NCBI GenBank assembly: GCA_020248985.1
Contig: JADCGL010000007.1
Coordinates: 1-64,000, forward strand
DNA length: 64,000 nt
From: Telmatospirillum sp.
Lineage (GTDB): Bacteria > Pseudomonadota > Alphaproteobacteria > CACIAM-22H2
Direction: 5' to 3'
Shown here: in pieces, positions 1-64,000 of the stretch
Layout of the letters: each line of letters opens with the position of its first letter
Position numbering within the stretch: the first letter of the stretch is position 1
Position numbers and translations under genes: made by a program
Notes under the pieces: generated by a model
Told to the model about the DNA's origin: nothing
The model's database searches: none
What the model saw: only the letters and a program-made list of their open reading frames with translations

Positions 1-171
1 CTCCAGCGCCGCCGCCACTTTGAGAACACCAAGGCTCACGAACACGCGCTCGTCCAGCAGGAACGACGACGGCGGGATCACCAGCGTGATCGACCGGTGG
101 AACTGCTCGAGCATCGTCGGCAGGATTTTGGGCGCGAAATCGGGGGCGGACGAACGAATGGCTTGCGTCAT
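1..171 (-). CDS. N-terminal fragment of a probable B12-binding/radical SAM-type protein
   Basis: This is the first 57 codons of a leftward gene that runs off the window edge. It starts at the ATG at 171-169 with no in-frame stop. The visible part contains a segment reading IPPSSFLLDERVF followed by SLGVLKVAAALE. This resembles the start of the cobalamin-binding domain found at the N-terminus of many B12-dependent radical SAM proteins, where a small sheet strand is followed by a loop and a helix beginning LG.L..AA.LE. The catalytic CxxxCxxC motif, if present, lies outside the window, so the assignment is tentative. A non-coding stretch of about 215 bp separates it from the next leftward gene. 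Confidence 0.45.
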   Translation of the reverse strand, partial: MTQAIRSSAPDFAPKILPTMLEQFHRSITLVIPPSSFLLDERVFVSLGVLKVAAALE

Positions 172-389
172 AGGAGAACTTTACCAGTCTGCGAACGGGT
201 TTGCGAGCTTCACGATCAATTGAACTGGTGCCGACGGCTGCGAAAGAAAAGAGTTGGCGTTAAATTTTTAGGGGGATTGGCGACATCACCCGATCCGAAT
301 TAGAGACAATTTTCCGATTTTGCGCATCAGGCAAACTTTGCGCCCACGCACCGGCAGAACAAACCCTCGCCAGCCCTCGGCGGCCATCC
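172..389. other. intergenic region upstream of the left-edge gene
   Basis: About 218 bp with no supported gene. It contains an AT-richer patch around 255-280 (gttaaatttttag), which could hold the promoter of the leftward gene starting at 171. I see no terminator with a clear T-run for the TPR gene that ends at 390. Confidence 0.4.
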
Positions 390-1079
390 TCAGCGGTTGA
401 TCCGCAAGGCAGGCGAAGCATCGCGCAGCGTTTGAAGGTTTTTCAGCGCATCGGCGAACTTGGGATCGATCTGCAGCGCTTTCGAAAAATGGTGTCGCGC
501 CGCTTCCAGGTTTCCGAGCTGCATCTCGACGACGCCGAGATTGTTCATCGCCGGCACGAAGGCGGGCGAAAGCGCGAGGCAGCGCTGGTAGCATTTGCGG
601 GCCTCCTCAAAGGCCTTTTTCGCCAGAAACACGTTGCCGAGATTGTTCGTGGCATCGAGATGGGCCGGTACGGCGCGCAGCACCTTGCGGAAAGACGCCT
701 GCGCCGCGCCGATCTGGCCCATGGCCAGCTGCACGGTGCCGAGATTGTTGAGCGCCGGCACGTGGTCTTTCTTGAGCGCGAGCGCTTTTTTGTAATGGCG
801 TTCGGCACCCGGGTTGTCGCCGAGCAGGCGAAAGGCTTCGCCGAGATTGTTGAAAAGATCGGGCGCCGCGAACCCGCGCCTGACCAGCTTCTCGAACAGT
901 TCGGCCGCGAGATAGGCGTTGCCGGTGTTGAGCGCGACGACCGCCAGAACCTCGGTCGCCGCCGGGTTCTCGCGGTCGATCTGCAGCACCGCATGGCTGC
1001 AGCGCTGCGCCTCGAGAAAGTTCTTGTCGCCGAGGGCTGCGGCGGCGTCCTGCAGCAGCGAGGGGATCGAGGGCGGCAT
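390..1079 (-). CDS. TPR-repeat protein
   Basis: A 229-residue soluble protein made almost entirely of tetratricopeptide repeats. From about residue 75 to 215 consecutive 34-residue units can be read, with the typical pattern NNLG...LG....A...Y.KAL...P (for example ALNNLGTVQLAMGQ and AMNNLGVVEMQLGN). There is no signal peptide and no membrane segment. TPR arrays bind peptides or proteins and have no catalysis of their own. It lies 36 bp downstream of a second TPR gene on the same strand and probably shares its transcript. Both sit next to an autotransporter and a GT41 glycosyltransferase. In eukaryotic GT41 enzymes (OGT) TPRs select the acceptor, so a partner role in glycosylation or export is possible but is inference only. 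Confidence 0.8.
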   Translation of the reverse strand: MPPSIPSLLQDAAAALGDKNFLEAQRCSHAVLQIDRENPAATEVLAVVALNTGNAYLAAELFEKLVRRGFAAPDLFNNLGEAFRLLGDNPGAERHYKKALALKKDHVPALNNLGTVQLAMGQIGAAQASFRKVLRAVPAHLDATNNLGNVFLAKKAFEEARKCYQRCLALSPAFVPAMNNLGVVEMQLGNLEAARHHFSKALQIDPKFADALKNLQTLRDASPALRINR

Positions 1080-1115
1080 TGCGAGCGCGGGCCTTTCGAA
1101 AGGTGATTCGGACGG

Positions 1116-2144
1116 TCAGGTGCCGGCAGGTTCGGCAAACCTGCGCCAATCCTGCCTGATATCGGAATTGCGCGGCGGATCGCCTGCCATCGCAAGCGCG
1201 ACGCCGCCAAAGTGCCAAAGCTTCTGCCATTCGTCGAGGTCGGCCGCACTTTGGGTGCGGATGCGCTTTTCCAGGCGCAGTCGCAGGTAACGCGGCAACA
1301 GCAACTGGTAGCCCGCGAGCAACGCCAGAGCGAGCGGAATCGACGCGACCAAAGGTGCGAGCCAGGCCGCCAGCGCCATCAGCGCGAAAACCACGGCGAA
1401 AGCTTGGTTCGAATCGCTGGCGCGATGGACCGGGCTTTTGGGAGCGCTCAGTTTCGCCACGTCGAGATCGAGCCGCACGCGTCCCGCCTCAAGCTGTGCT
1501 GCGAGCGCCGCGAGCAGCCTGCGGTCCGCGCCGGCATCGACCGGCGCTTCGACCGCCCGCGCGACCGCCGGCACGGTCGGCGCCGCTTCGACGAGGCTCG
1601 CGACGGGCACATGGAAGCGCGGATCAGCGGGCTGCAGCCGACGCGCTTCGGCAAGGCATTTCTCAGCCGCCGCCATCTCGCCCGTTTGCGCCGACAGACG
1701 GGCCAGATTGTAGATCGCGTCGACATAGTCTGGCTTGAGCCCGATCGCCCGGCGAAACAGGCCGTCCGCCGCGGCATAGTTTCCGGCGGCCTTTTCGACG
1801 ACGCCGAGATTGTTGTAGGCGGCAAACGCACTTGGCGCCAATTCGAGCGCGCGCTGCAGATCTGCCCGCGCCCGATCGAGATCGTTCGACTTGCGGTGGG
1901 CTTCGGCGCGCACGATCAGATACTCGACGCAGGTCGGATCCAGGATCAGCGCGCGCGTTATGGCGTCGAGCGCTTGCGCGTATTCGCCCAAACACAAGCA
2001 GGCGATCGCAAGCCCCTGGAACGCGATATGGTCGTAGGGATCGGCCGCGACGATGCGGGCAAAACCGTCGGCCGCCACGCGATAGGCCCCCTTGCCCAAC
2101 GCGTCGTTTGCCCTTTGCGCTGCTTCGATACGGGCTCGATCCAT
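1116..2144 (-). CDS. TPR-repeat protein with C-terminal membrane segment
   Basis: A 342-residue protein. Residues 1-175 form about five TPR units (YDHIAFQGLAIACLCLGEY, FAAYNNLGVVEKAAGNY, YVDAIYNLARLSAQTGE). Residues 180-245 are a low-complexity linker. Residues about 250-295 hold two hydrophobic stretches (FAVVFALMALAAWLAPLV and IPLALALLAGYQLLL), which would anchor the protein in the inner membrane. A basic/tryptophan-containing tail follows. The ATG at 2144 lies directly after the T-run of the autotransporter terminator and has no recognisable ribosome-binding site. Expression therefore depends on terminator read-through, leaderless initiation, or a start further in. The gene is probably co-transcribed with the TPR gene at 390-1079. 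Confidence 0.75.
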   Translation of the reverse strand: MDRARIEAAQRANDALGKGAYRVAADGFARIVAADPYDHIAFQGLAIACLCLGEYAQALDAITRALILDPTCVEYLIVRAEAHRKSNDLDRARADLQRALELAPSAFAAYNNLGVVEKAAGNYAAADGLFRRAIGLKPDYVDAIYNLARLSAQTGEMAAAEKCLAEARRLQPADPRFHVPVASLVEAAPTVPAVARAVEAPVDAGADRRLLAALAAQLEAGRVRLDLDVAKLSAPKSPVHRASDSNQAFAVVFALMALAAWLAPLVASIPLALALLAGYQLLLPRYLRLRLEKRIRTQSAADLDEWQKLWHFGGVALAMAGDPPRNSDIRQDWRRFAEPAGT

Positions 2145-2153
2145 AAAGAAAAA

Positions 2154-2175
2154 GGGGCAGCCTTTCGGCTGCCCC
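2154..2175 (-). terminator. Rho-independent terminator of the autotransporter gene
   Basis: On the minus strand GGGGCAGCC-GAAA-GGCTGCCCC forms a perfect 9-bp stem with a GNRA-type tetraloop, followed at once by TTTTTCTTT. It lies 23 bp after the autotransporter stop codon. Its T-run ends at the ATG of the downstream TPR gene, so this element also controls how much transcription reaches the two TPR genes. Confidence 0.9.
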
Positions 2176-2198
2176 CCGCTCTTTCGTCCGGCGTTGGA

Positions 2199-5100
2199 CT
2201 AGAAGGTCTGGCGGATACGAGCCAGGAAGGTGTGCGAGATGAAGCTGGTGCGCGCTTCGCCATCGTAGTTGCCCGAAACGTCGAAGCCGGCCGGCGAACG
2301 GTAGGTGAGGCCTGCGCCGTACGTGCCCGCCGTCTTGCTCATCGACTGGCCGTCGGTCGTGAAGGTCGCCGTCGGCGTGGTGGTGAAGAAGCTGCTGGAG
2401 GACGGCGTCGTCGAGCCAAAATCCTGCTGCACGCCGATGCGGGCTTCCGGCACCAAGCGCCAGCCATCGGCCATGCGGTAAGTCCCCGTGAAGCGGGCAC
2501 CGATGCCCGCCGTGGTCGTCTTGATGTCCTTCTGCGCAACCGTCAACGCACCAACGCCGCTTTCGGTGTAGGTCTTTTGCTTCAGCGTCGAGTACTGGCC
2601 GAACGCGTTGGGCGTGACCGTCCAGGTCGCATCGATCGGTACAGCGTAGCCCGTGCCGACGCGCCCCGTGTACTGGTTCCCGTTCCACTTGCCAGTCACC
2701 AAACCGCCGCCGGCGGCAGCCGTGCTGCGACGGCTTTCGTTCTCGTGGTAGGTGCCGGCAGCAAGACCTTCGACATACCACGCGTTGGTGATGTCGTAGT
2801 TCACATAGAGGCCGCCGGTATACGAATTGATGTCGTTGTTGCTCGTCGTGCTGCCCTTGGGCTTCGTATTGGTCGACGAGTAGGCGCCGAACACGCCGAT
2901 CAGGAACGAGTCGGTCACCTGGCTGTCGAGGCCCGCAGCAACACCCCAAGTCTTGCCGTCGTAGCCGGTAAAGCCGGACTTGGTGCCCTTGTCGGCCATT
3001 GAGCCGAAGCCCTGGAACCAAGCGCCCGACGGGCGACCGCCGATACCGGCCGAGAAGCCAGTCTCGAGCGCTTCACCGCCGGCATTGGCCGTGCGCACCG
3101 CACTGGTGCGGCTCGTGACCGGGCCTGCGACGGCGGTACCAGCCGAAGCCGCTGCCGTCGATGTGGCGCCGCCGCCCGTGTTGTCGGGCTGCAGCGACTC
3201 GACCGCTGCCGCGAGGCTCGTGCCGCTGAGGGTCTGGATACGCTGCAGAATGGTCGTCACGTCCGAGCCAACCGTCGTTGCCGACGAAGCCGTGTTGAGG
3301 GCCGTGCCGAGCGATGCCGAACCCGGCGCCGTGGTCGCACTCGCGATGGCCGTCGTATAGCCGCCCGACACCGTCGAAACCGTAATGTTCGCAGCGTTAC
3401 GGGTGAAAGTCAGGAACGACGTGTTCGCCGTCGTCATGTTCGTCGACGCGAGGTTGATGTTGGTGGTGTTGATCACCAAGGTGCTGCCAGTGGCGAGCGT
3501 GACCCCCGACATATCGACCGCGACGCGGAAGCTCGTATTTGCCGTCAAGGTCTGGTTCGCGACGAGACCCGTTAAGTTGTTGGTCGTGCTCGTCGGCTTG
3601 AAGGTCACGAGGCCGGTCGAGGCCAGCCCGTTTGCCGTCGCGGCGACGTTGAGGGTCACAACCGCACCCGTGATCGTCAAATCACCGGCCGATGTGAATG
3701 CCGTCGTACCCGTAATCGTAACGTTCGACGAAATGAAGGTCGAGCTGCCGCTAGCCAAGTTGACGGTCGATGCCGAGAAGTTGGCACCCGGACGCCACGT
3801 GCCCGTTACGTTGATGTTTGCCAGCTTGTTGGCCGCCGTGCCGATCGCGCCGGACGTCGTCACGTTGGAACCCGAGATCAGCAGGTTGCCGCGGTCGTCG
3901 GTGCCGGCCGAGATCGTGCCGGTGTGGTTGGCCGACAGATTCAACGTACCGTTCGCGGTGAAGGTGGTGGCACCCGTGATCGCACCGCCGGCGTTGGTGG
4001 TGCCGCCCGAGATGTTGATGGCGGTCGCGAAGATGGCGCCCGACACGTTGACCGTGCCCGCCGCAACGTTGAGGTTGGCGATGCTGGCGGTCGAGTTGCC
4101 GATCGTGGTCGCGGTCACGGTCGATGCCGTGCTCACATTGAGCGTACCGGTATTGTTGGAGTCCGTCGTGATCGCCGCCAACGAAGCGTTGCCGGTCCCG
4201 TTCACATTGACCGTCAGCGCCGCGCCCGTGGCGTTCACGAAGTTCAAGCCGGTCGAAAGCGTCGTGTTGGCGATGTTCGCCGTGCCGGTCACGTTCAAGG
4301 TGGTGGCATTCATCGTGCCGGTGCCATTCGCCGCAAGGGTCGAACCGTTGCCGACGATGATGCGCGTCGCCGTGATGTTGGCGTTGTTGGCCAACGTATT
4401 GAGCGTGCTGTTGCCGGTAACGTTAACCGTGGCGAGCGCCGTCGAGGCGTTGATACCGAGCGCCGAGGTCGCAGCGACCGTCGCTGTGTTGCCGGTATTG
4501 ATGACCAACGTACCGGTACCGCTCGAGCCCGTGATGTTGCCCGAGAGCGTAGCAACGAAGTTGCCGGCAACCGTCAAGGTCGAGTTCGACAGCAACGTGG
4601 TTGTGTTGACCCCATAGGTGCCGTTGGCGCCGAAATTCTGCGTCAACGAACCGTTCGCAGCCACGTTGACGGCCGTCGCGAACGTATCCGTCGAGTTCAG
4701 AGACACAACGCCGCTGGAACCAACCGACAACAGTCCGATACGCGTGCCCGTAACGCCGATCGTGGTCGCCGTGAAGGTCTGCGTCGCATTCGCGTTGATC
4801 GTGCCGTTGCCCGCAATGTTGCCGGCCGTGATGTTGCCACCGACCGTGAGATTGCCGTTCTGGTTGATCGTCAGGTTCGTGGTGACGTTGGCCGTGCCGG
4901 TCAGGTTCAGCGTGCCGTTGATCGTCGAGTTACCAACGAAGATGCTGCCGTTGACCGTGGCAACGTTGTTCGTGGCGTTCGTTTGGTTGAAGTGCAGCAG
5001 GCGCGCCGCGTTCGTGCCGACGTTGCCCGTGATCGTCACGTTGCCCGACAGGTTCACAACGCCAACGGTGTTGGTCGCCTGGTTCGTCGTGATGTTGCCG

Positions 5101-5798
5101 GTGATGTTGCCGCCGCTAGCGTTCAAGGTCAGGTTGGCGTTGGCCATGTTGATGCTGCCGCCGATCGTGCCCGACGTGTTCAACACGGCGGCTTCGCCGT
5201 CCGCTGCCGCAACGTACGAGAACGCGAACCCAGACGTGTTGGCGTTCGACACGTTGGCCGAACCCAGCAGCGTGATGCCCACGCCGGCCGATTGGTTGCC
5301 GGTCACCGCGATCGTGGCACCGCCCGTGCCGTTGTTGTTGATCGTCGAGTTGATGCTGAGCGTCGCGTTCGGTGCGGAAAGCGCGATCGCGGACGCGTTC
5401 GCGGCCGTGATGTTGTAGAGATTGCTGATCGTGACGTTCTGGCCGGTCGTGCCGTTGATGTTCAACGCGACATTCGTGCCGTTTGCGACAATCGAAGCGG
5501 CCGTGCCGTTGCCCAGGGTCTGCGTCGCGGCAGTCGTGAAGGCGACTGGATCGGTTGCGCCCGTCTGGCTCGTGTTGTTCGTCGTGCCGGTCAAGTTCAC
5601 CTGCGCTTGGGCTTGCTTGATCAGCGAAACCGTCCAACCGGTGCGCTCGCCCGTGGCGATGTCGACCGTCGGCACAACCGCGACCGGGACCGCAACCAAG
5701 ATGGCAGCAAGCGATACACCGCCAAGAAGGACCCGAGAATTCGACGCTTGGCGATTCATGGAAGCTGCAGCGAAGCCGACATTTGCCTTGGGGTTCAT
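2199..5798 (-). CDS. Autotransporter (type Va-like) with sequon-saturated passenger
   Basis: A 1199-residue surface protein. Residues 1-66 are an extended N-terminus with a hydrophobic core (about 24-42), ending near KQAQAQ, where signal cleavage is plausible. Residues about 67-805 are a low-complexity Asn/Thr/Gly/Ala-rich passenger of the beta-helix kind. By hand count it carries about 70 N-X-S/T sequons (NGT, NVT, NIT, NLT and others), with about six in ten Asn residues in a sequon. Residues about 805-918 are a linker (TSTAAASAGTAVAG). Residues about 920-1199 are the beta-barrel, beginning at GAWFQGFGS and ending in RIRQTF with a terminal Phe, as BAM substrates do; the barrel has a single sequon. 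I find no cysteine. The ATG is preceded by a good AAAGGACC site. The neighbouring GT41 N-glycosyltransferase makes this its likely substrate, glycosylated in the cytoplasm before export. Confidence 0.9.
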   Translation of the reverse strand: MNPKANVGFAAASMNRQASNSRVLLGGVSLAAILVAVPVAVVPTVDIATGERTGWTVSLIKQAQAQVNLTGTTNNTSQTGATDPVAFTTAATQTLGNGTAASIVANGTNVALNINGTTGQNVTISNLYNITAANASAIALSAPNATLSINSTINNNGTGGATIAVTGNQSAGVGITLLGSANVSNANTSGFAFSYVAAADGEAAVLNTSGTIGGSINMANANLTLNASGGNITGNITTNQATNTVGVVNLSGNVTITGNVGTNAARLLHFNQTNATNNVATVNGSIFVGNSTINGTLNLTGTANVTTNLTINQNGNLTVGGNITAGNIAGNGTINANATQTFTATTIGVTGTRIGLLSVGSSGVVSLNSTDTFATAVNVAANGSLTQNFGANGTYGVNTTTLLSNSTLTVAGNFVATLSGNITGSSGTGTLVINTGNTATVAATSALGINASTALATVNVTGNSTLNTLANNANITATRIIVGNGSTLAANGTGTMNATTLNVTGTANIANTTLSTGLNFVNATGAALTVNVNGTGNASLAAITTDSNNTGTLNVSTASTVTATTIGNSTASIANLNVAAGTVNVSGAIFATAINISGGTTNAGGAITGATTFTANGTLNLSANHTGTISAGTDDRGNLLISGSNVTTSGAIGTAANKLANINVTGTWRPGANFSASTVNLASGSSTFISSNVTITGTTAFTSAGDLTITGAVVTLNVAATANGLASTGLVTFKPTSTTNNLTGLVANQTLTANTSFRVAVDMSGVTLATGSTLVINTTNINLASTNMTTANTSFLTFTRNAANITVSTVSGGYTTAIASATTAPGSASLGTALNTASSATTVGSDVTTILQRIQTLSGTSLAAAVESLQPDNTGGGATSTAAASAGTAVAGPVTSRTSAVRTANAGGEALETGFSAGIGGRPSGAWFQGFGSMADKGTKSGFTGYDGKTWGVAAGLDSQVTDSFLIGVFGAYSSTNTKPKGSTTSNNDINSYTGGLYVNYDITNAWYVEGLAAGTYHENESRRSTAAAGGGLVTGKWNGNQYTGRVGTGYAVPIDATWTVTPNAFGQYSTLKQKTYTESGVGALTVAQKDIKTTTAGIGARFTGTYRMADGWRLVPEARIGVQQDFGSTTPSSSSFFTTTPTATFTTDGQSMSKTAGTYGAGLTYRSPAGFDVSGNYDGEARTSFISHTFLARIRQTF

Positions 5799-6386
5799 TA
5801 ATTCGGTCCTTTTTTATTCAAGCAATGACGCCGGAACGGCACACGAAATTTCGCGAGACGGCCCTTTTGAACCTTCTCTAAGGGATTTCTAGCAGCGGCT
5901 CGAAAGAGTTTGCAACTCAATACCGCCAGTCAGGCTCTGTGTTTTTCTGGCTGTGGCCCATCTGCAACGCCCTTGAACGTTTGTTAAGCAACCAGAAACT
6001 CTATATTTAACATAACATTAGATCTGTTTTCGATGCGATTCCACGCTGCGTCCGCGCGACCGCGTTACGCACAGCTCGGCCATTGACCGCCCGGCATTGA
6101 ACCCAAATGCGCCACACCCTAAATCGTTGCTGTTTTTGCCTGAAATCTTAATAACTATCTGAAATTAATAAGCTAGTTTCGACTTTTGTGTCGATTCGCG
6201 CGGCGCATTTCGAATGTTTCCGTTTTTTGTCGCGCGAAGCGCGCCCGACGGGGGTTTCCGCCCTAATGCCGCGGATTTGAAATACCGTGCCCCAGAAACT
6301 GTGCCCGAATCCGACTAGCCAAGGGCGACTCGGCAGCGTATTCCAGGCGCGCAATTTCATTTCAGCGCGTCGTGGAACCCCAAAAA
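5799..6386. promoter_or_regulatory. Divergent promoter region between autotransporter and methyltransferase genes
   Basis: About 590 bp without a convincing gene. It is clearly AT-rich around 5985-6200, unlike the rest of the locus, so promoters for both directions probably lie here. On the minus strand TTAAATATAGAG near 6000-6012 could serve as a -10 region for the autotransporter. A short inverted repeat TCGAC-ttttgt-GTCGA lies at 6179-6194, and a near-palindrome gtcgcgcgaagcgcgcccgac at about 6229-6249. No stop-free frame here has codon use like the neighbouring genes. Confidence 0.5.
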
Positions 6387-7283
6387 ATGGAATCATTGCA
6401 CGAGATTCTTGGCCTCGAAACGCTTGCCGAGATCGAGATTCTCGATATTGGGGCCCTTTCCGAAGGGACCGACCGCTATCAGCGCCTTGTCGATCTCGGC
6501 CAGGCCCGAATCACGGGGTTCGAGCCGAATCCTGCCGAATACGAAAGACTGTCGCGGCGCGGCCATCCTTACAGCTACATCCCGAAATTTCTCGGCGACG
6601 GCAACGCGCATACGCTGCGTATCGCGCGGTATCCGGGCTGCTCGTCGCTGTTCGCGCCCGATCCGGCGATCATCGACATGTTCTCGACCATCGGCGCGAC
6701 GGAAGACGGCGACAATTTCCGCACGGTCGAAACGCACCGCGTCGAAACCACGCGGCTCGACGACATCGAAGAACTGCGCGCGCCCGACTACGTGAAGATC
6801 GACGTTCAGGGCGCCGAGTTGATGGTGCTCGAAAACGGTGCCCGCACCCTCGGCGGCACGATGGTGCTCGAATGCGAAGTCGAATTTCTGCCGCTCTACA
6901 AGGGCCAGCCGCTGTTCGGCGAAATCCAGGCCTTCCTTCAGTCGCAAGGCTTCATGGTGCACAAGCTGATCGAAGTGGCGGGGCGCAGCTACCGGCCGAT
7001 GAACGCGCCCAATCCGTTCGAACCGATCAGCCAGATTCTATGGGCCGATGCCGTCTTCGTGCGCGACGTGCGCGGCGTTGCGAACTGGCCCCAAATGCAG
7101 ATCCTGAAGGCCGCAACGGTTCTGCACGAAGTCTACCTGTCATACGACCTCGTCAACTATCTCCTGCTCGCGCTCGACCGGCAGCGCGGCCCCGCGTCCG
7201 ACCTGTCGCTGCGGTATCTGCGGCGCCTGACCGCGGAAACGGCCCTGCCCAATCTCTATCTGACGCAGCGCCTTCAGCCCTAA
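6387..7283 (+). CDS. FkbM-family methyltransferase
   Basis: A 298-residue SAM-dependent methyltransferase of the FkbM type, which commonly O-methylates sugar hydroxyls in glycans. The SAM-binding motif I is seen as IEILDIGAL near residue 17, followed by the acidic strand end TGFEPNP. The family hallmark YVKIDVQGAE is near residue 137, followed by LECEVEF. There is no signal peptide or membrane segment, so it acts in the cytoplasm. The start is taken at the ATG at 6387; a GTG at 6372 in the same frame is the alternative, and neither has a strong ribosome-binding site. The gene is divergent from the autotransporter and converges with the GT41 gene with 7 bp between stop codons. The context suggests it may methylate the glycan placed on the autotransporter, which is inference. 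Confidence 0.85.
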   Translation: MESLHEILGLETLAEIEILDIGALSEGTDRYQRLVDLGQARITGFEPNPAEYERLSRRGHPYSYIPKFLGDGNAHTLRIARYPGCSSLFAPDPAIIDMFSTIGATEDGDNFRTVETHRVETTRLDDIEELRAPDYVKIDVQGAELMVLENGARTLGGTMVLECEVEFLPLYKGQPLFGEIQAFLQSQGFMVHKLIEVAGRSYRPMNAPNPFEPISQILWADAVFVRDVRGVANWPQMQILKAATVLHEVYLSYDLVNYLLLALDRQRGPASDLSLRYLRRLTAETALPNLYLTQRLQP

Positions 7284-7290
7284 CGCGCGC

Positions 7291-9135
7291 TCAATCGACG
7301 TAGATGGGCCCGTTCGAGCCGTCGCGCGACAGATCGTCGTGGTGCTCAATCAGATACTCGACCGCTTTGGCGAAATACGGCGCCACATGCTCGCCCTCGC
7401 CGAACACGTCGCGCGCGAAATCGATCTTCGCCACGCGCCGGGTTATCTCTTCGCGGTATTCCGTGTCTTCGATCAGGCGCAGCGCTTTGGCGATGTAGTC
7501 CTCGTCGCTGCCGGCAATGAGTTCGGCGAAGCCGAGCTTGCGCAGCAGATGCGCCGCGTACTGGTTGAAGCTGCGCGTGCCCTCGTAGGCGATCGGCGGG
7601 ATGCCGAGATAAAGCGGATCGACGATCGTGTTGAGCCCGCCGAACGGAAAGGCGTCGAGGCACAGATGCGCCTGCTCGAAACGCTCGAGATAGTCCTGCG
7701 TCGCCATCGGCGGATGGATCACGACATGCTCGGGCCCGAGGATTTCATGGATTGCCATCACGTAGGGCGTGTAGCCGTTGCGGCGCAGTCCGCCGCCCGG
7801 CGAGAAATGGAAGACCACGTGCTTCTTCGAGCGGTCGCTGATCTTCTTGAGGACGCGCAGAATGTCGGCATTGGTCTTCGGCGCCGACCACGGGCAGAAG
7901 ACAATGACGGGCTCCTGCGATTTGACGGGGTATTTGCGCGGCCACTCGATCTTGTTCGGCGTGGCGCCCCGCCCCGGGATCAGCACGAGTCTTTCGGAGT
8001 AGTTGCGCCGCGCGCGTTCCTCGGTCTCGATGTCGCGCCCGCTCAGGAAATAGTCGATCTTCGAGCCGAACGTGCTGACCGGATGGCCGCAGGCCATGAT
8101 CTGGATCGGCGCCAGGCGCTGGTTGGCGAGAATGACGCTCGAGGCGGACATGCCGACATCGGGATAGAACGCGACCATGGCCCCGACATTGTAGACCGCA
8201 CTCGTGTCGATGTTGCCGTTGACGATCGCGACGTCGATGCGCTCGTCGAACAGATCCATGTCGACGTCCTTGACGCCGTCGAGCACGACGAGCGTCATCT
8301 TGTATTTGCCCTTGAGCGCCTTGGCGAATTTCGAAATCGTGCGGTAGACCGCGTGGGCGGGATACCAGAACGAGGTGATGACGACGATGCGGTCGCGGCG
8401 CAGCTTCGGCGACTGCGGCAGGTCCGGCGGGCTTTCGCGCTGGATGATGCGGTTGATCGTGCGCTTGACGTGCGCCTCGGCGTCCGGTGCCGCGTAGGTC
8501 ACCATGAAATAGGCATGGTTGAGCTCGGGCGTGGCCAGCTTCACCTGCGTGTCCAGATGCCGGAAATGCTCGCGCAGATTCTCGAGCGCCACCGGCGAGG
8601 CGAGCTTGCCGAAATCGTCGCCCACGAAGGCGAAGTACCAGATCGAGGCCAGATGCAGGTTGGTCGACATGATGGCGTCGCGATTGATCGAAACCTTGCT
8701 GCGCGCCGAATAGAGCGTCAGCACTTTGACGATGTTGTCGGGATAGCGGAGCACGATCTTGAGCGCGGGATCGGTCGTGCCGAACGACGAAAAATAGGCG
8801 ATGTTCGACAGCGTTTCGTTCTGGCGAATGAAGACTTCCGCGTATTTTTCGGGAATCTGGTACTCGGAATGGCAGAAGCAGAACATAAGCGTCTGCACGA
8901 AGATGTCGGCGTAGTGCCGATGGTGCTCGTTGCTCAGATCGAAGTCGAATTGGGACAGGCCGATGAGCCCGTCCAGCAGATATTTGGACAGCGCATCCCA
9001 TTCCTTCGCTTGGAGCAGGTCGATGCATTTGGACGTCGAAAATTCGACTTGCTGGCCGCCGGGCGCGGGTTCGGCAGGCGTTTGGCAAACGACCGAATTT
9101 TCGGCCGGGGACTGTCCATTCGTGCTATCTGACAT
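7291..9135 (-). CDS. GT41/HMW1C-like N-glycosyltransferase
   Basis: A 614-residue cytoplasmic protein matching the HMW1C/ApNGT branch of GT41 in length and layout. An N-terminal all-alpha domain (about 1-230) is followed by two Rossmann-like lobes. Diagnostic stretches are HAVYRTISKFAKAL (family HS.YRT), FYPDVGM with ANQRLAPIQIMACGHPVST (family NTRLAPIQ..ALGHP.TT) and VVFHFSPGG. Near the C-terminus comes CLDAFPFGGLNTIVDPLYLG (family NPFPFGNTNGIIDM..LG), which lines the nucleotide-sugar site. These enzymes transfer hexose from UDP-sugar to Asn in N-X-S/T sequons of exported adhesins. The ATG at 9135 has AGGA nine bases upstream and is preferred over the GTG at 9147. No export signal. The sequon-rich autotransporter 1.5 kb away is the obvious acceptor. 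Confidence 0.88.
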   Translation of the reverse strand: MSDSTNGQSPAENSVVCQTPAEPAPGGQQVEFSTSKCIDLLQAKEWDALSKYLLDGLIGLSQFDFDLSNEHHRHYADIFVQTLMFCFCHSEYQIPEKYAEVFIRQNETLSNIAYFSSFGTTDPALKIVLRYPDNIVKVLTLYSARSKVSINRDAIMSTNLHLASIWYFAFVGDDFGKLASPVALENLREHFRHLDTQVKLATPELNHAYFMVTYAAPDAEAHVKRTINRIIQRESPPDLPQSPKLRRDRIVVITSFWYPAHAVYRTISKFAKALKGKYKMTLVVLDGVKDVDMDLFDERIDVAIVNGNIDTSAVYNVGAMVAFYPDVGMSASSVILANQRLAPIQIMACGHPVSTFGSKIDYFLSGRDIETEERARRNYSERLVLIPGRGATPNKIEWPRKYPVKSQEPVIVFCPWSAPKTNADILRVLKKISDRSKKHVVFHFSPGGGLRRNGYTPYVMAIHEILGPEHVVIHPPMATQDYLERFEQAHLCLDAFPFGGLNTIVDPLYLGIPPIAYEGTRSFNQYAAHLLRKLGFAELIAGSDEDYIAKALRLIEDTEYREEITRRVAKIDFARDVFGEGEHVAPYFAKAVEYLIEHHDDLSRDGSNGPIYVD

Positions 9136-9249
9136 TCTGTTCCTCACGCTGTGCCTAAGCTCATTAACGTTGTCGGCACTGGATTTTCAAGGTTAATTGA
9201 CGCGGCGCGCGCGAAGCGGCCCAGTTTTCGGACCATCAGGGGAGAAATA

Positions 9250-9837
9250 ATGATCGGCTTTGCAGATTTCATCCGACGTCCCAACCGTGCGGCTGCGGCT
9301 ATCGTTTTTCTTGTCGCTCTTGCGGCAGGCATGCACGACGCGGCGGCGCAGCAGCGCCCGCCCGCCGCTGGCCCCGGCCGACCGCCGGCCGAGCAGGCGC
9401 CGACCGTGCGCGAGCAGGCGTTTCAGGATTGGCGCTATCGCTGCCTGCGAACGGCGGCAAACCAGCCGGAACAATGCGTCGCGTTCATCGAGATTCTTCT
9501 GCCCGACACCAACCAGCGACTCGCGAATTTCGCCGTTGTGGTCGTCCCCGGCCAACCGACGCCGGTCGGCACGCTGACCTTGCCGTTGGGACTTTTTCTG
9601 CCGGCGGGCATCCAAATCGCCATCGACGGGCAGAACCCGCTTGCAGCGCCGCTCACCACCTGCGTCGCCGAAGGATGCCAAGTAAGCCTCAATCTCGACG
9701 CCGGGATCTTGCCGCGCATGCAAGCCGGCAAACAGGCAAACATTACGTTCGTCGACAATTCCGGCGAGCGGCGCGCGATCACGATCAATCTATCGCTGGC
9801 CGGTTTCGCGCAGGCCTTGGCCGCCCTGCGCCGCTGA
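9250..9837 (+). CDS. IalB-family (invasion-associated locus B) periplasmic protein
   Basis: A 195-residue exported protein. The ATG at 9250 follows a strong GGGGAGAAATA site. Residues 1-34 are a signal peptide with a hydrophobic core AAAAIVFLVALAAGMHDAAA, followed by a Pro/Ala-rich linker. The IalB domain covers about residues 55-190. Seen in order are FQDWRYRC, NQPEQCV, a beta-rich middle with PLGLFLPAGIQIAID, TTCVAEGCQVSLNL (the conserved cysteine pair) and a C-terminal ITINLSLAGF. IalB-like proteins are small periplasmic or membrane-associated proteins of alphaproteobacteria; the exact molecular job is unknown. The gene is divergent from the GT41 gene, with about 115 bp between them for two promoters. 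Confidence 0.85.
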   Translation: MIGFADFIRRPNRAAAAIVFLVALAAGMHDAAAQQRPPAAGPGRPPAEQAPTVREQAFQDWRYRCLRTAANQPEQCVAFIEILLPDTNQRLANFAVVVVPGQPTPVGTLTLPLGLFLPAGIQIAIDGQNPLAAPLTTCVAEGCQVSLNLDAGILPRMQAGKQANITFVDNSGERRAITINLSLAGFAQALAALRR

Positions 9838-9859
9838 AGCGCGCCGAGATGATAGTGCG

Positions 9860-10690
9860 ATGAAACGCGGGGCTTTGCTTCTTGCTGCTGCACTTGCGTT
9901 GGCCGGCTGCCAATCGGCCTTGTTTTCCGACGCGCGCGGCGAGTCCGACAAGCTCGCCGCCCAGGCCGGCTTCGCGCGCCAGTCCGTGCGCGCGGGCAGT
10001 TTCGAGCTTCTGAGCTATGCGCGCCTGCGGCCGGGGGCCGACGAACTCGTCGTCTATCTCGAAAGCGACGGCCGCGCGTGGATCGACCGCACCACGCGCT
10101 CGCCCGACCCGACCCCGACCGAGCCTTTGGTGCTGCGACTGGCGACAATCGACAGGGCCGCATCGGTTGCGTATCTGGCGCGCCCGTGCCAGTTCCTCGC
10201 GCCCGAACAGCTGCGCCGGTGCGCCGACAGCTATTGGACATCGGCGCGCTTTGCCGAGGAGGTCGTTGCCGCGACCGATGCCGCAATCGCCGCCCTCAAA
10301 AGGCAGGCAGGTGCCCAGCGGATTTCGCTGGTGGGGTATTCCGGCGGCGGCACCTTGGCGCTGCTGGTCGCCGCCCGGCGCACGGACGTGGCGAACATCG
10401 TCACTGTCGTTGCTCCGCTCGACCATGCGGCATGGACGCGCGCGATGAACGTCAGCGCGCTGTCCGGCTCTCTCAATCCCACATCGTATCTGGCGCGCCT
10501 TTCCGATATCCGCCAGCGCCATCTTGTCGGCCGCGACGACAAAGTGGTGCCCCCTACCCTCGCCGCCGATTTCGTGCGGCGCCTCGGGCCCGGCGCCAAC
10601 GCGCGCGTGGTGCCCGTCGACGGCTACACGCATACATGCTGCTGGGACCGAACGTGGCATGCATTGGTCGAGCAGGCGCGGCGCGATTAG
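9860..10690 (+). CDS. Alpha/beta-hydrolase lipoprotein
   Basis: A 276-residue predicted lipoprotein. The signal peptide MKRGALLLAAALALAGC ends in a lipobox LAGC, with Cys17 the lipidated residue. Downstream, LISLVGYSGGGTLALLVA carries the nucleophile elbow GYSGG (Ser near residue 161), and strand/helix order fits an alpha/beta hydrolase. Likely acid and His residues are in HLVGRDDKVVPP and DGYTHTCCW. Substrate cannot be told. It follows the IalB gene by 22 bp on the same strand and may be co-transcribed with it. Confidence 0.75.
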   Translation: MKRGALLLAAALALAGCQSALFSDARGESDKLAAQAGFARQSVRAGSFELLSYARLRPGADELVVYLESDGRAWIDRTTRSPDPTPTEPLVLRLATIDRAASVAYLARPCQFLAPEQLRRCADSYWTSARFAEEVVAATDAAIAALKRQAGAQRISLVGYSGGGTLALLVAARRTDVANIVTVVAPLDHAAWTRAMNVSALSGSLNPTSYLARLSDIRQRHLVGRDDKVVPPTLAADFVRRLGPGANARVVPVDGYTHTCCWDRTWHALVEQARRD

Positions 10691-10915
10691 GCGGCGCGCC
10701 CTCGCGCGTCAGATGTTCGACGCCGCGGACTTTCGGGGTCTGTTGGCACATCGAAATGACGGCCCATGTCGCGGCTGATCCAGCCTTAGAACGGCAGCAA
10801 CGTCGATATCGTGATCGAACCCGGCGCCCAAACCGGATTCAAAGCAACATTGACCGTCGCTGACGTGCCCCCATTGCGGGAGCGGCCTTTGAAATCGGCG
10901 GCAGAGTTCGTTGCG
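10691..10915. other. intergenic region, no supported gene
   Basis: About 225 bp between convergent genes. I see no clear terminator hairpin with a T-run. On the minus strand a short stop-bounded frame ending at 10786 reads NPVWAPGSITISTLLPF, which might be the tail of a lost gene, but it has no start and overlaps the SDR gene upstream. Confidence 0.4.
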
Positions 10916-11674
10916 TCACACCCAGCCGCCGTCGACGATGTAGTGCTGGTTGGTACAAGCCGACGCCTCGTCCGAGGCCAGGAACAGCGTGAAGCGGGCG
11001 ATTTCGTCGGGCTGCAGCCGCCGCTTGAGGCATTGGCGTGACATCAGTTCGGCTTCGGATTCTGGCGTCAGCCATTTTTGGATCTGACGCTCGGTCATGA
11101 TCCAGCCCGGTGCGACCGCATTCACGCGGATATTGAAAGGCCCGTAATCGCGGGCCAGCGAGCGCGTCAGCCCGAGCACGGCCGATTTGCTGGCCGTATA
11201 GGCGGCCATCCCACCCTGCCCGACCATCCACGACGTCGAACCGAAATTGACGATCGCACCGCCGCCGCCCGCTTTCATGCCGGGCAGAACCGCTTGCGCG
11301 GCGAAGAACTGGTGCTTCAGATTCAAGGCGATCCGTTCGTCCCAGTATTCCGGCGTCACGGTTTCCGTGGCGTGCCGTTCGTCGTGTGCCGCATTGTTGA
11401 TCAGGACTTGGACCGGCCCGGCCGTTCGGGCTATTTCGGCGATCGCCGCCTGCATCTTTGCGGTATGCGTAAGATCGACCGCGACAAACTGGGCTTTGCC
11501 GCCGCCATCGACGATCTCGCGCGCCAACGCGGCACCTTCGGCCGCCTTGATATCGAAGAAAACCACGAAGGATTTTTGTTCGGCGAACCGGCGGACGATC
11601 GCTTCCCCGATTCCCGACGCGCCGCCGGTTACCAGCACGACTTTCCCAGCCAAATCTGAATAGACGGCACCCAT
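10916..11674 (-). CDS. SDR-family NAD(P)-dependent oxidoreductase, probable sugar dehydrogenase
   Basis: A 252-residue classical short-chain dehydrogenase. The cofactor motif TGGASGIGEA is near residue 16, NNAAH near 88, the catalytic Ser in NFGSTSW, YTASK (Tyr/Lys pair) near 158, and the PG motif in VAPGW. The Asp at the end of the second strand (FFDIKAAEG) suggests preference for NAD over NADP. The ATG at 11674 has GGGGAGGGG about eight bases upstream; an upstream in-frame start is less likely. It diverges from the binding-protein gene of a sugar ABC transporter, so oxidation of a sugar to its lactone is the likely role. The substrate is not determinable here. Confidence 0.85.
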   Translation of the reverse strand: MGAVYSDLAGKVVLVTGGASGIGEAIVRRFAEQKSFVVFFDIKAAEGAALAREIVDGGGKAQFVAVDLTHTAKMQAAIAEIARTAGPVQVLINNAAHDERHATETVTPEYWDERIALNLKHQFFAAQAVLPGMKAGGGGAIVNFGSTSWMVGQGGMAAYTASKSAVLGLTRSLARDYGPFNIRVNAVAPGWIMTERQIQKWLTPESEAELMSRQCLKRRLQPDEIARFTLFLASDEASACTNQHYIVDGGWV

Positions 11675-11804
11675 ATTGCGCCCCTCCCCGTGCATCGATG
11701 TTCGAATGACGGGTATATATCAAAATTTGAGTTGCGCCCCTCTTAAATTCTGTGCAGTGTTTCTGCATGTCCGGCCGCTCAGAGCCGGCTTTGGGGAGGA
11801 TCGA
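11675..11804. promoter_or_regulatory. Divergent promoter region for the SDR gene and the first ABC operon
   Basis: 130 bp between divergent genes. An AT-rich core with tatatatcaaaatttgag at 11714-11731 is a likely promoter zone. A short inverted repeat CCGGC-n8-GCCGG at 11771-11788 sits just before the ribosome-binding site GGGGAGGA (11792-11799) of the binding-protein gene. The LacI-type regulator at the end of this operon may bind here, but I see no clear LacI-style palindrome. Confidence 0.4.
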
Positions 11805-13064
11805 ATGAACGCATTGATCAGATCATTGCTGGCGGCGGCGTCATTGGCGCTTTCGGCCGGCGGCGCAATGGCGCAGACGACCGTCAAATGGCTCCATCTC
11901 GAGGTCAACCCGAACCAGCTGAAGATTTGGGAAGAGGTCGCCCGCAGTTTCGAAGCTGCACATCCGGGCACCAAGATCGAGATGCAGTTCCTCGAAAACG
12001 AATCGTACAAGGCGAAACTGCCGACACTGCTGCAGTCGAACGACCGTCCCCACATCATCTATTCGTGGGCAGGCGGCGTGCTCAAGGCGCAGATCGAAGC
12101 CGGCGTCCTCCAGGACGTCGCGGGATCGATCAAGGATATCGCCCCCGAGATTTCGCCAGCGGCACTGGCCGCCTTCACCCAAGACGGCAAAGTCTACGGG
12201 CTGCCCTTCGCGCAATCGCAAGTCGGGTTCCTCTACAACAAAGATCTGATGGCCAAAGCCAACGTCGACGGCACGAAGATCAAAACATGGGACGACCTGC
12301 TGGCGGCGGTCAAAGCGCTGAAGGCCGCAGGCGTGACGCCGCTCACGGTCGGCGGCGGCGACAAATGGCCGCTCCATTTCTATTGGACCCATCTCGCCGT
12401 CCGGATCGGCGGAAAAGCGGCGTTCCAAGCGGCCCTGCGCGGCGAAAGCGGCGGCTTCGAAGGCGAAACCTTCCAAAAGGCCGGCGACCTGATGAAGCAG
12501 CTGGTCGATCTGCAGCCCTTTCAGAACGGCTTTCTCGGCTTCAAGAACCCGCAATCGACCGGTTATTTCGGCGACGGCAAGGCGGCGATGACTCTGGTGA
12601 TCAGCACCGTCTACCACCAGCAGAAAGCGCTGGCAGCCGACAAGGTCGGCATCCCGGACGACAAGCTCGGCTGGTTCGACTTTCCGACGATTCCGGGCGG
12701 CAAGGGCGAAGCGGCGGACACGCTGGGCGGCATCAACGGCTGGCTCGTCACGCGCGGCGCGCCGAAGGAAGCGGTCGAGTTCGTCAAATTCTTCGTCTCG
12801 AAAGACGTGCAATCGCGCCTTGCGGCCGGCAACTTTCTCGTCCCGGTCGTCAAGGGTGCGGATGCGGCGATCAACAACGCCTTCATGCGCAACATCGCGC
12901 AGAACCTCGCGCGCTCGAACTACCACCAGAACTTCTACGATCAAGACCTCGGGCCCTCGGTTGGCCGCGTTGTCAACGACGCGACCGCCGAACTCGCCGG
13001 CGGCAGCATGACGCCGCGCCAGGTTTCCAAAGCGGTTCAGGACGCTTGGAAGCAGGGCAACTGA
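11805..13064 (+). CDS. ABC transporter sugar-binding protein (CUT1 type)
   Basis: A 419-residue periplasmic binding protein of solute-binding family 1. The signal peptide (about 1-23) ends GGAMAQ, and mature protein starts TTVKWLHLE. Family features are the early helix with WEEVARSFEAAHPGTKIEMQF, the mid-protein GLPFAQSQVGFLYNKDL, and GINGWLVTRGAPKEAVEFVKFF near the C-terminus. The ATG at 11805 has GGGGAGGA in front. It heads an operon of two permeases, an oxidoreductase, a ThuA-like protein and a LacI-type regulator. There is no ATPase gene in this operon. Confidence 0.9.
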   Translation: MNALIRSLLAAASLALSAGGAMAQTTVKWLHLEVNPNQLKIWEEVARSFEAAHPGTKIEMQFLENESYKAKLPTLLQSNDRPHIIYSWAGGVLKAQIEAGVLQDVAGSIKDIAPEISPAALAAFTQDGKVYGLPFAQSQVGFLYNKDLMAKANVDGTKIKTWDDLLAAVKALKAAGVTPLTVGGGDKWPLHFYWTHLAVRIGGKAAFQAALRGESGGFEGETFQKAGDLMKQLVDLQPFQNGFLGFKNPQSTGYFGDGKAAMTLVISTVYHQQKALAADKVGIPDDKLGWFDFPTIPGGKGEAADTLGGINGWLVTRGAPKEAVEFVKFFVSKDVQSRLAAGNFLVPVVKGADAAINNAFMRNIAQNLARSNYHQNFYDQDLGPSVGRVVNDATAELAGGSMTPRQVSKAVQDAWKQGN

Positions 13065-13137
13065 AAAACCGGGCCGACGCGGCGGGCAGGCGCCCCATGG
13101 CAAGGCACCTTCCCGCCGCAGCCGGCGGAGTATCGCG

Positions 13138-14028
13138 ATGCTAGCGTCGACGACAGCCCGCCAGCGGGGGGCGGGGCGGATGACGGCCGTCATTCTCTTC
13201 CTGCCGCCGGCACTTCTGCTTTTCACGCTGTTCGTCGTGATGCCCGTGGTCGAAGCCGCCTGGTACGGCGGCTACAACTGGAACGGTTTCGGATCGCCGA
13301 AGAATTGGGTCGGGTTCGACAACTACCGGATGGTCTTCGAAACGCGCGCCTTCGGCCTCGCGCTGCGCAACAACCTGCTCGTCATCGTCGTTTCGCTGGC
13401 GATCCAGCTGCCGCTGGCGTTGGCCCTGGCGCTGATACTGGCCGAAAAATTCCGCGGCGCGGTGGCGCTGCGCATGCTGTTTTTTCTGCCCTACGTGCTC
13501 GCCGAAGTCGCGACCGGGCTGATTTTCAGCTTCGTCTACGACGGCGACTACGGTCTGCTGGCGTCGATCTACCGGTTCTTCGGCGCCGAAGCGCCGCATC
13601 TGCTCGCCAGCACCCAGACGTCGATGCTGGCGATTCTGATCGTCGTCGTATGGAAGTATTTCGGCTTCCACATGATGCTGTTCATCGCCGCCCTGCAGGG
13701 ACAGGACCGCAACCTGATCGAGGCGTCCCGGATCGACGGCGCCTCGCGCTGGCAGACAATCCGCTTCGTGTCGATCCCGCTGCTCTACCCGACGATCCGG
13801 CTGTCGATTTTCTTCGCGGTCGTGGGCTCGCTCCAGCTTTTCGATCTCGTCATGCCGCTGACGCGCGGCGGGCCGGCGGATTCGTCGCAAACGATGGTGA
13901 GTTTCCTCTATTCGCACGGCGTCACGCGCATGCGCGTCGGCTACGGCAGCGCCATCGGCGTGATCCTGTTCGTAATCTGCGCGACCTTCGCGATCACCTA
14001 CAAACGCTGGTTCATGCGCGATGAATGA
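13138..14028 (+). CDS. ABC sugar transporter permease (MalF/UgpA-like)
   Basis: A 296-residue inner-membrane permease with six apparent membrane segments, the first at about 15-40 (AVILFLPPALLLFTLFVV). The cytoplasmic EAA loop that contacts the ATPase reads EASRIDGASRWQTIRFVSIPLLYP near residue 200. The ATG at 13138 follows a GGAG site. It lies 73 bp after the binding-protein gene and its last 8 bp overlap the next permease. Confidence 0.9.
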   Translation: MLASTTARQRGAGRMTAVILFLPPALLLFTLFVVMPVVEAAWYGGYNWNGFGSPKNWVGFDNYRMVFETRAFGLALRNNLLVIVVSLAIQLPLALALALILAEKFRGAVALRMLFFLPYVLAEVATGLIFSFVYDGDYGLLASIYRFFGAEAPHLLASTQTSMLAILIVVVWKYFGFHMMLFIAALQGQDRNLIEASRIDGASRWQTIRFVSIPLLYPTIRLSIFFAVVGSLQLFDLVMPLTRGGPADSSQTMVSFLYSHGVTRMRVGYGSAIGVILFVICATFAITYKRWFMRDE

Positions 14029-14872
14029 GGCTTCCGCACCCGCCCGCCGCCCGCCCGACCTCGCCGTCCTCTACCGGACTCTATTTCTGGCGTTCGTTGC
14101 GGCGTTCGTCGCCGTGCCGCTGCTGGCGACGGTTTTGGGCGGCTTCAAGTCGTTGGGCGAGTTGCGCACGAACCCGTTCGGCCTTCCGTCCGTCTGGGAA
14201 TGGCAGAACTACGCCGGCATCCTCGCGTCCCGGCGCTATTGGCAGCTGCTCGGCAACTCGTTCGCGATTTCGACGCTGACGACGATCCTCGCCCTCGTCG
14301 TCGCGTCGATGGCGGCGTTCGTGTTCGCCCATATCCGCTTCTTCGGCAGCCGGATGCTGCTGAACTATTTCACGATGGGGCTGCTGTTTCCCGCCGCGAC
14401 GGCGATCCTGCCGCTGTTCATCAAGGTGCGCGACCTCGGCCTTCTCGACACCTACTTCGGCGTCGTGCTGCCGCAGGTGGCCTTCGCGCTGGCGATGAGC
14501 ATCCTGCTGTTCCGGCGCTTCTTCAAGGATCTGCCGGTCGAGCTCGTCGAAGCCGCCCTCGTCGATGGCTGCTCCTATCCCAAATTTTTCCGCTTCGTCA
14601 CGCTGCCTCTGTCGCGCCCGATCCTTGCGACCGTGGGCACGATCACGTTCGTCCACAGTTGGAACGCCTATCTCGTTCCGCTCATCATGCTCAACAGCGA
14701 CGCGATGTATCCTTGGCCGCTGGGTATCATGGTCTACCAGGGCGAATACACCGCCGACTGGCATCTGATTCTCGCGTTCATCACGCTAACGATCCTGCCG
14801 ACCTTCATTCTGTTTGTTTTTGCGCAAAAACACATCGTGGCCGGCCTGACCGCCGGCGCGGTGAAAGGTTAA
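14021..14872 (+). CDS. ABC sugar transporter permease (MalG/UgpE-like)
   Basis: A 283-residue inner-membrane permease. Its start overlaps the end of the previous permease by 8 bp, indicating translational coupling. The EAA motif is EAALVDGCSYPKFFRFVTLP near residue 184, and the C-terminus ends GLTAGAVKG, the typical MalG-type tail that reaches toward the ATPase. It forms a heterodimer with the preceding permease. The partner ATPase is not in this operon and may be the one at 19884-20981. Confidence 0.9.
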   Translation: MNEASAPARRPPDLAVLYRTLFLAFVAAFVAVPLLATVLGGFKSLGELRTNPFGLPSVWEWQNYAGILASRRYWQLLGNSFAISTLTTILALVVASMAAFVFAHIRFFGSRMLLNYFTMGLLFPAATAILPLFIKVRDLGLLDTYFGVVLPQVAFALAMSILLFRRFFKDLPVELVEAALVDGCSYPKFFRFVTLPLSRPILATVGTITFVHSWNAYLVPLIMLNSDAMYPWPLGIMVYQGEYTADWHLILAFITLTILPTFILFVFAQKHIVAGLTAGAVKG

Positions 14873-14903
14873 CCGGGCATTGCCCAAGCGACGGAGCGGG
14901 ACC

Positions 14904-16001
14904 GTGGAAAAAGTCGGTATCGGCATCATCGGATGCGGCGTAATCAGTGCGGCGTACATCAAAGCCTCGCGGAACTTCCCGATCCTCGAATTGCGGGGTG
15001 TGGCGGACATGCGGACCGAGGCCGCCGAAAAGCGGGGTGCTGAGTTCGGCATCGAGGCAATGCGCATCGACGCGATGCTCAAACGCGACGATATCGACAT
15101 CGTGCTGAACCTGACGGTGCCGCTGGCACATACCGACGTGGATCTGGTTGCCCTCAAAGCCGGAAAACACGTCTATTCGGAAAAGCCGCTCGGCGTGAAT
15201 CTCGTCGAGGCCAAAAAAGTGGTGGATCTTGCGAACGAAAAAGGACTCCGCCTCGGCTGCGCACCCGACACGTTCCTGGGCGGCGGGCACCAGACGGCGC
15301 GCACGCTGCTCGACGCCGGCGCCATCGGCAAGCCGGTCGCCGGCAGCGCGTTTTTCATGTGCCCGGGCCACGAGCGCTGGCATCCGGCCCCCGGCTTCTA
15401 CTATCTGCGCGGCGGCGGGCCGATGCTCGACATGGGCCCCTACTACATCACCGACCTCGTCCAGCTGCTGGGCCCGGTCGCGAGCGTGATGGGCTCGACC
15501 GCGCGGCCGCGCGAGCAACGGATGATCACGAGCGAACCGCTGAAGGGCACGATGATGCCGGTCGAGGTCGCGACCCACGTGGCCGGCATGCTGGAGTTCC
15601 GCAGCGGTGCCGTCATCTCGATCGCGATGAGTTTCGACGTGCCCAAGCACCGGCACACGCCGATCGAAATCTACGGCGACAAGGGCGCCATGCTGGTTCC
15701 CGACCCCAACCGCTTCGGCGGCGAAGTTTCGGTGGCGCTCACCGGCGGCGAATGGGAAGCCAAACCCCTGACCCACGGCTATTCGGAGGGCGAATTCCGA
15801 TCGATCGGCCTTGCCGACATGGCGACAGGCCTGCGCAAGCGCCGACCGCATCGCGCGAATGGGGCCTTGGCGTTCCACGTTCTCGAGGTTATGGAAGCGT
15901 TCCAGAAATCCTCGGACGAAGGCCGCCGGGTTGAGATCGAAAGCACAGTCGAACGGCCAGCACCGCTGGCAGCCGGCCAGTCCGGCGGAAACTTGGAGTG
16001 A
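14904..16001 (+). CDS. Gfo/Idh/MocA-family oxidoreductase
   Basis: A 365-residue NAD(P)-dependent oxidoreductase. The Rossmann motif GIIGCGVIS is at the N-terminus, followed by GVADMRTEAAEKRGAEFG. The family dinucleotide/catalytic motif EKPLGVN (Lys of EKP) is near residue 93. The C-terminal alpha/beta domain includes GPMLDMGPYYITDL, with the conserved Asp and Tyr. The GTG at 14904 has GGAGCGGG about ten bases upstream and gives the expected N-terminus; a TTG at 14880 is in frame but less likely. These enzymes oxidise sugar or polyol hydroxyls or form 3-keto sugars. The pairing with a ThuA-like gene supports action on a glycoside or its 3-keto form. Confidence 0.88.
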   Translation: MEKVGIGIIGCGVISAAYIKASRNFPILELRGVADMRTEAAEKRGAEFGIEAMRIDAMLKRDDIDIVLNLTVPLAHTDVDLVALKAGKHVYSEKPLGVNLVEAKKVVDLANEKGLRLGCAPDTFLGGGHQTARTLLDAGAIGKPVAGSAFFMCPGHERWHPAPGFYYLRGGGPMLDMGPYYITDLVQLLGPVASVMGSTARPREQRMITSEPLKGTMMPVEVATHVAGMLEFRSGAVISIAMSFDVPKHRHTPIEIYGDKGAMLVPDPNRFGGEVSVALTGGEWEAKPLTHGYSEGEFRSIGLADMATGLRKRRPHRANGALAFHVLEVMEAFQKSSDEGRRVEIESTVERPAPLAAGQSGGNLE

Positions 16002-16006
16002 CGGAC

Positions 16007-16663
16007 ATGGCGAACAAGAAACCGACGGCGATGATCGTGTGGGGCGGCTGGAACGGCCACGACCCGGATCTGTGCGCTTCGATCTACAACACTTGGCTGA
16101 CCGCGGCGGGCTACGACGTGCGCGTCGAAACGACGACCGCGGCATTCGCCGATCCGGCGATCCACGATCTGTCGCTGATCGTGCCGATCTATACGATGTC
16201 GAAAATCGAAAAGGCCGAGGCGCTGAATCTGTGCGCCGCCGTCCAGGGCGGCGTCGGCCTCGCCGGGCACCATGGCGGCATGTGCGACGCGTTCCGCGAT
16301 TCGGTCGAGTACCAGTTCATGTGCGGCGGCCAGTGGGTGGCGCATCCCGGCAACATCATCGATTTCCGGGTGAACGTGACCCAGCCCGACGATCCGGTGA
16401 TGCGCGGCCTTTCCGATTTCGACTACCGGTCGGAGCATTACTACATGCATGTCGACCCCGCGATCGAGGTGCTCGCCACCACGACGTTCTCGGGCGAGCA
16501 CGCACCCTGGGTCGAAGGCGTGGTGATGCCGGTCGTTTGGAAAAAGCGCTTCGGCCAGGGCCGCGTGTTCTATTGCACGCTCGGCCATCGCGCCTATGAA
16601 CTCGACCTTCCGGAAATGAAGCAGATCATGACGCGCGGGATGGCATGGGCGGCGCGGGCGTGA
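16007..16663 (+). CDS. ThuA-like protein (glutamine-amidotransferase-like fold)
   Basis: A 218-residue ThuA-domain protein. Seen are IVWGGWNGHDPD at the start, a middle GVGLAGHHGGMCDAFRDS where class-I amidotransferases have their nucleophile elbow, and FGQGRVFYCTLGHRAYE near the C-terminus. ThuA proteins lie with ABC transporters and Gfo/Idh/MocA oxidoreductases in sugar operons and are linked to trehalose and related disaccharide catabolism. The ATG at 16007 is preceded by TTGGAG, which overlaps the stop of the oxidoreductase gene; the in-frame GTG at 15998 is less likely. Its 3' end overlaps the LacI gene by 19 bp. Confidence 0.85.
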   Translation: MANKKPTAMIVWGGWNGHDPDLCASIYNTWLTAAGYDVRVETTTAAFADPAIHDLSLIVPIYTMSKIEKAEALNLCAAVQGGVGLAGHHGGMCDAFRDSVEYQFMCGGQWVAHPGNIIDFRVNVTQPDDPVMRGLSDFDYRSEHYYMHVDPAIEVLATTTFSGEHAPWVEGVVMPVVWKKRFGQGRVFYCTLGHRAYELDLPEMKQIMTRGMAWAARA

Positions 16664-17706
16664 GACTGGCTGCGGGCCCGACGGCGCGCGCAACACTGGA
16701 AGACGTCGCGCGCGAGGCCGGCGTGTCCCTCGCGACCGCCGATCGCGTGGTGAACAAGCGGCCCGGCGTGCGCGACAAAACCGTCGCGCGCGTCGAGACT
16801 GCGGTCGCCAAACTCGGCTACCGGCCGGATCTCGCGGCGGCCCAGCTCGCGCGCAACCGCAGCTTCCGCTTCGCGTTCATTCTTCCGACCGGCGACAACA
16901 CGTTCATGGCCGAGCTGACGGAACAGGTGCGCCACACCACGACCTGGCTCGCAGCCCAGCGCGCATTCGTCGACGTGCACCATGTCGACGTGTTCGATCC
17001 CGAGGCGATCGGGCGGGCGCTCGAAAGCCTGCCGCCGGTCTATGAAGGCGTGGCGGTCGTTGCGCTCGACCATCCGCGCGTGCGGATCGCGATCGACGAT
17101 TTGGCGGCGCGCGGTGTGGCCGTCGTCACGCTCGTGTCGGACGTTCCGGGATCGCGGCGGTTGCACTATGTCGGCATCGACAATCCCGCCGCCGGCCGCA
17201 CCGCCGGGACGCTGATGGGCAAATATCTGCGCGGCCGCACGGGCAAGATCGGCGTCGTTGCGGGGTCGCTTGCACTGCGCGACCACGCCGAGCGCCAATT
17301 CGGCTTCAACCAAGTCCTGGCGGGCGAGCATCCGAATCTGCGAGTGCTGCCCGCCATCGAAGGCCGCGACGACAGCGCGCAAACGCGCCCAATGGCGGCG
17401 CGGCTGCTGGCCGAGAATCCCGACCTGATCGGGCTCTACAATGTCGGTGCCGGCAACCGCGGCATCGCCGCGGCACTCGACGAATCGGGGCGCGCGCGCG
17501 ACATCGTCTGGATCGCCCACGAGCTCACGCCGCACACGCGGCGCTTCCTCGTCGGCGGCATCCTCGACACCGTCATCAGCCAGAACGCGGGCCACGAGGC
17601 GCGCTCGGCCGGTCGCGTGCTGCTCGCGCATTGCGGCGGCGGCAAAATACTGAGCGATCAGGAGACGATCCGGATCGACATCTTCGTGCGCGACAATATT
17701 CTCTAG
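16645..17706 (+). CDS. LacI-family transcriptional regulator
   Basis: A 353-residue repressor-type regulator. The helix-turn-helix reads ATLEDVAREAGVSLATADRV (residues about 15-34), followed by the hinge region with KLGYRPDLAAAQLARNRS. The rest is a periplasmic-binding-protein-like sensor domain (FAFILPTGDN, YEGVAVVALDH, GIDNPAAGRTAG). The start overlaps the ThuA gene; a GTG at 16660 is an alternative. As last gene of the first sugar operon it most likely senses the transported sugar or a derivative and controls this operon and perhaps the divergent SDR gene. Confidence 0.88.
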   Translation: MGGAGVRLAAGPTARATLEDVAREAGVSLATADRVVNKRPGVRDKTVARVETAVAKLGYRPDLAAAQLARNRSFRFAFILPTGDNTFMAELTEQVRHTTTWLAAQRAFVDVHHVDVFDPEAIGRALESLPPVYEGVAVVALDHPRVRIAIDDLAARGVAVVTLVSDVPGSRRLHYVGIDNPAAGRTAGTLMGKYLRGRTGKIGVVAGSLALRDHAERQFGFNQVLAGEHPNLRVLPAIEGRDDSAQTRPMAARLLAENPDLIGLYNVGAGNRGIAAALDESGRARDIVWIAHELTPHTRRFLVGGILDTVISQNAGHEARSAGRVLLAHCGGGKILSDQETIRIDIFVRDNIL

Positions 17707-17820
17707 CGGATTCGCCGCCGTCGCGACGGACGCGCACGGCAATGCGCTATTTCTCGCGGAAACCTTGGTGCCCCAGGTCGGACTTCGACCAAAATGTCTC
17801 GCGATCGCCGACGCAACAAA

Positions 17821-17849
17821 GCCCGCCGACCGGTTTCCCGACGGCGGGC
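17821..17849. terminator. Bidirectional terminator between convergent operons
   Basis: GCCCGCCG (17821-17828) pairs with CGGCGGGC (17842-17849) in an 8-bp GC stem with a 13-nt loop. It is followed on the plus strand by ttcttc and on the minus strand by tttgtt. It lies between the rightward LacI gene and the leftward RraA-like gene. Confidence 0.7.
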
Positions 17850-17928
17850 TTCTTCAACGGTCGGCGCGGCGGGACTCGATTCAAATACAGGTCGATCCAA
17901 AACAAAGCTCGGAATCACAAATCCCCGA

Positions 17929-18669
17929 TCAACGCTTCGGGTTTGCCGCGCGCCAAGCCTGATACTCGCCATTTGCGTCCGGATGCAGCGGATAGTAACG
18001 CTGCAGAGGTTCTCCTTGCATAAGCTTCATGCGCGAGAACTCCTCCCAATCATGATGCTTGTTGGCCTCGTCGATGACGGCTTTTGCCATCGACACGGGC
18101 ACCACCACGACCCCGTCGTCGTCCGCCACGATGATGTCGCCCGGGATCACTGTGACGCCGCCGCAAGCGATGGGGACGTTGACGGCCATGGGAAAGATCG
18201 TGGTCTGCACATGGTAGTTCGGCGTCCAGCCGCGCAACCACAGAGGAATGTCGAGTTGTTTGACGTTCGGCCGGTCGCGCATGCACCCGTCGATGACGAT
18301 GCCTGCCCCGCCCCGCCCCTTGAAATACGTCGACATCATGTCGCCGAAGACGCCGGAGCTCATGTCGCCGCGCGCGTCAACGACGACCACGTCGCCTTCC
18401 TGGACGTGATAGAGCACGTGTCGATGCAGCTGAGTCTCAGGGTCGGCATATTCGCCTTCGCTGAAAAGATCCGGCCGCTGGGGCATGAACTGAAGAGTCA
18501 ACGCCGGTCCGACGATCGATTTACCGGCGTTCTGCGCGACCGGCCCCACCATATGCGGGTTCTTGTACCCCATATGCCCGAGCGTGCCGGCGACGGTCGC
18601 AGCCCCGATGTCCCGCAGCCCTTCGATCAATTCCTTGGGCGGGCGCACGATGTCCGATGTACGCGTCAT
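17929..18669 (-). CDS. RraA-like / HMG-aldolase family protein
   Basis: A 246-residue protein of the RraA/HMG-aldolase family. The metal- and pyruvate-binding signature G..GxxIDGxxRD is present as GAGIVIDGCMRDRP near residue 121, with an upstream Asp in VVVVDARGDMSSGVFGD. Family members are divalent-metal class II aldolases that cleave 4-hydroxy-2-oxo acids to pyruvate or oxaloacetate; others are RNase E inhibitors. Its place directly downstream of a sugar-acid dehydratase and transporter favours an aldolase or decarboxylase step on a 2-keto-3-deoxy acid. The ATG is at 18669, 20 bp after the dehydratase stop. Confidence 0.82.
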   Translation of the reverse strand: MTRTSDIVRPPKELIEGLRDIGAATVAGTLGHMGYKNPHMVGPVAQNAGKSIVGPALTLQFMPQRPDLFSEGEYADPETQLHRHVLYHVQEGDVVVVDARGDMSSGVFGDMMSTYFKGRGGAGIVIDGCMRDRPNVKQLDIPLWLRGWTPNYHVQTTIFPMAVNVPIACGGVTVIPGDIIVADDDGVVVVPVSMAKAVIDEANKHHDWEEFSRMKLMQGEPLQRYYPLHPDANGEYQAWRAANPKR

Positions 18670-18689
18670 TTTGACCTCTGATGCTTTGA

Positions 18690-19850
18690 CTACCAGTTGG
18701 TGACTGAACCGTCGCGCCGCCGCAGATGCGGCGCTTCCCAGAAGCGCAGACTCTGCGCCTGGATGGCCGGTTCGTTGACTTCGACGCCGAGCCCGGGCAG
18801 ATCGCCGACGGGATAGTCGGCGCCGTCGAGCCGCGGCTGCACGGGAAAATACTCGGCGCTGTCGAAGCCCTTGGCTTCCGGAACGCGCGTTTCGAGCCAC
18901 GCGAAGTTCGCGATCGCCGCGGCTAGATGCACGGTCGCTGCCGTGCAGATGGGACCAAGCGGATTATGCGGCATCAGATCGACATAGTGGGCTTCGCTCC
19001 ACCCGGCGACCTTCATCGCCTCGGTGAGCCCGCCGACATTGCAGACGTCGAGCCGGTTGAACTGATGGATGCCGCGCTCGATATAAGGCAGGAACTGCCA
19101 CTTGCTGGCGAATTCCTCGCCGATCGCGAACGGCACGTCCGTCATCTTGCGCAGCGATTCGTAGGCTTCGGGCGTTTCGTCGCGGATCGGCTCCTCGAGG
19201 AAGTCGAGCACGCCCCGGTCGAGTTTCGCACAGAAGCTCGCCGCTTCGGCCACCGACAGCCGGTGATGGTAGTCGATTCCGAGAACAAGATCGTCGCCCA
19301 ATTCCTTACGCGCCTTGTTGAGCATCCGCGCGGTCGGGCCGATCGATTCCCGCGGCTCGAAGATGTCCCGGCTCCGCTGGCCGACGGGGAAGAACCGGAT
19401 TGCCTGCCAGCCCTGCGCGGCCAATTGGCGGGCGCGGTCGATGGCGGCATCGCCTTCCGCCTCGTCGCCGGTCGAGGCGAAGGTCGGAACGCAGTCGCGC
19501 TGCTTGCCGCCCAAAAGTTCGTAGACAGGCACGCCCAACACCTTACCTTTGATGTCGTGGAGCGCGATGTCGATCGCGGAAATCGCCGCCTGCAGTACCC
19601 GCCCGCCTTCGAAATACTGGCTGCGATAAGTCTCTTGCCAGATTCGACCGATCTGCATCGGGTTTTGGCCGATGAGGAATTCGCGATAATGCTCGATGGC
19701 ACCCGTAACGGCCTTTTCGCGCCCACTCAGGCCGCTTTCCCCCCAGCCGAAAACGCCCTGGTCGGTCTCGACCTTGACCAGCATCTGATTCCGGATTCCC
19801 ACCCACACGGGATAGGGTTTGATCGCTGTTATCTTGAGTTTCGCAGTCAT
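18690..19850 (-). CDS. Enolase-superfamily sugar-acid dehydratase (galactonate-dehydratase-like)
   Basis: A 386-residue mandelate racemase/muconate lactonising family enzyme. The N-terminal capping domain (to about 125) includes GWGESGLSGRE. In the barrel the metal ligands are Asp in GIDYHHR, Glu in FLEEPI and Glu in IGEEF. A likely acid/base His sits in HHR, and a second in LMPHNPLGPI near residue 300. That last motif is typical of D-galactonate dehydratase (APHCPLGPI). It would dehydrate an aldonic acid to a 2-keto-3-deoxy acid. The ATG at 19850 has AGGGG just upstream. It lies 33 bp from the ABC ATPase gene and shares its operon. Confidence 0.87.
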   Translation of the reverse strand: MTAKLKITAIKPYPVWVGIRNQMLVKVETDQGVFGWGESGLSGREKAVTGAIEHYREFLIGQNPMQIGRIWQETYRSQYFEGGRVLQAAISAIDIALHDIKGKVLGVPVYELLGGKQRDCVPTFASTGDEAEGDAAIDRARQLAAQGWQAIRFFPVGQRSRDIFEPRESIGPTARMLNKARKELGDDLVLGIDYHHRLSVAEAASFCAKLDRGVLDFLEEPIRDETPEAYESLRKMTDVPFAIGEEFASKWQFLPYIERGIHQFNRLDVCNVGGLTEAMKVAGWSEAHYVDLMPHNPLGPICTAATVHLAAAIANFAWLETRVPEAKGFDSAEYFPVQPRLDGADYPVGDLPGLGVEVNEPAIQAQSLRFWEAPHLRRRDGSVTNW

Positions 19851-19883
19851 ACGCACCCCTAAACCGGATCGAACCGGACGGTC

Positions 19884-20981
19884 TCAGTCCGCTTTGAGCG
19901 CCAATTCGGTGGCGCCGTCGAATAGATGCATGCGATCTTGGTCGAATGCGAGCCAGATCGGCTGGTCCGCTTCGACCGCGACATCCGGCGGCACGCTGAT
20001 ATTGACGATGGCGCCGGAAAGCATGGCCTGGACGAAGGTCACGTCGCCGGTCGGCTCGACGGTATAGGCCTTCGCCGGAATGGCGCCGGGGACAGCGGAG
20101 GTCGTCAGCTTGATCGTCGAATGGCGTGCACCGAGCACGACCTTGCTTGAGGTTGCGCGCTGCACCTTGCGCGCGTTGAGGGGCGAGAGCGCGAGCGTCC
20201 AACCTTCGGCACCCGCCAGCACGGCGCGGCCATCCACCGTCGATGCCGTCAGCGGAACCAGGCTCATCGCCGGGCTGCCGATGAAGCTCGCAACGAACAT
20301 ATTGACCGGATTGGCGAAGACTTTGGCCGGCGAATCGTATTGCTGGAGATTGCCGCCGCTCATCACTGCCAACTTGTCGGCCATCGTGACGGCCTCGAGC
20401 TGGTCGTGCGTGACGTAGATGATCGTGGCCTTGAGATCCTGGTGGAAGCGCTTGATCTCGGACCGCATCTGCACGCGCAGCTTGGCGTCGAGGTTGGAAA
20501 GCGGCTCGTCCATCAGGAAGACGGCCGGATCGCGCACCAACGCGCGGCCGAGAGCGACGCGCTGCTGTTGTCCGCCCGAAAGTTCGCGCGGCTTTCGCTC
20601 GAGCAGGTGGGTCATGTCGAGCATCTGCGCAGCTTGCTTGACCTTGCGGTCGATTTCGTCGCGCGGAAGCTTGCGCATCTGCAACGGGAACGCGAGGTTG
20701 GCATAGACGGTTTTCTGGGGATAGAGCGCGTAGTTCTGGAAAACCATCGCGATGTCGCGATTCTTTGGGTCCACGTCGTTGACCAGACGCTCGCCAATGA
20801 GGATCTCGCCCGAAGTGAGCGAGGTCAGCCCCGCGACGAGATTGAGCGTCGTCGTCTTGCCGCAGCCCGAGGGGCCGACGAGCGCCACGAACTCGCCGTC
20901 GTTGATCGTCAGGGAGACGTCGTTGACGGCATTGTAGCCGCCGTAAGTCTTGATGAGATTCTTCAGAACCACATGGGCCAT
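19884..20981 (-). CDS. ABC transporter ATP-binding protein (UgpC/MalK-like)
   Basis: A 365-residue ATPase of a CUT1 carbohydrate importer. Walker A is GPSGCGKTT near residue 36, Q-loop VFQNYALYP, signature LSGGQQQR near 133, Walker B VFLMDEPLSNLD, and the switch His is in YVTHDQ. Residues about 240-365 are the regulatory OB-like (TOBE) domain of MalK/UgpC-type proteins. AGAAGG precedes the ATG by about ten bases. It is the only ABC ATPase in a region with two sets of permeases, so it may energise both. Confidence 0.92.
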   Translation of the reverse strand: MAHVVLKNLIKTYGGYNAVNDVSLTINDGEFVALVGPSGCGKTTTLNLVAGLTSLTSGEILIGERLVNDVDPKNRDIAMVFQNYALYPQKTVYANLAFPLQMRKLPRDEIDRKVKQAAQMLDMTHLLERKPRELSGGQQQRVALGRALVRDPAVFLMDEPLSNLDAKLRVQMRSEIKRFHQDLKATIIYVTHDQLEAVTMADKLAVMSGGNLQQYDSPAKVFANPVNMFVASFIGSPAMSLVPLTASTVDGRAVLAGAEGWTLALSPLNARKVQRATSSKVVLGARHSTIKLTTSAVPGAIPAKAYTVEPTGDVTFVQAMLSGAIVNISVPPDVAVEADQPIWLAFDQDRMHLFDGATELALKAD

Positions 20982-20993
20982 ACGGCGAACCTT

Positions 20994-21866
20994 CTAGTGT
21001 TTGACCGCACCTTCGGTGAGGGCGCGAACGAAATAGCGCTGGAGCATGAGGAAAAGGACCACGACCGGCACGCTCATCATGAAACTCGCCGCCATCAAGC
21101 CCGGAAAATCGGACGAGCTCTCGGAGAAGAATCGCTGGATGCCGATCGGCAGAGTCAGCCGGTCGTTCCGGTTGATGAACGTGTAGGCGAAGATGTACTC
21201 GTTCCAAGCGCCGATGAAGGAGTAGATCGCCGTCGCGATGATTCCGGGCACCGAAAGCGGCATGATGATCAGCAGGAACGCCTGGAAACGCGACGCGCCG
21301 TCGATGCGCGCAGCCTGCTCGAGCTGGTAGGGGATGTTGTCGTAGAAACCTTTGAGCAGCCAGATCGCGAGCGGCAGGCCGAACGTCAGGTAGGTCAGGA
21401 TCAGCGACCCGTGCGTGTTCATGAGGCCGAGAAAGCGCATCAAGATGAAGAGCGGGACGAGGAAGACGACCGCCGGGAACATGTTGCGCAGCAGCACCGA
21501 GAAAAACAGAAATTTGCGGCCCGGAAAATCGAATCGCGAGAACGCATAGGCGGCCGGCACAGCGACGATGACCGACAGAATGGTCGACATTGTCGACACA
21601 AAGAGGCTGTTCCAGAAGAAGCGCAGGAAGTCTTCCCCCACGCTGCTCGTGGGATCGAGCAACTTCTTGTAGCTCGCCAGCGTCGGCTCGTTCGGCCACC
21701 ATTGCGGCGGGAACTGCAGTGCGGCGAAGCCCGATTTGATCGACGTCAGCAGCATCCAGACCATCGGCAGCAGGGTAAACAGCATCATCACCGCGAGGAA
21801 TGCGCGTCCAGCCCAGCGCCAGAGGTCGATCGTCGCGCGGGGGGCGGGTTTCGAGGCGACGGTCAT
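20994..21866 (-). CDS. ABC sugar transporter permease (MalG-like)
   Basis: A 290-residue permease with six apparent membrane segments, the first at about 17-38 (FLAVMMLFTLLPMVWMLL). The EAA loop is EQAARIDGASRFQAFLLIIMP near residue 188, and the C-terminus is ALTEGAVKH. Its ATG overlaps the stop of the previous permease (ATGA at 21866-21863), so the two are translationally coupled. Confidence 0.92.
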   Translation of the reverse strand: MTVASKPAPRATIDLWRWAGRAFLAVMMLFTLLPMVWMLLTSIKSGFAALQFPPQWWPNEPTLASYKKLLDPTSSVGEDFLRFFWNSLFVSTMSTILSVIVAVPAAYAFSRFDFPGRKFLFFSVLLRNMFPAVVFLVPLFILMRFLGLMNTHGSLILTYLTFGLPLAIWLLKGFYDNIPYQLEQAARIDGASRFQAFLLIIMPLSVPGIIATAIYSFIGAWNEYIFAYTFINRNDRLTLPIGIQRFFSESSSDFPGLMAASFMMSVPVVVLFLMLQRYFVRALTEGAVKH

Positions 21867-22816
21867 GATGCGCCGCCCTCCTTTTCCGCACCGCCGAGAC
21901 CGCGCACGTAGAAATAGCCGAGCGACATAACGATCAGGAACAAGATGACGGAATAGGCCGCCGCAATACCCCAGCGCTGGCGCCCGAAAGCGATCTCGTA
22001 GATATGGGTTATCCAGATATGCGACGCGTTGGCGGGGCCGCCGCCGGTCATGATCCAGGTGACGATGAAGGAATTGAAGTTCGCCACCGCAAGCAGCAGA
22101 ATCGTGGCGATGGACACGCCCCTAAGGTGCGGGAAGGTAACGTGCCAGAAGCTGTGCCAAGCGCCGGCGCCGTCGACCTTCGCCGCCCGGAGCAGCTGGT
22201 CCGGCACGGTCTGGAGGCCCGCCGCCAGCATGATCATCGCGAACGGGAACTCGCGCCACACGTTGACGACGATCAACGACGGCAGAACCGAATTGACGCT
22301 GTCGATGAAGTTGGGTGGGCGCCCCGCGAACCCGAGCTCGACCAAGAGGGCGCCGATGACGCCGAAATTCGAATGGTAGATCCATTTCCAGATATAGGCG
22401 GCGGCGACCGCGCTGATGACCCAGGGGATGATCAGAATGGCGCGCATGACCGCCCGGCCGGGAAAGGCGCGATGCAGGCAAAGCGCGCATCCCAACCCCA
22501 GAATGTAGGCGCAGCCAGTCGAAACGATCGTCCAAATGAACGTGTTCAGCGTCACCTGCCAGAACACGTCGCTGCCGAGGATGATCGCGTAATTGTCGAA
22601 CCCGACGAATATCTTGTCGCGCAGCTGCAGGCTGGGCGGCGTGTTGTAGAACGATAGCTCGATTGTGTAGTAGACCGGATACGCGATGACGATCAGCATC
22701 ACCACGATCGCGGGCAGGACGTAGAGATAATCGGCGCGGTGGATCCAGGCCCGACGAAAGACGCCGGCAGGCCGCGCCGTCGCTCGAGCTGGAACTTCGG
22801 TCGGACGTATCGTCAT
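21863..22816 (-). CDS. ABC sugar transporter permease (MalF-like)
   Basis: A 317-residue permease. After a basic N-terminus (about 1-30) the first membrane segment is YVLPAIVVMLIVIAYPVYYT. The EAA-type loop RAAKVDGAGAWHSFWHVTFP is near residue 225, followed by LLLAVANFNSFIVTWIMTGGGP, typical of MalF-like subunits. The start at 22816 is the first ATG with a coherent permease N-terminus; the open frame upstream is antisense-like sequence over the binding-protein gene. Confidence 0.9.
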   Translation of the reverse strand: MTIRPTEVPARATARPAGVFRRAWIHRADYLYVLPAIVVMLIVIAYPVYYTIELSFYNTPPSLQLRDKIFVGFDNYAIILGSDVFWQVTLNTFIWTIVSTGCAYILGLGCALCLHRAFPGRAVMRAILIIPWVISAVAAAYIWKWIYHSNFGVIGALLVELGFAGRPPNFIDSVNSVLPSLIVVNVWREFPFAMIMLAAGLQTVPDQLLRAAKVDGAGAWHSFWHVTFPHLRGVSIATILLLAVANFNSFIVTWIMTGGGPANASHIWITHIYEIAFGRQRWGIAAAYSVILFLIVMSLGYFYVRGLGGAEKEGGAS

Positions 22817-22850
22817 GGTTGCGATGCCGGTCTTGTTTCGCCGGACGAGA

Positions 22851-22874
22851 GACCGGCGGCTATCGCCGCCGGTC
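22851..22874 (-). other. Perfect intergenic hairpin between binding-protein and permease genes
   Basis: GACCGGCGGC and GCCGCCGGTC form a perfect 10-bp stem with a 4-nt loop in the 74-bp gap between the binding-protein stop (22891) and the permease start (22816). There is no T-run after it. In binding-protein operons such hairpins often stabilise the upstream transcript or attenuate downstream expression, giving more binding protein than permease. Confidence 0.65.
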
Positions 22875-22890
22875 CCGTCGGCGATCCCTG

Positions 22891-24378
22891 CTAGAGCTTG
22901 CCGCCGCTCATGACGTTCCTGATTTTCCGCGCCGCGTCTTCGGCGGCCTGATCGACCGACATCGTGCCGGTGAGGGCGTTCTGCAGCATGTCGGGCACGA
23001 TGATGTTCATGATTTCCGGCGTTTCCGGGATCGTCGGAAACGGAATGCCGTAGGGAAGCATCGCGGTCGTGACGTCGAGGAATTTGATGTTCTCGAGCCG
23101 CTCCTTCATCCACTTGGTCTTGAAGCCGTTGAGGTTCCCGGGGTTCGAGCCGGCATAGGCCATCTTCAGCGACCATTCGGGGCTGGTCCAGAAGCAGACG
23201 AGCGCCTTCGCGGCCGGCTGGTCGACCTTGCCGCCGTCGACGTATTCGGGCTTCAGAATGTGCATGTTGGAGCCGCCGAACACGACGGCGCGCTTGCCGT
23301 CCGGGCCGGTCGGGATCAGACCATAGCGCATATTGTCGATGACGTTCTGCGCCGTTTGGGCGTCGCTGCCGGTCGCTTTCTTCTTGAGATCCAGCATCAC
23401 GTCGTAGTCGGACGGGTGCGAAATCATCATCGCGAGCTGGCCGGCCAGGAACAGCGGCTGATTGTCGGCCTGCTGGTTGGTAAGCGCCGAAACCGGCACC
23501 GACTTGTCGCGGACATACATGTCGTACGACGCTTGCAAGGCGCGCTTGCTCGCCGCGGTGTTGAGCTGGATCTGCGCGTAGTTCGGCGACGCGGAGGCTT
23601 CGTCGAACACGCCGCCGCCATAGGCCCAGAGCTGCGGCATGAAGCGGTAGGGCGTATTGCCGGCGTTCTTGCGGGCGACCAAGCCGTAACCCGCGATACC
23701 GGTCTTTTCCTTGATCTGCTTGGAATACCTGACGACATCGTCCCAGGTCGCCGGCGGCTTGTCCGGATCGAGACCGGCACGCTTGAAGAGGTCGGCATTC
23801 CAGATCAACGCCATCGTCTCGTTGTTCGTCGGAATGCCGTAGGTCTTGCCCTTCCACATGTTCGACTTCATGGCGCCGGGCCAGAAATCCTGGGCCGTAT
23901 AGCCGATGTCTTCGGGCTTAAGCTCCTGGAGATAACCCTTCGAAGCGAACTCGACGCCGCCCAGGATCTGCAGCCGCACCACCATCGGTCCCGCCGTGCC
24001 GAGCAGCGCCGTGCGGAACTTGTCGAGCAAATCGTTGTAGGTGAGCGCCTGATCCTCGAGCTGGATGTTCGGGTAGGTCTTCCGGAACGTCGCAAAGAAA
24101 TCCCTGTAGTACTGGCGCAGCAGATCCGGATCGCCCTCGAACGCGCCCTGGTACCAGAAGCTGACCCGCCCTCTGTAATTCAGCGGCGTAACTTTGCCGC
24201 AATCGGCAGCCGTATCGAATTCCTGGGTGCCGGCGATGGAGCGCACATACTCGGGCGACCACTTGGTCAGATCGACAGGTGATTGCGCCGATGCCGGCCA
24301 CCAAACGGCAAGCGCTGCCGCGATGGAAGCCGTCGAAACGCCACGCCGAACCGCGCAGCCGAGATGAATCTTCGACAT
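22891..24378 (-). CDS. ABC transporter sugar-binding protein
   Basis: A 495-residue periplasmic binding protein, longer than the first one in the window. The signal peptide (about 1-31) ends WWPASAQ. Residues 35-65 carry a short extra N-terminal segment with a lone cysteine (DTAADCGKV). The binding-protein domain begins GRVSFWYQGAFEGDPD. Family features include YGIPTNNETMALIWNADLFKRAG, LFLAGQLAMMISHPSDY and a C-terminal helix VDQAAEDAARKIRNVM. It heads the second transporter operon and is divergent from a dehydratase gene. Confidence 0.9.
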   Translation of the reverse strand: MSKIHLGCAVRRGVSTASIAAALAVWWPASAQSPVDLTKWSPEYVRSIAGTQEFDTAADCGKVTPLNYRGRVSFWYQGAFEGDPDLLRQYYRDFFATFRKTYPNIQLEDQALTYNDLLDKFRTALLGTAGPMVVRLQILGGVEFASKGYLQELKPEDIGYTAQDFWPGAMKSNMWKGKTYGIPTNNETMALIWNADLFKRAGLDPDKPPATWDDVVRYSKQIKEKTGIAGYGLVARKNAGNTPYRFMPQLWAYGGGVFDEASASPNYAQIQLNTAASKRALQASYDMYVRDKSVPVSALTNQQADNQPLFLAGQLAMMISHPSDYDVMLDLKKKATGSDAQTAQNVIDNMRYGLIPTGPDGKRAVVFGGSNMHILKPEYVDGGKVDQPAAKALVCFWTSPEWSLKMAYAGSNPGNLNGFKTKWMKERLENIKFLDVTTAMLPYGIPFPTIPETPEIMNIIVPDMLQNALTGTMSVDQAAEDAARKIRNVMSGGKL

Positions 24379-24783
24379 TGTTCCGTTTCCTCCCCTTTCG
24401 CCGCCGCCCCCTTGACGTTGGCGCTGTTTATTTCTTCGTTGCTCTGGAGCTCATGTTTTTCGGCTCCGTTGCCACAACAATTGCAGATGTGATCTTGCGA
24501 GTCAATTTTGGAGTATCGTATATCTGTTCGCCTGCGTTCGTTTCATCCGGCCCGAAGAAGCTCGATTTAAATTGCTGCACAACAGCAAGGCCGTCATGTG
24601 CGGGTTGATTGACCCGATGGAGGATTCCGACGGGGCCTGCCTTTTTAGAATCGTATTTCGCCGTATCGCGCGTTCCGCGAAACGTGGGACACGAAAACGC
24701 GCGGGCAATCACGGTCGGAAAAGCCAGGTAGACTGGCCGCCGGCATCAAAAAAAGAAACCGTCGTCGGGGAGGAACAAGAAAA
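24379..24783. promoter_or_regulatory. Divergent regulatory region with two palindromes
   Basis: 405 bp without a gene, more AT-rich than its surroundings. It separates the leftward binding-protein operon from the rightward dehydratase. Two candidate operators are visible. TTGCTGCACAACAGCAA at 24572-24588 is a perfect 6-bp inverted repeat with a 5-nt centre. CGGGTTGATTGACCCG at 24601-24616 is a 5-bp inverted repeat. They lie 12 bp apart near the middle of the region, as expected for a shared operator pair. The strong ribosome-binding site GGGGAGGA for the dehydratase is at about 24768-24775. Confidence 0.5.
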
Positions 24784-25944
24784 ATGAAGATCACGAAAAT
24801 CGAACCGTGGCTCATCAAGTCGGCGGCTTCCTACTGGGGCGAATTCCTGTTCGTCGAAGTCCGCACGGATGAAGGCGTCACCGGCTGGGGCGAGATCACC
24901 ACGACCACGAAGATCGCGAACCGCGCGCTTACGGCGATGCTGCGGCGGATCGGCGACATGATGGTCGGCGAAGACCCGGCGCATATCGAACGCCTTTGGC
25001 ACAAACTTTTTCGCAGCTTTACCTATATGGGAAGCCGGGGGGCGGCGGTCGAATGCGTCAGTGCTATCGACATTGCACTCTGGGACATTCGCGGCAAAAC
25101 GCTCGGCAAACCGATCTACGAGCTCCTCGGCGGCCCCGTTCGCGACGAAATCGCGCTTTACACGCATCCCGACCAGCGGAAATTCACCAGCAAGGAAGGC
25201 GTCGTCGCCGAAATCCGCGACATCGTGAAATCGGGCCATACCGCGCTCAAATTCGATCCGTTTCCGCAGCAGGGGCCGTATCTCGATGGAAGGGCGCGCG
25301 AACAGCGCGAGGGCTATCTCGACGGCAGCATGACGCGCCAAGATCAGCGCAAAGCTGCGGAGTTGACCGCACTTATCCGCGAAACCGCAGGGCCCGACAT
25401 CGAAATACTCATCGACGCGCATGGCCGCTTCGACGTGCCGACGGCGATCCGGCTGTGCCGCTCGCTTGAAGAGGCCGGCAAGATCGACTGGTTCGAGGAG
25501 CCGTGCCCGCCCGAAAGCGTCGACGCGCTCAAGCAAGTGCGCGAGAAGGTCAACGTGCCGATCTCGTGGGGCGAGCGCGGACACACAAAATGGGACTTCG
25601 TCCCGATTCTCGAGAACAGGCTGGCCGACTACATCATGCCCGACGTCACCTGGACCGGCGGAATCAGCGAGCTCAAGAAGATCTCGACGCTCTGCGAAGC
25701 GTTCTACATCCCCGTGTCGCCGCACGACGCGGCTGGGCCGATCAACGTGGTCGCTGGCGCACAGGTCATGATGACCGTGCCGAATTTCTACAAGCTCGAA
25801 ACGTCGGAGTGGAATTTGTCGAAGTACGATCCGCTGATCGACAAGCCCCTCGACAACTCCAACGGCAGCCTCAAACTCAACAAGGCGCCGGGGCTCGGCA
25901 TCGAAATGAATCGCGAATACCTTGCAGCCAACGTCGTCGAATGA
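24784..25944 (+). CDS. Enolase-superfamily sugar-acid dehydratase
   Basis: A 386-residue mandelate racemase/muconate lactonising family enzyme, distinct from the one at 18690. It has N-terminal capping domain motifs (GVTGWGEITT) and a barrel with DAHGRFD (metal Asp, plus His and Arg as in galactonate dehydratase DFHGR). WFEEP and SWGERG supply the other metal ligands, and SPHDAAGP carries the second catalytic His. The pattern is that of galactonate-dehydratase-like acid-sugar dehydratases. It is transcribed away from the second transporter operon from a shared regulatory region. Two such dehydratases may act on different epimers of the same acid. Confidence 0.88.
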   Translation: MKITKIEPWLIKSAASYWGEFLFVEVRTDEGVTGWGEITTTTKIANRALTAMLRRIGDMMVGEDPAHIERLWHKLFRSFTYMGSRGAAVECVSAIDIALWDIRGKTLGKPIYELLGGPVRDEIALYTHPDQRKFTSKEGVVAEIRDIVKSGHTALKFDPFPQQGPYLDGRAREQREGYLDGSMTRQDQRKAAELTALIRETAGPDIEILIDAHGRFDVPTAIRLCRSLEEAGKIDWFEEPCPPESVDALKQVREKVNVPISWGERGHTKWDFVPILENRLADYIMPDVTWTGGISELKKISTLCEAFYIPVSPHDAAGPINVVAGAQVMMTVPNFYKLETSEWNLSKYDPLIDKPLDNSNGSLKLNKAPGLGIEMNREYLAANVVE

Positions 25945-26036
25945 GCGGATGAGGAGCTGGCGGAGGACGGAAACCGTCGGCTTGAAATGCGCTGTGATCG
26001 GCACGCGCCCGAATCGCAAGATCCACGGCATAGCCG

Positions 26037-26053
26037 CCTGGCACCCTGCCAGG
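26037..26053. other. Short hairpin downstream of the dehydratase gene
   Basis: CCTGGCA-CCC-TGCCAGG is a perfect 7-bp inverted repeat 90 bp after the dehydratase stop. It has no T-run, so it is at best a weak or Rho-assisted terminator. Confidence 0.4.
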
Positions 26054-26132
26054 AACTCGAAATTCGGACTTATTCAAGGAGCTTGATTGCCCGCACAGGG
26101 GCCGCCCGAAGGCCGGTTTGCGTGGGGGTGAA

Positions 26133-26207
26133 TGGTAGCGGCGGAGGGATTTGAACCCCCGACCAAGGGATTATGATTCCCCTGCTCTACCACTGAGCTA
26201 CGCCGCC
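26133..26207 (-). tRNA. tRNA-Met (CAT), elongator type
   Basis: 75 nt including an encoded CCA. The acceptor stem GGCGGCG pairs with CGCCGCT, with G-U at the first pair. The D-arm is AGCTCAGTGGTAGAGC, and the anticodon arm GGGGA-ATCATAA-TCCCT has anticodon CAT. The T-arm is CGGGGGTTCAAATCCCTC. Overall it resembles alphaproteobacterial elongator tRNA-Met. A tRNA-Ile with a CAT anticodon cannot be fully excluded from sequence alone. It lies downstream of the mnmA end of the isc operon, on the same strand. Confidence 0.93.
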
Positions 26208-26370
26208 AAAGAGCGGACCGTTTAAGGCCAGTTGCAGGGCCTGTCAAGAAGCCCGACGCGCGCCGATCCCAGCGGCTTGCCCCGCGAACGCGACAGGCCG
26301 CAAAAAGCAGGCTGCCGACGATTTCGGCGCGTACACATGAAGCAAAAGCCGGCGACGGAATTTCGAATTG

Positions 26371-27492
26371 CTAGGCGCGCGAGATCCAGCCGCCGCCGAG
26401 CACGCGGGCACCGTCGTAAAGAACGCAAGCCTGCCCGGCCGCAACGCCGAATTCGGGATCTTCGAGCGTCACCGTCGCCGTTTCGCCGGGTCCGACCGCG
26501 AATGTCGCGGGCTTGGGTGCGGTCGTCGAACGGATCTTTGCGAGCGCTGCCCCGGCTTGCGCCTGCCCGCCCAACCAATTGGTACGCTTGAGGGCGATGT
26601 CGCGGCGCGCCAAGGCCGCGCGCGGCCCCACCGTCACGCGCGCGGCATCGGCATCGACCGCCAGCACGTAAAGCGGTTCGGCCGAAGCATCGCGTGCACC
26701 GATATTGAGGCCGCGGCGCTGGCCGACCGTGAAGCCGATCGTGCCGTCGTGGCGGCCAAGCACGGTGCCGGCCTGGTCGACGATGTCGCCGGGCCTTGCC
26801 GCTTCGGGCCGCAGCCGCGCCACGATCTCGCGATAGTCGCCGCCGGGCACGAAGCAGATGTCCTGGCTGTCGGGCTTGCTTGCGACCGGCAAGGCCAAGC
26901 GTGCAGCGGCATCGCGCACGGCGGTCTTGGGCAAACCGCCCAGCGGAAAGCGCAGAAAGTCGAGCTGTTCTTGCGTGGTCGCGAACAGGAAATAGCTCTG
27001 GTCGCGGGTGGGATCGGCCGCCACATGCAGCTCGGCCCCGCTGGGGGAGGCCAGTCGCCGCGCATAATGGCCGGTCGCAAGCGCCGAAGCGCCCAGATCG
27101 CGCGCCACGGCGAGCAGGTCGCGGAATTTGACGGTGCGGTTGCACTGCACGCACGGCACCGGCGTCTCGCCGCGCGCGTAGCTGTCGGCGAAGTCCTCGA
27201 TCACGGCGTCTTTGAAACGGCTTTCGTAGTCGAGCACGTAATGCGCAATGCCGATGCGGTCGGCGACGTTGCGCGCGTCGTAAATGTCCTGGCCCGCACA
27301 GCACGCGCCCTTCTTCTTGGCAAGCTCGCCCTGGTCGTAGAGCTGCAGCGTGACGCCGACCACGTCGTAGCCCTGCTCTTTGAGCAAGGCCGCAACGACC
27401 GAGGAGTCGACCCCGCCCGACATCGCCACGACCACGCGCGCACCCGGCGCGAGGTCGATATCCTGCGGTGCGATTTCGGACATGTCGCTCAT
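26371..27492 (-). CDS. mnmA: tRNA-specific 2-thiouridylase MnmA
   Basis: A 373-residue enzyme that makes 2-thiouridine at wobble position 34 of tRNA-Glu, -Gln and -Lys using sulfur relayed from IscS. The PP-loop motif [10 protein letters not shown] is near residue 23. The catalytic cysteine lies in [11 protein letters not shown] near 110, and its partner in [12 protein letters not shown] near 205. GHYARR and TVGQRRGL are also family-typical. The start at 27492 overlaps the tenA stop (ATGA). It is the last gene of the sulfur/Fe-S operon, which fits its need for IscS persulfide. Confidence 0.95.
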
Positions 27493-28166
27493 GCGGCAGC
27501 CAATCCTTGGCGCCAAAAATCGGCCTCGAGGCGGCAGGCTTGCGCAAAGGTCTTTACCAGATCGTCGAAGCGCGCCGCACCGCCGCGCGCGACGCCCAAA
27601 CGATCCACCTCGTCGGCCACGCCGCGCGCAATGCCGGCAAATTCGTCGCCGGCATACATCGCAATCCACGCCGCGTAGGGATTTGCGGGCGTTGCGTGTG
27701 CAGCGAGTGCTTGGCCGATCTCGGCATAGCCGAGCGCGCACGGGCTCAACGCCACCACGAGATCCAAGAGATCGCCGTCGAGCCCGCGCGCGAGCACGTA
27801 GCGCGTGTAGCCGAGCGTGGCTTCGCCTTCTTGCGTCGCTTCGAGCGTTTTTTCGTCGATGCCCCAGTCGCGGCAGAACGCCACGTGCAGGCCCATCTCG
27901 ACGTCGAGAATCGCTTTGACGGATGCGTTGGCGCTGCGCATTTCCGCAAGGCTCGACGCCTTGGCCGTGGCCAGCGCCCAGGCGCGCGCGTAGTGGATCA
28001 AGAAAAGATAGTCCTGCTGCAGATAGTGACGGAAGGCCTGTTTGGGCAGCGTGCCGGCACCGAGTTGCTTCACGAAATCGTGCGCGACATAGGCCTGCCA
28101 GGCGGGTGCTGCCGCTTCGCGCAGCCGCGCAAACAGCCCGCCGTCATGCCACAAGGTGCCGCTCAT
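27489..28166 (-). CDS. tenA: TenA-family protein (thiaminase II-like)
   Basis: A 225-residue all-helical TenA-type protein. Typical segments are [21 protein letters not shown] near residue 46, the motif around CALGYAEIG, with the catalytic Cys expected for TenA enzymes near 143, and [11 protein letters not shown] near 170. TenA enzymes hydrolyse aminopyrimidine in thiamine salvage. Its position between iscX and mnmA, with 4-bp overlaps at both ends, links it to sulfur metabolism, as thiamine thiazole also takes sulfur from IscS-type desulfurases. Confidence 0.87.
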
Positions 28167-28363
28167 TCGCGTTCCTTGAGCCACGCCATCTGGATCGCTT
28201 CGAGGATCTTCTCGTTCGATTTGTTCGGATCGTCGGCGAAGTTCGGCAGCGCTTGCACCCATTTCCACAGATCGGTGAAGCGCAGATTTTCGACGTCGGC
28301 CTCGGGATGCGCTTCCTCGAGCTCGATCGCGATGTCGGCAACGTCGGTCCAGCGCAGCTTCAT
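28163..28363 (-). CDS. iscX: Fe-S assembly adaptor IscX
   Basis: A 66-residue acidic protein of the usual IscX length. It begins MKLRWTDVADIAIELEE and contains the family core LRFTDLWKWVQALPNF and a C-terminal helix ILEAIQMAW. IscX binds IscS and iron and tunes cluster assembly on IscU. It lies 13 bp after the ferredoxin gene and overlaps tenA by 4 bp. Confidence 0.93.
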   Translation of the reverse strand: MKLRWTDVADIAIELEEAHPEADVENLRFTDLWKWVQALPNFADDPNKSNEKILEAIQMAWLKERE

Positions 28364-28376
28364 CGGAGCGGGTCCT

Positions 28377-28715
28377 TCAGGCCTTGTCGACCATCATGTT
28401 GCGCGTGGCAGTGGGCAGCGACACGGTGAGCCCGTCGAGCTCGTCCGTGATCGTGATCTGGCAACCCAGGCGCGAGGTGTGCGTGAGGCCGAAGGCGAGG
28501 TCGAGCATGTCTTCTTCGTCTTCGCTGGCTTCCGGCAGGCGCTCGTAATCGTCCTTGTCGACGACGATGTGGCAGGTCGAGCAGGCGAGAGACCCTTCGC
28601 ACGCCCCTTCGAGCGGCACGTCGTTGCGGTGCGCGATCTCGAGCACCGAGAGGCCCACGGGTGCGTCCACTTCCTTGCGCGTGCCGTCGTTCAGGATGAA
28701 GGTCATCTTCGGCAT
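28377..28715 (-). CDS. fdx: Adrenodoxin-type [2Fe-2S] ferredoxin of the isc system
   Basis: A 112-residue ferredoxin. The four cluster cysteines are in [11 protein letters not shown] (Cys at +0, +6 and +9) and in RLGCQI further on, the adrenodoxin-type spacing. Acidic residues EDEEDMLD form the partner-binding helix. It supplies electrons to IscU cluster assembly. It starts 44 bp after hscA ends. Confidence 0.93.
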
Positions 28716-28759
28716 GGTCGTCGTGCTTTCTGTGTTGAGGTTATGGGGTTCTTCGAAAA

Positions 28760-30622
28760 TCAGCCGCCGATTTCGGCGACGTTGCGGCCCGCAAGCGCTT
28801 TGCGAATGCCGCGATCCATGCGCCGTTCGGCGAAAAACTTGGTGCCCTGCTCCAAAGCCTCGGCGGCCCCCTGGATGGAAGCCCGGTCGCTTTTCGACAT
28901 GGCGCGCTCGAGCGTTTCTTGTGCCGCGGCAATCGTCGCACGCTCGGCCTCGCTCAAAAGATCGGCATCGACCGCGAGGGCCGCTTCGAGCGCGTTGATG
29001 GCACGGCGCGCTTCCACACGCGCTTCGGTCAGCAAGCGGCGTTCCATGTCGGCTTCGGCATTGTCGATCGAGGCGCGCAGCATGTCGGCCATTTCGTCTT
29101 CGGTGAGGCCGTAGGACGGCTTCACCTCGACGCGCGCCTGGCGGCCGGTCGTCGATTCCTCGGCCGAAACCGACAGCAACCCGTCGGCGTCGACCGCAAA
29201 GCGCACGCGGATGCGCGCCGCCCCCGCCACCATCGGCGGAATGCCGTCGAGTTCGAAGCGCGCCAAGCTGCGCGTCTGGTCGGCCATTTCGCGCTCGCCC
29301 TGCACCACGTGGAACGACATGGCCGTCTGGCCGTCCTGGTAGGTGGTGAAATCCTGGCCGCGCGCGACCGGGATCGGCGTGTTGCGCTCGACGATCTTTT
29401 CGACGATGCCGCCCATCGTCTCCAAGCCCAGCGACAGCGGCAGCACGTCGAGCAGCAGCGTGTCGGACCCCGCGGTCAGCGCCTCGGCCTGCAGCGCAGC
29501 GCCCACGGCAACGACCTCGTCGGGGTTGATGTCGGCAAGCGGCTTTTTTCCGAAAAATTCTTCGACCTTTGCGCGCACCAGCGGCACACGCGTCGAGCCG
29601 CCCACCAGGACCGTGCCGTCGATCGCCTCGGGCTTCACGCCGGCATCTTCGAGCACGCCCGCTGCGATCTTCAGCGTGCGCGCGACCAAGGGCTCGATCA
29701 GCTTTTCGAGCTCGGCGCGCGTAAGGCTGTGGCTGCTGTCGCCGGCATCCAGCATCAGTTCGCCTTCCCAGGGGTCTTGGCTGCTCACGCATTCCTTGGC
29801 AAGGCGCGCTGTCGCCAGCGCCTGTTTGACCTCGTCGCGGCTGAATTCGCCGCCGCGTTCGGCCAGGAACTTCGCCGCCACCGCATGGTCGAAATCGTCG
29901 CCGCCGAGGGCCGCGTCGCCGCCCGTGGCCAGCACCTGGAACACGCCTTTTTCCAGGCGCAGCAGCGAAAAATCGAACGTACCGCCGCCGAGATCATAGA
30001 TGGCGAAAACGCCCTCGGATTTGCTGTCGAGCCCGTAGGCAAGGGCTGCCGCCGTGGGCTCGGCCACCAAGCGCAGCACTTCAAGCCCGGCTAGGCGGGC
30101 GGCATCGCGTGTGGCCGTGCGCGCCGCATCGTCGAAATAGGCGGGCACCGTCACGACCGCGCGGTCGACATTGCGGCCCAATGCGAGTTCCGCGCGTTCT
30201 TTGACGGCGCGCAAGATATCCGCACTGATCTCGACGGGCGTGAGCAAGCGCGCGCCGATTTTGAGGCGCGCCATGCCGCCTTCGGCCGCCGCACCCAGCT
30301 CGTAAGGGAGCTGGCCGCCAAGGCGTGCCAAGTCGGCCGCCCCGCGGCCCATCAGGCGCTTGATCGACGAGACGACGATCTCGGGCCGGTCGAGCAATTG
30401 GCGGCGCGCCATTTCGCCGACCAGCGGATCGGCCCCGTCGATATAGGCCACGACCGAGGGCACCAGGCCCGAGCCGCGCGCATCGCGCACGATCTCGGCC
30501 TTCTGGTCGCGCGCCAGCGCCACGACCGTGTTCGTGGTGCCGAGATCGATGCCGACCGCCAGCCCCTGTTCGTTTTCGTGCGGCAGCGGCGTCTGGCCGG
30601 GCTCGTAGATTTGCAAGAGCAT
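28760..30622 (-). CDS. hscA: Fe-S assembly chaperone HscA
   Basis: A 620-residue specialised Hsp70. The ATPase domain (about 20-390) shows [27 protein letters not shown] and [12 protein letters not shown]; the peptide-binding domain shows [17 protein letters not shown]. HscA binds the LPPVK loop of IscU and drives cluster transfer, stimulated by HscB. The ATG overlaps the hscB stop by one base (TGATG), so the pair is translationally coupled. Confidence 0.95.
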
Positions 30623-31284
30623 CAGGCCGGTTCCGATTTGAGGGCGAGCAAGGCGCGCCGATTGCGCGCCTCGTCGGCGAATTTGTCCAAATATTTGAGG
30701 CGCAGCGTAGCGAGCCGGGCTGCCGCCAGGTTGCCCGCCGCAAACGCCGCCGAGATTTCGCCCAAGCACGCGGCCGCATCGCTGCGCGCGGCAACGGCGA
30801 GTTTTTCGACGGCGGCGGCGTCGGGCGCTTCGTGCAGCTTTTCGCGCCGCTCGAGCTGGTCGTCGAGCAGTTCCATGTCGCGGATCGTGTGGCTGCCCTC
30901 GCCGTCGATGGGAAGCCCGCGCAAGGCCAGCAGATATGTCGCTCGCGCCAGCGGGCTTTTCAGCGTCTCGTACGCGTCGTTGAAGGCAACAGCCTGGCTT
31001 TGCGAGATCTGGCGCGCGCGCGGGGCCGCGTTGGCGAAGCGGTCCGGATGCAGCTGGCGCTGGAAACCGAAATAGAGCTGGTCGAGCACCGGCACTTGGA
31101 TGTCGAAGCCGGGTGCGAGACCGAGCCGCGCAAAATGGTCGAGCGGCTGCGGCGGCTGGATCGCCTTGCAGGTGGCGCAGAACAAAGCTGCCGCCGCCAC
31201 AGGCCCGCGGCACGACCAGCAGGCGCCAAAGGCGGCGGCGGGCCGAGCGGAATCGGCATCGGTTGCGAGCGGCGTGATCTGCAT
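30622..31284 (-). CDS. hscB: J-domain co-chaperone HscB with N-terminal zinc ribbon
   Basis: A 220-residue protein. Residues 20-45 hold two CxxC pairs (CWSC and CATC), as in the zinc-binding N-terminal extension found in many HscB proteins. The J-domain follows with the HPD signature in LHPDRFANA near residue 80. The C-terminal helical bundle binds IscU. It delivers IscU to HscA. It is coupled to hscA by a 1-bp overlap. Confidence 0.93.
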   Translation of the reverse strand: MQITPLATDADSARPAAAFGACWSCRGPVAAAALFCATCKAIQPPQPLDHFARLGLAPGFDIQVPVLDQLYFGFQRQLHPDRFANAAPRARQISQSQAVAFNDAYETLKSPLARATYLLALRGLPIDGEGSHTIRDMELLDDQLERREKLHEAPDAAAVEKLAVAARSDAAACLGEISAAFAAGNLAAARLATLRLKYLDKFADEARNRRALLALKSEPA

Positions 31285-31316
31285 TTTTGCTGTCGGCGTG
31301 CCGGAACGGTGCGGGC

Positions 31317-31715
31317 TTAGATGTGGAAACTCTCGCCGCAGCCGCAGCGGCCTTTTTCGTTCGGATTGCGGAACACGAAACCCGACTGCAGCTTTTCTTC
31401 GACGAAATCCATCTCGGTGCCGAACACGAACATCGAGGCCTTCGGATCGATCAGGATTTTCACGTCCTGGGCGGGCTCCACCACCTCGTCGGCAGGGCCT
31501 TTTTCGTCGGCATATTCGAGCGTGTAGGTCATGCCCGAACAGCCGCGCGTGCGCACGCCCACGCGCACGCCGAAAGACGGCTTGCCGCGCTTGTCCAGCA
31601 ACGCGCGCACGCGTTCGACGGCCGCCTCGGTGACCGTGATCGGCGGCGGGCGCACGCGCGGGACTCGCTTGGGCGGTGCGGCACCGGCAACGGGGGCGGC
31701 GGTGGGTTCGCTCAT
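31317..31715 (-). CDS. iscA: A-type Fe-S carrier IscA
   Basis: A 132-residue A-type carrier. The three conserved cysteines are in TRGCSGM and GRCGCGESF at the C-terminus. ITVTEAAVERVRALL starts the domain after a 25-residue Pro/Ala-rich N-terminal extension longer than in most IscA proteins. It carries iron or clusters from IscU to targets. Confidence 0.93.
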   Translation of the reverse strand: MSEPTAAPVAGAAPPKRVPRVRPPPITVTEAAVERVRALLDKRGKPSFGVRVGVRTRGCSGMTYTLEYADEKGPADEVVEPAQDVKILIDPKASMFVFGTEMDFVEEKLQSGFVFRNPNEKGRCGCGESFHI

Positions 31716-31736
31716 GGCAGAACGTCCTTGTTCAGG

Positions 31737-32117
31737 TCAGGCGTGCTTCTTGCGGTAATCTTCGATCGCGGCCTTGATCGCGTCTTCGGCCAGAACCGAG
31801 CAGTGGATCTTCACCGGCGGCAAAGCGAGATGCTTGGCGATGTCGGTGTTCTTGATCGTCGCGGCTTCCTCGACCGTCTTGCCCTTGACCCATTCGGTCA
31901 CGAGCGAGGACGACGCGATGGCCGAGCCGCAGCCGAAGGTCTTGAACTTGGCGTCTTCGATGATGCCGTCGGGACCGACCTTGATCTGCAGCTTCATCAC
32001 GTCGCCGCAGGCGGGGGCACCCACAAGGCCCGTACCCACGCTGTCGTCGCCCTTGTCGAAGGCGCCGACATTGCGCGGATTTTCGAAATGATCGATCAGT
32101 TTTTCGCTGTAGGCCAT
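31737..32117 (-). CDS. iscU: Fe-S scaffold IscU
   Basis: A 126-residue scaffold protein. The three cluster-binding cysteines are in GAPACGDVMK, FKTFGCGSAIASSS and HCSVLAEDA. The HscA recognition loop LPPVK is present as ALPPVKIHCS near residue 100. It assembles [2Fe-2S] clusters using sulfur from IscS. Confidence 0.96.
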   Translation of the reverse strand: MAYSEKLIDHFENPRNVGAFDKGDDSVGTGLVGAPACGDVMKLQIKVGPDGIIEDAKFKTFGCGSAIASSSLVTEWVKGKTVEEAATIKNTDIAKHLALPPVKIHCSVLAEDAIKAAIEDYRKKHA

Positions 32118-32166
32118 GGCGGAGTCTCCTGGTTCGAGGGGGTTATAGCGGGTTCGGGATGCCGTG

Positions 32167-33426
32167 TCAGTGTGCAGCCCATTGGATGGATTTGATGTCG
32201 ATGCCGTCCTGCGCCATCTCCCACAAGGGGCTCATGGCGCGCAGCTTCGACACCGCCTGTATGATGCGCTCGGCCGCATAGTCGACCTCGGCTTCCGTCG
32301 TGAAACGCCCGAAACCGATGCGCAGGCTCGTATGCGCAAGCTCTTCCTCGACGCCGAGCGCCCGCAGCACGTAGCTGGGCTCGAGCGACGCCGACGTGCA
32401 GGCCGAGCCCGACGACACCGACAGATCCTTGATGCCCATCATCAGCCCCTCGCCTTCCACATAAGCGAAGGAGAGGTTGAGGTTGCTCGGCAGGCGGTTT
32501 TCGAGATCGCCGTTCAGGAACACTTCGGGCAGCTTGGCGTTGATCGTGGCAAGGAAGCGATCGCGCAGCGCTTTCATGCGCACGGCTTCGGCCGCCATTT
32601 CGTTTTTGGCGAGCTCGGCGGCTTTGCCGAGGCCGACGCACAAGGGCGTGGGCAAAGTGCCGGAGCGCATGCCGCGCTCCTGGCCGCCGCCATGGATCAT
32701 CGCCTGCAGGCGCACGCGCGGACGGCGGCGCACGAACAGAGCGCCAATCCCCTTGGGCCCGTAGATCTTGTGGCCCGAGATCGACATGAGATCGATCTTC
32801 ATCGCTTCCACGTCGAGCGGGATCTTGCCGAAAGCCTGCGCGCAGTCGGTGTGGAAGAAGGCACCCTTCTTGCGGCACAAGGCGCCGATTTCGGCGAGCG
32901 GCTGGATCACGCCGATTTCGTTGTTGGCCGCCATGATCGAGACGATGACCGTGCGCTCGGTGATCGCGGCCTCGAGGGCCGCGAGATCGACGAGGCCGTT
33001 CTGCAGGACGGGCAGATACGTGACCTTGAAGCCTTCCTGTTCGAGATGGCGGCACGTGTCGAGCACGCATTTGTGCTCGGTCACGAGTGTGACGATATGG
33101 TCGCGCTGGTCCTTGTAGAAGCGCGCCACGCCGCCGATCGCGAGATTGTTGGACTCGGTCGCCCCCGACGTGAACACGATCTCGCGCTCGTCGCCGCAGA
33201 TGAGGTCGGCGATCTGCTGGCGCGCTTTTTCGACGCCCTCTTCGGCTTCCCAGCCGTATTCGTGGTTGCGGCTGTGCGGATTGCCGAATTTCTCGGTGAA
33301 ATACGGCATCATCGCTTCGAGCACGCGCGGATCCATCGGCGTCGTCGCCTGATAGTCGAGATAGACCGCGCGGCGCGGCGCATTCGGGCGATCATCGGAA
33401 GCGGCGGTCTTTACGGCGGTGTTCAT
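32167..33426 (-). CDS. iscS: Cysteine desulfurase IscS
   Basis: A 419-residue PLP-dependent desulfurase. [14 protein letters not shown] lies at the start of the fold. The PLP-binding Lys is in [12 protein letters not shown], and the mobile catalytic Cys in [17 protein letters not shown] near residue 340 is of the group-I type. It has a 17-residue N-terminal extension compared with E. coli IscS. It supplies persulfide to IscU and to MnmA encoded at the end of the same operon. Confidence 0.96.
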
Positions 33427-33447
33427 GTGTCGCTGGCTCCAGTTCGG

Positions 33448-34548
33448 TCAGGCGGCTTGTTGCGGTTGAGCGCGGCCGAGGCGCGTGGCGAGGGCCACCC
33501 AGGCTGCGGCGAAAGCATCGATTTGGTCGGGCGTCGTGGTCGGCCCCAGCGACACGCGAATGGCGTCGCCTGCACCCGTCCCTGCCCCCATGGCGGCAAG
33601 CACGCGGCTTGTCTTGACCTTGCCCGACGAGCACGCAGCCCCCGCCGATACGGCGAAACCCGCAAGGTCGAGAGCCATGACTTGGGTCTCGGCGGCCACG
33701 CCGGCAAGGCCGATCGAACTTGTATTCGGCAAACGCGGGGCGGCAGCGCCGTGGATCTGCACGCTCGGCCAGGCTGCGCGCAGCTTCGTTTCCAAACGGT
33801 CGCGCAAATCGGCCGCGAGCGGTTCTGCGGCCGCAGCAGCAGCCCCGAAGCCCGCAATGCCGGCCACATTGTGCGTGCCCGCGCGCAAGCCAAGCTCCTG
33901 GCCGCCGCCGCGCAGCAACGGATTGATCGCCACACCGTCGCGCACCACGAGCGCGCCCACGCCTTGCGGGCCGCCGAGTTTGTGCGCCGAAAGCGCGAGC
34001 GTATCCACGCCGAGGGCGGCAAAATCGACGGCGATCTTGCCGAGGCCCTGCACCGCGTCGCAATGCAGCCGCACGCCGGCCGCGCGGCACAGGCGCGCCA
34101 CGTCGGCGATCGGCTGCACGACACCGGTCTCGTTGTTGGCCAGCATCACCGCCACCAGGCGCGGGCGCTTAGCGGCGATCAGATTTTCAAGGGCGGCAAG
34201 ATCGACCACACCGTCGCGATCGACCGGGATCGTCTCGGCACCGTTGAGCGGTGCGAAAACACAATCATGCTCGATCGCCGACACGAGGCACGCCTCGGGC
34301 GGGAAGCCGTGCAAGGCGGCGGCGTTGGCTTCCGTGCCGCTGCCGGTGAACACGATGCGCGCGGGCCCCGCATTGAGTGCGTCGCCGAGCTGGGCGCGCG
34401 CGGTCTCGACGCGGCGGCGTGCGGCCCGGCCCGCACCATGCACCGACGACGGATTGCCGACTTCGGCCAGCGCCGCGAGCATCGCGTCGTGGGCGGCCGG
34501 TGCAAGCGGCGTCGTCGCATTCCAATCGAGATAGACGGGCACGGTCAT
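33448..34548 (-). CDS. Second cysteine desulfurase (NifS/IscS-like)
   Basis: A 366-residue PLP enzyme related to IscS but divergent. Seen are YLDWNATTPLAP, GSGTEANAAAL, HCDAVQGLGK and the PLP Lys in ALSAHKLGGPQG. The catalytic loop reads SAGAACSSGKVKTSRVL near residue 325, with Cys in the expected place. It lies between iscR and iscS, with its start overlapping iscR by 4 bp. This order, a second desulfurase directly upstream of iscS, recurs in alphaproteobacteria. Whether it serves Fe-S assembly, thiamine or another sulfur acceptor cannot be told from sequence. Confidence 0.9.
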   Translation of the reverse strand: MTVPVYLDWNATTPLAPAAHDAMLAALAEVGNPSSVHGAGRAARRRVETARAQLGDALNAGPARIVFTGSGTEANAAALHGFPPEACLVSAIEHDCVFAPLNGAETIPVDRDGVVDLAALENLIAAKRPRLVAVMLANNETGVVQPIADVARLCRAAGVRLHCDAVQGLGKIAVDFAALGVDTLALSAHKLGGPQGVGALVVRDGVAINPLLRGGGQELGLRAGTHNVAGIAGFGAAAAAAEPLAADLRDRLETKLRAAWPSVQIHGAAAPRLPNTSSIGLAGVAAETQVMALDLAGFAVSAGAACSSGKVKTSRVLAAMGAGTGAGDAIRVSLGPTTTPDQIDAFAAAWVALATRLGRAQPQQAA

Positions 34549-35021
34549 TCGGCGGCAGCCATCTCGCCGCAAGCCTGTGCGGGCGTCGGCGCATTGCCGA
34601 CCGTGCCGCCCACGCGGCGCGCGCACACATCGGCCAAGCTCACGCGCGACAGATAATGGTGGATCTGGTTGCCGAGCTCTTCCCACAGATCGTGGGTCAG
34701 GCACCGGCTTTTGTCGGTGCGGCAGCCGACCGGCGAGTGCGAGGCGCAGCGCGTGGCGCGGATCGGCTCGTCGACGGCCATGATGATGTCGGCAACCCGC
34801 GTGGCTTCGCTCGCATGCGCCAGCAGATAACCCCCGCCCGGCCCGCGCACCGAGCGCACAAGCCCGCCGCGCCGCAGCTTGGCGAACAGCTGCTCGAGAT
34901 AGGACAGCGAGATTTCCTGCCGCTCGGCAATGTCGGCAAGGGCGACGGGCTGGCCCTTGCTGGCATTGGCCAGATCGACCATCGCCATCACCGCATAGCG
35001 CCCTTTGGTGCTGAGTTTCAT
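34545..35021 (-). CDS. iscR: Rrf2-family Fe-S regulator IscR
   Basis: A 158-residue regulator. The winged helix starts MKLSTKGRYAVMAMVDLA and includes the recognition segment EISLSYLEQLFAKLRRGGLV. Three cysteines in RCASHSPVGCRTDKSRC match the [2Fe-2S] ligand region of IscR. The holo form represses isc genes through type-1 sites. One such candidate site lies upstream of cysE at 35838-35862, so autoregulation is expected. Confidence 0.94.
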   Translation of the reverse strand: MKLSTKGRYAVMAMVDLANASKGQPVALADIAERQEISLSYLEQLFAKLRRGGLVRSVRGPGGGYLLAHASEATRVADIIMAVDEPIRATRCASHSPVGCRTDKSRCLTHDLWEELGNQIHHYLSRVSLADVCARRVGGTVGNAPTPAQACGEMAAAE

Positions 35022-35039
35022 GCTTGCGATTCCTTGGGT

Positions 35040-42062: not shown

Positions 42063-45000
42063 TCAGCGCATATTGTCGTTGGTGATGTAGGGATCGACCG
42101 GGGTGCCGTCGGCGGGCGCATTGGTGGCCCCGCCGCTGCCCGAAAACACGCCGAACAGGCGGCGCAGGAAGCCGGGCGTGAGTGTGGAGAGCGGGTTGAT
42201 GCTGGTCTGCACGTCGGCCATCGCCCCCGAGGCGCGGTAGTTGGCCGCGAACACGCCCGAGCCGCGCTCGCCCACCAGGAGCTGGCCGATCAGCGGAATG
42301 TTGCCGAGGATCGAGTTGAGCGCATAGGCCGGCACCAAGGTACCTTCGAGGTCCAGCGTGTCGGCCGCCAGATCGACCTGGCCGCGCGCGGTGATGCCGA
42401 GGGCCGCCCCGTGCATGCGGCCGTCTTTGATTTCGATCTTGGGATCGGCCCACGCAATGTCGGCATCCAGGCGCCGGAAGCCGATGCCGTCGCCGCGCAA
42501 CGAGTCGAGCACGCCCGTGAGCAACGCAACCGACAGCAGCTTGGCGAAGCCCGGCGCGTTGACGAGGCGGAATTCTTCGATCGCGATCTTGCCCACGATG
42601 GCGCGGTCGGCGCGCGCGGGGTCTTCCTTGCCGTCCACCCGCAGCGTGCCGCCGACCACGTTGGGCGTGATGTCGAGCGCGGCCAGCAAGGCGCCCGCAT
42701 CGCCCGCCGCCGCCTTCAGCGTCAACAGCCCGTCGGCACCCGGCACGATCGACACGGCAAGCTCGCCGCCCAGCGCCGCGCGCACGCGGTCCATCGTCTT
42801 GGCCGATATCTCGAGCTGCAGCCAGCGCACATCGTCGCGATGGCCGTGCAGCGAAAATTCGAACAGGTCGCGCCCCTCGCCCAGCGCCACGCGCGCCACG
42901 TCGAGCCCCAAACGCAGGCCGGGGCGGCCGGGCACGGGCGGCGTCTTGTCGGCCAAAAAGGGCTGGGCATCGAAGAAAGCGCCCTTGCCTTCGAACGAAT
43001 TGTACATGAGCCCGCCCGGGCGCGCCGGCGCTTCGCGCTTGATCGCGGCAGTGTCGAGATCGATGCGGCCGGCCAGCAGCAGGCGCTGCAGATCGGCCGC
43101 CTTGAAGGTGCGGCCGTCCGGTTCGAACTCGACGCGGCCCTTGGCGGCAATGCCCGCCCCCGCCAGATCGAGCCGTTCGATCGCGCGCAGCACGTCGCGC
43201 TCGAGGCGCAGAGTCATCGCCAGCTTGGTGCCGGCCGTGGGTGCACGCGTCCAGTCGATTTCGGGCACGGCGAAATCGACGGCGGCCAAGTCGAGCTCGA
43301 GGCCGATGTCGCGCGTGCCGTCGCGAAAGGCCCTCGTCGTCATGGCGAGGCCCACGGGGCCGACGGCATAGGGGGCGAAATCGAAGCCGAGCCGGTTCAC
43401 GCTGCGCGTCGAAACGGCTGCGGCGCGCGCGGTCGCGGTTTCGACCGGGCCGTTCGTCGCTTCGAACTCGCGGCGATAGACGATCTCGGCGTCGGCGCCT
43501 GCCAGCCGCACGGGCCCGCGAATATCGAGGCCCTTGGCGTCGACGCGGAAAGCGAGCGTGCCGTTCTCGATGTCGTTGCCGAGGATCGCGTTGCGCTGGG
43601 TGAAATTCGCGACCCGGCCGCTCGCCACGACAGCGATGTCGTCGAGCTTCAAGGCCGCCAGCAGCGGGAAGCGCGCGACGATGCGCATGTCGGCGGCGCC
43701 GCCGAAATTTTCGGGCTGCTCGCCGATGCGCTTCAAGAAGCCGAGCGGCGGCAGATCGACGAGCTGCAGCGCGTCGCGTGCGGGGCCGACGATGGGCACG
43801 TCGATCGCGGCCGTCTGCAAGGCCTGGTCGAGCCCGGCCAGCGCCACAGTGCCGTTGCCGACCTGCAGCGAGCCGACCGTGCCGCCGCGCGTGCGCATCT
43901 CGAGGCGCTTGGCGTCCATCGTGGCCGTGGCGGCCACGCCGCGCACCGGCGGCAGCCCGTCGATGAAGGTCACGGCCGCCCCTTCGACCGAAAAATCGAA
44001 GCGCAATTTCTCGACGGCGGCGTTGGCCCAATCGCCCTTGGGTTCGCGCAAGGAAAGTTCGGCCTTGGCCGCGGGGATGCGCCCGCCGGCGATGTTCTCG
44101 GCGATCCAGCTGCGCGCATTGGGGCTCGCGAACAGCGGCCACAGGCGTTTGAGTTCGTCGGTCGTGAGGCCGGCGATGTCGATTTTCGCGTCGAGCTGGG
44201 CGCGCTGGAGCGGAGCCGGAATTTCGGCCGTCGCACGGATCTCGGTTTCCCCGATGCGCAAGGTGAGAGCGTCGAGATCGACGCGGGACAGGTCGCCCGC
44301 AAGCGTGGCGCGCAAGCCCGCCCGGTCGAGCGTAACGGCCTGCGCGTACCAGCTGCGGTCGCGCAACTGCAGCCCGTCGGCGTCCAGCGCCAGCGCCACG
44401 GGGCCGAGCGTGCCGTCGAGCGCCAGCGTGGACCGCAGCTCGAGCCGGGCCGTCGCGTCGATGTTGCGCAAGGCTGCAAGCCGCGGATCGAGATCGGCGA
44501 GTGCGGCCACATTGATCGCACCGGCGACGGCCGAAAACGCGATCGCGGCATCGGCGACGCGGTAAAGCGCATCGACATCGAAGCGCAGCCGCTGCGCGCC
44601 CAGCACGGCCGGCAAAGCGGCCTGCAGCGCGATGCCGCCGCCGTAGCGGCGCAGCGCCACATTCGCACCCTCGACGCCGAAGCGCAGGCCGCTTGCCGCA
44701 TCGTCGATCGCGATCGTCGTGTCGGCGAACACCGCCTCGGCCAGCAGGCCCAGCGGCCGGCGCGGATCGGCGGGAGCGGCAAGCTCGGCGATCAGGAAGG
44801 AAACGAAGCGGCTGCCGCCTTCGGCCGGGGCCGCACCGGCCGTCGCGGCGGCATCGGCGGCCGGGAGTTCGTCTTGCAACTGCAGCGTGCCTTCGGCATT
44901 GCGCGCCAGGTTCAAGCGCAGGCCCTGCACGCGCAAAGCCTCGGGCTGGATCTCGCCGTGCAGCAGCCGGTTGATCGACAGCGACAGCCAGGCCTGGGGG

Positions 45001-45278
45001 ATGTGCACGATCTCGGCGCCGTCGCTTGCCAGCACGCGCGTGTCCAAGACGCGCAGCTGGATCGACCGGCTGCTGGCCGACCAGTCGAGCGAGGTGTCGC
45101 CCACGTCGATCGACATGCCGTTCGCGCTGTCCCGCAGCGCGGCTTCCAGCAACGGCGTCACGAACGGCACGGTGATCGGCCCCACCGAGAGGCGCCACAG
45201 CAGCACGCCGGTCGCGATCAGCAGCAGCGCCGCGAGCGTGCCGACCAGTTCGAGGAACAGGCGGATCGGATGGCTCAT
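42063..45278 (-). CDS. AsmA/YhdP-like inner-membrane-anchored periplasmic protein (DUF3971 type)
   Basis: A 1071-residue protein. One N-terminal membrane anchor (LFLELVGTLAALLLIATGVLLW, about 6-27) is followed by a very long beta-rich periplasmic part. Segments typical of the family are SIDVGDTSLDW near the start, IAENIAGGRIPAAKAELSL in the middle (DUF3971) and the AsmA-type C-terminal region with GIGFRRLDADIAW and LDLEGTLVPAYALN. The protein ends LTPGFLRRLFGVF and a short tail. Such proteins form long grooves that move phospholipids between inner and outer membranes. The ATG at 45278 is chosen because it places the anchor at the N-terminus. It diverges from glnE across 54 bp. Confidence 0.85.
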   Translation of the reverse strand: MSHPIRLFLELVGTLAALLLIATGVLLWRLSVGPITVPFVTPLLEAALRDSANGMSIDVGDTSLDWSASSRSIQLRVLDTRVLASDGAEIVHIPQAWLSLSINRLLHGEIQPEALRVQGLRLNLARNAEGTLQLQDELPAADAAATAGAAPAEGGSRFVSFLIAELAAPADPRRPLGLLAEAVFADTTIAIDDAASGLRFGVEGANVALRRYGGGIALQAALPAVLGAQRLRFDVDALYRVADAAIAFSAVAGAINVAALADLDPRLAALRNIDATARLELRSTLALDGTLGPVALALDADGLQLRDRSWYAQAVTLDRAGLRATLAGDLSRVDLDALTLRIGETEIRATAEIPAPLQRAQLDAKIDIAGLTTDELKRLWPLFASPNARSWIAENIAGGRIPAAKAELSLREPKGDWANAAVEKLRFDFSVEGAAVTFIDGLPPVRGVAATATMDAKRLEMRTRGGTVGSLQVGNGTVALAGLDQALQTAAIDVPIVGPARDALQLVDLPPLGFLKRIGEQPENFGGAADMRIVARFPLLAALKLDDIAVVASGRVANFTQRNAILGNDIENGTLAFRVDAKGLDIRGPVRLAGADAEIVYRREFEATNGPVETATARAAAVSTRSVNRLGFDFAPYAVGPVGLAMTTRAFRDGTRDIGLELDLAAVDFAVPEIDWTRAPTAGTKLAMTLRLERDVLRAIERLDLAGAGIAAKGRVEFEPDGRTFKAADLQRLLLAGRIDLDTAAIKREAPARPGGLMYNSFEGKGAFFDAQPFLADKTPPVPGRPGLRLGLDVARVALGEGRDLFEFSLHGHRDDVRWLQLEISAKTMDRVRAALGGELAVSIVPGADGLLTLKAAAGDAGALLAALDITPNVVGGTLRVDGKEDPARADRAIVGKIAIEEFRLVNAPGFAKLLSVALLTGVLDSLRGDGIGFRRLDADIAWADPKIEIKDGRMHGAALGITARGQVDLAADTLDLEGTLVPAYALNSILGNIPLIGQLLVGERGSGVFAANYRASGAMADVQTSINPLSTLTPGFLRRLFGVFSGSGGATNAPADGTPVDPYITNDNMR

Positions 45279-45332
45279 GGTGCTGCTTGACCCCGCGACG
45301 GACGTCGGGCCAACGTAACGCCGGGCGCAAGA

Positions 45333-48329
45333 ATGGCTTTGCGCCGCCACAGGTCAGGACGGATTCGCCGCATGGCGTCAGTGTACCCCGGATTTGCGGC
45401 AGCGAAATGGCCGCTTGCATCCGATGCGGAAGCCGCCGCCCGCGCCTTCGAGCGGTGGGACGAGGCGTGCGAGGACATCGCCGACAAAACCGCCAAGCGC
45501 GCGGCCCTCGCCCTTGCCGCCAAGCCGCCCGGCCGTGCGGCCTTTTCGGCCATGTTCGGCAACTCGCCGCATCTGGCCGGGCTCGTTTTGGGCGATCCGG
45601 AATTCGCTGTCCGGCTGTTTGCCAAAGGCCCCGATGCCGCCTTCGCCGCCGCTTGCGATCTTGCCCGTCGCGATCTTGCCAACGCGGGCGATATGGTCGT
45701 GCTGATGGCGGGGTTGCGCCGGTTCAAGAAGCAGGCCGCCTTGGCGATCGCGGCGGCCGACATTGCGGGCGTGTGGCCGCTTGCCCAGATCACGGCCGCG
45801 ATCTCGACCGTCGCCGACACCGCGCTGAAACTGGCCTGCCGCTTCCTGCTGCGCGAAGCCGCCCGCCGCGACGGGCTCGCGCTGCCCGATCCGGCGGACC
45901 CGGAAAGCGGCAGCGGCCTCGTGGTGCTGGCGATGGGCAAGCTGGGCGCGGGCGAGCTCAACTACTCGTCCGACATCGATCTCATCCTGCTCTACGACGC
46001 CGATCGCGCCAAAGGCCCGGACCCGGACGAGTTGCAGGCCGTGTTCGTGCGGCTCGCGCGCAATCTCGTGAAGATCATGGAAGCGCGCACCGCCGACGGC
46101 TACGTCTTCCGCACCGACCTACGGCTGCGCCCGGATCCGGCGGCAACGCCGCTCGCCCTCTCCACCTTGGCGGCCGAAACCTACTACGAAAGCATCGGCC
46201 TCAACTGGGAACGGGCAGCGATGATCAAAGCCCGCGCGGCGGCGGGCGATGCCGTCGCCGGGGACCGCTTCCTCGCCACGATCCGCCCCTTCGTGTGGCG
46301 CAAGCATCTCGACTTCGCGGCCCTTGCCGACATCCACCAGATCAAGCGCCAGATCCAGGCCTATCGCGGCGGCGAGACCGTGGCCCTGCACGGCCACGAC
46401 ATCAAGACCGGCCGCGGCGGCATTCGCGAGATCGAGTTTTTCGCGCAGACCCAGCAGCTCGTCTGGGGCGGGCGCGATCCGGCGTTTCGCGTGCCGGCCA
46501 CCGTCCCGGCCCTTGCCGCACTCGCAGCATCCGGCCGCATCCCGCAAACCGTCCGCGAAGAAATGACGGAATGCTACGTCTTCCTGCGCACGCTCGAACA
46601 TCGCCTGCAGATGCTCGACGACGAGCAGACGCAGAAGCTGCCGACGACCGACGCCGAATGGCGGCGGCTGTCGGTCTTCATGGGCTTTGCCGACGAGGCG
46701 GCGTTTGCCGACCGGCTCAAGCGCACGCTCGACAGCGTGGCCGTCGCCTATTCGAACCTGTTCGAAGAACCGGAGGCCGCCGCAAACGAACCCGCCCCGA
46801 GCCTCATGTTCGGCGGCCCGGAGGACGATCCGGCCACGCTTGCCGCACTTGAAAAGCTCGGCTATCGCGAAGCCGCAAAGATCGCCAACGCCGTTCGCGG
46901 CTGGCATGCCGGGCGCTATCGCTGCACGCGCACGCCGCGCGCCCGCGATCTGCTGGTCGAACTCGCCTCCCGCATCGTCGAAGCCTTTGCGCGCACGCCG
47001 CAGCCGGACGCAGGCTTCGTGCGCTTCGACCGCTTTCTCGAAAAGCTGCCGGCCGGCGTGCAGCTGTTTTCGCTGTTCCAAGCCAACCCGTCGCTGATCG
47101 ATCTTGCCGCCGAGATCATGGGCACGGCCCCGCGCCTTGCCGAAGCCGTCGCCACGCACGTGCATCTGCTCGATGCGGTGCTGAACCCCGGCTTTTTCGC
47201 ACCCCCGCCCGGCACGGCAGCCCTTGCCGCGAGCCTCGCCGCCGCCAACGCCCAGGCCCGCGACTTCCAGGACCGGCTCGACATCGCGCGCCGCTGGCAG
47301 CACGAGCTGCAGTTCCAGATCTGCGTCCAATTGCTCAAGCGCACGCTCGATGCCGAGGCGGCCGGTGCGGCCTTGAGTGATCTTGCCGACTGCACGCTCG
47401 CAAGCCTGCTCGCCGACTGCCAGGCCGAATTCGCACGGCTGCATGGCCGTCTCAAAGGGGCGAGCTTCGCCGTGTTGGGCTTGGGCAAACTCGGCGGGCG
47501 GGCGCTGACCGCAACGTCGGATCTCGATCTCGTGCTCGTCTATGCGCACCCCGCCAAACTCGCGGAGTCCGACGGCGCCAAGCCGCTGTCGCCGTCCCAC
47601 TATTTCGCGCGGCTCGCAAGCCGGTTCGTCTCGGCCCTCAGCGTGGCGACGGCCGAAGGTGCGCTCTACGAGATCGATCTGCGTTTGCGCCCGCAAGGCG
47701 CCAAAGGACCGCTTGCCTCCGAGATCGGCGGCTTTTCCGACTATGTCGCCGGCGAAGCCTGGACCTGGGAGCACATGGCGCTCACGCGCGCGCGCTTCGT
47801 GTGCGGCGATGCAGCCCTGGGGGCACGCGCCCTCGCAAGCATTGCTGCCGCCCGCGCCAACCGCAAGATGGCGCCCGCCAAACTTGCCGCCGAAATCGCC
47901 GACATGCGCCTGCGCATGGCGAACGAACGGCGGGCCGAAACGGTCTGGCAGATCAAGGACTGGCGCGGCGGGCTCGTCGATGTCGAGTTTCTGGTCCAGC
48001 ATGCGCTGCTCGCCGGTACTGCAAAAGCGCCCGATTCCGCCGATCCGCATCTGCCGACCGCCATCGCCAATCTCAAACGCAAAAAGCTGCTGACGGCGGC
48101 CGACGCCGATCTGCTGCAAAGCGCCCAAGCGCTCTATGCCGAAATCCAAGCCGTGCTGCGCCTCACGCTCGACGACGATATCGACGCGGCGAACGCCCCC
48201 GCCGCGCTCAAGACGCTGCTCGCGAAAGCGGCGGGCACGGTTGACTTTTCCGCGTTGGAAGCCAAGCTGTCTCAAACCACCCAAGCCGTGCGGGCGCTCA
48301 TCGCCAAGCGTCTGCCGGGTGCCATCTGA
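45333..48329 (+). CDS. glnE: Glutamine synthetase adenylyltransferase/adenylyl-removing enzyme GlnE
   Basis: A 998-residue bifunctional enzyme that adenylylates and deadenylylates glutamine synthetase under PII control. Two nucleotidyltransferase domains are visible. The N-terminal (deadenylylase) one has NYSSDIDLILLYD near residue 210 and KTGRGGIREIEFFAQ near 355. The C-terminal (adenylylase) one has LTATSDLDLVLVYAHP near 725 and WRGGLVDVEFLVQH near 875. The start could also be the in-frame ATG at 45372, which gives a less basic N-terminus. Confidence 0.95.
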   Translation: MALRRHRSGRIRRMASVYPGFAAAKWPLASDAEAAARAFERWDEACEDIADKTAKRAALALAAKPPGRAAFSAMFGNSPHLAGLVLGDPEFAVRLFAKGPDAAFAAACDLARRDLANAGDMVVLMAGLRRFKKQAALAIAAADIAGVWPLAQITAAISTVADTALKLACRFLLREAARRDGLALPDPADPESGSGLVVLAMGKLGAGELNYSSDIDLILLYDADRAKGPDPDELQAVFVRLARNLVKIMEARTADGYVFRTDLRLRPDPAATPLALSTLAAETYYESIGLNWERAAMIKARAAAGDAVAGDRFLATIRPFVWRKHLDFAALADIHQIKRQIQAYRGGETVALHGHDIKTGRGGIREIEFFAQTQQLVWGGRDPAFRVPATVPALAALAASGRIPQTVREEMTECYVFLRTLEHRLQMLDDEQTQKLPTTDAEWRRLSVFMGFADEAAFADRLKRTLDSVAVAYSNLFEEPEAAANEPAPSLMFGGPEDDPATLAALEKLGYREAAKIANAVRGWHAGRYRCTRTPRARDLLVELASRIVEAFARTPQPDAGFVRFDRFLEKLPAGVQLFSLFQANPSLIDLAAEIMGTAPRLAEAVATHVHLLDAVLNPGFFAPPPGTAALAASLAAANAQARDFQDRLDIARRWQHELQFQICVQLLKRTLDAEAAGAALSDLADCTLASLLADCQAEFARLHGRLKGASFAVLGLGKLGGRALTATSDLDLVLVYAHPAKLAESDGAKPLSPSHYFARLASRFVSALSVATAEGALYEIDLRLRPQGAKGPLASEIGGFSDYVAGEAWTWEHMALTRARFVCGDAALGARALASIAAARANRKMAPAKLAAEIADMRLRMANERRAETVWQIKDWRGGLVDVEFLVQHALLAGTAKAPDSADPHLPTAIANLKRKKLLTAADADLLQSAQALYAEIQAVLRLTLDDDIDAANAPAALKTLLAKAAGTVDFSALEAKLSQTTQAVRALIAKRLPGAI

Positions 48330-48348
48330 AATTTTCGAGGAGTCCGCC

Positions 48349-48870
48349 ATGGCCGCAAAGAAGAAAACCGCCGCGAAAAAAGCCGCCCCCGCTGCTGCCC
48401 CCGCGCGCGGACCCAAAGCAGGGAGCAAGGCGCCCGCTTTTGCGATGCCGGTCGTGGGCGGCGGCGACGTCTCGCTTGCCAAGCTCAAAGGCAAGACGGT
48501 CGTGCTCTATTTCTACCCGAAGGACGACACGCCGGGCTGCACCAAGCAGGCCTGCGGCTTCAACGACATGCTGATGCAGTTCAAGAAGCTCGACGCCGAA
48601 ATCGTCGGCGTATCGCGCGACGCGATGAAGAGCCACGACAAGTTCGCGGTCAAATACGGCCTCAAATTCCATCTCGCCTCCGACGAGGACGGCAAGACCT
48701 CGACCGCCTACGACACCTGGGTGGAGAAGAGCATGTACGGCCGCAAATACATGGGCATGGAACGCTCGACCTATCTGATCGACAAAACCGGCACCATCCG
48801 CAATGTCTGGCGTCCGGTCTCGGTCACCGGCCACGTGGAAGAGGTGCTGGAAGCGGTCAAAGCGCTCTAG
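48349..48870 (+). CDS. bcp: Bcp/PrxQ-type peroxiredoxin
   Basis: A 173-residue thiol peroxidase. The motif DDTPGCTKQACGF holds the peroxidatic Cys and, five residues on, the resolving Cys of atypical 2-Cys PrxQ enzymes. ERSTYLIDKTGTI is near the C-terminus. Residues 1-25 are a Lys/Ala-rich extension (MAAKKKTAAKKAAPAAAP) absent from E. coli Bcp. CGAGGAG precedes the ATG. It is 19 bp downstream of glnE and converges with the porin-like gene, with 3 bp between stops. Confidence 0.93.
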   Translation: MAAKKKTAAKKAAPAAAPARGPKAGSKAPAFAMPVVGGGDVSLAKLKGKTVVLYFYPKDDTPGCTKQACGFNDMLMQFKKLDAEIVGVSRDAMKSHDKFAVKYGLKFHLASDEDGKTSTAYDTWVEKSMYGRKYMGMERSTYLIDKTGTIRNVWRPVSVTGHVEEVLEAVKAL

Positions 48871-48873
48871 GGT

Positions 48874-50106
48874 CTAGAACTCGAGCGTGTAGACCGCCTG
48901 CGCGCCGTAGCTGTGCGTGGTCGCCTGCCTTGTCACGTCGCCGAAGGCAGGAACCGCGCGCGTCTTGCGGTAGCCCACACCCAAGGTCAGATTCTCGAGC
49001 AGCTTGTAGAGCAGATTGGCGGCAAGCTGCCGGTCTTCCTGGTTGAAGAACGCGCCGGTTGCCGCCGCACTGTTGGCGTCGTCGAAGCGACGCGTCATGC
49101 GACTGGCGACGAAGGTGAAATCCTGCCAAGTGAGAATCGCGGCCGTCGTCAGGTACGTGCGATCCTTGAACTGGTTGCCCATGTTGGGATCGGCATTGAA
49201 CACGTCGGTGAAACGCGCCCACTCGACGAAGGGCGTTACGACCACGTCGAGCGGCAAGCCGAACTCGTAGCGCGCACCGGCGACATAGCCGTGCGAATCG
49301 CGGCTGGCGACCGGACCGTTGCCGGCCTGAAGCGTCAAGGGCTGGCGTGTGCCCGCCCGAAGATAGCGATAGCCGGCCCCCACTGTGAGCCCTTCGAGAT
49401 TGGCGGGGTCGGCGAGCTCGTATTGGAGGGCGACCGACTGCGGCGCATTCGTGTTGCCGGGGCCGCCATAGACGAGACGGTTCTGGCCCAGACGCTGCGT
49501 CGTCGACAGCGGGCCTTGGCCGGGACCGTAGGCCGGATTGTTGAAGGCCGCGCGCGACAGGAACGAATTGTCGAAGAAGAAACTCGCGACGTCGATCTTG
49601 TGCTTGCCGTAGGCGGCCAGATCGAGGGCGTAGCCCGCACCGGCCCCGATCGCCTCTTTCATCTGGTAGTCTTTGGCGAATTCGTTGGCGTAGAAGCCCG
49701 GCAGCTTGGCGTCGTCCCAGCCCATGCCGAATGCAGGATTGAATTTGCCAGCATAGAGCCGCGCTGCATCGACATCGAGATTGGCCGACAGATTTTCGAT
49801 ATACATGCCGTGGCCGCCGAAGATGCGGCTCTCGGTCGGAAACTTGATCCGCTCCCAATGCAGCTTGGTCTGCACGAAGAAATTCTGTTTGAAAAACAGC
49901 TTCGCGACCGCCTCGGCCTCGCCGTAGGCGTCGGTCAATACCGAGCGCGCGTTGCTGGAACGGTAATTCCGGTCCACGCCGAGCTTGAGCGTGACGTCGG
50001 CATCGACATGCGCGCCGTCGCCATGGGCGTGCTGGGCTTGCGCACCTGACATGTCGGCGACCGAAAGGGCCAACGCGAGGCTTCCGGCAAAATACAGAAT
50101 ACGCAT
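48874..50106 (-). CDS. Outer-membrane porin-like beta-barrel protein
   Basis: A 410-residue exported protein. The signal peptide (MRILYFAGSLALALSVADMSGAQA) is followed by a His/Asp-rich mature start QHAHGDGAHVDAD that could bind metal. The rest alternates amphipathic strands, with aromatic girdle residues and short turns, and ends in VYTLEF with a terminal Phe, as expected for an outer-membrane barrel. I cannot name the substrate. The ATG at 50106 is chosen because it gives a clean signal peptide. Confidence 0.8.
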   Translation of the reverse strand: MRILYFAGSLALALSVADMSGAQAQHAHGDGAHVDADVTLKLGVDRNYRSSNARSVLTDAYGEAEAVAKLFFKQNFFVQTKLHWERIKFPTESRIFGGHGMYIENLSANLDVDAARLYAGKFNPAFGMGWDDAKLPGFYANEFAKDYQMKEAIGAGAGYALDLAAYGKHKIDVASFFFDNSFLSRAAFNNPAYGPGQGPLSTTQRLGQNRLVYGGPGNTNAPQSVALQYELADPANLEGLTVGAGYRYLRAGTRQPLTLQAGNGPVASRDSHGYVAGARYEFGLPLDVVVTPFVEWARFTDVFNADPNMGNQFKDRTYLTTAAILTWQDFTFVASRMTRRFDDANSAAATGAFFNQEDRQLAANLLYKLLENLTLGVGYRKTRAVPAFGDVTRQATTHSYGAQAVYTLEF

Positions 50107-50258
50107 CAGCAACTCCGAATCGACACTGCCTGCGAGGGTAACAAGCCGGGATTCTGTGTCAAACATTTCAAACGCCGCGACGATTCCCGATTTGCAATTC
50201 GCATATTCGACAGTACAAACATGCTAACTTCGCAACGGTAGAAATCTTGGAGATTGCG
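50107..50258. promoter_or_regulatory. Divergent promoter region, porin-like and chemoreceptor genes
   Basis: 152 bp, AT-richer around 50195-50235 (ttgcaattcgcatattcgac). It must hold promoters for both flanking genes. No clear palindrome is seen. Confidence 0.4.
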
Positions 50259-51962
50259 ATGGGTCCCCTTACGAATATCTCGATCCGCGGCAAGCTGTCG
50301 CTGCTCATTCTTCTGGCCGCACTCGGCGTCGGCGTTTTGGCCTGGGAAGGATACCGCACCGCGCAAGAATTGGCGGAAAGCCTCGATCGGGTAGGCACCA
50401 CAACAGTCGGTACGCGGCACCTCATGACCGGCGACATGATGCACGACGCGCTCGCCGGCAACGTGCAAGTGGCCCTGCGCCTTTCGAGCGACGCGAGCGC
50501 GGAAAAGAAAAAAGAAGTCACCGACGACACGCAAGCCAACGCCACGCGCTTGCTCGATTCGATGCGCGAGGTCCGCGCCCTGCCGCTCGAACCCGACATT
50601 CTTGCGCAGGTCGATGCGGTCGATCCGAAACTCAAGCGCTATATCGCGATGGCGCGCGACATGGTCGTGGCCGCCCTCACCGATCCGCAGCGCGCCCAAA
50701 ACAGCGAGGAGGCGTTCAACGCCGCCTTCGAGGATCTGGCCGAATCGCTCGAGAAAGTCAGCGGGCAATTCGTCGAGTTTGCCGACGCCGAACGCGACCG
50801 CGGCGCGCAGCTCGCGGCAGCATTTCCCCGGCGCATGGCGATCAGCGCGGCGATTGCGCTCTTGCTGCTGACGCTCGGCGCGTTTGCGATCCACCGGGCG
50901 CTTGCCACGCCGATTGTGCAGCTCAACGAAGGCATGAAGCGTCTGGCGGCCGACGATATCGACGTCGCTTTGCCAGAAGCCGTCCGGCGCGACGAGATCG
51001 GCGACATGGCGCGTTCGGTTCTGGTCTTCCAGGAGAACTCCCAATAGAACCGCCGCCTCAAGGACGCGCAAGCCGCCCTCGAGGCGGAGGCGCGCGCGTC
51101 GCGCAAGAAGGCGCTGCAGGAAATGGCGAACGCGATCGAACGCGAAACCCACCGTGCGGTCGATGCCGTGGCGGCGACCGCCGAGAAGGCCGACGGCACG
51201 GCGGGCGAACTCTTGCAGCGCGCCAACGGCGTGTCGAGCGACAGTCTCAGCGTCGTCGCGTCGTCGGAGCAGGCGCTCCACAACGTCCAGGCGGTCGGCA
51301 CTGCGGCCGAAGGCATGACGACCTCGATCCGCGACATCGCCGCCGAGGTAGCGCGGGCGGCCACGCTCACCAAGAGCGCGGTCGATAGCGGCCACAAAGC
51401 GCAGACCACGATCCGCGCTCTGTCGGAGGCGGTCTCGAAAATTTCCGAGGTCGCCAAACTGATCGGTCAGATTGCCGGCCAGACCAATCTGCTCGCCCTC
51501 AACGCGACGATCGAAGCGGCCCGCGCGGGCGATGCCGGCAAGGGGTTTGCCGTGGTCGCCTCGGAGGTCAAGAACCTCGCCAACCAGACCGGGCGATCGA
51601 CCGAAGACATCGACCGTCAGATCGCCTCGATCCGCGCAGAAACCGACGCAGCCGTGGCGGCGGTGGCCGAAATCGGCAACCGCATCGACGACATCAGCAA
51701 AGTCGCCGACGCGATCGCCCACGCGGTCGAAGTGCAGAACGCCTCGACCGAGGAGATCACCCGCAATGTCGGCGAAACGATCGAGGCGGTACGCGAAGTC
51801 TCGACCAAGATCGGCGGCATCAGCCGGGCGGCCGAGGCGGTCGGCGGCGGCGTGGCCGACATCCGCAGCACGCTCCAAAATGCGAACCGCAACGTCGCCG
51901 ATCTGCGCGAGAACCTGACCCGCGTCGTGCGCAGCGCGGCCGAGGACGCGATGTTCTCTTAG
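50259..51962 (+). pseudogene. Methyl-accepting chemotaxis protein interrupted by an in-frame amber codon
   Basis: Intact on both sides this would be a receptor of about 567 residues. The N-terminal part has a membrane segment (LLILLAALGVGVLAWEGY), a helical four-helix-bundle-like sensor region to about residue 185, a second membrane segment (AISAAIALLLLTLGAFAI) and a HAMP domain. A TAG at 51045-51047 then stops translation just after VFQENSQ. The same frame resumes at once with [15 protein letters not shown] and the complete signalling domain, including the hairpin [23 protein letters not shown] single substitution (for example CAG to TAG) explains it. A start inside at 51123 would give only a soluble signalling domain. 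The ATG at 50259 has TTGGAG upstream. Its 3' end overlaps prfB by 4 bp. Confidence 0.85.
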
Positions 51963-53087
51963 TTCAGATCCTCGACCGGAGCCGTTCCGCCTTTGAGACG
52001 CGAAGCGAGCGAGGCTTCGAGGAAACGGTCGATGTCGCCGTTCAAGACACCTTGCGTGTCCGACGTCTCCTCGCCCGTGCGCAGATCCTTGACCATCTGG
52101 TAGGGCTGCAGCACGTAGGAGCGGATCTGGTGGCCCCAGCCGATGTCGCTTTTGGCTTCGTGCGTCGCGAGGGCCGCCGCTTCGCGCTTGCGCAATTCGG
52201 CTTCGTAGAGACGGGCCCGCAGCATCTTCCAGGCGCGGTCGCGGTTCTTGTGCTGCGAACGCTCGGTCTGGCAGGCGACGACCGTGTTGGTCGGGATGTG
52301 CGTCAAGCGAACCGCACTCTCGGTCTTGTTGACGTGCTGGCCGCCTGCCCCCGACGAGCGATACACGTCGACGCGAACGTCGGCCTCGTTGATGTCGATT
52401 TCGATGTCGTCTTCGATGGCCGGGAACACCCAGGCCGAAGCGAAGCTCGTCTGCCGGCGGGCGTTCGAATCGTAGGGCGAGATGCGCACGAGCCGGTGCA
52501 CACCCGATTCCGTCTTGAGCCAGCCATAGGCGTTTTCGCCCGATATGCGCAAAGTGGCCGATTTGATGCCTGCCTCTTCGCCGGGGCTCTCTTCGAGATA
52601 CTCGGACTTGAAGCCGCGCTTCTCGGCCCAGCGCAGATACATGCGCACGAGCATCTCGCCCCAATCCTGCGCCTCGGTGCCGCCGGCCCCGGCATGGATT
52701 TCGACGAAAGCGTCGTTGCCGTCCGCCTCGCCCGACAGCAGCGCCTGCAGGCCGCGATGTTCGGCTTCTTTCTTGAGGGCCACGAGCTGGTTTTCGGCGT
52801 CGGCCACCACGCCCGCATCGTTCTCGGCCTCGGCCAATTCGATCAAACCCACCGCATCGTCGAGCTTGGCCGTCATGTCCTTGACAGCACCGACGGCCGC
52901 TTCAAGCTGCTTGCGTTCGCGCAACAGCGCCTGGGCTTTTTTGGGGCTGTCCCACAGCGTGGGGTCTTCGGCGAGCGCGTTGAGCTCGTCGAGGCGTTTT
53001 AGGGCGCGATCCCAGTCAAAGAAACCTCCGCAGCAAGGTCAGCGACTGCTGGATTTCTTCGGCGACGGCGGCGATTTCGGCACGCAT
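51959..53087 (-). CDS. prfB: Peptide chain release factor 2 with programmed +1 frameshift
   Basis: RF2 of 375 residues read in two frames. The ATG at 53087 gives 23 codons ending LLRRFL, then TGA at 53018-53016. The slip site CTT TGA C is preceded by the internal Shine-Dalgarno-like CGGAGG, exactly as in classical prfB. A +1 shift (skipping T at 53018) continues [13 protein letters not shown] to the stop at 51959. The GGQ motif is in [14 protein letters not shown]. The stop-codon recognition tripeptide is SPY ([15 protein letters not shown]) instead of SPF, as in other alphaproteobacteria. RF2 terminates at UGA and UAA, and the frameshift gives autoregulation. Confidence 0.95.
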
Positions 53088-53201
53088 GGGGGACTCCGTT
53101 CGAACAGGCCTTGGCTATACGAACTCGCCGGATTCTTTGCAAGGGCGGCGACTTCGTGCTTCGCTGACGGCAAAACCGAACGAACCCGGAGGAGCCGCCC
53201 G

Positions 53202-54563
53202 ATGAATCTCGCCGCCAAACTCGCCGCCCGCGCGGCGGCCGGCAGCCCCGTGACCGTCGGACTCATCGGCGCCGGCAAATTCGGCACGATGTTTCTGGCC
53301 CAGGCGCGCAAGACGGTCGGTCTCCACATTGTGGGCATCGCCGACCTGTCGCCGCCGCGCGCCCGGGCGGCCCTCGCGAGCTGCGGCTGGACGCAAGAAC
53401 GCACGGAAGCAACGTCGCTGGGCCAGGCGATCGACAAGGGCACCACTTACGTCACCGACAATGCCGATGCGGTGATCGACCATCCCGGCATCGAGGTCAT
53501 CGTCGAAGCGACCGGCGATCCGCGGGCGGGCATTCGCTTTTGCTTGAACGCGATCGCGGCCGGCAAACATATCGTGATGGTCAATGTCGAAGCCGACGTG
53601 GTGGCGGGCCCGCTCCTTGCCGCCAAAGCGCGCGCGCAAGGGGTCGTGTATTCGCTCGCCTACGGCGACCAGCCCGCCCTCATCTGCGAACAGGTCGATT
53701 GGGCGCGGGCCTGCGGCTTCGAGGTCGTGTCGGCCGGCAAGGGCACGCGCTACCATCCCGATTTCCACCGCTCGACGCCCGACAATGTGTGGGCCAATTT
53801 CGGTTTTTCCGACGAGATGGCCCGCAAAGGCGGCATGAATCCGAAGATGTTCAACAGCTTCATCGACGGCTCGAAATCCGGCATCGAGATGACGGCCGTG
53901 TCGAACGCCACGGGCTTGCTCGCCCAAGAAGACGGCCTCGCCTTCCCGCCCGTCCCGGCCCCGGACCTTGCCAAATTCTGCAAACCGAAGTCCAAGGGCG
54001 GCGTGCTCGACAAAGCCGGCACGGTCGAAGTCGTCTCCTCGCTCTATCGCGACAAGACGCCCGTGCCCAACCATCTGCAATGGGGTACGTATGTGGTCGT
54101 CGCCGCCGACCATGAGTACGTCCGCAGATGTGCGGCCGAATATTGCATGCTGCCCGACGAAACCTGCGAGCACATGGCGCTCTACCGGCCGATCCATATG
54201 ATCGGGCTCGAGATCGGCATCTCGGTTGCAAGTGCGGCCCTGCGCAACGAACCGACCGGTGCCCCGCTCGCCTTCCATTCGGACGTTGCCGCGACGGCCA
54301 AACGCGCGCTTAAAGCGGGCGAAGTGCTGGACGGCGAAGGCGGCTATTGCGTGTGGGGCAAACAAGTGCCCGCCACGCGTTCGCTCGAGAAGGGTTTTCT
54401 CCCCCTCGGCCTCGCAAGCCACGTGACGCTGAAACGCGACATCGCCGAGGGCGAACAAATCGGCTGGGAAGACGTCGTCTACGACGCGACCGACCATGCG
54501 GTCAAAATCCGCCGCGAGATGGAAGCCGCGTTTGCACGGCCCAACAGCAAAGCCGCCGAGTGA
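53202..54563 (+). CDS. Homoserine-dehydrogenase-like oxidoreductase with SAF domain
   Basis: A 453-residue NAD(P)-binding protein. The Rossmann motif GLIGAGKFGTMF is near residue 20, and IEVIVEATGDPRAGI and HIVMVNVEADVVAGP follow. The middle resembles the catalytic part of homoserine dehydrogenase-like proteins. The C-terminus (about 370-445) is a SAF domain (FLPLGLASHVTLKRDIAEGE). CGGAGGAG precedes the ATG. The physiological substrate is unknown; related proteins are annotated as putative homoserine dehydrogenases, but the SAF fusion suggests a sugar- or polyol-derived substrate. Array B begins about ten bases after its stop codon. Confidence 0.8.
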   Translation: MNLAAKLAARAAAGSPVTVGLIGAGKFGTMFLAQARKTVGLHIVGIADLSPPRARAALASCGWTQERTEATSLGQAIDKGTTYVTDNADAVIDHPGIEVIVEATGDPRAGIRFCLNAIAAGKHIVMVNVEADVVAGPLLAAKARAQGVVYSLAYGDQPALICEQVDWARACGFEVVSAGKGTRYHPDFHRSTPDNVWANFGFSDEMARKGGMNPKMFNSFIDGSKSGIEMTAVSNATGLLAQEDGLAFPPVPAPDLAKFCKPKSKGGVLDKAGTVEVVSSLYRDKTPVPNHLQWGTYVVVAADHEYVRRCAAEYCMLPDETCEHMALYRPIHMIGLEIGISVASAALRNEPTGAPLAFHSDVAATAKRALKAGEVLDGEGGYCVWGKQVPATRSLEKGFLPLGLASHVTLKRDIAEGEQIGWEDVVYDATDHAVKIRREMEAAFARPNSKAAE

Positions 54564-54572
54564 GCCGTCCCG

Positions 54573-54657
54573 CGCAACACCTGCGCGACATCGACGCGAC
54601 AAGTGCGCAACATCCACGCGACATAGACGCAACCTTTTTGGCCGTCCTACGCGACAT
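54573..54657 (+). repeat. 11-bp-period tandem array B (core CGCGACAT)
   Basis: Seven copies of an 8-bp core matching CGCRACAN begin at 54573, 54584, 54595, 54606, 54617, 54628 and 54650. All lie on an exact 11-bp grid; one position (54639) is lost. The last copy runs into TTTTTCTG, as the last copy of array A runs into TTTTTCAG. The first 31 bases of the two arrays are nearly identical. It begins about ten bases after the stop of the SAF gene, in the same orientation as that gene. Confidence 0.85.
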
Positions 54658-54859
54658 TTTTCTGAAGATGCGTCGCTAAGCGCTTGATTCTCCAAGACCC
54701 AAAAATCAGCCTGCGCGACACTCGCACGGAAAAAATCGTAGCGCGTCCGCGCGGTCAAAATCCTTATTCACAATTTCAAACAGCACCGCCGGAGCGTGTT
54801 TCCGACTTAGCAATACACTATCAAGAGAACGCGAACAAAACAAGAATTTTCGAACACGT

Positions 54860-54911
54860 CGTTGTACCAACGTTGAGCGAGACCTTGCTCATGGTACTAC
54901 TGGGTGGTACC
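54860..54911 (+). promoter_or_regulatory. Candidate ParD operator and promoter region
   Basis: Two inverted repeats lie 33-84 bp upstream of parD: CGTTG-TAC-CAACG at 54860-54872 and GGTAC-n9-GTACC at 54893-54911. ParD-type ribbon-helix-helix antitoxins usually bind such repeats over their own promoter. The surrounding 54690-54930 is AT-richer than the core and holds no gene. Confidence 0.45.
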
Positions 54912-54943
54912 TTTGCAGTCTGAGTTTTCCCGAGGGAATGCCC

Positions 54944-55219
54944 ATGACCGTAAAATCTTCGATTTCCCTGACCGACGAACAGCATTCCTTCGCCAAGCAC
55001 CTTGTCAAAGCCGGTCGCTTCCAGAGTGTGAGTGCGGTTCTCCAGCAGGGCGTCGAGCTCCTGCGTCGGCAGATGGAAACCGACGATATGGAGCGCGCCG
55101 CCCTCGCCGAACTGCTGACCCGGCGCCGTGCGGGCAAATTCGTGTCCGGCAAAAAGATGGATGACCAACTGTCTCGACTTTTCGCCAGCAAGCGTCGGGA
55201 ACATGGCGTTCAAGATTGA
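54944..55219 (+). CDS. parD: ParD-type antitoxin
   Basis: A 91-residue antitoxin of the ParD/CopG family. The ribbon-helix-helix starts VKSSISLTDEQHSFAKHLVKAG and continues FQSVSAVLQQGVELLRRQM. The C-terminal half is the charged toxin-wrapping region. The ATG at 54944 is at good distance from GAGGG (54930-54934); the in-frame ATG at 54938 is too close. It overlaps parE by 17 bp. Confidence 0.88.
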   Translation: MTVKSSISLTDEQHSFAKHLVKAGRFQSVSAVLQQGVELLRRQMETDDMERAALAELLTRRRAGKFVSGKKMDDQLSRLFASKRREHGVQD

Positions 55220-55565
55220 GTTTTCGGCCGACTGCGCGCGCGACTTCGAGGCGATCTTCGACCATCTTTTCGAAAACTATGTCGGCTTCGGCGAAAGCAC
55301 CGAACAAGCGCTAAACCACGCGTGCCAGCGGATCGCGGCGATCCGAAACGCGGCCGCAGCACTCGCCGTGTCGCCGATGCGCGGCACGCTTCGCGACGAC
55401 GTTCTTCCCGGTGCGCGGCATATCACCATCGATCGCGCCATCTACTGGTTCGAAGTCGATCCGGCGGCAAAGCGCGTTCGGATCCTCGCGATCTTTTTCG
55501 GCGGCCAGGATCTTATCCGCCATATGCTCGTTCGTCTCCTGCGCGGCGACGAAGCTGAAAAGTAG
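55203..55565 (+). CDS. parE: ParE/RelE-superfamily toxin
   Basis: A 120-residue toxin. The ParE-like pattern includes FSADCARDFEAIFDHLFENYVGFGE, then GTLRDDVLPGARHITIDRAIYWFEVD and a C-terminal VRILAIFFGGQDLIRHM. ParE toxins usually poison DNA gyrase. The 17-bp overlap with parD ensures coupled translation. The locus sits between core genes and is likely an acquired module. Confidence 0.87.
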   Translation: MAFKIEFSADCARDFEAIFDHLFENYVGFGESTEQALNHACQRIAAIRNAAAALAVSPMRGTLRDDVLPGARHITIDRAIYWFEVDPAAKRVRILAIFFGGQDLIRHMLVRLLRGDEAEK

Positions 55566-55619
55566 TGCAATCCCCTGTATGCGCGCGCCGATGGGATAGA
55601 AACGCCCCGCGTCCGCGCC

Positions 55620-56651
55620 TCACGCCTTCGGCTTCAGCGAGAACATCGCGAGCGCGCCGTCTTCGCCGCCGCCGGCGGCGTGCCAGCCATCGCTCGAAAA
55701 CGCGAGATTGCGGATCGGTTTTGCGGTTTCGCTCGGCTGCCGCAGCGTGAGTTCGCGTTTGCCTTCGAGATCGCCCAGGCGGATGGCGCCGTTTTCGTAA
55801 CCGCCCAACAGGAAGGGCGCGTCGGGGTGGACGGCAATGCCCGTCATCGTCGCCCCGTCGCCGAAGCCGAATTCGAGCGGCGGTTGGCCCTCGGGGCCCT
55901 TGCCCGAGAAATCCCACGCCACGAAACAATCGGCCGCATCCGACAAGAGCCAGCGCCCGTTCGCCGTGAACACAAGCTGGCGCACTTTCACGCGATAGCC
56001 CGCCATCTGCATGTCCTGGCCCGTCGACAGGCGCCAGACATGGATCGCGTTGTCCTGCGTCGTCGTCGCCAGGAACTTGCCGTTCGGCGCATAGCGCACC
56101 TGGATGTGGCTGCCCTTCCAGACGAGCGTGCGCGGCTTTTCGGCCGGGCGCTTGCATTGCCAGATCGACACGCCGTTGTAGTGCGCTGCCACGAGGCGGC
56201 TGCCGTCGGGGCTGAAATCCAAGGCCGCCACCGTGCTCGGATGCGGGCCCAAAATCGCGGGTGCGGCCTGGCCCGGCATCCACAGATGCACCTCTTTGCC
56301 CGCGGCCGCCGCAAAGGCGCCCGATTTGTGCGACGCGAGCACGTCGATCCAGCGGCCTTTGATGGCGCCGATTTCCTGCACAGTACCATCGCGCGCCGTG
56401 CGCACGATGCGGCCGTCGTCGCCGCCGCTCAAAAACGAATTGCCATCCGGGTGCGCCGCGAAAGACAGGATGGCGCCCTTGTGCGGCTGGGCTTTCGTGT
56501 CGCTTTCCTGCATCACGCCGATGAGGCGCACTTCGCCGGCCCCCGTGGCGGCCGCCAGGATCTCGCCGTCGCGCGTGAAGGCCACACCGCTCACATAGGC
56601 GCCCAGCGTGAATTCGCGCAGCGGCGGCAGCTCGTTTTTAGGCTCGGTCAT
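55620..56651 (-). CDS. WD40-repeat protein
   Basis: A 343-residue cytoplasmic protein formed by about seven WD40-like blades. Seen are FTRDGEILAAATGAGEVRLI, AHPDGNSFLSGGDDGRI, DFSPDGSRLVAAHYNGVSIW, YAPNGKFLATTTQDNAIHVW and AFSSDGWHAAGGGEDGALAMF. No signal peptide or extra domain is seen. It is probably a protein-interaction scaffold of unknown partner. The start is the ATG at 56651. It diverges from a Nudix gene 76 bp away. Confidence 0.85.
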   Translation of the reverse strand: MTEPKNELPPLREFTLGAYVSGVAFTRDGEILAAATGAGEVRLIGVMQESDTKAQPHKGAILSFAAHPDGNSFLSGGDDGRIVRTARDGTVQEIGAIKGRWIDVLASHKSGAFAAAAGKEVHLWMPGQAAPAILGPHPSTVAALDFSPDGSRLVAAHYNGVSIWQCKRPAEKPRTLVWKGSHIQVRYAPNGKFLATTTQDNAIHVWRLSTGQDMQMAGYRVKVRQLVFTANGRWLLSDAADCFVAWDFSGKGPEGQPPLEFGFGDGATMTGIAVHPDAPFLLGGYENGAIRLGDLEGKRELTLRQPSETAKPIRNLAFSSDGWHAAGGGEDGALAMFSLKPKA

Positions 56652-56727
56652 AGGCAGCGTTCCGGTTCTTCGGCTAGATTGGGGCGTCCTGTTTAGCGAT
56701 CCCGCCGGTTCGAGGCCAGAGGCGACA

Positions 56728-57162
56728 TTGAACACCCGCATCCCCCGCCCCGCCGCGATCGCCGTGCTCGAACACGCCGGCAGATTCCTGCTCGTGCGCC
56801 GCGCCAACCCGCCCGATCCGGGCCGCTGGGGCTTCCCGGGCGGCAAGATCGAATGGGGCGAGACGGCCGCCCAAGCCGCGGTGCGCGAACTGGCCGAGGA
56901 AACCGGCATCCTCGCGCAAGCGCTCGGCGCCTTTGATTGCGTGGACGTGCTCAAACCCGACGGCCCGGGCAGCCCTGGCCATCATTATGTGTTGGTGGCG
57001 GTGGCCTGCCGCTACGTGTCGGGTACGGCCGTCGCCGCCGACGATGCGGCTGCCGCTAGATGGGTCACGCTCGAAGAAATCGAAGCAAAATCAATGGACT
57101 TTCTGGATCAGGTTGCGCGGTTGGCCAGCCGCGCGCGCGCCCTGGCCAGGGACCTTGTTTAG
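56728..57162 (+). CDS. Nudix hydrolase (ADP-ribose pyrophosphatase-like)
   Basis: A 144-residue Nudix protein. The Nudix box is complete as GGKIEWGETAAQAAVRELAEETGI, with RRANPPDPGRWGFPGG before it. It hydrolyses a nucleoside diphosphate linked to another group; the short length and box spacing fit small ADP-ribose or NADH pyrophosphatase-type members. The start is taken as TTG at 56728 (MNTRIPRPAAIAVLE). The frame is open further upstream without a better start. Confidence 0.85.
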   Translation: MNTRIPRPAAIAVLEHAGRFLLVRRANPPDPGRWGFPGGKIEWGETAAQAAVRELAEETGILAQALGAFDCVDVLKPDGPGSPGHHYVLVAVACRYVSGTAVAADDAAAARWVTLEEIEAKSMDFLDQVARLASRARALARDLV

Positions 57163-57189
57163 CCCACAAGAAAAGCTTATAGTAGAGAA

Positions 57190-57519
57190 ATGGAACTTGG
57201 CGTTTACGCTCAGACCTATGGCATTGGCCGCTCGGCAGCGCTGCAAGCGCAGATCGCCAATTCGCAGCAGCCGACAGCCCCCACGCCGCAGCAGCAATCG
57301 GTGCTGGCTTCGGCTGTGGCGGCCCAGCGCACGGCGCCGGCCCAGCAGACCCAGACCCTGCAGGCCCCGCAAGCCACGGGCCGCGTGGATGCCGCACGCG
57401 AGGCGCGCAGCGGCACGGATACGGCTGCGGCCAACGACACGACCGCCAACGCGCTCGACGCCAACACGTCGCGTTTGGCCGTGCAGCCGCGCGGCTCGCG
57501 CGTCGATCTCTACACCTAG
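57190..57519 (+). CDS. Small Gln/Ala-rich protein of unknown function
   Basis: A 109-residue protein of low complexity (Gln, Ala, Thr), with no membrane segment and no recognisable domain. The start MELGVYAQTYGIG and the end PRGSRVDLYT look like the short conserved ends of small alphaproteobacterial proteins of this type, but I cannot name a family. The ATG has an AGTAGAG sequence just upstream. The reading frame carries the third-position GC bias of its neighbours, supporting coding. Confidence 0.6.
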   Translation: MELGVYAQTYGIGRSAALQAQIANSQQPTAPTPQQQSVLASAVAAQRTAPAQQTQTLQAPQATGRVDAAREARSGTDTAAANDTTANALDANTSRLAVQPRGSRVDLYT

Positions 57520-57564
57520 GTTTCGCAACCTTCCGCGCAAAGATTGAACGCGCGCGCCGAGCGA

Positions 57565-59280
57565 TCAGCTCGCGCGCAGGCGCGAGACGAATTCCTCGAC
57601 TTCGGCTTTGAGGCGGTCGGACTGGCTCGACACGGTCTGCGTGGCGGCGCCAAGCGACTGAACCGCGGTTCCCGTCGCCTCGGCCGCATCGGTCACATGC
57701 GCGATCGAGCTCGAAACCACCTGCGAGCCGCGCGCGGCTTCCTGCACGTTGCGCGAAATCTCGGCCGTGGCAGCGCCCTGCTGCTCGACCGCCGTCGCGA
57801 TTTCCGCAGCCGTGCCGTGGATCGCGCGGATCGCATCGCCGATCGCGCGGATGTCGCCCACCGCCTGCTGCGTCGCCGCCTGGATCTCGCCGATCTGCCG
57901 CGAGATGTCTTCGGTCGCTTTGGCGGTCTGCGTGGCGAGGTTTTTGACCTCCGAAGCGACGACGGCAAAACCCTTGCCGGCATCGCCCGCACGCGCGGCC
58001 TCGATCGTGGCGTTGAGCGCCAGAAGATTGGTTTGGCCGGCGATGTTGTTGATGAGCTTGACCACGTCGCCGATTTTGCCGGCCGCTTCGGCGAGCGTGG
58101 CGACCGTCGCGTTCGTCGCTTCGGCCTGCGTTACGGCAGCGCTCGCAGCGGCGGCGCTATCGCCCACGCGGCGCGCGATTTCGCGCGTCGAAGACGCCAG
58201 CTCTTCGGTCGCTGCGGCGACGGTCTGCACGTTCTGCGTGGTTTCGCCGGCCGCGTTCGCGACGTCTTGCGCCCGCGCGCGCGTGCCGTCGGCCGTACGC
58301 GTAAGGTCGGTGGCGGTACCCGAGAGATCGTGCGCCGAGCGCGCCAGACTGGCGATCACGTCGCGCACCGCACGGTCGAGTTCCTCGGCGAGGGTCGCAC
58401 GCTGGACGCGGCGCTCGTCGGCCGTGCGCGCTTCGAGTGCCGCACGCTCGGCCGCGATGCGCGCGTTTTCCTCCATGCGGTCGCGGAACACGGCCAAAGC
58501 CGCCGCCATGCGCCCGACCTCGTCGCCGCGCCCGAGCCCCGGGATTGCGGCATTGGCATTGCCGGCGGAGATCTCGGCCATCGCCCCTTCCATCGCCACG
58601 AGCGGCCGGAACGAGACGCGCACGGCGATCCAGATCAGCAAACCCGTCAGCGCAAGCGCCACCACGCCGGTCAGTGTTGCGAGCTCGACGATACGGTTGA
58701 TCGCAGCGGTGAAATCCGACTCCGGGATGCCCACGAACAGGATGCCGATCGTTTTGCCCGCCGCGTCCTTGATCGGATCGTAGGCCGTGAAATAGGGCTG
58801 GCCCAGAATGATGTTGGGGCCGCGGAAGGGCCGGCCGTCGCGCAGCACCGTGTCGTAAACCGCGCCGGGCGCAAGTTTGGTGCCGATGGCGCGCGTGCCG
58901 TCGGGCCGCTGGATGTTCGTCGTAATACGCAGATCGCCCAAGAACACGGTCGCCACGCCGCCGACGGCCGCCTTGATGCGGTCGACGGCCGCTGTGTCGC
59001 CGTTCAGAGCCCGATCGCCAACAAGCAGGCGCTCGCCATCGACCGAAAAGGCGCTGCCGGCGCCGCCGGCCAGCAATTCCCACGCGACGCGCATGTTCGC
59101 GTCGAGCTGTTTGAGGCCCTGGCGATGCAGTTCGCGGTCGGCGTCGCGCATCGTCGCCGCCACCGTCGCGGCCAGCGCCACAGCCGCGCACAGAGTCGCG
59201 AGCATCGACAAACGGGTTCCAATCGAAAGTCGTGCGAGAAAACGCAGCGGATTGAACCTGGAGAAAATGGAATTTTTCAT
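57565..59280 (-). CDS. Methyl-accepting chemotaxis protein with periplasmic Cache domain
   Basis: A 571-residue receptor. It has membrane segment 1 at about 22-43 and a periplasmic single-Cache domain (about 45-210) with [35 protein letters not shown] and [18 protein letters not shown]. Membrane segment 2 ([17 protein letters not shown]) leads into a HAMP domain and the signalling domain with the hairpin [27 protein letters not shown] lies seven bases upstream of the ATG at 59280. The Cache subtype with PDG/GQPYF resembles sCache_3-type sensors of small organic acids. No chemotaxis operon is nearby. Confidence 0.92.
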
Positions 59281-59311
59281 AGCACACTCCGGCGGGCTTG
59301 AGATTGCGCGC

Positions 59312-59331
59312 TTTGCATATTGCAATGCAAA
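59312..59331. promoter_or_regulatory. Palindrome upstream of the chemoreceptor gene
   Basis: TTTGCAT-ATTGCA-ATGCAAA is a perfect 7-bp inverted repeat with a 6-nt centre. It lies 32-51 bp upstream of the ATG at 59280, within an AT-rich stretch that probably holds the promoter. It is a good candidate operator. Confidence 0.5.
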
Positions 59332-59388
59332 ACGAGATTATTCCCGACTGTAAACGCGATAAGATTAACAATCTGTAAATATGCGCCG

Positions 59389-60003
59389 TCAGCCGCCGAT
59401 TGTTTTGCGCAAGATCTCGGCCATGCGCTCAGGGCTGGTTTCGTGCGTGAAATGCGCCCGGTACGTGCCGTCGGGACCCATCAAATAAACAAGCGACGTG
59501 TGGTCCACGAGATATTCGCCCCCGCCCTGCGGCGTGGCCTTGCGGTAGAACACGCGATAGGCCTTGGCCGCCTGGGCCACTTGGGCGGCACTGCCCGTGA
59601 GGCCCCAGAGCCGCTCGTCGACGGCCGCCACATAGGCCGCGACCTGGGCGACCGTGTCGCGCTCGGGATCGACGGTCACAAAAACCGGCTGCACGCGGGC
59701 CGCCAACGGACCGATCTGATCGAGCGCTTCGGCCATCGCCACCAATGCGGTCGGGCACGCGTCGGGGCAGAACGTGTAGCCGAAATAGATAAGCGCGAAT
59801 TTGCCGCGCAGATCGGCTTGCGTGCGCGTGCGGCCGTTCTGGTCCACGAGCTCGAACGGACCGCCGATCGCCGCACTCGCCACTTGGCTGCCCATGTCGG
59901 CAGGCGCCCACAGATGCACGGCCCACGCGGCACCAAGCCCGAGGATCGAACCCACGGCAAGCAGGCGGATGGTTTTGAGAAGGCGCGACGCGGGAGCGGA
60001 CAT
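59389..60003 (-). CDS. SCO family copper chaperone/thioredoxin-like protein
   Basis: A 204-residue membrane-anchored protein. An N-terminal membrane segment (TIRLLAVGSILGLGAAWAV) is followed by a thioredoxin-like fold. The copper-binding CxxxC is in FGYTFCPDACPTALV near residue 80, and the distal His is in YLVDHTSLVYLM. SCO proteins help insert copper into the CuA site of cytochrome c oxidase. It starts 5 bp after the malonyl-CoA decarboxylase stop, so the two are probably co-transcribed, though no functional link is obvious. Confidence 0.92.
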   Translation of the reverse strand: MSAPASRLLKTIRLLAVGSILGLGAAWAVHLWAPADMGSQVASAAIGGPFELVDQNGRTRTQADLRGKFALIYFGYTFCPDACPTALVAMAEALDQIGPLAARVQPVFVTVDPERDTVAQVAAYVAAVDERLWGLTGSAAQVAQAAKAYRVFYRKATPQGGGEYLVDHTSLVYLMGPDGTYRAHFTHETSPERMAEILRKTIGG

Positions 60004-60008
60004 GGCGC

Positions 60009-61448
60009 CTACAGGAGCCCGCGCACGCCAGAAGCGACGGCAACCGTGCCTTCGCTTGCATAGGCTTCGTGGTTGGCTTCGATGTCGGACAGGCGATAGA
60101 GGTAGTTGACCATCAGGCCGGCCGATTGCTTGAGGCCCTTGGCCGATCGGTCGGCGCACCAGTTCAGACGCTCGACGCGCGCGCCGTTCGACAGGTGGAA
60201 GTGTGCGACTGGGTCGAGCGCGTTGCCGTCGCTGCGTTTGGCCTCGAGCAGATACTGCGCGCAGGCGCGCGACAGCGGCGCCTGCAGGGCCGCGCGCAAG
60301 GCGGGCTTGTCGATCCAGCTCGCGTCGGCAAGGGCGCGCTTCAACGTGCCCTTGTTGGCCGAGGCCGGCTTTTCGCCCGGCCCGGCGAGGGCCGCGGCCA
60401 GCGCCTTGCGCTCCTCGGCCAGCAGCAGACGCGGCATGCCTTCGGCGATGCGCGCTTCGAGCCAGCTGCGGAAACCCGGGATCGGCGACAGCGTGGCGAA
60501 GGTCTTGAGATTGGGGAATTCGGCCTTCAGCGTTTCGACCACGCGCTTGATCAAGAACCCGCCGAAACTGATGCCGGCAAGGCCGCGCTGGGCATTGGTG
60601 ATCGAATAGAAGATCGCCGTGTCGGCGGCTTTGGGGTCGCCGAGCGGGGCTTTGTCGTCGAGCAGATCGTGCACGTTGCCGGCAAGCCCCTTCACCAGCG
60701 CGACCTCGACGAAGATCAAAGGCTCGAGCGGCATGCGCGGATGGAAGAACGCAAAATAGCGGCGGTCGCTGTCGAGCCGGTTTTTGAGATCGGCCCAATC
60801 GCGCACCGCATGCACGGCCTCGTAGGCGGCCAGACGCTCGAGCAGGGCCGCCGGGCTCTCCCAGGTGATGCGCCGCAATTCGAGGAAGCCCAAATCGAAC
60901 CAGGCGGCGAACAGCTCGTGCAGGTCGCTTGCAAGCGCCGCGAAGGCCGGATCCTCCTTGGCCCATTCCGCCAGTTCGGCGCGCCGATCGACGAGGAATT
61001 TGACGCCCTCGCCCATCGCCGTGAACTGCGCAAGCAGGCGCGCGCGCGGCGGCTCGAGTGCTGCGCGAAGCGCCGCCTCTGCCTTGCGCACGGACTTGGC
61101 TTCGCCGCTTTGCCAAGCCTTCAGCGCGTGGGCGGCCGCATCGGCCGCAGCCGCGCGGTCGATGTCGAAATCGCTGGCCAGCAGCTGCATGAAGCGCTTG
61201 CGGCCCGCGACCGACAGGCCGAGATAGGTTTGACCGAGTTCGGCCGCGCGCGCGCGCGCACTGGCCTCGCCGCCGCGCCCGACCAGGCAATCGAGCAGGC
61301 GCGCGCGCAGCTGCGGCAGGTCGGCATCGACAAGATCGGGGCTCGCGATGCGCGGGGCGCCGACCGCCGCCATGGCGCCGGTCGACAGGCCGCGCCACGC
61401 CTGTTTGAGGCGGGCAACAAAACGCTGCGGCGTGCGGACATCGGTCAT
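60009..61448 (-). CDS. Malonyl-CoA decarboxylase
   Basis: A 479-residue enzyme converting malonyl-CoA to acetyl-CoA and CO2. The N-terminal helical domain is followed by the GNAT-like catalytic domain, with FFHPRMPLEPLIFVEVALVKG, LSPIPGFRSWLEARI, HFHLSNGARVERLNW (catalytic His/Ser region) and SAGLMVNYLYRL. The ATG at 61448 is chosen over an in-frame TTG 36 bases upstream. It has no evident malonate transporter next to it, so it probably balances malonyl-CoA pools. Confidence 0.93.
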   Translation of the reverse strand: MTDVRTPQRFVARLKQAWRGLSTGAMAAVGAPRIASPDLVDADLPQLRARLLDCLVGRGGEASARARAAELGQTYLGLSVAGRKRFMQLLASDFDIDRAAAADAAAHALKAWQSGEAKSVRKAEAALRAALEPPRARLLAQFTAMGEGVKFLVDRRAELAEWAKEDPAFAALASDLHELFAAWFDLGFLELRRITWESPAALLERLAAYEAVHAVRDWADLKNRLDSDRRYFAFFHPRMPLEPLIFVEVALVKGLAGNVHDLLDDKAPLGDPKAADTAIFYSITNAQRGLAGISFGGFLIKRVVETLKAEFPNLKTFATLSPIPGFRSWLEARIAEGMPRLLLAEERKALAAALAGPGEKPASANKGTLKRALADASWIDKPALRAALQAPLSRACAQYLLEAKRSDGNALDPVAHFHLSNGARVERLNWCADRSAKGLKQSAGLMVNYLYRLSDIEANHEAYASEGTVAVASGVRGLL

Positions 61449-61517
61449 GAAGTGCAGTGTCGCTTGCCGGCTTGCGGCCTGCAAGTGTCGAACGATGAAG
61501 GCTTCAGTTCGGAGGGA

Positions 61518-61727
61518 TCAATTGAGACGTGCGGCGGGGTCGGCCACGTCGGCGCGCAGCACGCGCTTGATCTCGTTCCAATCGTGCTCGGGCAGATCGG
61601 ACAGGATCTCTTTGGCCGCACGCCAATCGCTGGCATCATCGGACCCGACCGCGCGCGCAAGCGCGCGGCAGGCGACATGCTGGTCGCCCAAAACGGTCTC
61701 GGCAGCTTTGAGAAGCGGATGGTCCAA
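61518..61727 (-). CDS. Small protein of unknown function, TTG start
   Basis: A 69-residue acidic protein starting at TTG (61727-61725) with AAGGA nine bases upstream. The sequence DHPLLKAAETVLGDQHVACR then ALARAVGSDDASDWRAA is helical. The frame shows strong coding bias. Short proteins of this kind occur between metabolic genes in alphaproteobacteria, but I cannot assign a family. It lies between nnrDE and malonyl-CoA decarboxylase on the same strand. Confidence 0.6.
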   Translation of the reverse strand: MDHPLLKAAETVLGDQHVACRALARAVGSDDASDWRAAKEILSDLPEHDWNEIKRVLRADVADPAARLN

Positions 61728-61812
61728 GCTTCGTCCTTCACGGTCCGCCAAGCGCGTTGCGCCGGTCTTTCTACAGGTGGGGCCGCGTGCAGTTGCACAC
61801 AAGAGCGAATTT

Positions 61813-63336
61813 TCAAGCGCTGCCAGATTCTGAGGGAAAGTCGAAGGAATCTGTCGGTTTCGCGGTACCAAGATGCGTTTTCGCAGCAAGTTCGGCCAAG
61901 ACGCGGGGCAGGCATGCAGCAAGGTCATCCGCAACGAGGCCCGGGCCGGCGGTAAGCGCACACGCCGCGTGCAAATACACCGCCGCCGACGTCGCTTCGA
62001 AGCTCGGCATGCCTTGCGCCAGGAGCCCTGCCACGAGCCCCGCGAGCACGTCGCCGGCCCCTGCGGTCGCAAGAAACGGCGGTGCCGTGTCGCAGATGGA
62101 CGCGCGCCCGTCGGGGTGGGCCACGACCGTGTCGGCTCCCTTCAGCAGCACCACCGCGTTGGCGCGCGCCGCCGCCGCCCGTGCGCGCTGCAATCGGTTG
62201 CCGACGAGATCGGGGAACAGTCGCTTGAATTCGCCGTCGTGCGGCGTCAGCACGGCCTCCGGCGTCAGACGTGCGAACAAAGCGCCGGGCGCATCGGCGA
62301 ACACGGTCAGCGCATCGGCATCGAGCACGCATTTTTTGCCGGCCGCGAGCGAAGCTCCGACGCGCGCGCGGCACGCGGCATCGGCCCCGTTGCCGGGCCC
62401 GAGCAGCACGCAATTGCGCCGTCGATCGGCCAGCAACGCCGAGAACTCGCCAAGACCGTCCATCGGCCGCACGATGAGGGCGGCGAAGTCCGCGGCATAG
62501 ATCGGCAACGCCGCGGTCGGGCTTGCAAGCGTGACGAGCCCCGCCCCGATACGCGCCGCCGCACGCGCCGCCAACCGGGCCGCGCCCGTCATCGCGGCAC
62601 CGCCGACGACGAGCACTTGACCGCGCGTGTATTTGTTGGCGTCCGCAGACGGAACGGGAAAAACCTCGGCCCATAAAGAAGGTGCATTGCGGAAAGCCGT
62701 CGGCACGATCGTGTCCAGCACGGTTGCCGGCATGCCGATATCGGCCACGACCGTTTCGCCGCACAGCGCGCGGCCCGGATAGAGCAGATGCCCAGGCTTG
62801 CGCCGGAAGAAGGTGACCGTGAGGGCAGCGGCGGCGGCGATGCCGAGAACGTCGCCCGTATCGCCCGCAACCCCGCTCGGCACGTCGATCGCGACGATCT
62901 TGCGGCCGACCAGAGCCGCGACGAGTTCGGCCGCACGCCCGTCGAGCGGGCGCGACAAGCCGGCCCCGAACAAAGCATCGACGAACAACGTCGCGCGCGC
63001 GAGGGCGGCAGGCTCGGCCGCTTCGGTCGGCCCGGTCCAGAGCGTTGCCATATGTTCGGCGTCGCTGCCGGCGCGCGGCGGCGACAATTCGGCCACATTC
63101 ACGGGCCACCCTGCCGCGGCGAGATGGCGGGCCACCACATAGCCGTCGCCGCCATTGTTGCCGGGTCCGCAGAGCACGAGCGTGTGCTGGCGCTTGAAGC
63201 GGGCCGCGACATGGCGCGCAACGGCCGCCCCTGCCGCTTCCATCAGCGAAGTGCCGGCAACGCCGGACGCGATCGCAGCCTTGTCGGCTGCCGCCATCTC
63301 GGCACAAGTCAAAAGCGCTTCGATTTCGGTCGCCAT
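61813..63336 (-). CDS. nnr: Bifunctional NAD(P)H-hydrate epimerase/dehydratase
   Basis: A 507-residue fusion that repairs damaged NAD(P)HX. The epimerase (YjeF_N) domain is about 1-215, with VLCGPGNNGGDGYVVARHL and AIDVPSGVAGDTG. The ADP/ATP-dependent dehydratase (carbohydrate-kinase-like) domain is about 220-490, with VVGGAAMTGAARLAARAAAR, LTPHDGEFKRLFP and ATAGAGDVLAGLVAGLLAQG. This is the common bacterial fusion order. Start at 63336. It diverges from the DUF1194 gene 42 bp away. Confidence 0.94.
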   Translation of the reverse strand: MATEIEALLTCAEMAAADKAAIASGVAGTSLMEAAGAAVARHVAARFKRQHTLVLCGPGNNGGDGYVVARHLAAAGWPVNVAELSPPRAGSDAEHMATLWTGPTEAAEPAALARATLFVDALFGAGLSRPLDGRAAELVAALVGRKIVAIDVPSGVAGDTGDVLGIAAAAALTVTFFRRKPGHLLYPGRALCGETVVADIGMPATVLDTIVPTAFRNAPSLWAEVFPVPSADANKYTRGQVLVVGGAAMTGAARLAARAAARIGAGLVTLASPTAALPIYAADFAALIVRPMDGLGEFSALLADRRRNCVLLGPGNGADAACRARVGASLAAGKKCVLDADALTVFADAPGALFARLTPEAVLTPHDGEFKRLFPDLVGNRLQRARAAAARANAVVLLKGADTVVAHPDGRASICDTAPPFLATAGAGDVLAGLVAGLLAQGMPSFEATSAAVYLHAACALTAGPGLVADDLAACLPRVLAELAAKTHLGTAKPTDSFDFPSESGSA

Positions 63337-63378
63337 GTCCGCAATGATGCCATATTGGACGGGCAATAGAGAGAGCGC

Positions 63379-64000
63379 ATGTCCGAACCATCCCCCCTCG
63401 CCCCGAAGCCCCTTGCCCGGCGCACCCTGCTGGCGACGGCAGCCGCCTCGGCCCTGGTGCCGCGCACGCTCGCCGCCCAGACCGATGCGGTCGATGCCGC
63501 GATCGTGCTGGCGGTCGATTCGTCCTCGTCGGTCGACATGGACGAATTCTATCTGCAGATGGAGGGCTATGCGGCGGCCTTGCGCCATCCGTCGCTTGCT
63601 GAGGCGATCGGCAGCGGCCGGCTCGGCGCTGTCGCCGTCCATTTCTTCGAATTCGCCAACGCCAAAACCCATCTCGTCAATCTCGATTGGCGGCGCTTGG
63701 CCACGCGCGACGATCTCGAGGCTTTCGCCAAAGAGCTCGAGGGCGCCCCGCGCCTTGTCGTGGGCGGGACGACCGCGATCGGCGACGCGATCGATTTCGC
63801 GCACGACGCGCTCGATGCGTGCCCGTTCGCGGCCGCGCGCCGCGTGATCGACGTGTCGGGCGACGGCGCTTCGAACGCCGGCCGCGACGTGCGCGATGCG
63901 CGCGCCGACGCGCTGGTCGCCGGCATTGCGATCAACGGCCTGCCGATCCTCAACGAGGAGCCGGACCTCGAAGCCTTCTACCGCGCCTTTGTGATCGGCG
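63379..64000 (+). CDS. DUF1194 / VWA-domain exported protein, truncated by window edge
   Basis: The first 207 residues of a protein cut by the window end. The N-terminus KPLARRTLLATAAASALVPR looks like a twin-arginine-type signal peptide. A von Willebrand A-like domain follows, with the metal-site motif VLAVDSSSSVD (DxSxS), then GGTTAIGDAIDFA (Thr) and IDVSGDGASNAGRD (Asp). This is the layout of DUF1194 proteins of alphaproteobacteria. Function unknown; VWA domains mediate metal-dependent protein binding in the periplasm. Confidence 0.88.
   Translation, partial: MSEPSPLAPKPLARRTLLATAAASALVPRTLAAQTDAVDAAIVLAVDSSSSVDMDEFYLQMEGYAAALRHPSLAEAIGSGRLGAVAVHFFEFANAKTHLVNLDWRRLATRDDLEAFAKELEGAPRLVVGGTTAIGDAIDFAHDALDACPFAAARRVIDVSGDGASNAGRDVRDARADALVAGIAINGLPILNEEPDLEAFYRAFVIG

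Follow-up and report, generated by a model that had tools for sequence, protein, structure and literature searches.

A gene for a divergent GT41 glycosyltransferase lies 1.5 kb from the gene for an autotransporter with a sequon-packed passenger in the window (the whole stretch of 64,000 nucleotides that was analysed), and we propose, with a probability of about 0.6, that this enzyme acts as an N-glycosyltransferase in the cytoplasm, serves the neighbouring autotransporter specifically and modifies many sequons of its passenger. The enzyme would take a UDP-hexose, by analogy probably UDP-glucose, and would glycosylate many of the passenger N-X-S/T sites in the cytoplasm before Sec export, after which the barrel would display the glycosylated passenger on the cell surface. 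This prediction thus extends to the link between enzyme and substrate, to attachment through Asn, to the identity of the sugar and to the route of export, and the two proteins probably work together. If so, an alphaproteobacterium possesses a paired enzyme and substrate in which the sequon-reading residues of the enzyme are replaced, implying that more than one way of recognizing this motif exists among GT41 enzymes; such a pair could also be used to N-glycosylate proteins in a single step and would allow the shift of the GT41 family between Ser/Thr and Asn to be examined.

Organization of the locus and known counterparts

Pfam and NCBIfam searches of the locus recovered all five genes of the original prediction at the predicted positions. 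The autotransporter (2199..5798, minus strand, 1199 aa), which had been described as type Va-like, indeed contains a C-terminal PF03797 barrel (E 8e-53; full profile, 1-255, matched at residues 926-1179) and is the only PF03797 match in the genome at E 0.001. An export region (approximately residues 1-65), assigned by eye at an N-terminus with a hydrophobic stretch, precedes the passenger (66-805) and a linker (806-925). The GT41 gene (7291..9135, minus strand, 614 aa) was identified by PF13844, phmmer and NF049992 as related to HMW1C but belonging to a divergent clade. Between the two genes lies that of an FkbM-family methyltransferase (6372..7283, plus strand; PF05050, E 5e-18, and TIGR01444), which is divergent from the autotransporter gene and convergent with the GT41 gene, so that the three genes do not form a single operon; a promoter scan of the locus yielded no match. 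Two proteins matched by TPR families, TPR protein 2 (1116..2144, 342 aa) and TPR protein 1 (390..1079, 229 aa), are encoded on the minus strand. Among the seven locus proteins scanned, there was no match to a heptosyltransferase or GT9 domain (Pfam and NCBIfam, E 0.01) or to a second glycosyltransferase (Pfam).

BAHT heptosyltransferases form O-linkages. The arrangement described here resembles that of the BAHT enzymes TibC and AAH, with a glycosyltransferase gene near an autotransporter, which in the case of BAHT is the one that the enzyme modifies, but the BAHT enzymes belong to a different family and use ADP-heptose as the donor, according to the cited parts of that report (PMC4358343). In the passages of PMC3983070 used here, HMW1C-like proteins are said to be prevalent in Pasteurellaceae, Enterobacteriaceae, Neisseriaceae and Burkholderiaceae, and their genes fall into two categories, those adjacent to a TPS adhesin and orphans; unlike both, the GT41 gene described here adjoins a type Va autotransporter. 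A closer parallel in the substrate is the A. pleuropneumoniae autotransporter adhesin AtaC, with 72 sequons, 59 of these in the passenger, similar to the approximately 70 sequons, mainly in the passenger, of the present protein. However, in the portion of PMC5303269 that describes it, ngt of A. pleuropneumoniae has no adjoining adhesin gene and its operon holds a second glucosyltransferase, whereas here the autotransporter is a near neighbour.

Sequon load of the passenger

The passenger had been predicted to be saturated with sequons, and the counts are far above chance: residues 61-900 contain 71 N-X-S/T sites compared to about 34 (33.8) expected from composition shuffles (z 8.0-8.5), and residues 61-919 contain 71 compared to 38.2 under a null model that keeps the order of polar, small and hydrophobic residues (z 7.3). 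The reversed motif, S/T-X-N, is also raised, at 50 vs 33.7 in residues 61-900 (z 3.6) and 51 vs 38.3 in residues 61-919 (z 2.9) under the respective null models, which implies that part of the excess reflects strand alternation; the two null models rule out composition or strand alternation as the full cause. Following Asn, Ser and Thr are enriched 1.9-fold and 2.2-fold at position +2, and 1.1-fold and 1.3-fold at +4. The excess ends where the passenger ends, with 70 sequons in residues 66-805 (32.7 expected), none in residues 1-65 or 806-925, and one in the barrel. Repeats can be dismissed as the source because each of the 72 sequons of the whole protein has a different 7-residue context and the single short repeat array found in the gene comprises 2.2 copies. 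The predicted model of the autotransporter (mean pLDDT 33.7) is too poor for placing the sequons on a beta-helix.

We compared this protein with autotransporters from the same class, one per genome, with open frames of approximately 800 to 2700 aa, chosen before motif counting from among the matches listed (126 of 318 genomes matched). In the composition-based comparison, which used 52 of the 56 class loci (L080, L082, L100 and L117 failed the ORF-end rule) and four of the five other loci from the order (L024 from G001, with a frame cut near the contig end, was omitted; L022, L023 and L025 likewise have truncated frames), the maximum among the 56 passengers is a z of 2.8 and a density of 4.1 sequons per 100 residues, compared to 8.5 and 8.3, respectively, for the present passenger. 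Under the class-preserving null, applied to all 56 class loci and none from the order, the maximum z is 3.06; several of these proteins come from the same genus and are thus not fully independent. Within its own genome, the autotransporter is the sole clear outlier (score 6.2; the next, 3.25, rests on 3 sequons) among 569 ORFs of at least 150 aa, some of them surely spurious, in 851 kb of 4.3 Mb, and a 2402-aa ORF with 224 Asn residues has 47 sequons where 48.8 are expected. The autotransporter of a congener, which has no match to the GT41 query at E 1e-30, displays no bias (12 vs 15.4).

As a positive control, a Paraburkholderia plasmid adhesin, encoded upstream of an HMW1C-like gene with the HMW1C domains and the Arg/Asp pair discussed below, contains 252 sequons vs 101 expected in the 2706 of its residues that were counted (z 18.7; reversed motif 125, z 3.0). 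The counts for other proteins near such enzymes are lower: 45 vs 39.8 in a second Paraburkholderia adhesin, 26 vs 17.6 in a Caballeronia TPS adhesin (reversed motif 30), 13 vs 9.5 and 13 vs 6.5 in two upstream ORFs of Cupriavidus, and 9 vs 4.0 (reversed 5 vs 3.8) in an RTX protein beside the enzyme of genome G022. Thus, strong enrichment is absent from some adhesins encoded beside such enzymes.

Kinship, active site and relatives of the GT41 enzyme

The kinship with HMW1C and ApNGT that had been claimed for the enzyme is supported, but plain membership in that family is not. The best solved relatives are the NGTs (phmmer E-values of 2.8e-35 for ApNGT and 2.9e-34 for AaNGT), the catalytic domain matches PF13844 with 45.9 bits (cut-off 25), and the best Foldseek matches of the predicted model, a low-confidence one built from a 3-sequence alignment (mean pLDDT 57), are AaNGT and ApNGT, over 608-639 alignment columns. 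In contrast to HMW1C, ApNGT and AaNGT, however, the enzyme scores 141.3 bits against the NGTferase model NF049992, far under the curated cut-off of 1000, is 21-24% identical to the NGTs in structure alignments, and lacks a match to HMW1C_N (PF18071) and HMw1_D2 (PF18254) at E 0.01, both of which were matched in all three Burkholderiaceae HMW1C-like proteins. Like the characterized enzymes, it is a GT-B protein with no TPR match in the Pfam scan, and its N-terminal part may be helical as well, since the model places helices at 34-233, although with pLDDT below 50 at 103-217, and VIA aligns it with 3q3e starting at residue 29.

The nucleotide-sugar residues of ApNGT give a divided answer. The five core UDP-sugar contacts of AaNGT (H276, R280, K440, N520 and D524) are all retained and, together with G369, H370 and Y500, make up 8 retained positions among the 14 nucleotide-sugar positions inspected; by contrast, S277, T437, H494, S495, T519 and G521 (AaNGT numbering) are changed. 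As with the characterized enzymes, the likely substrate is an exported sequon-rich protein. On the peptide side, Q468 corresponds to G448, and R177 and D215 correspond to D174 and H207 in the MAFFT and hhalign alignments; phmmer places A208 or a gap opposite D215, so that no alignment retains the sequon-reading pair. In AaNGT, replacement of either R177 or D215 with Ala inactivates the enzyme, as stated in the cited part of PMC10507012. Because the Arg/Asp pair is missing, the GT41 enzyme would need another way of reading sequons.

In a tree that included one of seven other GT41 loci retrieved from the same genome (the rest failed the ORF rule), the enzyme clusters with three genes from a single alphaproteobacterial metagenome genome, UBA2562, two of which have His and the third Ile at the His207 position; the deeper branching order is unsure because the one included locus sits on a very long branch. 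We tentatively consider a more specific version of our proposal, in which a separate alphaproteobacterial GT41 lineage has a type Va autotransporter as its dedicated N-glycosylation substrate and reads N-X-S/T through a different acceptor site, where His207 takes the place of the Asp responsible for reading position +2, while FkbM finishes the glycan.

The pairing itself is not conserved where examined, contrary to what the original prediction would lead one to expect: a search of the other genomes of the order recovered no ortholog of the GT41 gene, and the six autotransporter frames of UBA2562 show a weak excess (29 sequons vs about 20.5, summed over whole frames). The combination is seen in one genome. 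In some of these genome searches, as in the NGTferase-model search, scoring was limited to three candidates or fewer for each genome. A scan of genome contigs with the three-sequence alignment recovered only UBA2562 again and, with its two narrow peptide patterns, is weak evidence of rarity; one scan of IMG/VR confirmed no relatives. Literature searches that covered a minor part of the subscription literature gave, among the titles listed, none on the combination of GT41, sequon-rich autotransporter and FkbM, and no paper joining HMW1C with FkbM.

Alternative readings and the accessory genes

The proposal that the autotransporter is the substrate thus draws on an exceptional sequon load beside a relative of the NGTs, which makes the pairing probable, and has to be reconciled with the loss of the sequon-reading pair and the lack of conserved co-occurrence. 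The loss of this pair leaves room for an enzyme that acts on another substrate or on Ser/Thr, in the manner of an O-glycosyltransferase, next to a passenger in which rows of Asn-X-Thr are a structural trait of an unusual beta-helix. Asn ladders are common in beta-helices, the reversed motif is raised as well, and the GT-B part of the model is tied between SPINDLY and a bacterial OGT (VIA Z 24.5-24.6) and NGT (25.1), so that the fold alone does not decide between an NGT and an OGT-like enzyme. Nevertheless, we regard this explanation as rather unlikely, given that the excess is located at +2 rather than at +4, that none of the 56 other autotransporters approaches this load, and that the NGTs are the best Foldseek matches, over 608-639 alignment columns. 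Still less probable is N-glycosylation of the passenger by another enzyme, with the adjacent GT41 acting elsewhere: the GT41 query matches 17 places in the genome, 16 besides the gene itself, but these matches mostly cover the C-terminal catalytic part and do not exceed 57.7 bits, and the NGTferase model at E 1e-25 matched only the adjacent GT41 (3 of 12 candidate places scored). No match to STT3/PglB (PF02516) was detected in the genome at E 0.001 with three candidates scored, in a search whose controls matched in 4 of 14 genomes, all archaeal, and do not establish its sensitivity for bacterial PglB.

The neighbouring genes might form a larger module, in which the hexose first attached by GT41 would be methylated by FkbM, with the TPR proteins delivering the passenger to GT41. 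A precedent is available in all three Burkholderiaceae plasmid loci examined, where a methyltransferase-domain protein is encoded directly downstream of the HMW1C-like gene, two of these proteins also containing a GT9-like match and one TPR matches. However, those methyltransferases match Pfam families other than FkbM, the FkbM gene is not in an operon with the GT41 gene, and a terminator-like hairpin (2152..2177, minus strand; 11 pairs, 8 of them G-C, with a T-rich tail) separates the autotransporter gene from the TPR genes, so that we find such a module doubtful. Returning to the dedicated enzyme-autotransporter pair, FkbM, for which phmmer found no solved relative at E 0.1, is a possible glycan O-methyltransferase and may methylate the passenger glycan, a guess from gene position; a role for FkbM or the TPR proteins in glycosylation is equally positional and unproven. 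The hairpin is only suggestive as a terminator, given that the whole region contains 11 such sites compared to 12.0 in shuffles, and TPR protein 2 is perhaps not co-transcribed with the autotransporter. TPR protein 2 is unmatched in 22 other genomes of the order at E 1e-40 and, by eye, contains a hydrophobic stretch in its C-terminal part.

The autotransporter locus and its sequons

The window makes up the initial 64 kb of a contig that spans 202,893 bases of a 4.3 Mb genome (98.9% complete). The intact autotransporter gene (2199-5798, minus strand) accounts for the sole PF03797 match of the genome; an FkbM gene (6372-7283, plus strand) lies head to head with it and tail to tail with the GT41 gene (7291-9135, minus strand), and two TPR genes lie downstream of the autotransporter gene, beyond a terminator-like hairpin (2177-2152). 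All these genes are located as originally predicted. Elsewhere in the window, a candidate 1185-aa ORF (41733-45290) has no Pfam match at 1e-5; the opposite strand holds an overlapping ORF of 1163 aa.

The claimed richness of the passenger in N-X-S/T sequons is borne out: residues 61-900 contain 71, compared to 33.8 in shuffles, and sequons take in about 60% of the passenger Asn; the reversed motif, S/T-X-N, occurs 50 times in the same residues (33.7 in shuffles). By region, residues 66-805 hold 70 sequons (32.7 expected), residues 1-65 and 806-925 none (1.0 expected in the latter) and the barrel one (2.6 expected). The 7-residue contexts differ among all 72 sequons, and the enrichment is found at position +2 of Asn (1.9-fold for Ser, 2.2-fold for Thr), being slight at +4 (1.1-fold and 1.3-fold, respectively). 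Under a null model that preserves the order of polar, small and hydrophobic residues, z is 7.3, compared to a best value of 3.06 among 56 autotransporter loci of the class under that same null.

This passenger (z of 8.5; 8.3 sequons per 100 residues) likewise stands apart from 56 others, 52 from the class and 4 from the order, in which z peaks at 2.8 and density at 4.1. Across 851 kb of its own genome, the autotransporter is the sole clear sequon outlier among 569 ORFs; an Asn-rich 2402-aa ORF of that genome (L159:2843-10048; 224 Asn) shows no bias (47 sequons against 48.8). The same signature is seen in a Paraburkholderia adhesin (252 sequons, 101 expected), the gene of which lies upstream of an HMW1C-like gene bearing HMW1C domains and the R/D pair discussed below. 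The enrichment is weaker in other adhesins beside HMW1C-like enzymes, so the signature is not universal.

Kinship and predicted active site of the GT41 protein

The closest solved relatives of the GT41 protein are the N-glycosyltransferases (NGTs) ApNGT and AaNGT, and its score against NF049992, the NCBIfam NGTferase model, is 141 bits, with a cut-off of 1000. A structure model built from 3 sequences (mean pLDDT 57) retrieved AaNGT as the first Foldseek match (E 2.9e-24) and, in VIA, NGT on top (Z 25.1, 511 residues, rmsd 8.3); for the GT-B part, SPINDLY and a bacterial OGT are tied with NGT (Z 24.5-24.6). In the GT-B-part tree, GT41 groups with three proteins, one of them partial, from the metagenome genome UBA2562 of the same class (99/99), separately from the canonical NGTs (97/99); the deeper order is unsure because of long branches. 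The source genome contains 16 more GT41-like places.

In AaNGT, R177 and D215 read the residue at +2, and exchanging either for Ala abolishes activity (PMC10507012). The equivalents in GT41 are D174 and H207 (MAFFT, hhalign); pairwise phmmer moves H207 onto H214, with D215 facing A208 or a gap, so that the pair is gone under any of the alignments. The corresponding residues are Y/H, I/H and Y/I in the three UBA2562 proteins, and the R/D pair is kept in three Burkholderiaceae HMW1C-like proteins. The expected likeness to ApNGT-type enzymes in the nucleotide-sugar residues holds in part: 8 of the 14 AaNGT positions inspected are kept, including H276, R280, K440, N520 and D524, and 6 are altered, among them H494. 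Given these kept contacts, the loss of the R177/D215 pair and the replacement of the peptide-side Q468 by Gly, the donor site is predicted to be alive and the acceptor site looks rebuilt or altered.

GT41 would N-glycosylate the neighboring autotransporter in the cytoplasm. We consider this the best explanation, with a probability of roughly 0.6, because the enrichment is found in one protein, next to a lone NGT-like gene, and the genome yielded no STT3 match in a search whose control matches came from archaea only and which may miss bacterial PglB. The chief argument against such glycosylation is the absent R177/D215 pair; if the modification is real, N-glycosylation without this sequon-reading pair is what would be new. 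The roles of the FkbM and TPR proteins in glycosylation of the autotransporter are guesses.

Relatives and neighborhoods in other genomes

In overlapping genome samples, the GT41 query matched 2 of 61 relatives and 2 of 23 order genomes (E 1e-30), 2 of 385 class genomes (1e-35) and 1 of 398 phylum genomes (1e-40), the class and phylum searches scoring at most 3 candidates per genome. The two genomes matched at 1e-30 are the source genome and G022, where the match covers GT41 residues 246-606 only and the enzyme falls outside this GT41 clade. The contigs with the UBA2562 relatives (3,986 and 15,499 bases) contain no autotransporter match. The pairing is thus known from one genome among those searched, and conserved co-occurrence with a sequon-rich autotransporter was not seen among them. 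The six autotransporter frames of UBA2562 total 29 sequons, with about 20.5 expected (our own sum). On its shorter contig, two divergent GT41 paralogs, one incomplete, stand in tandem; the third is on the other contig.

In a congener, G005 (L026:5701-10576), the single autotransporter match, which has no sequon bias, is followed after about 80 bases by a TPR protein. The C-terminal half of the latter resembles a GT9-type transferase by eye, its Pfam matches being to TPR only; this is perhaps another autotransporter-glycosyltransferase pair.

In all three Burkholderiaceae plasmid loci examined (Cupriavidus, L039; Caballeronia, L040; Paraburkholderia, L041), the HMW1C-like gene adjoins TPS or ESPR adhesins and is directly followed by a gene whose product, about 585 aa long, has a methyltransferase domain, with a GT9-like match in two and TPR matches in one of these two. 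A methyltransferase neighbor is therefore less odd, although these enzymes belong to families other than FkbM. In G022 (L027:6275-10275), a 661-aa frame with an HMW1C_N match (30.4 bits) overlaps, its start being set mechanically, the last 4 bases of the gene for an RTX-repeat protein that contains 9 sequons (4.0 expected).
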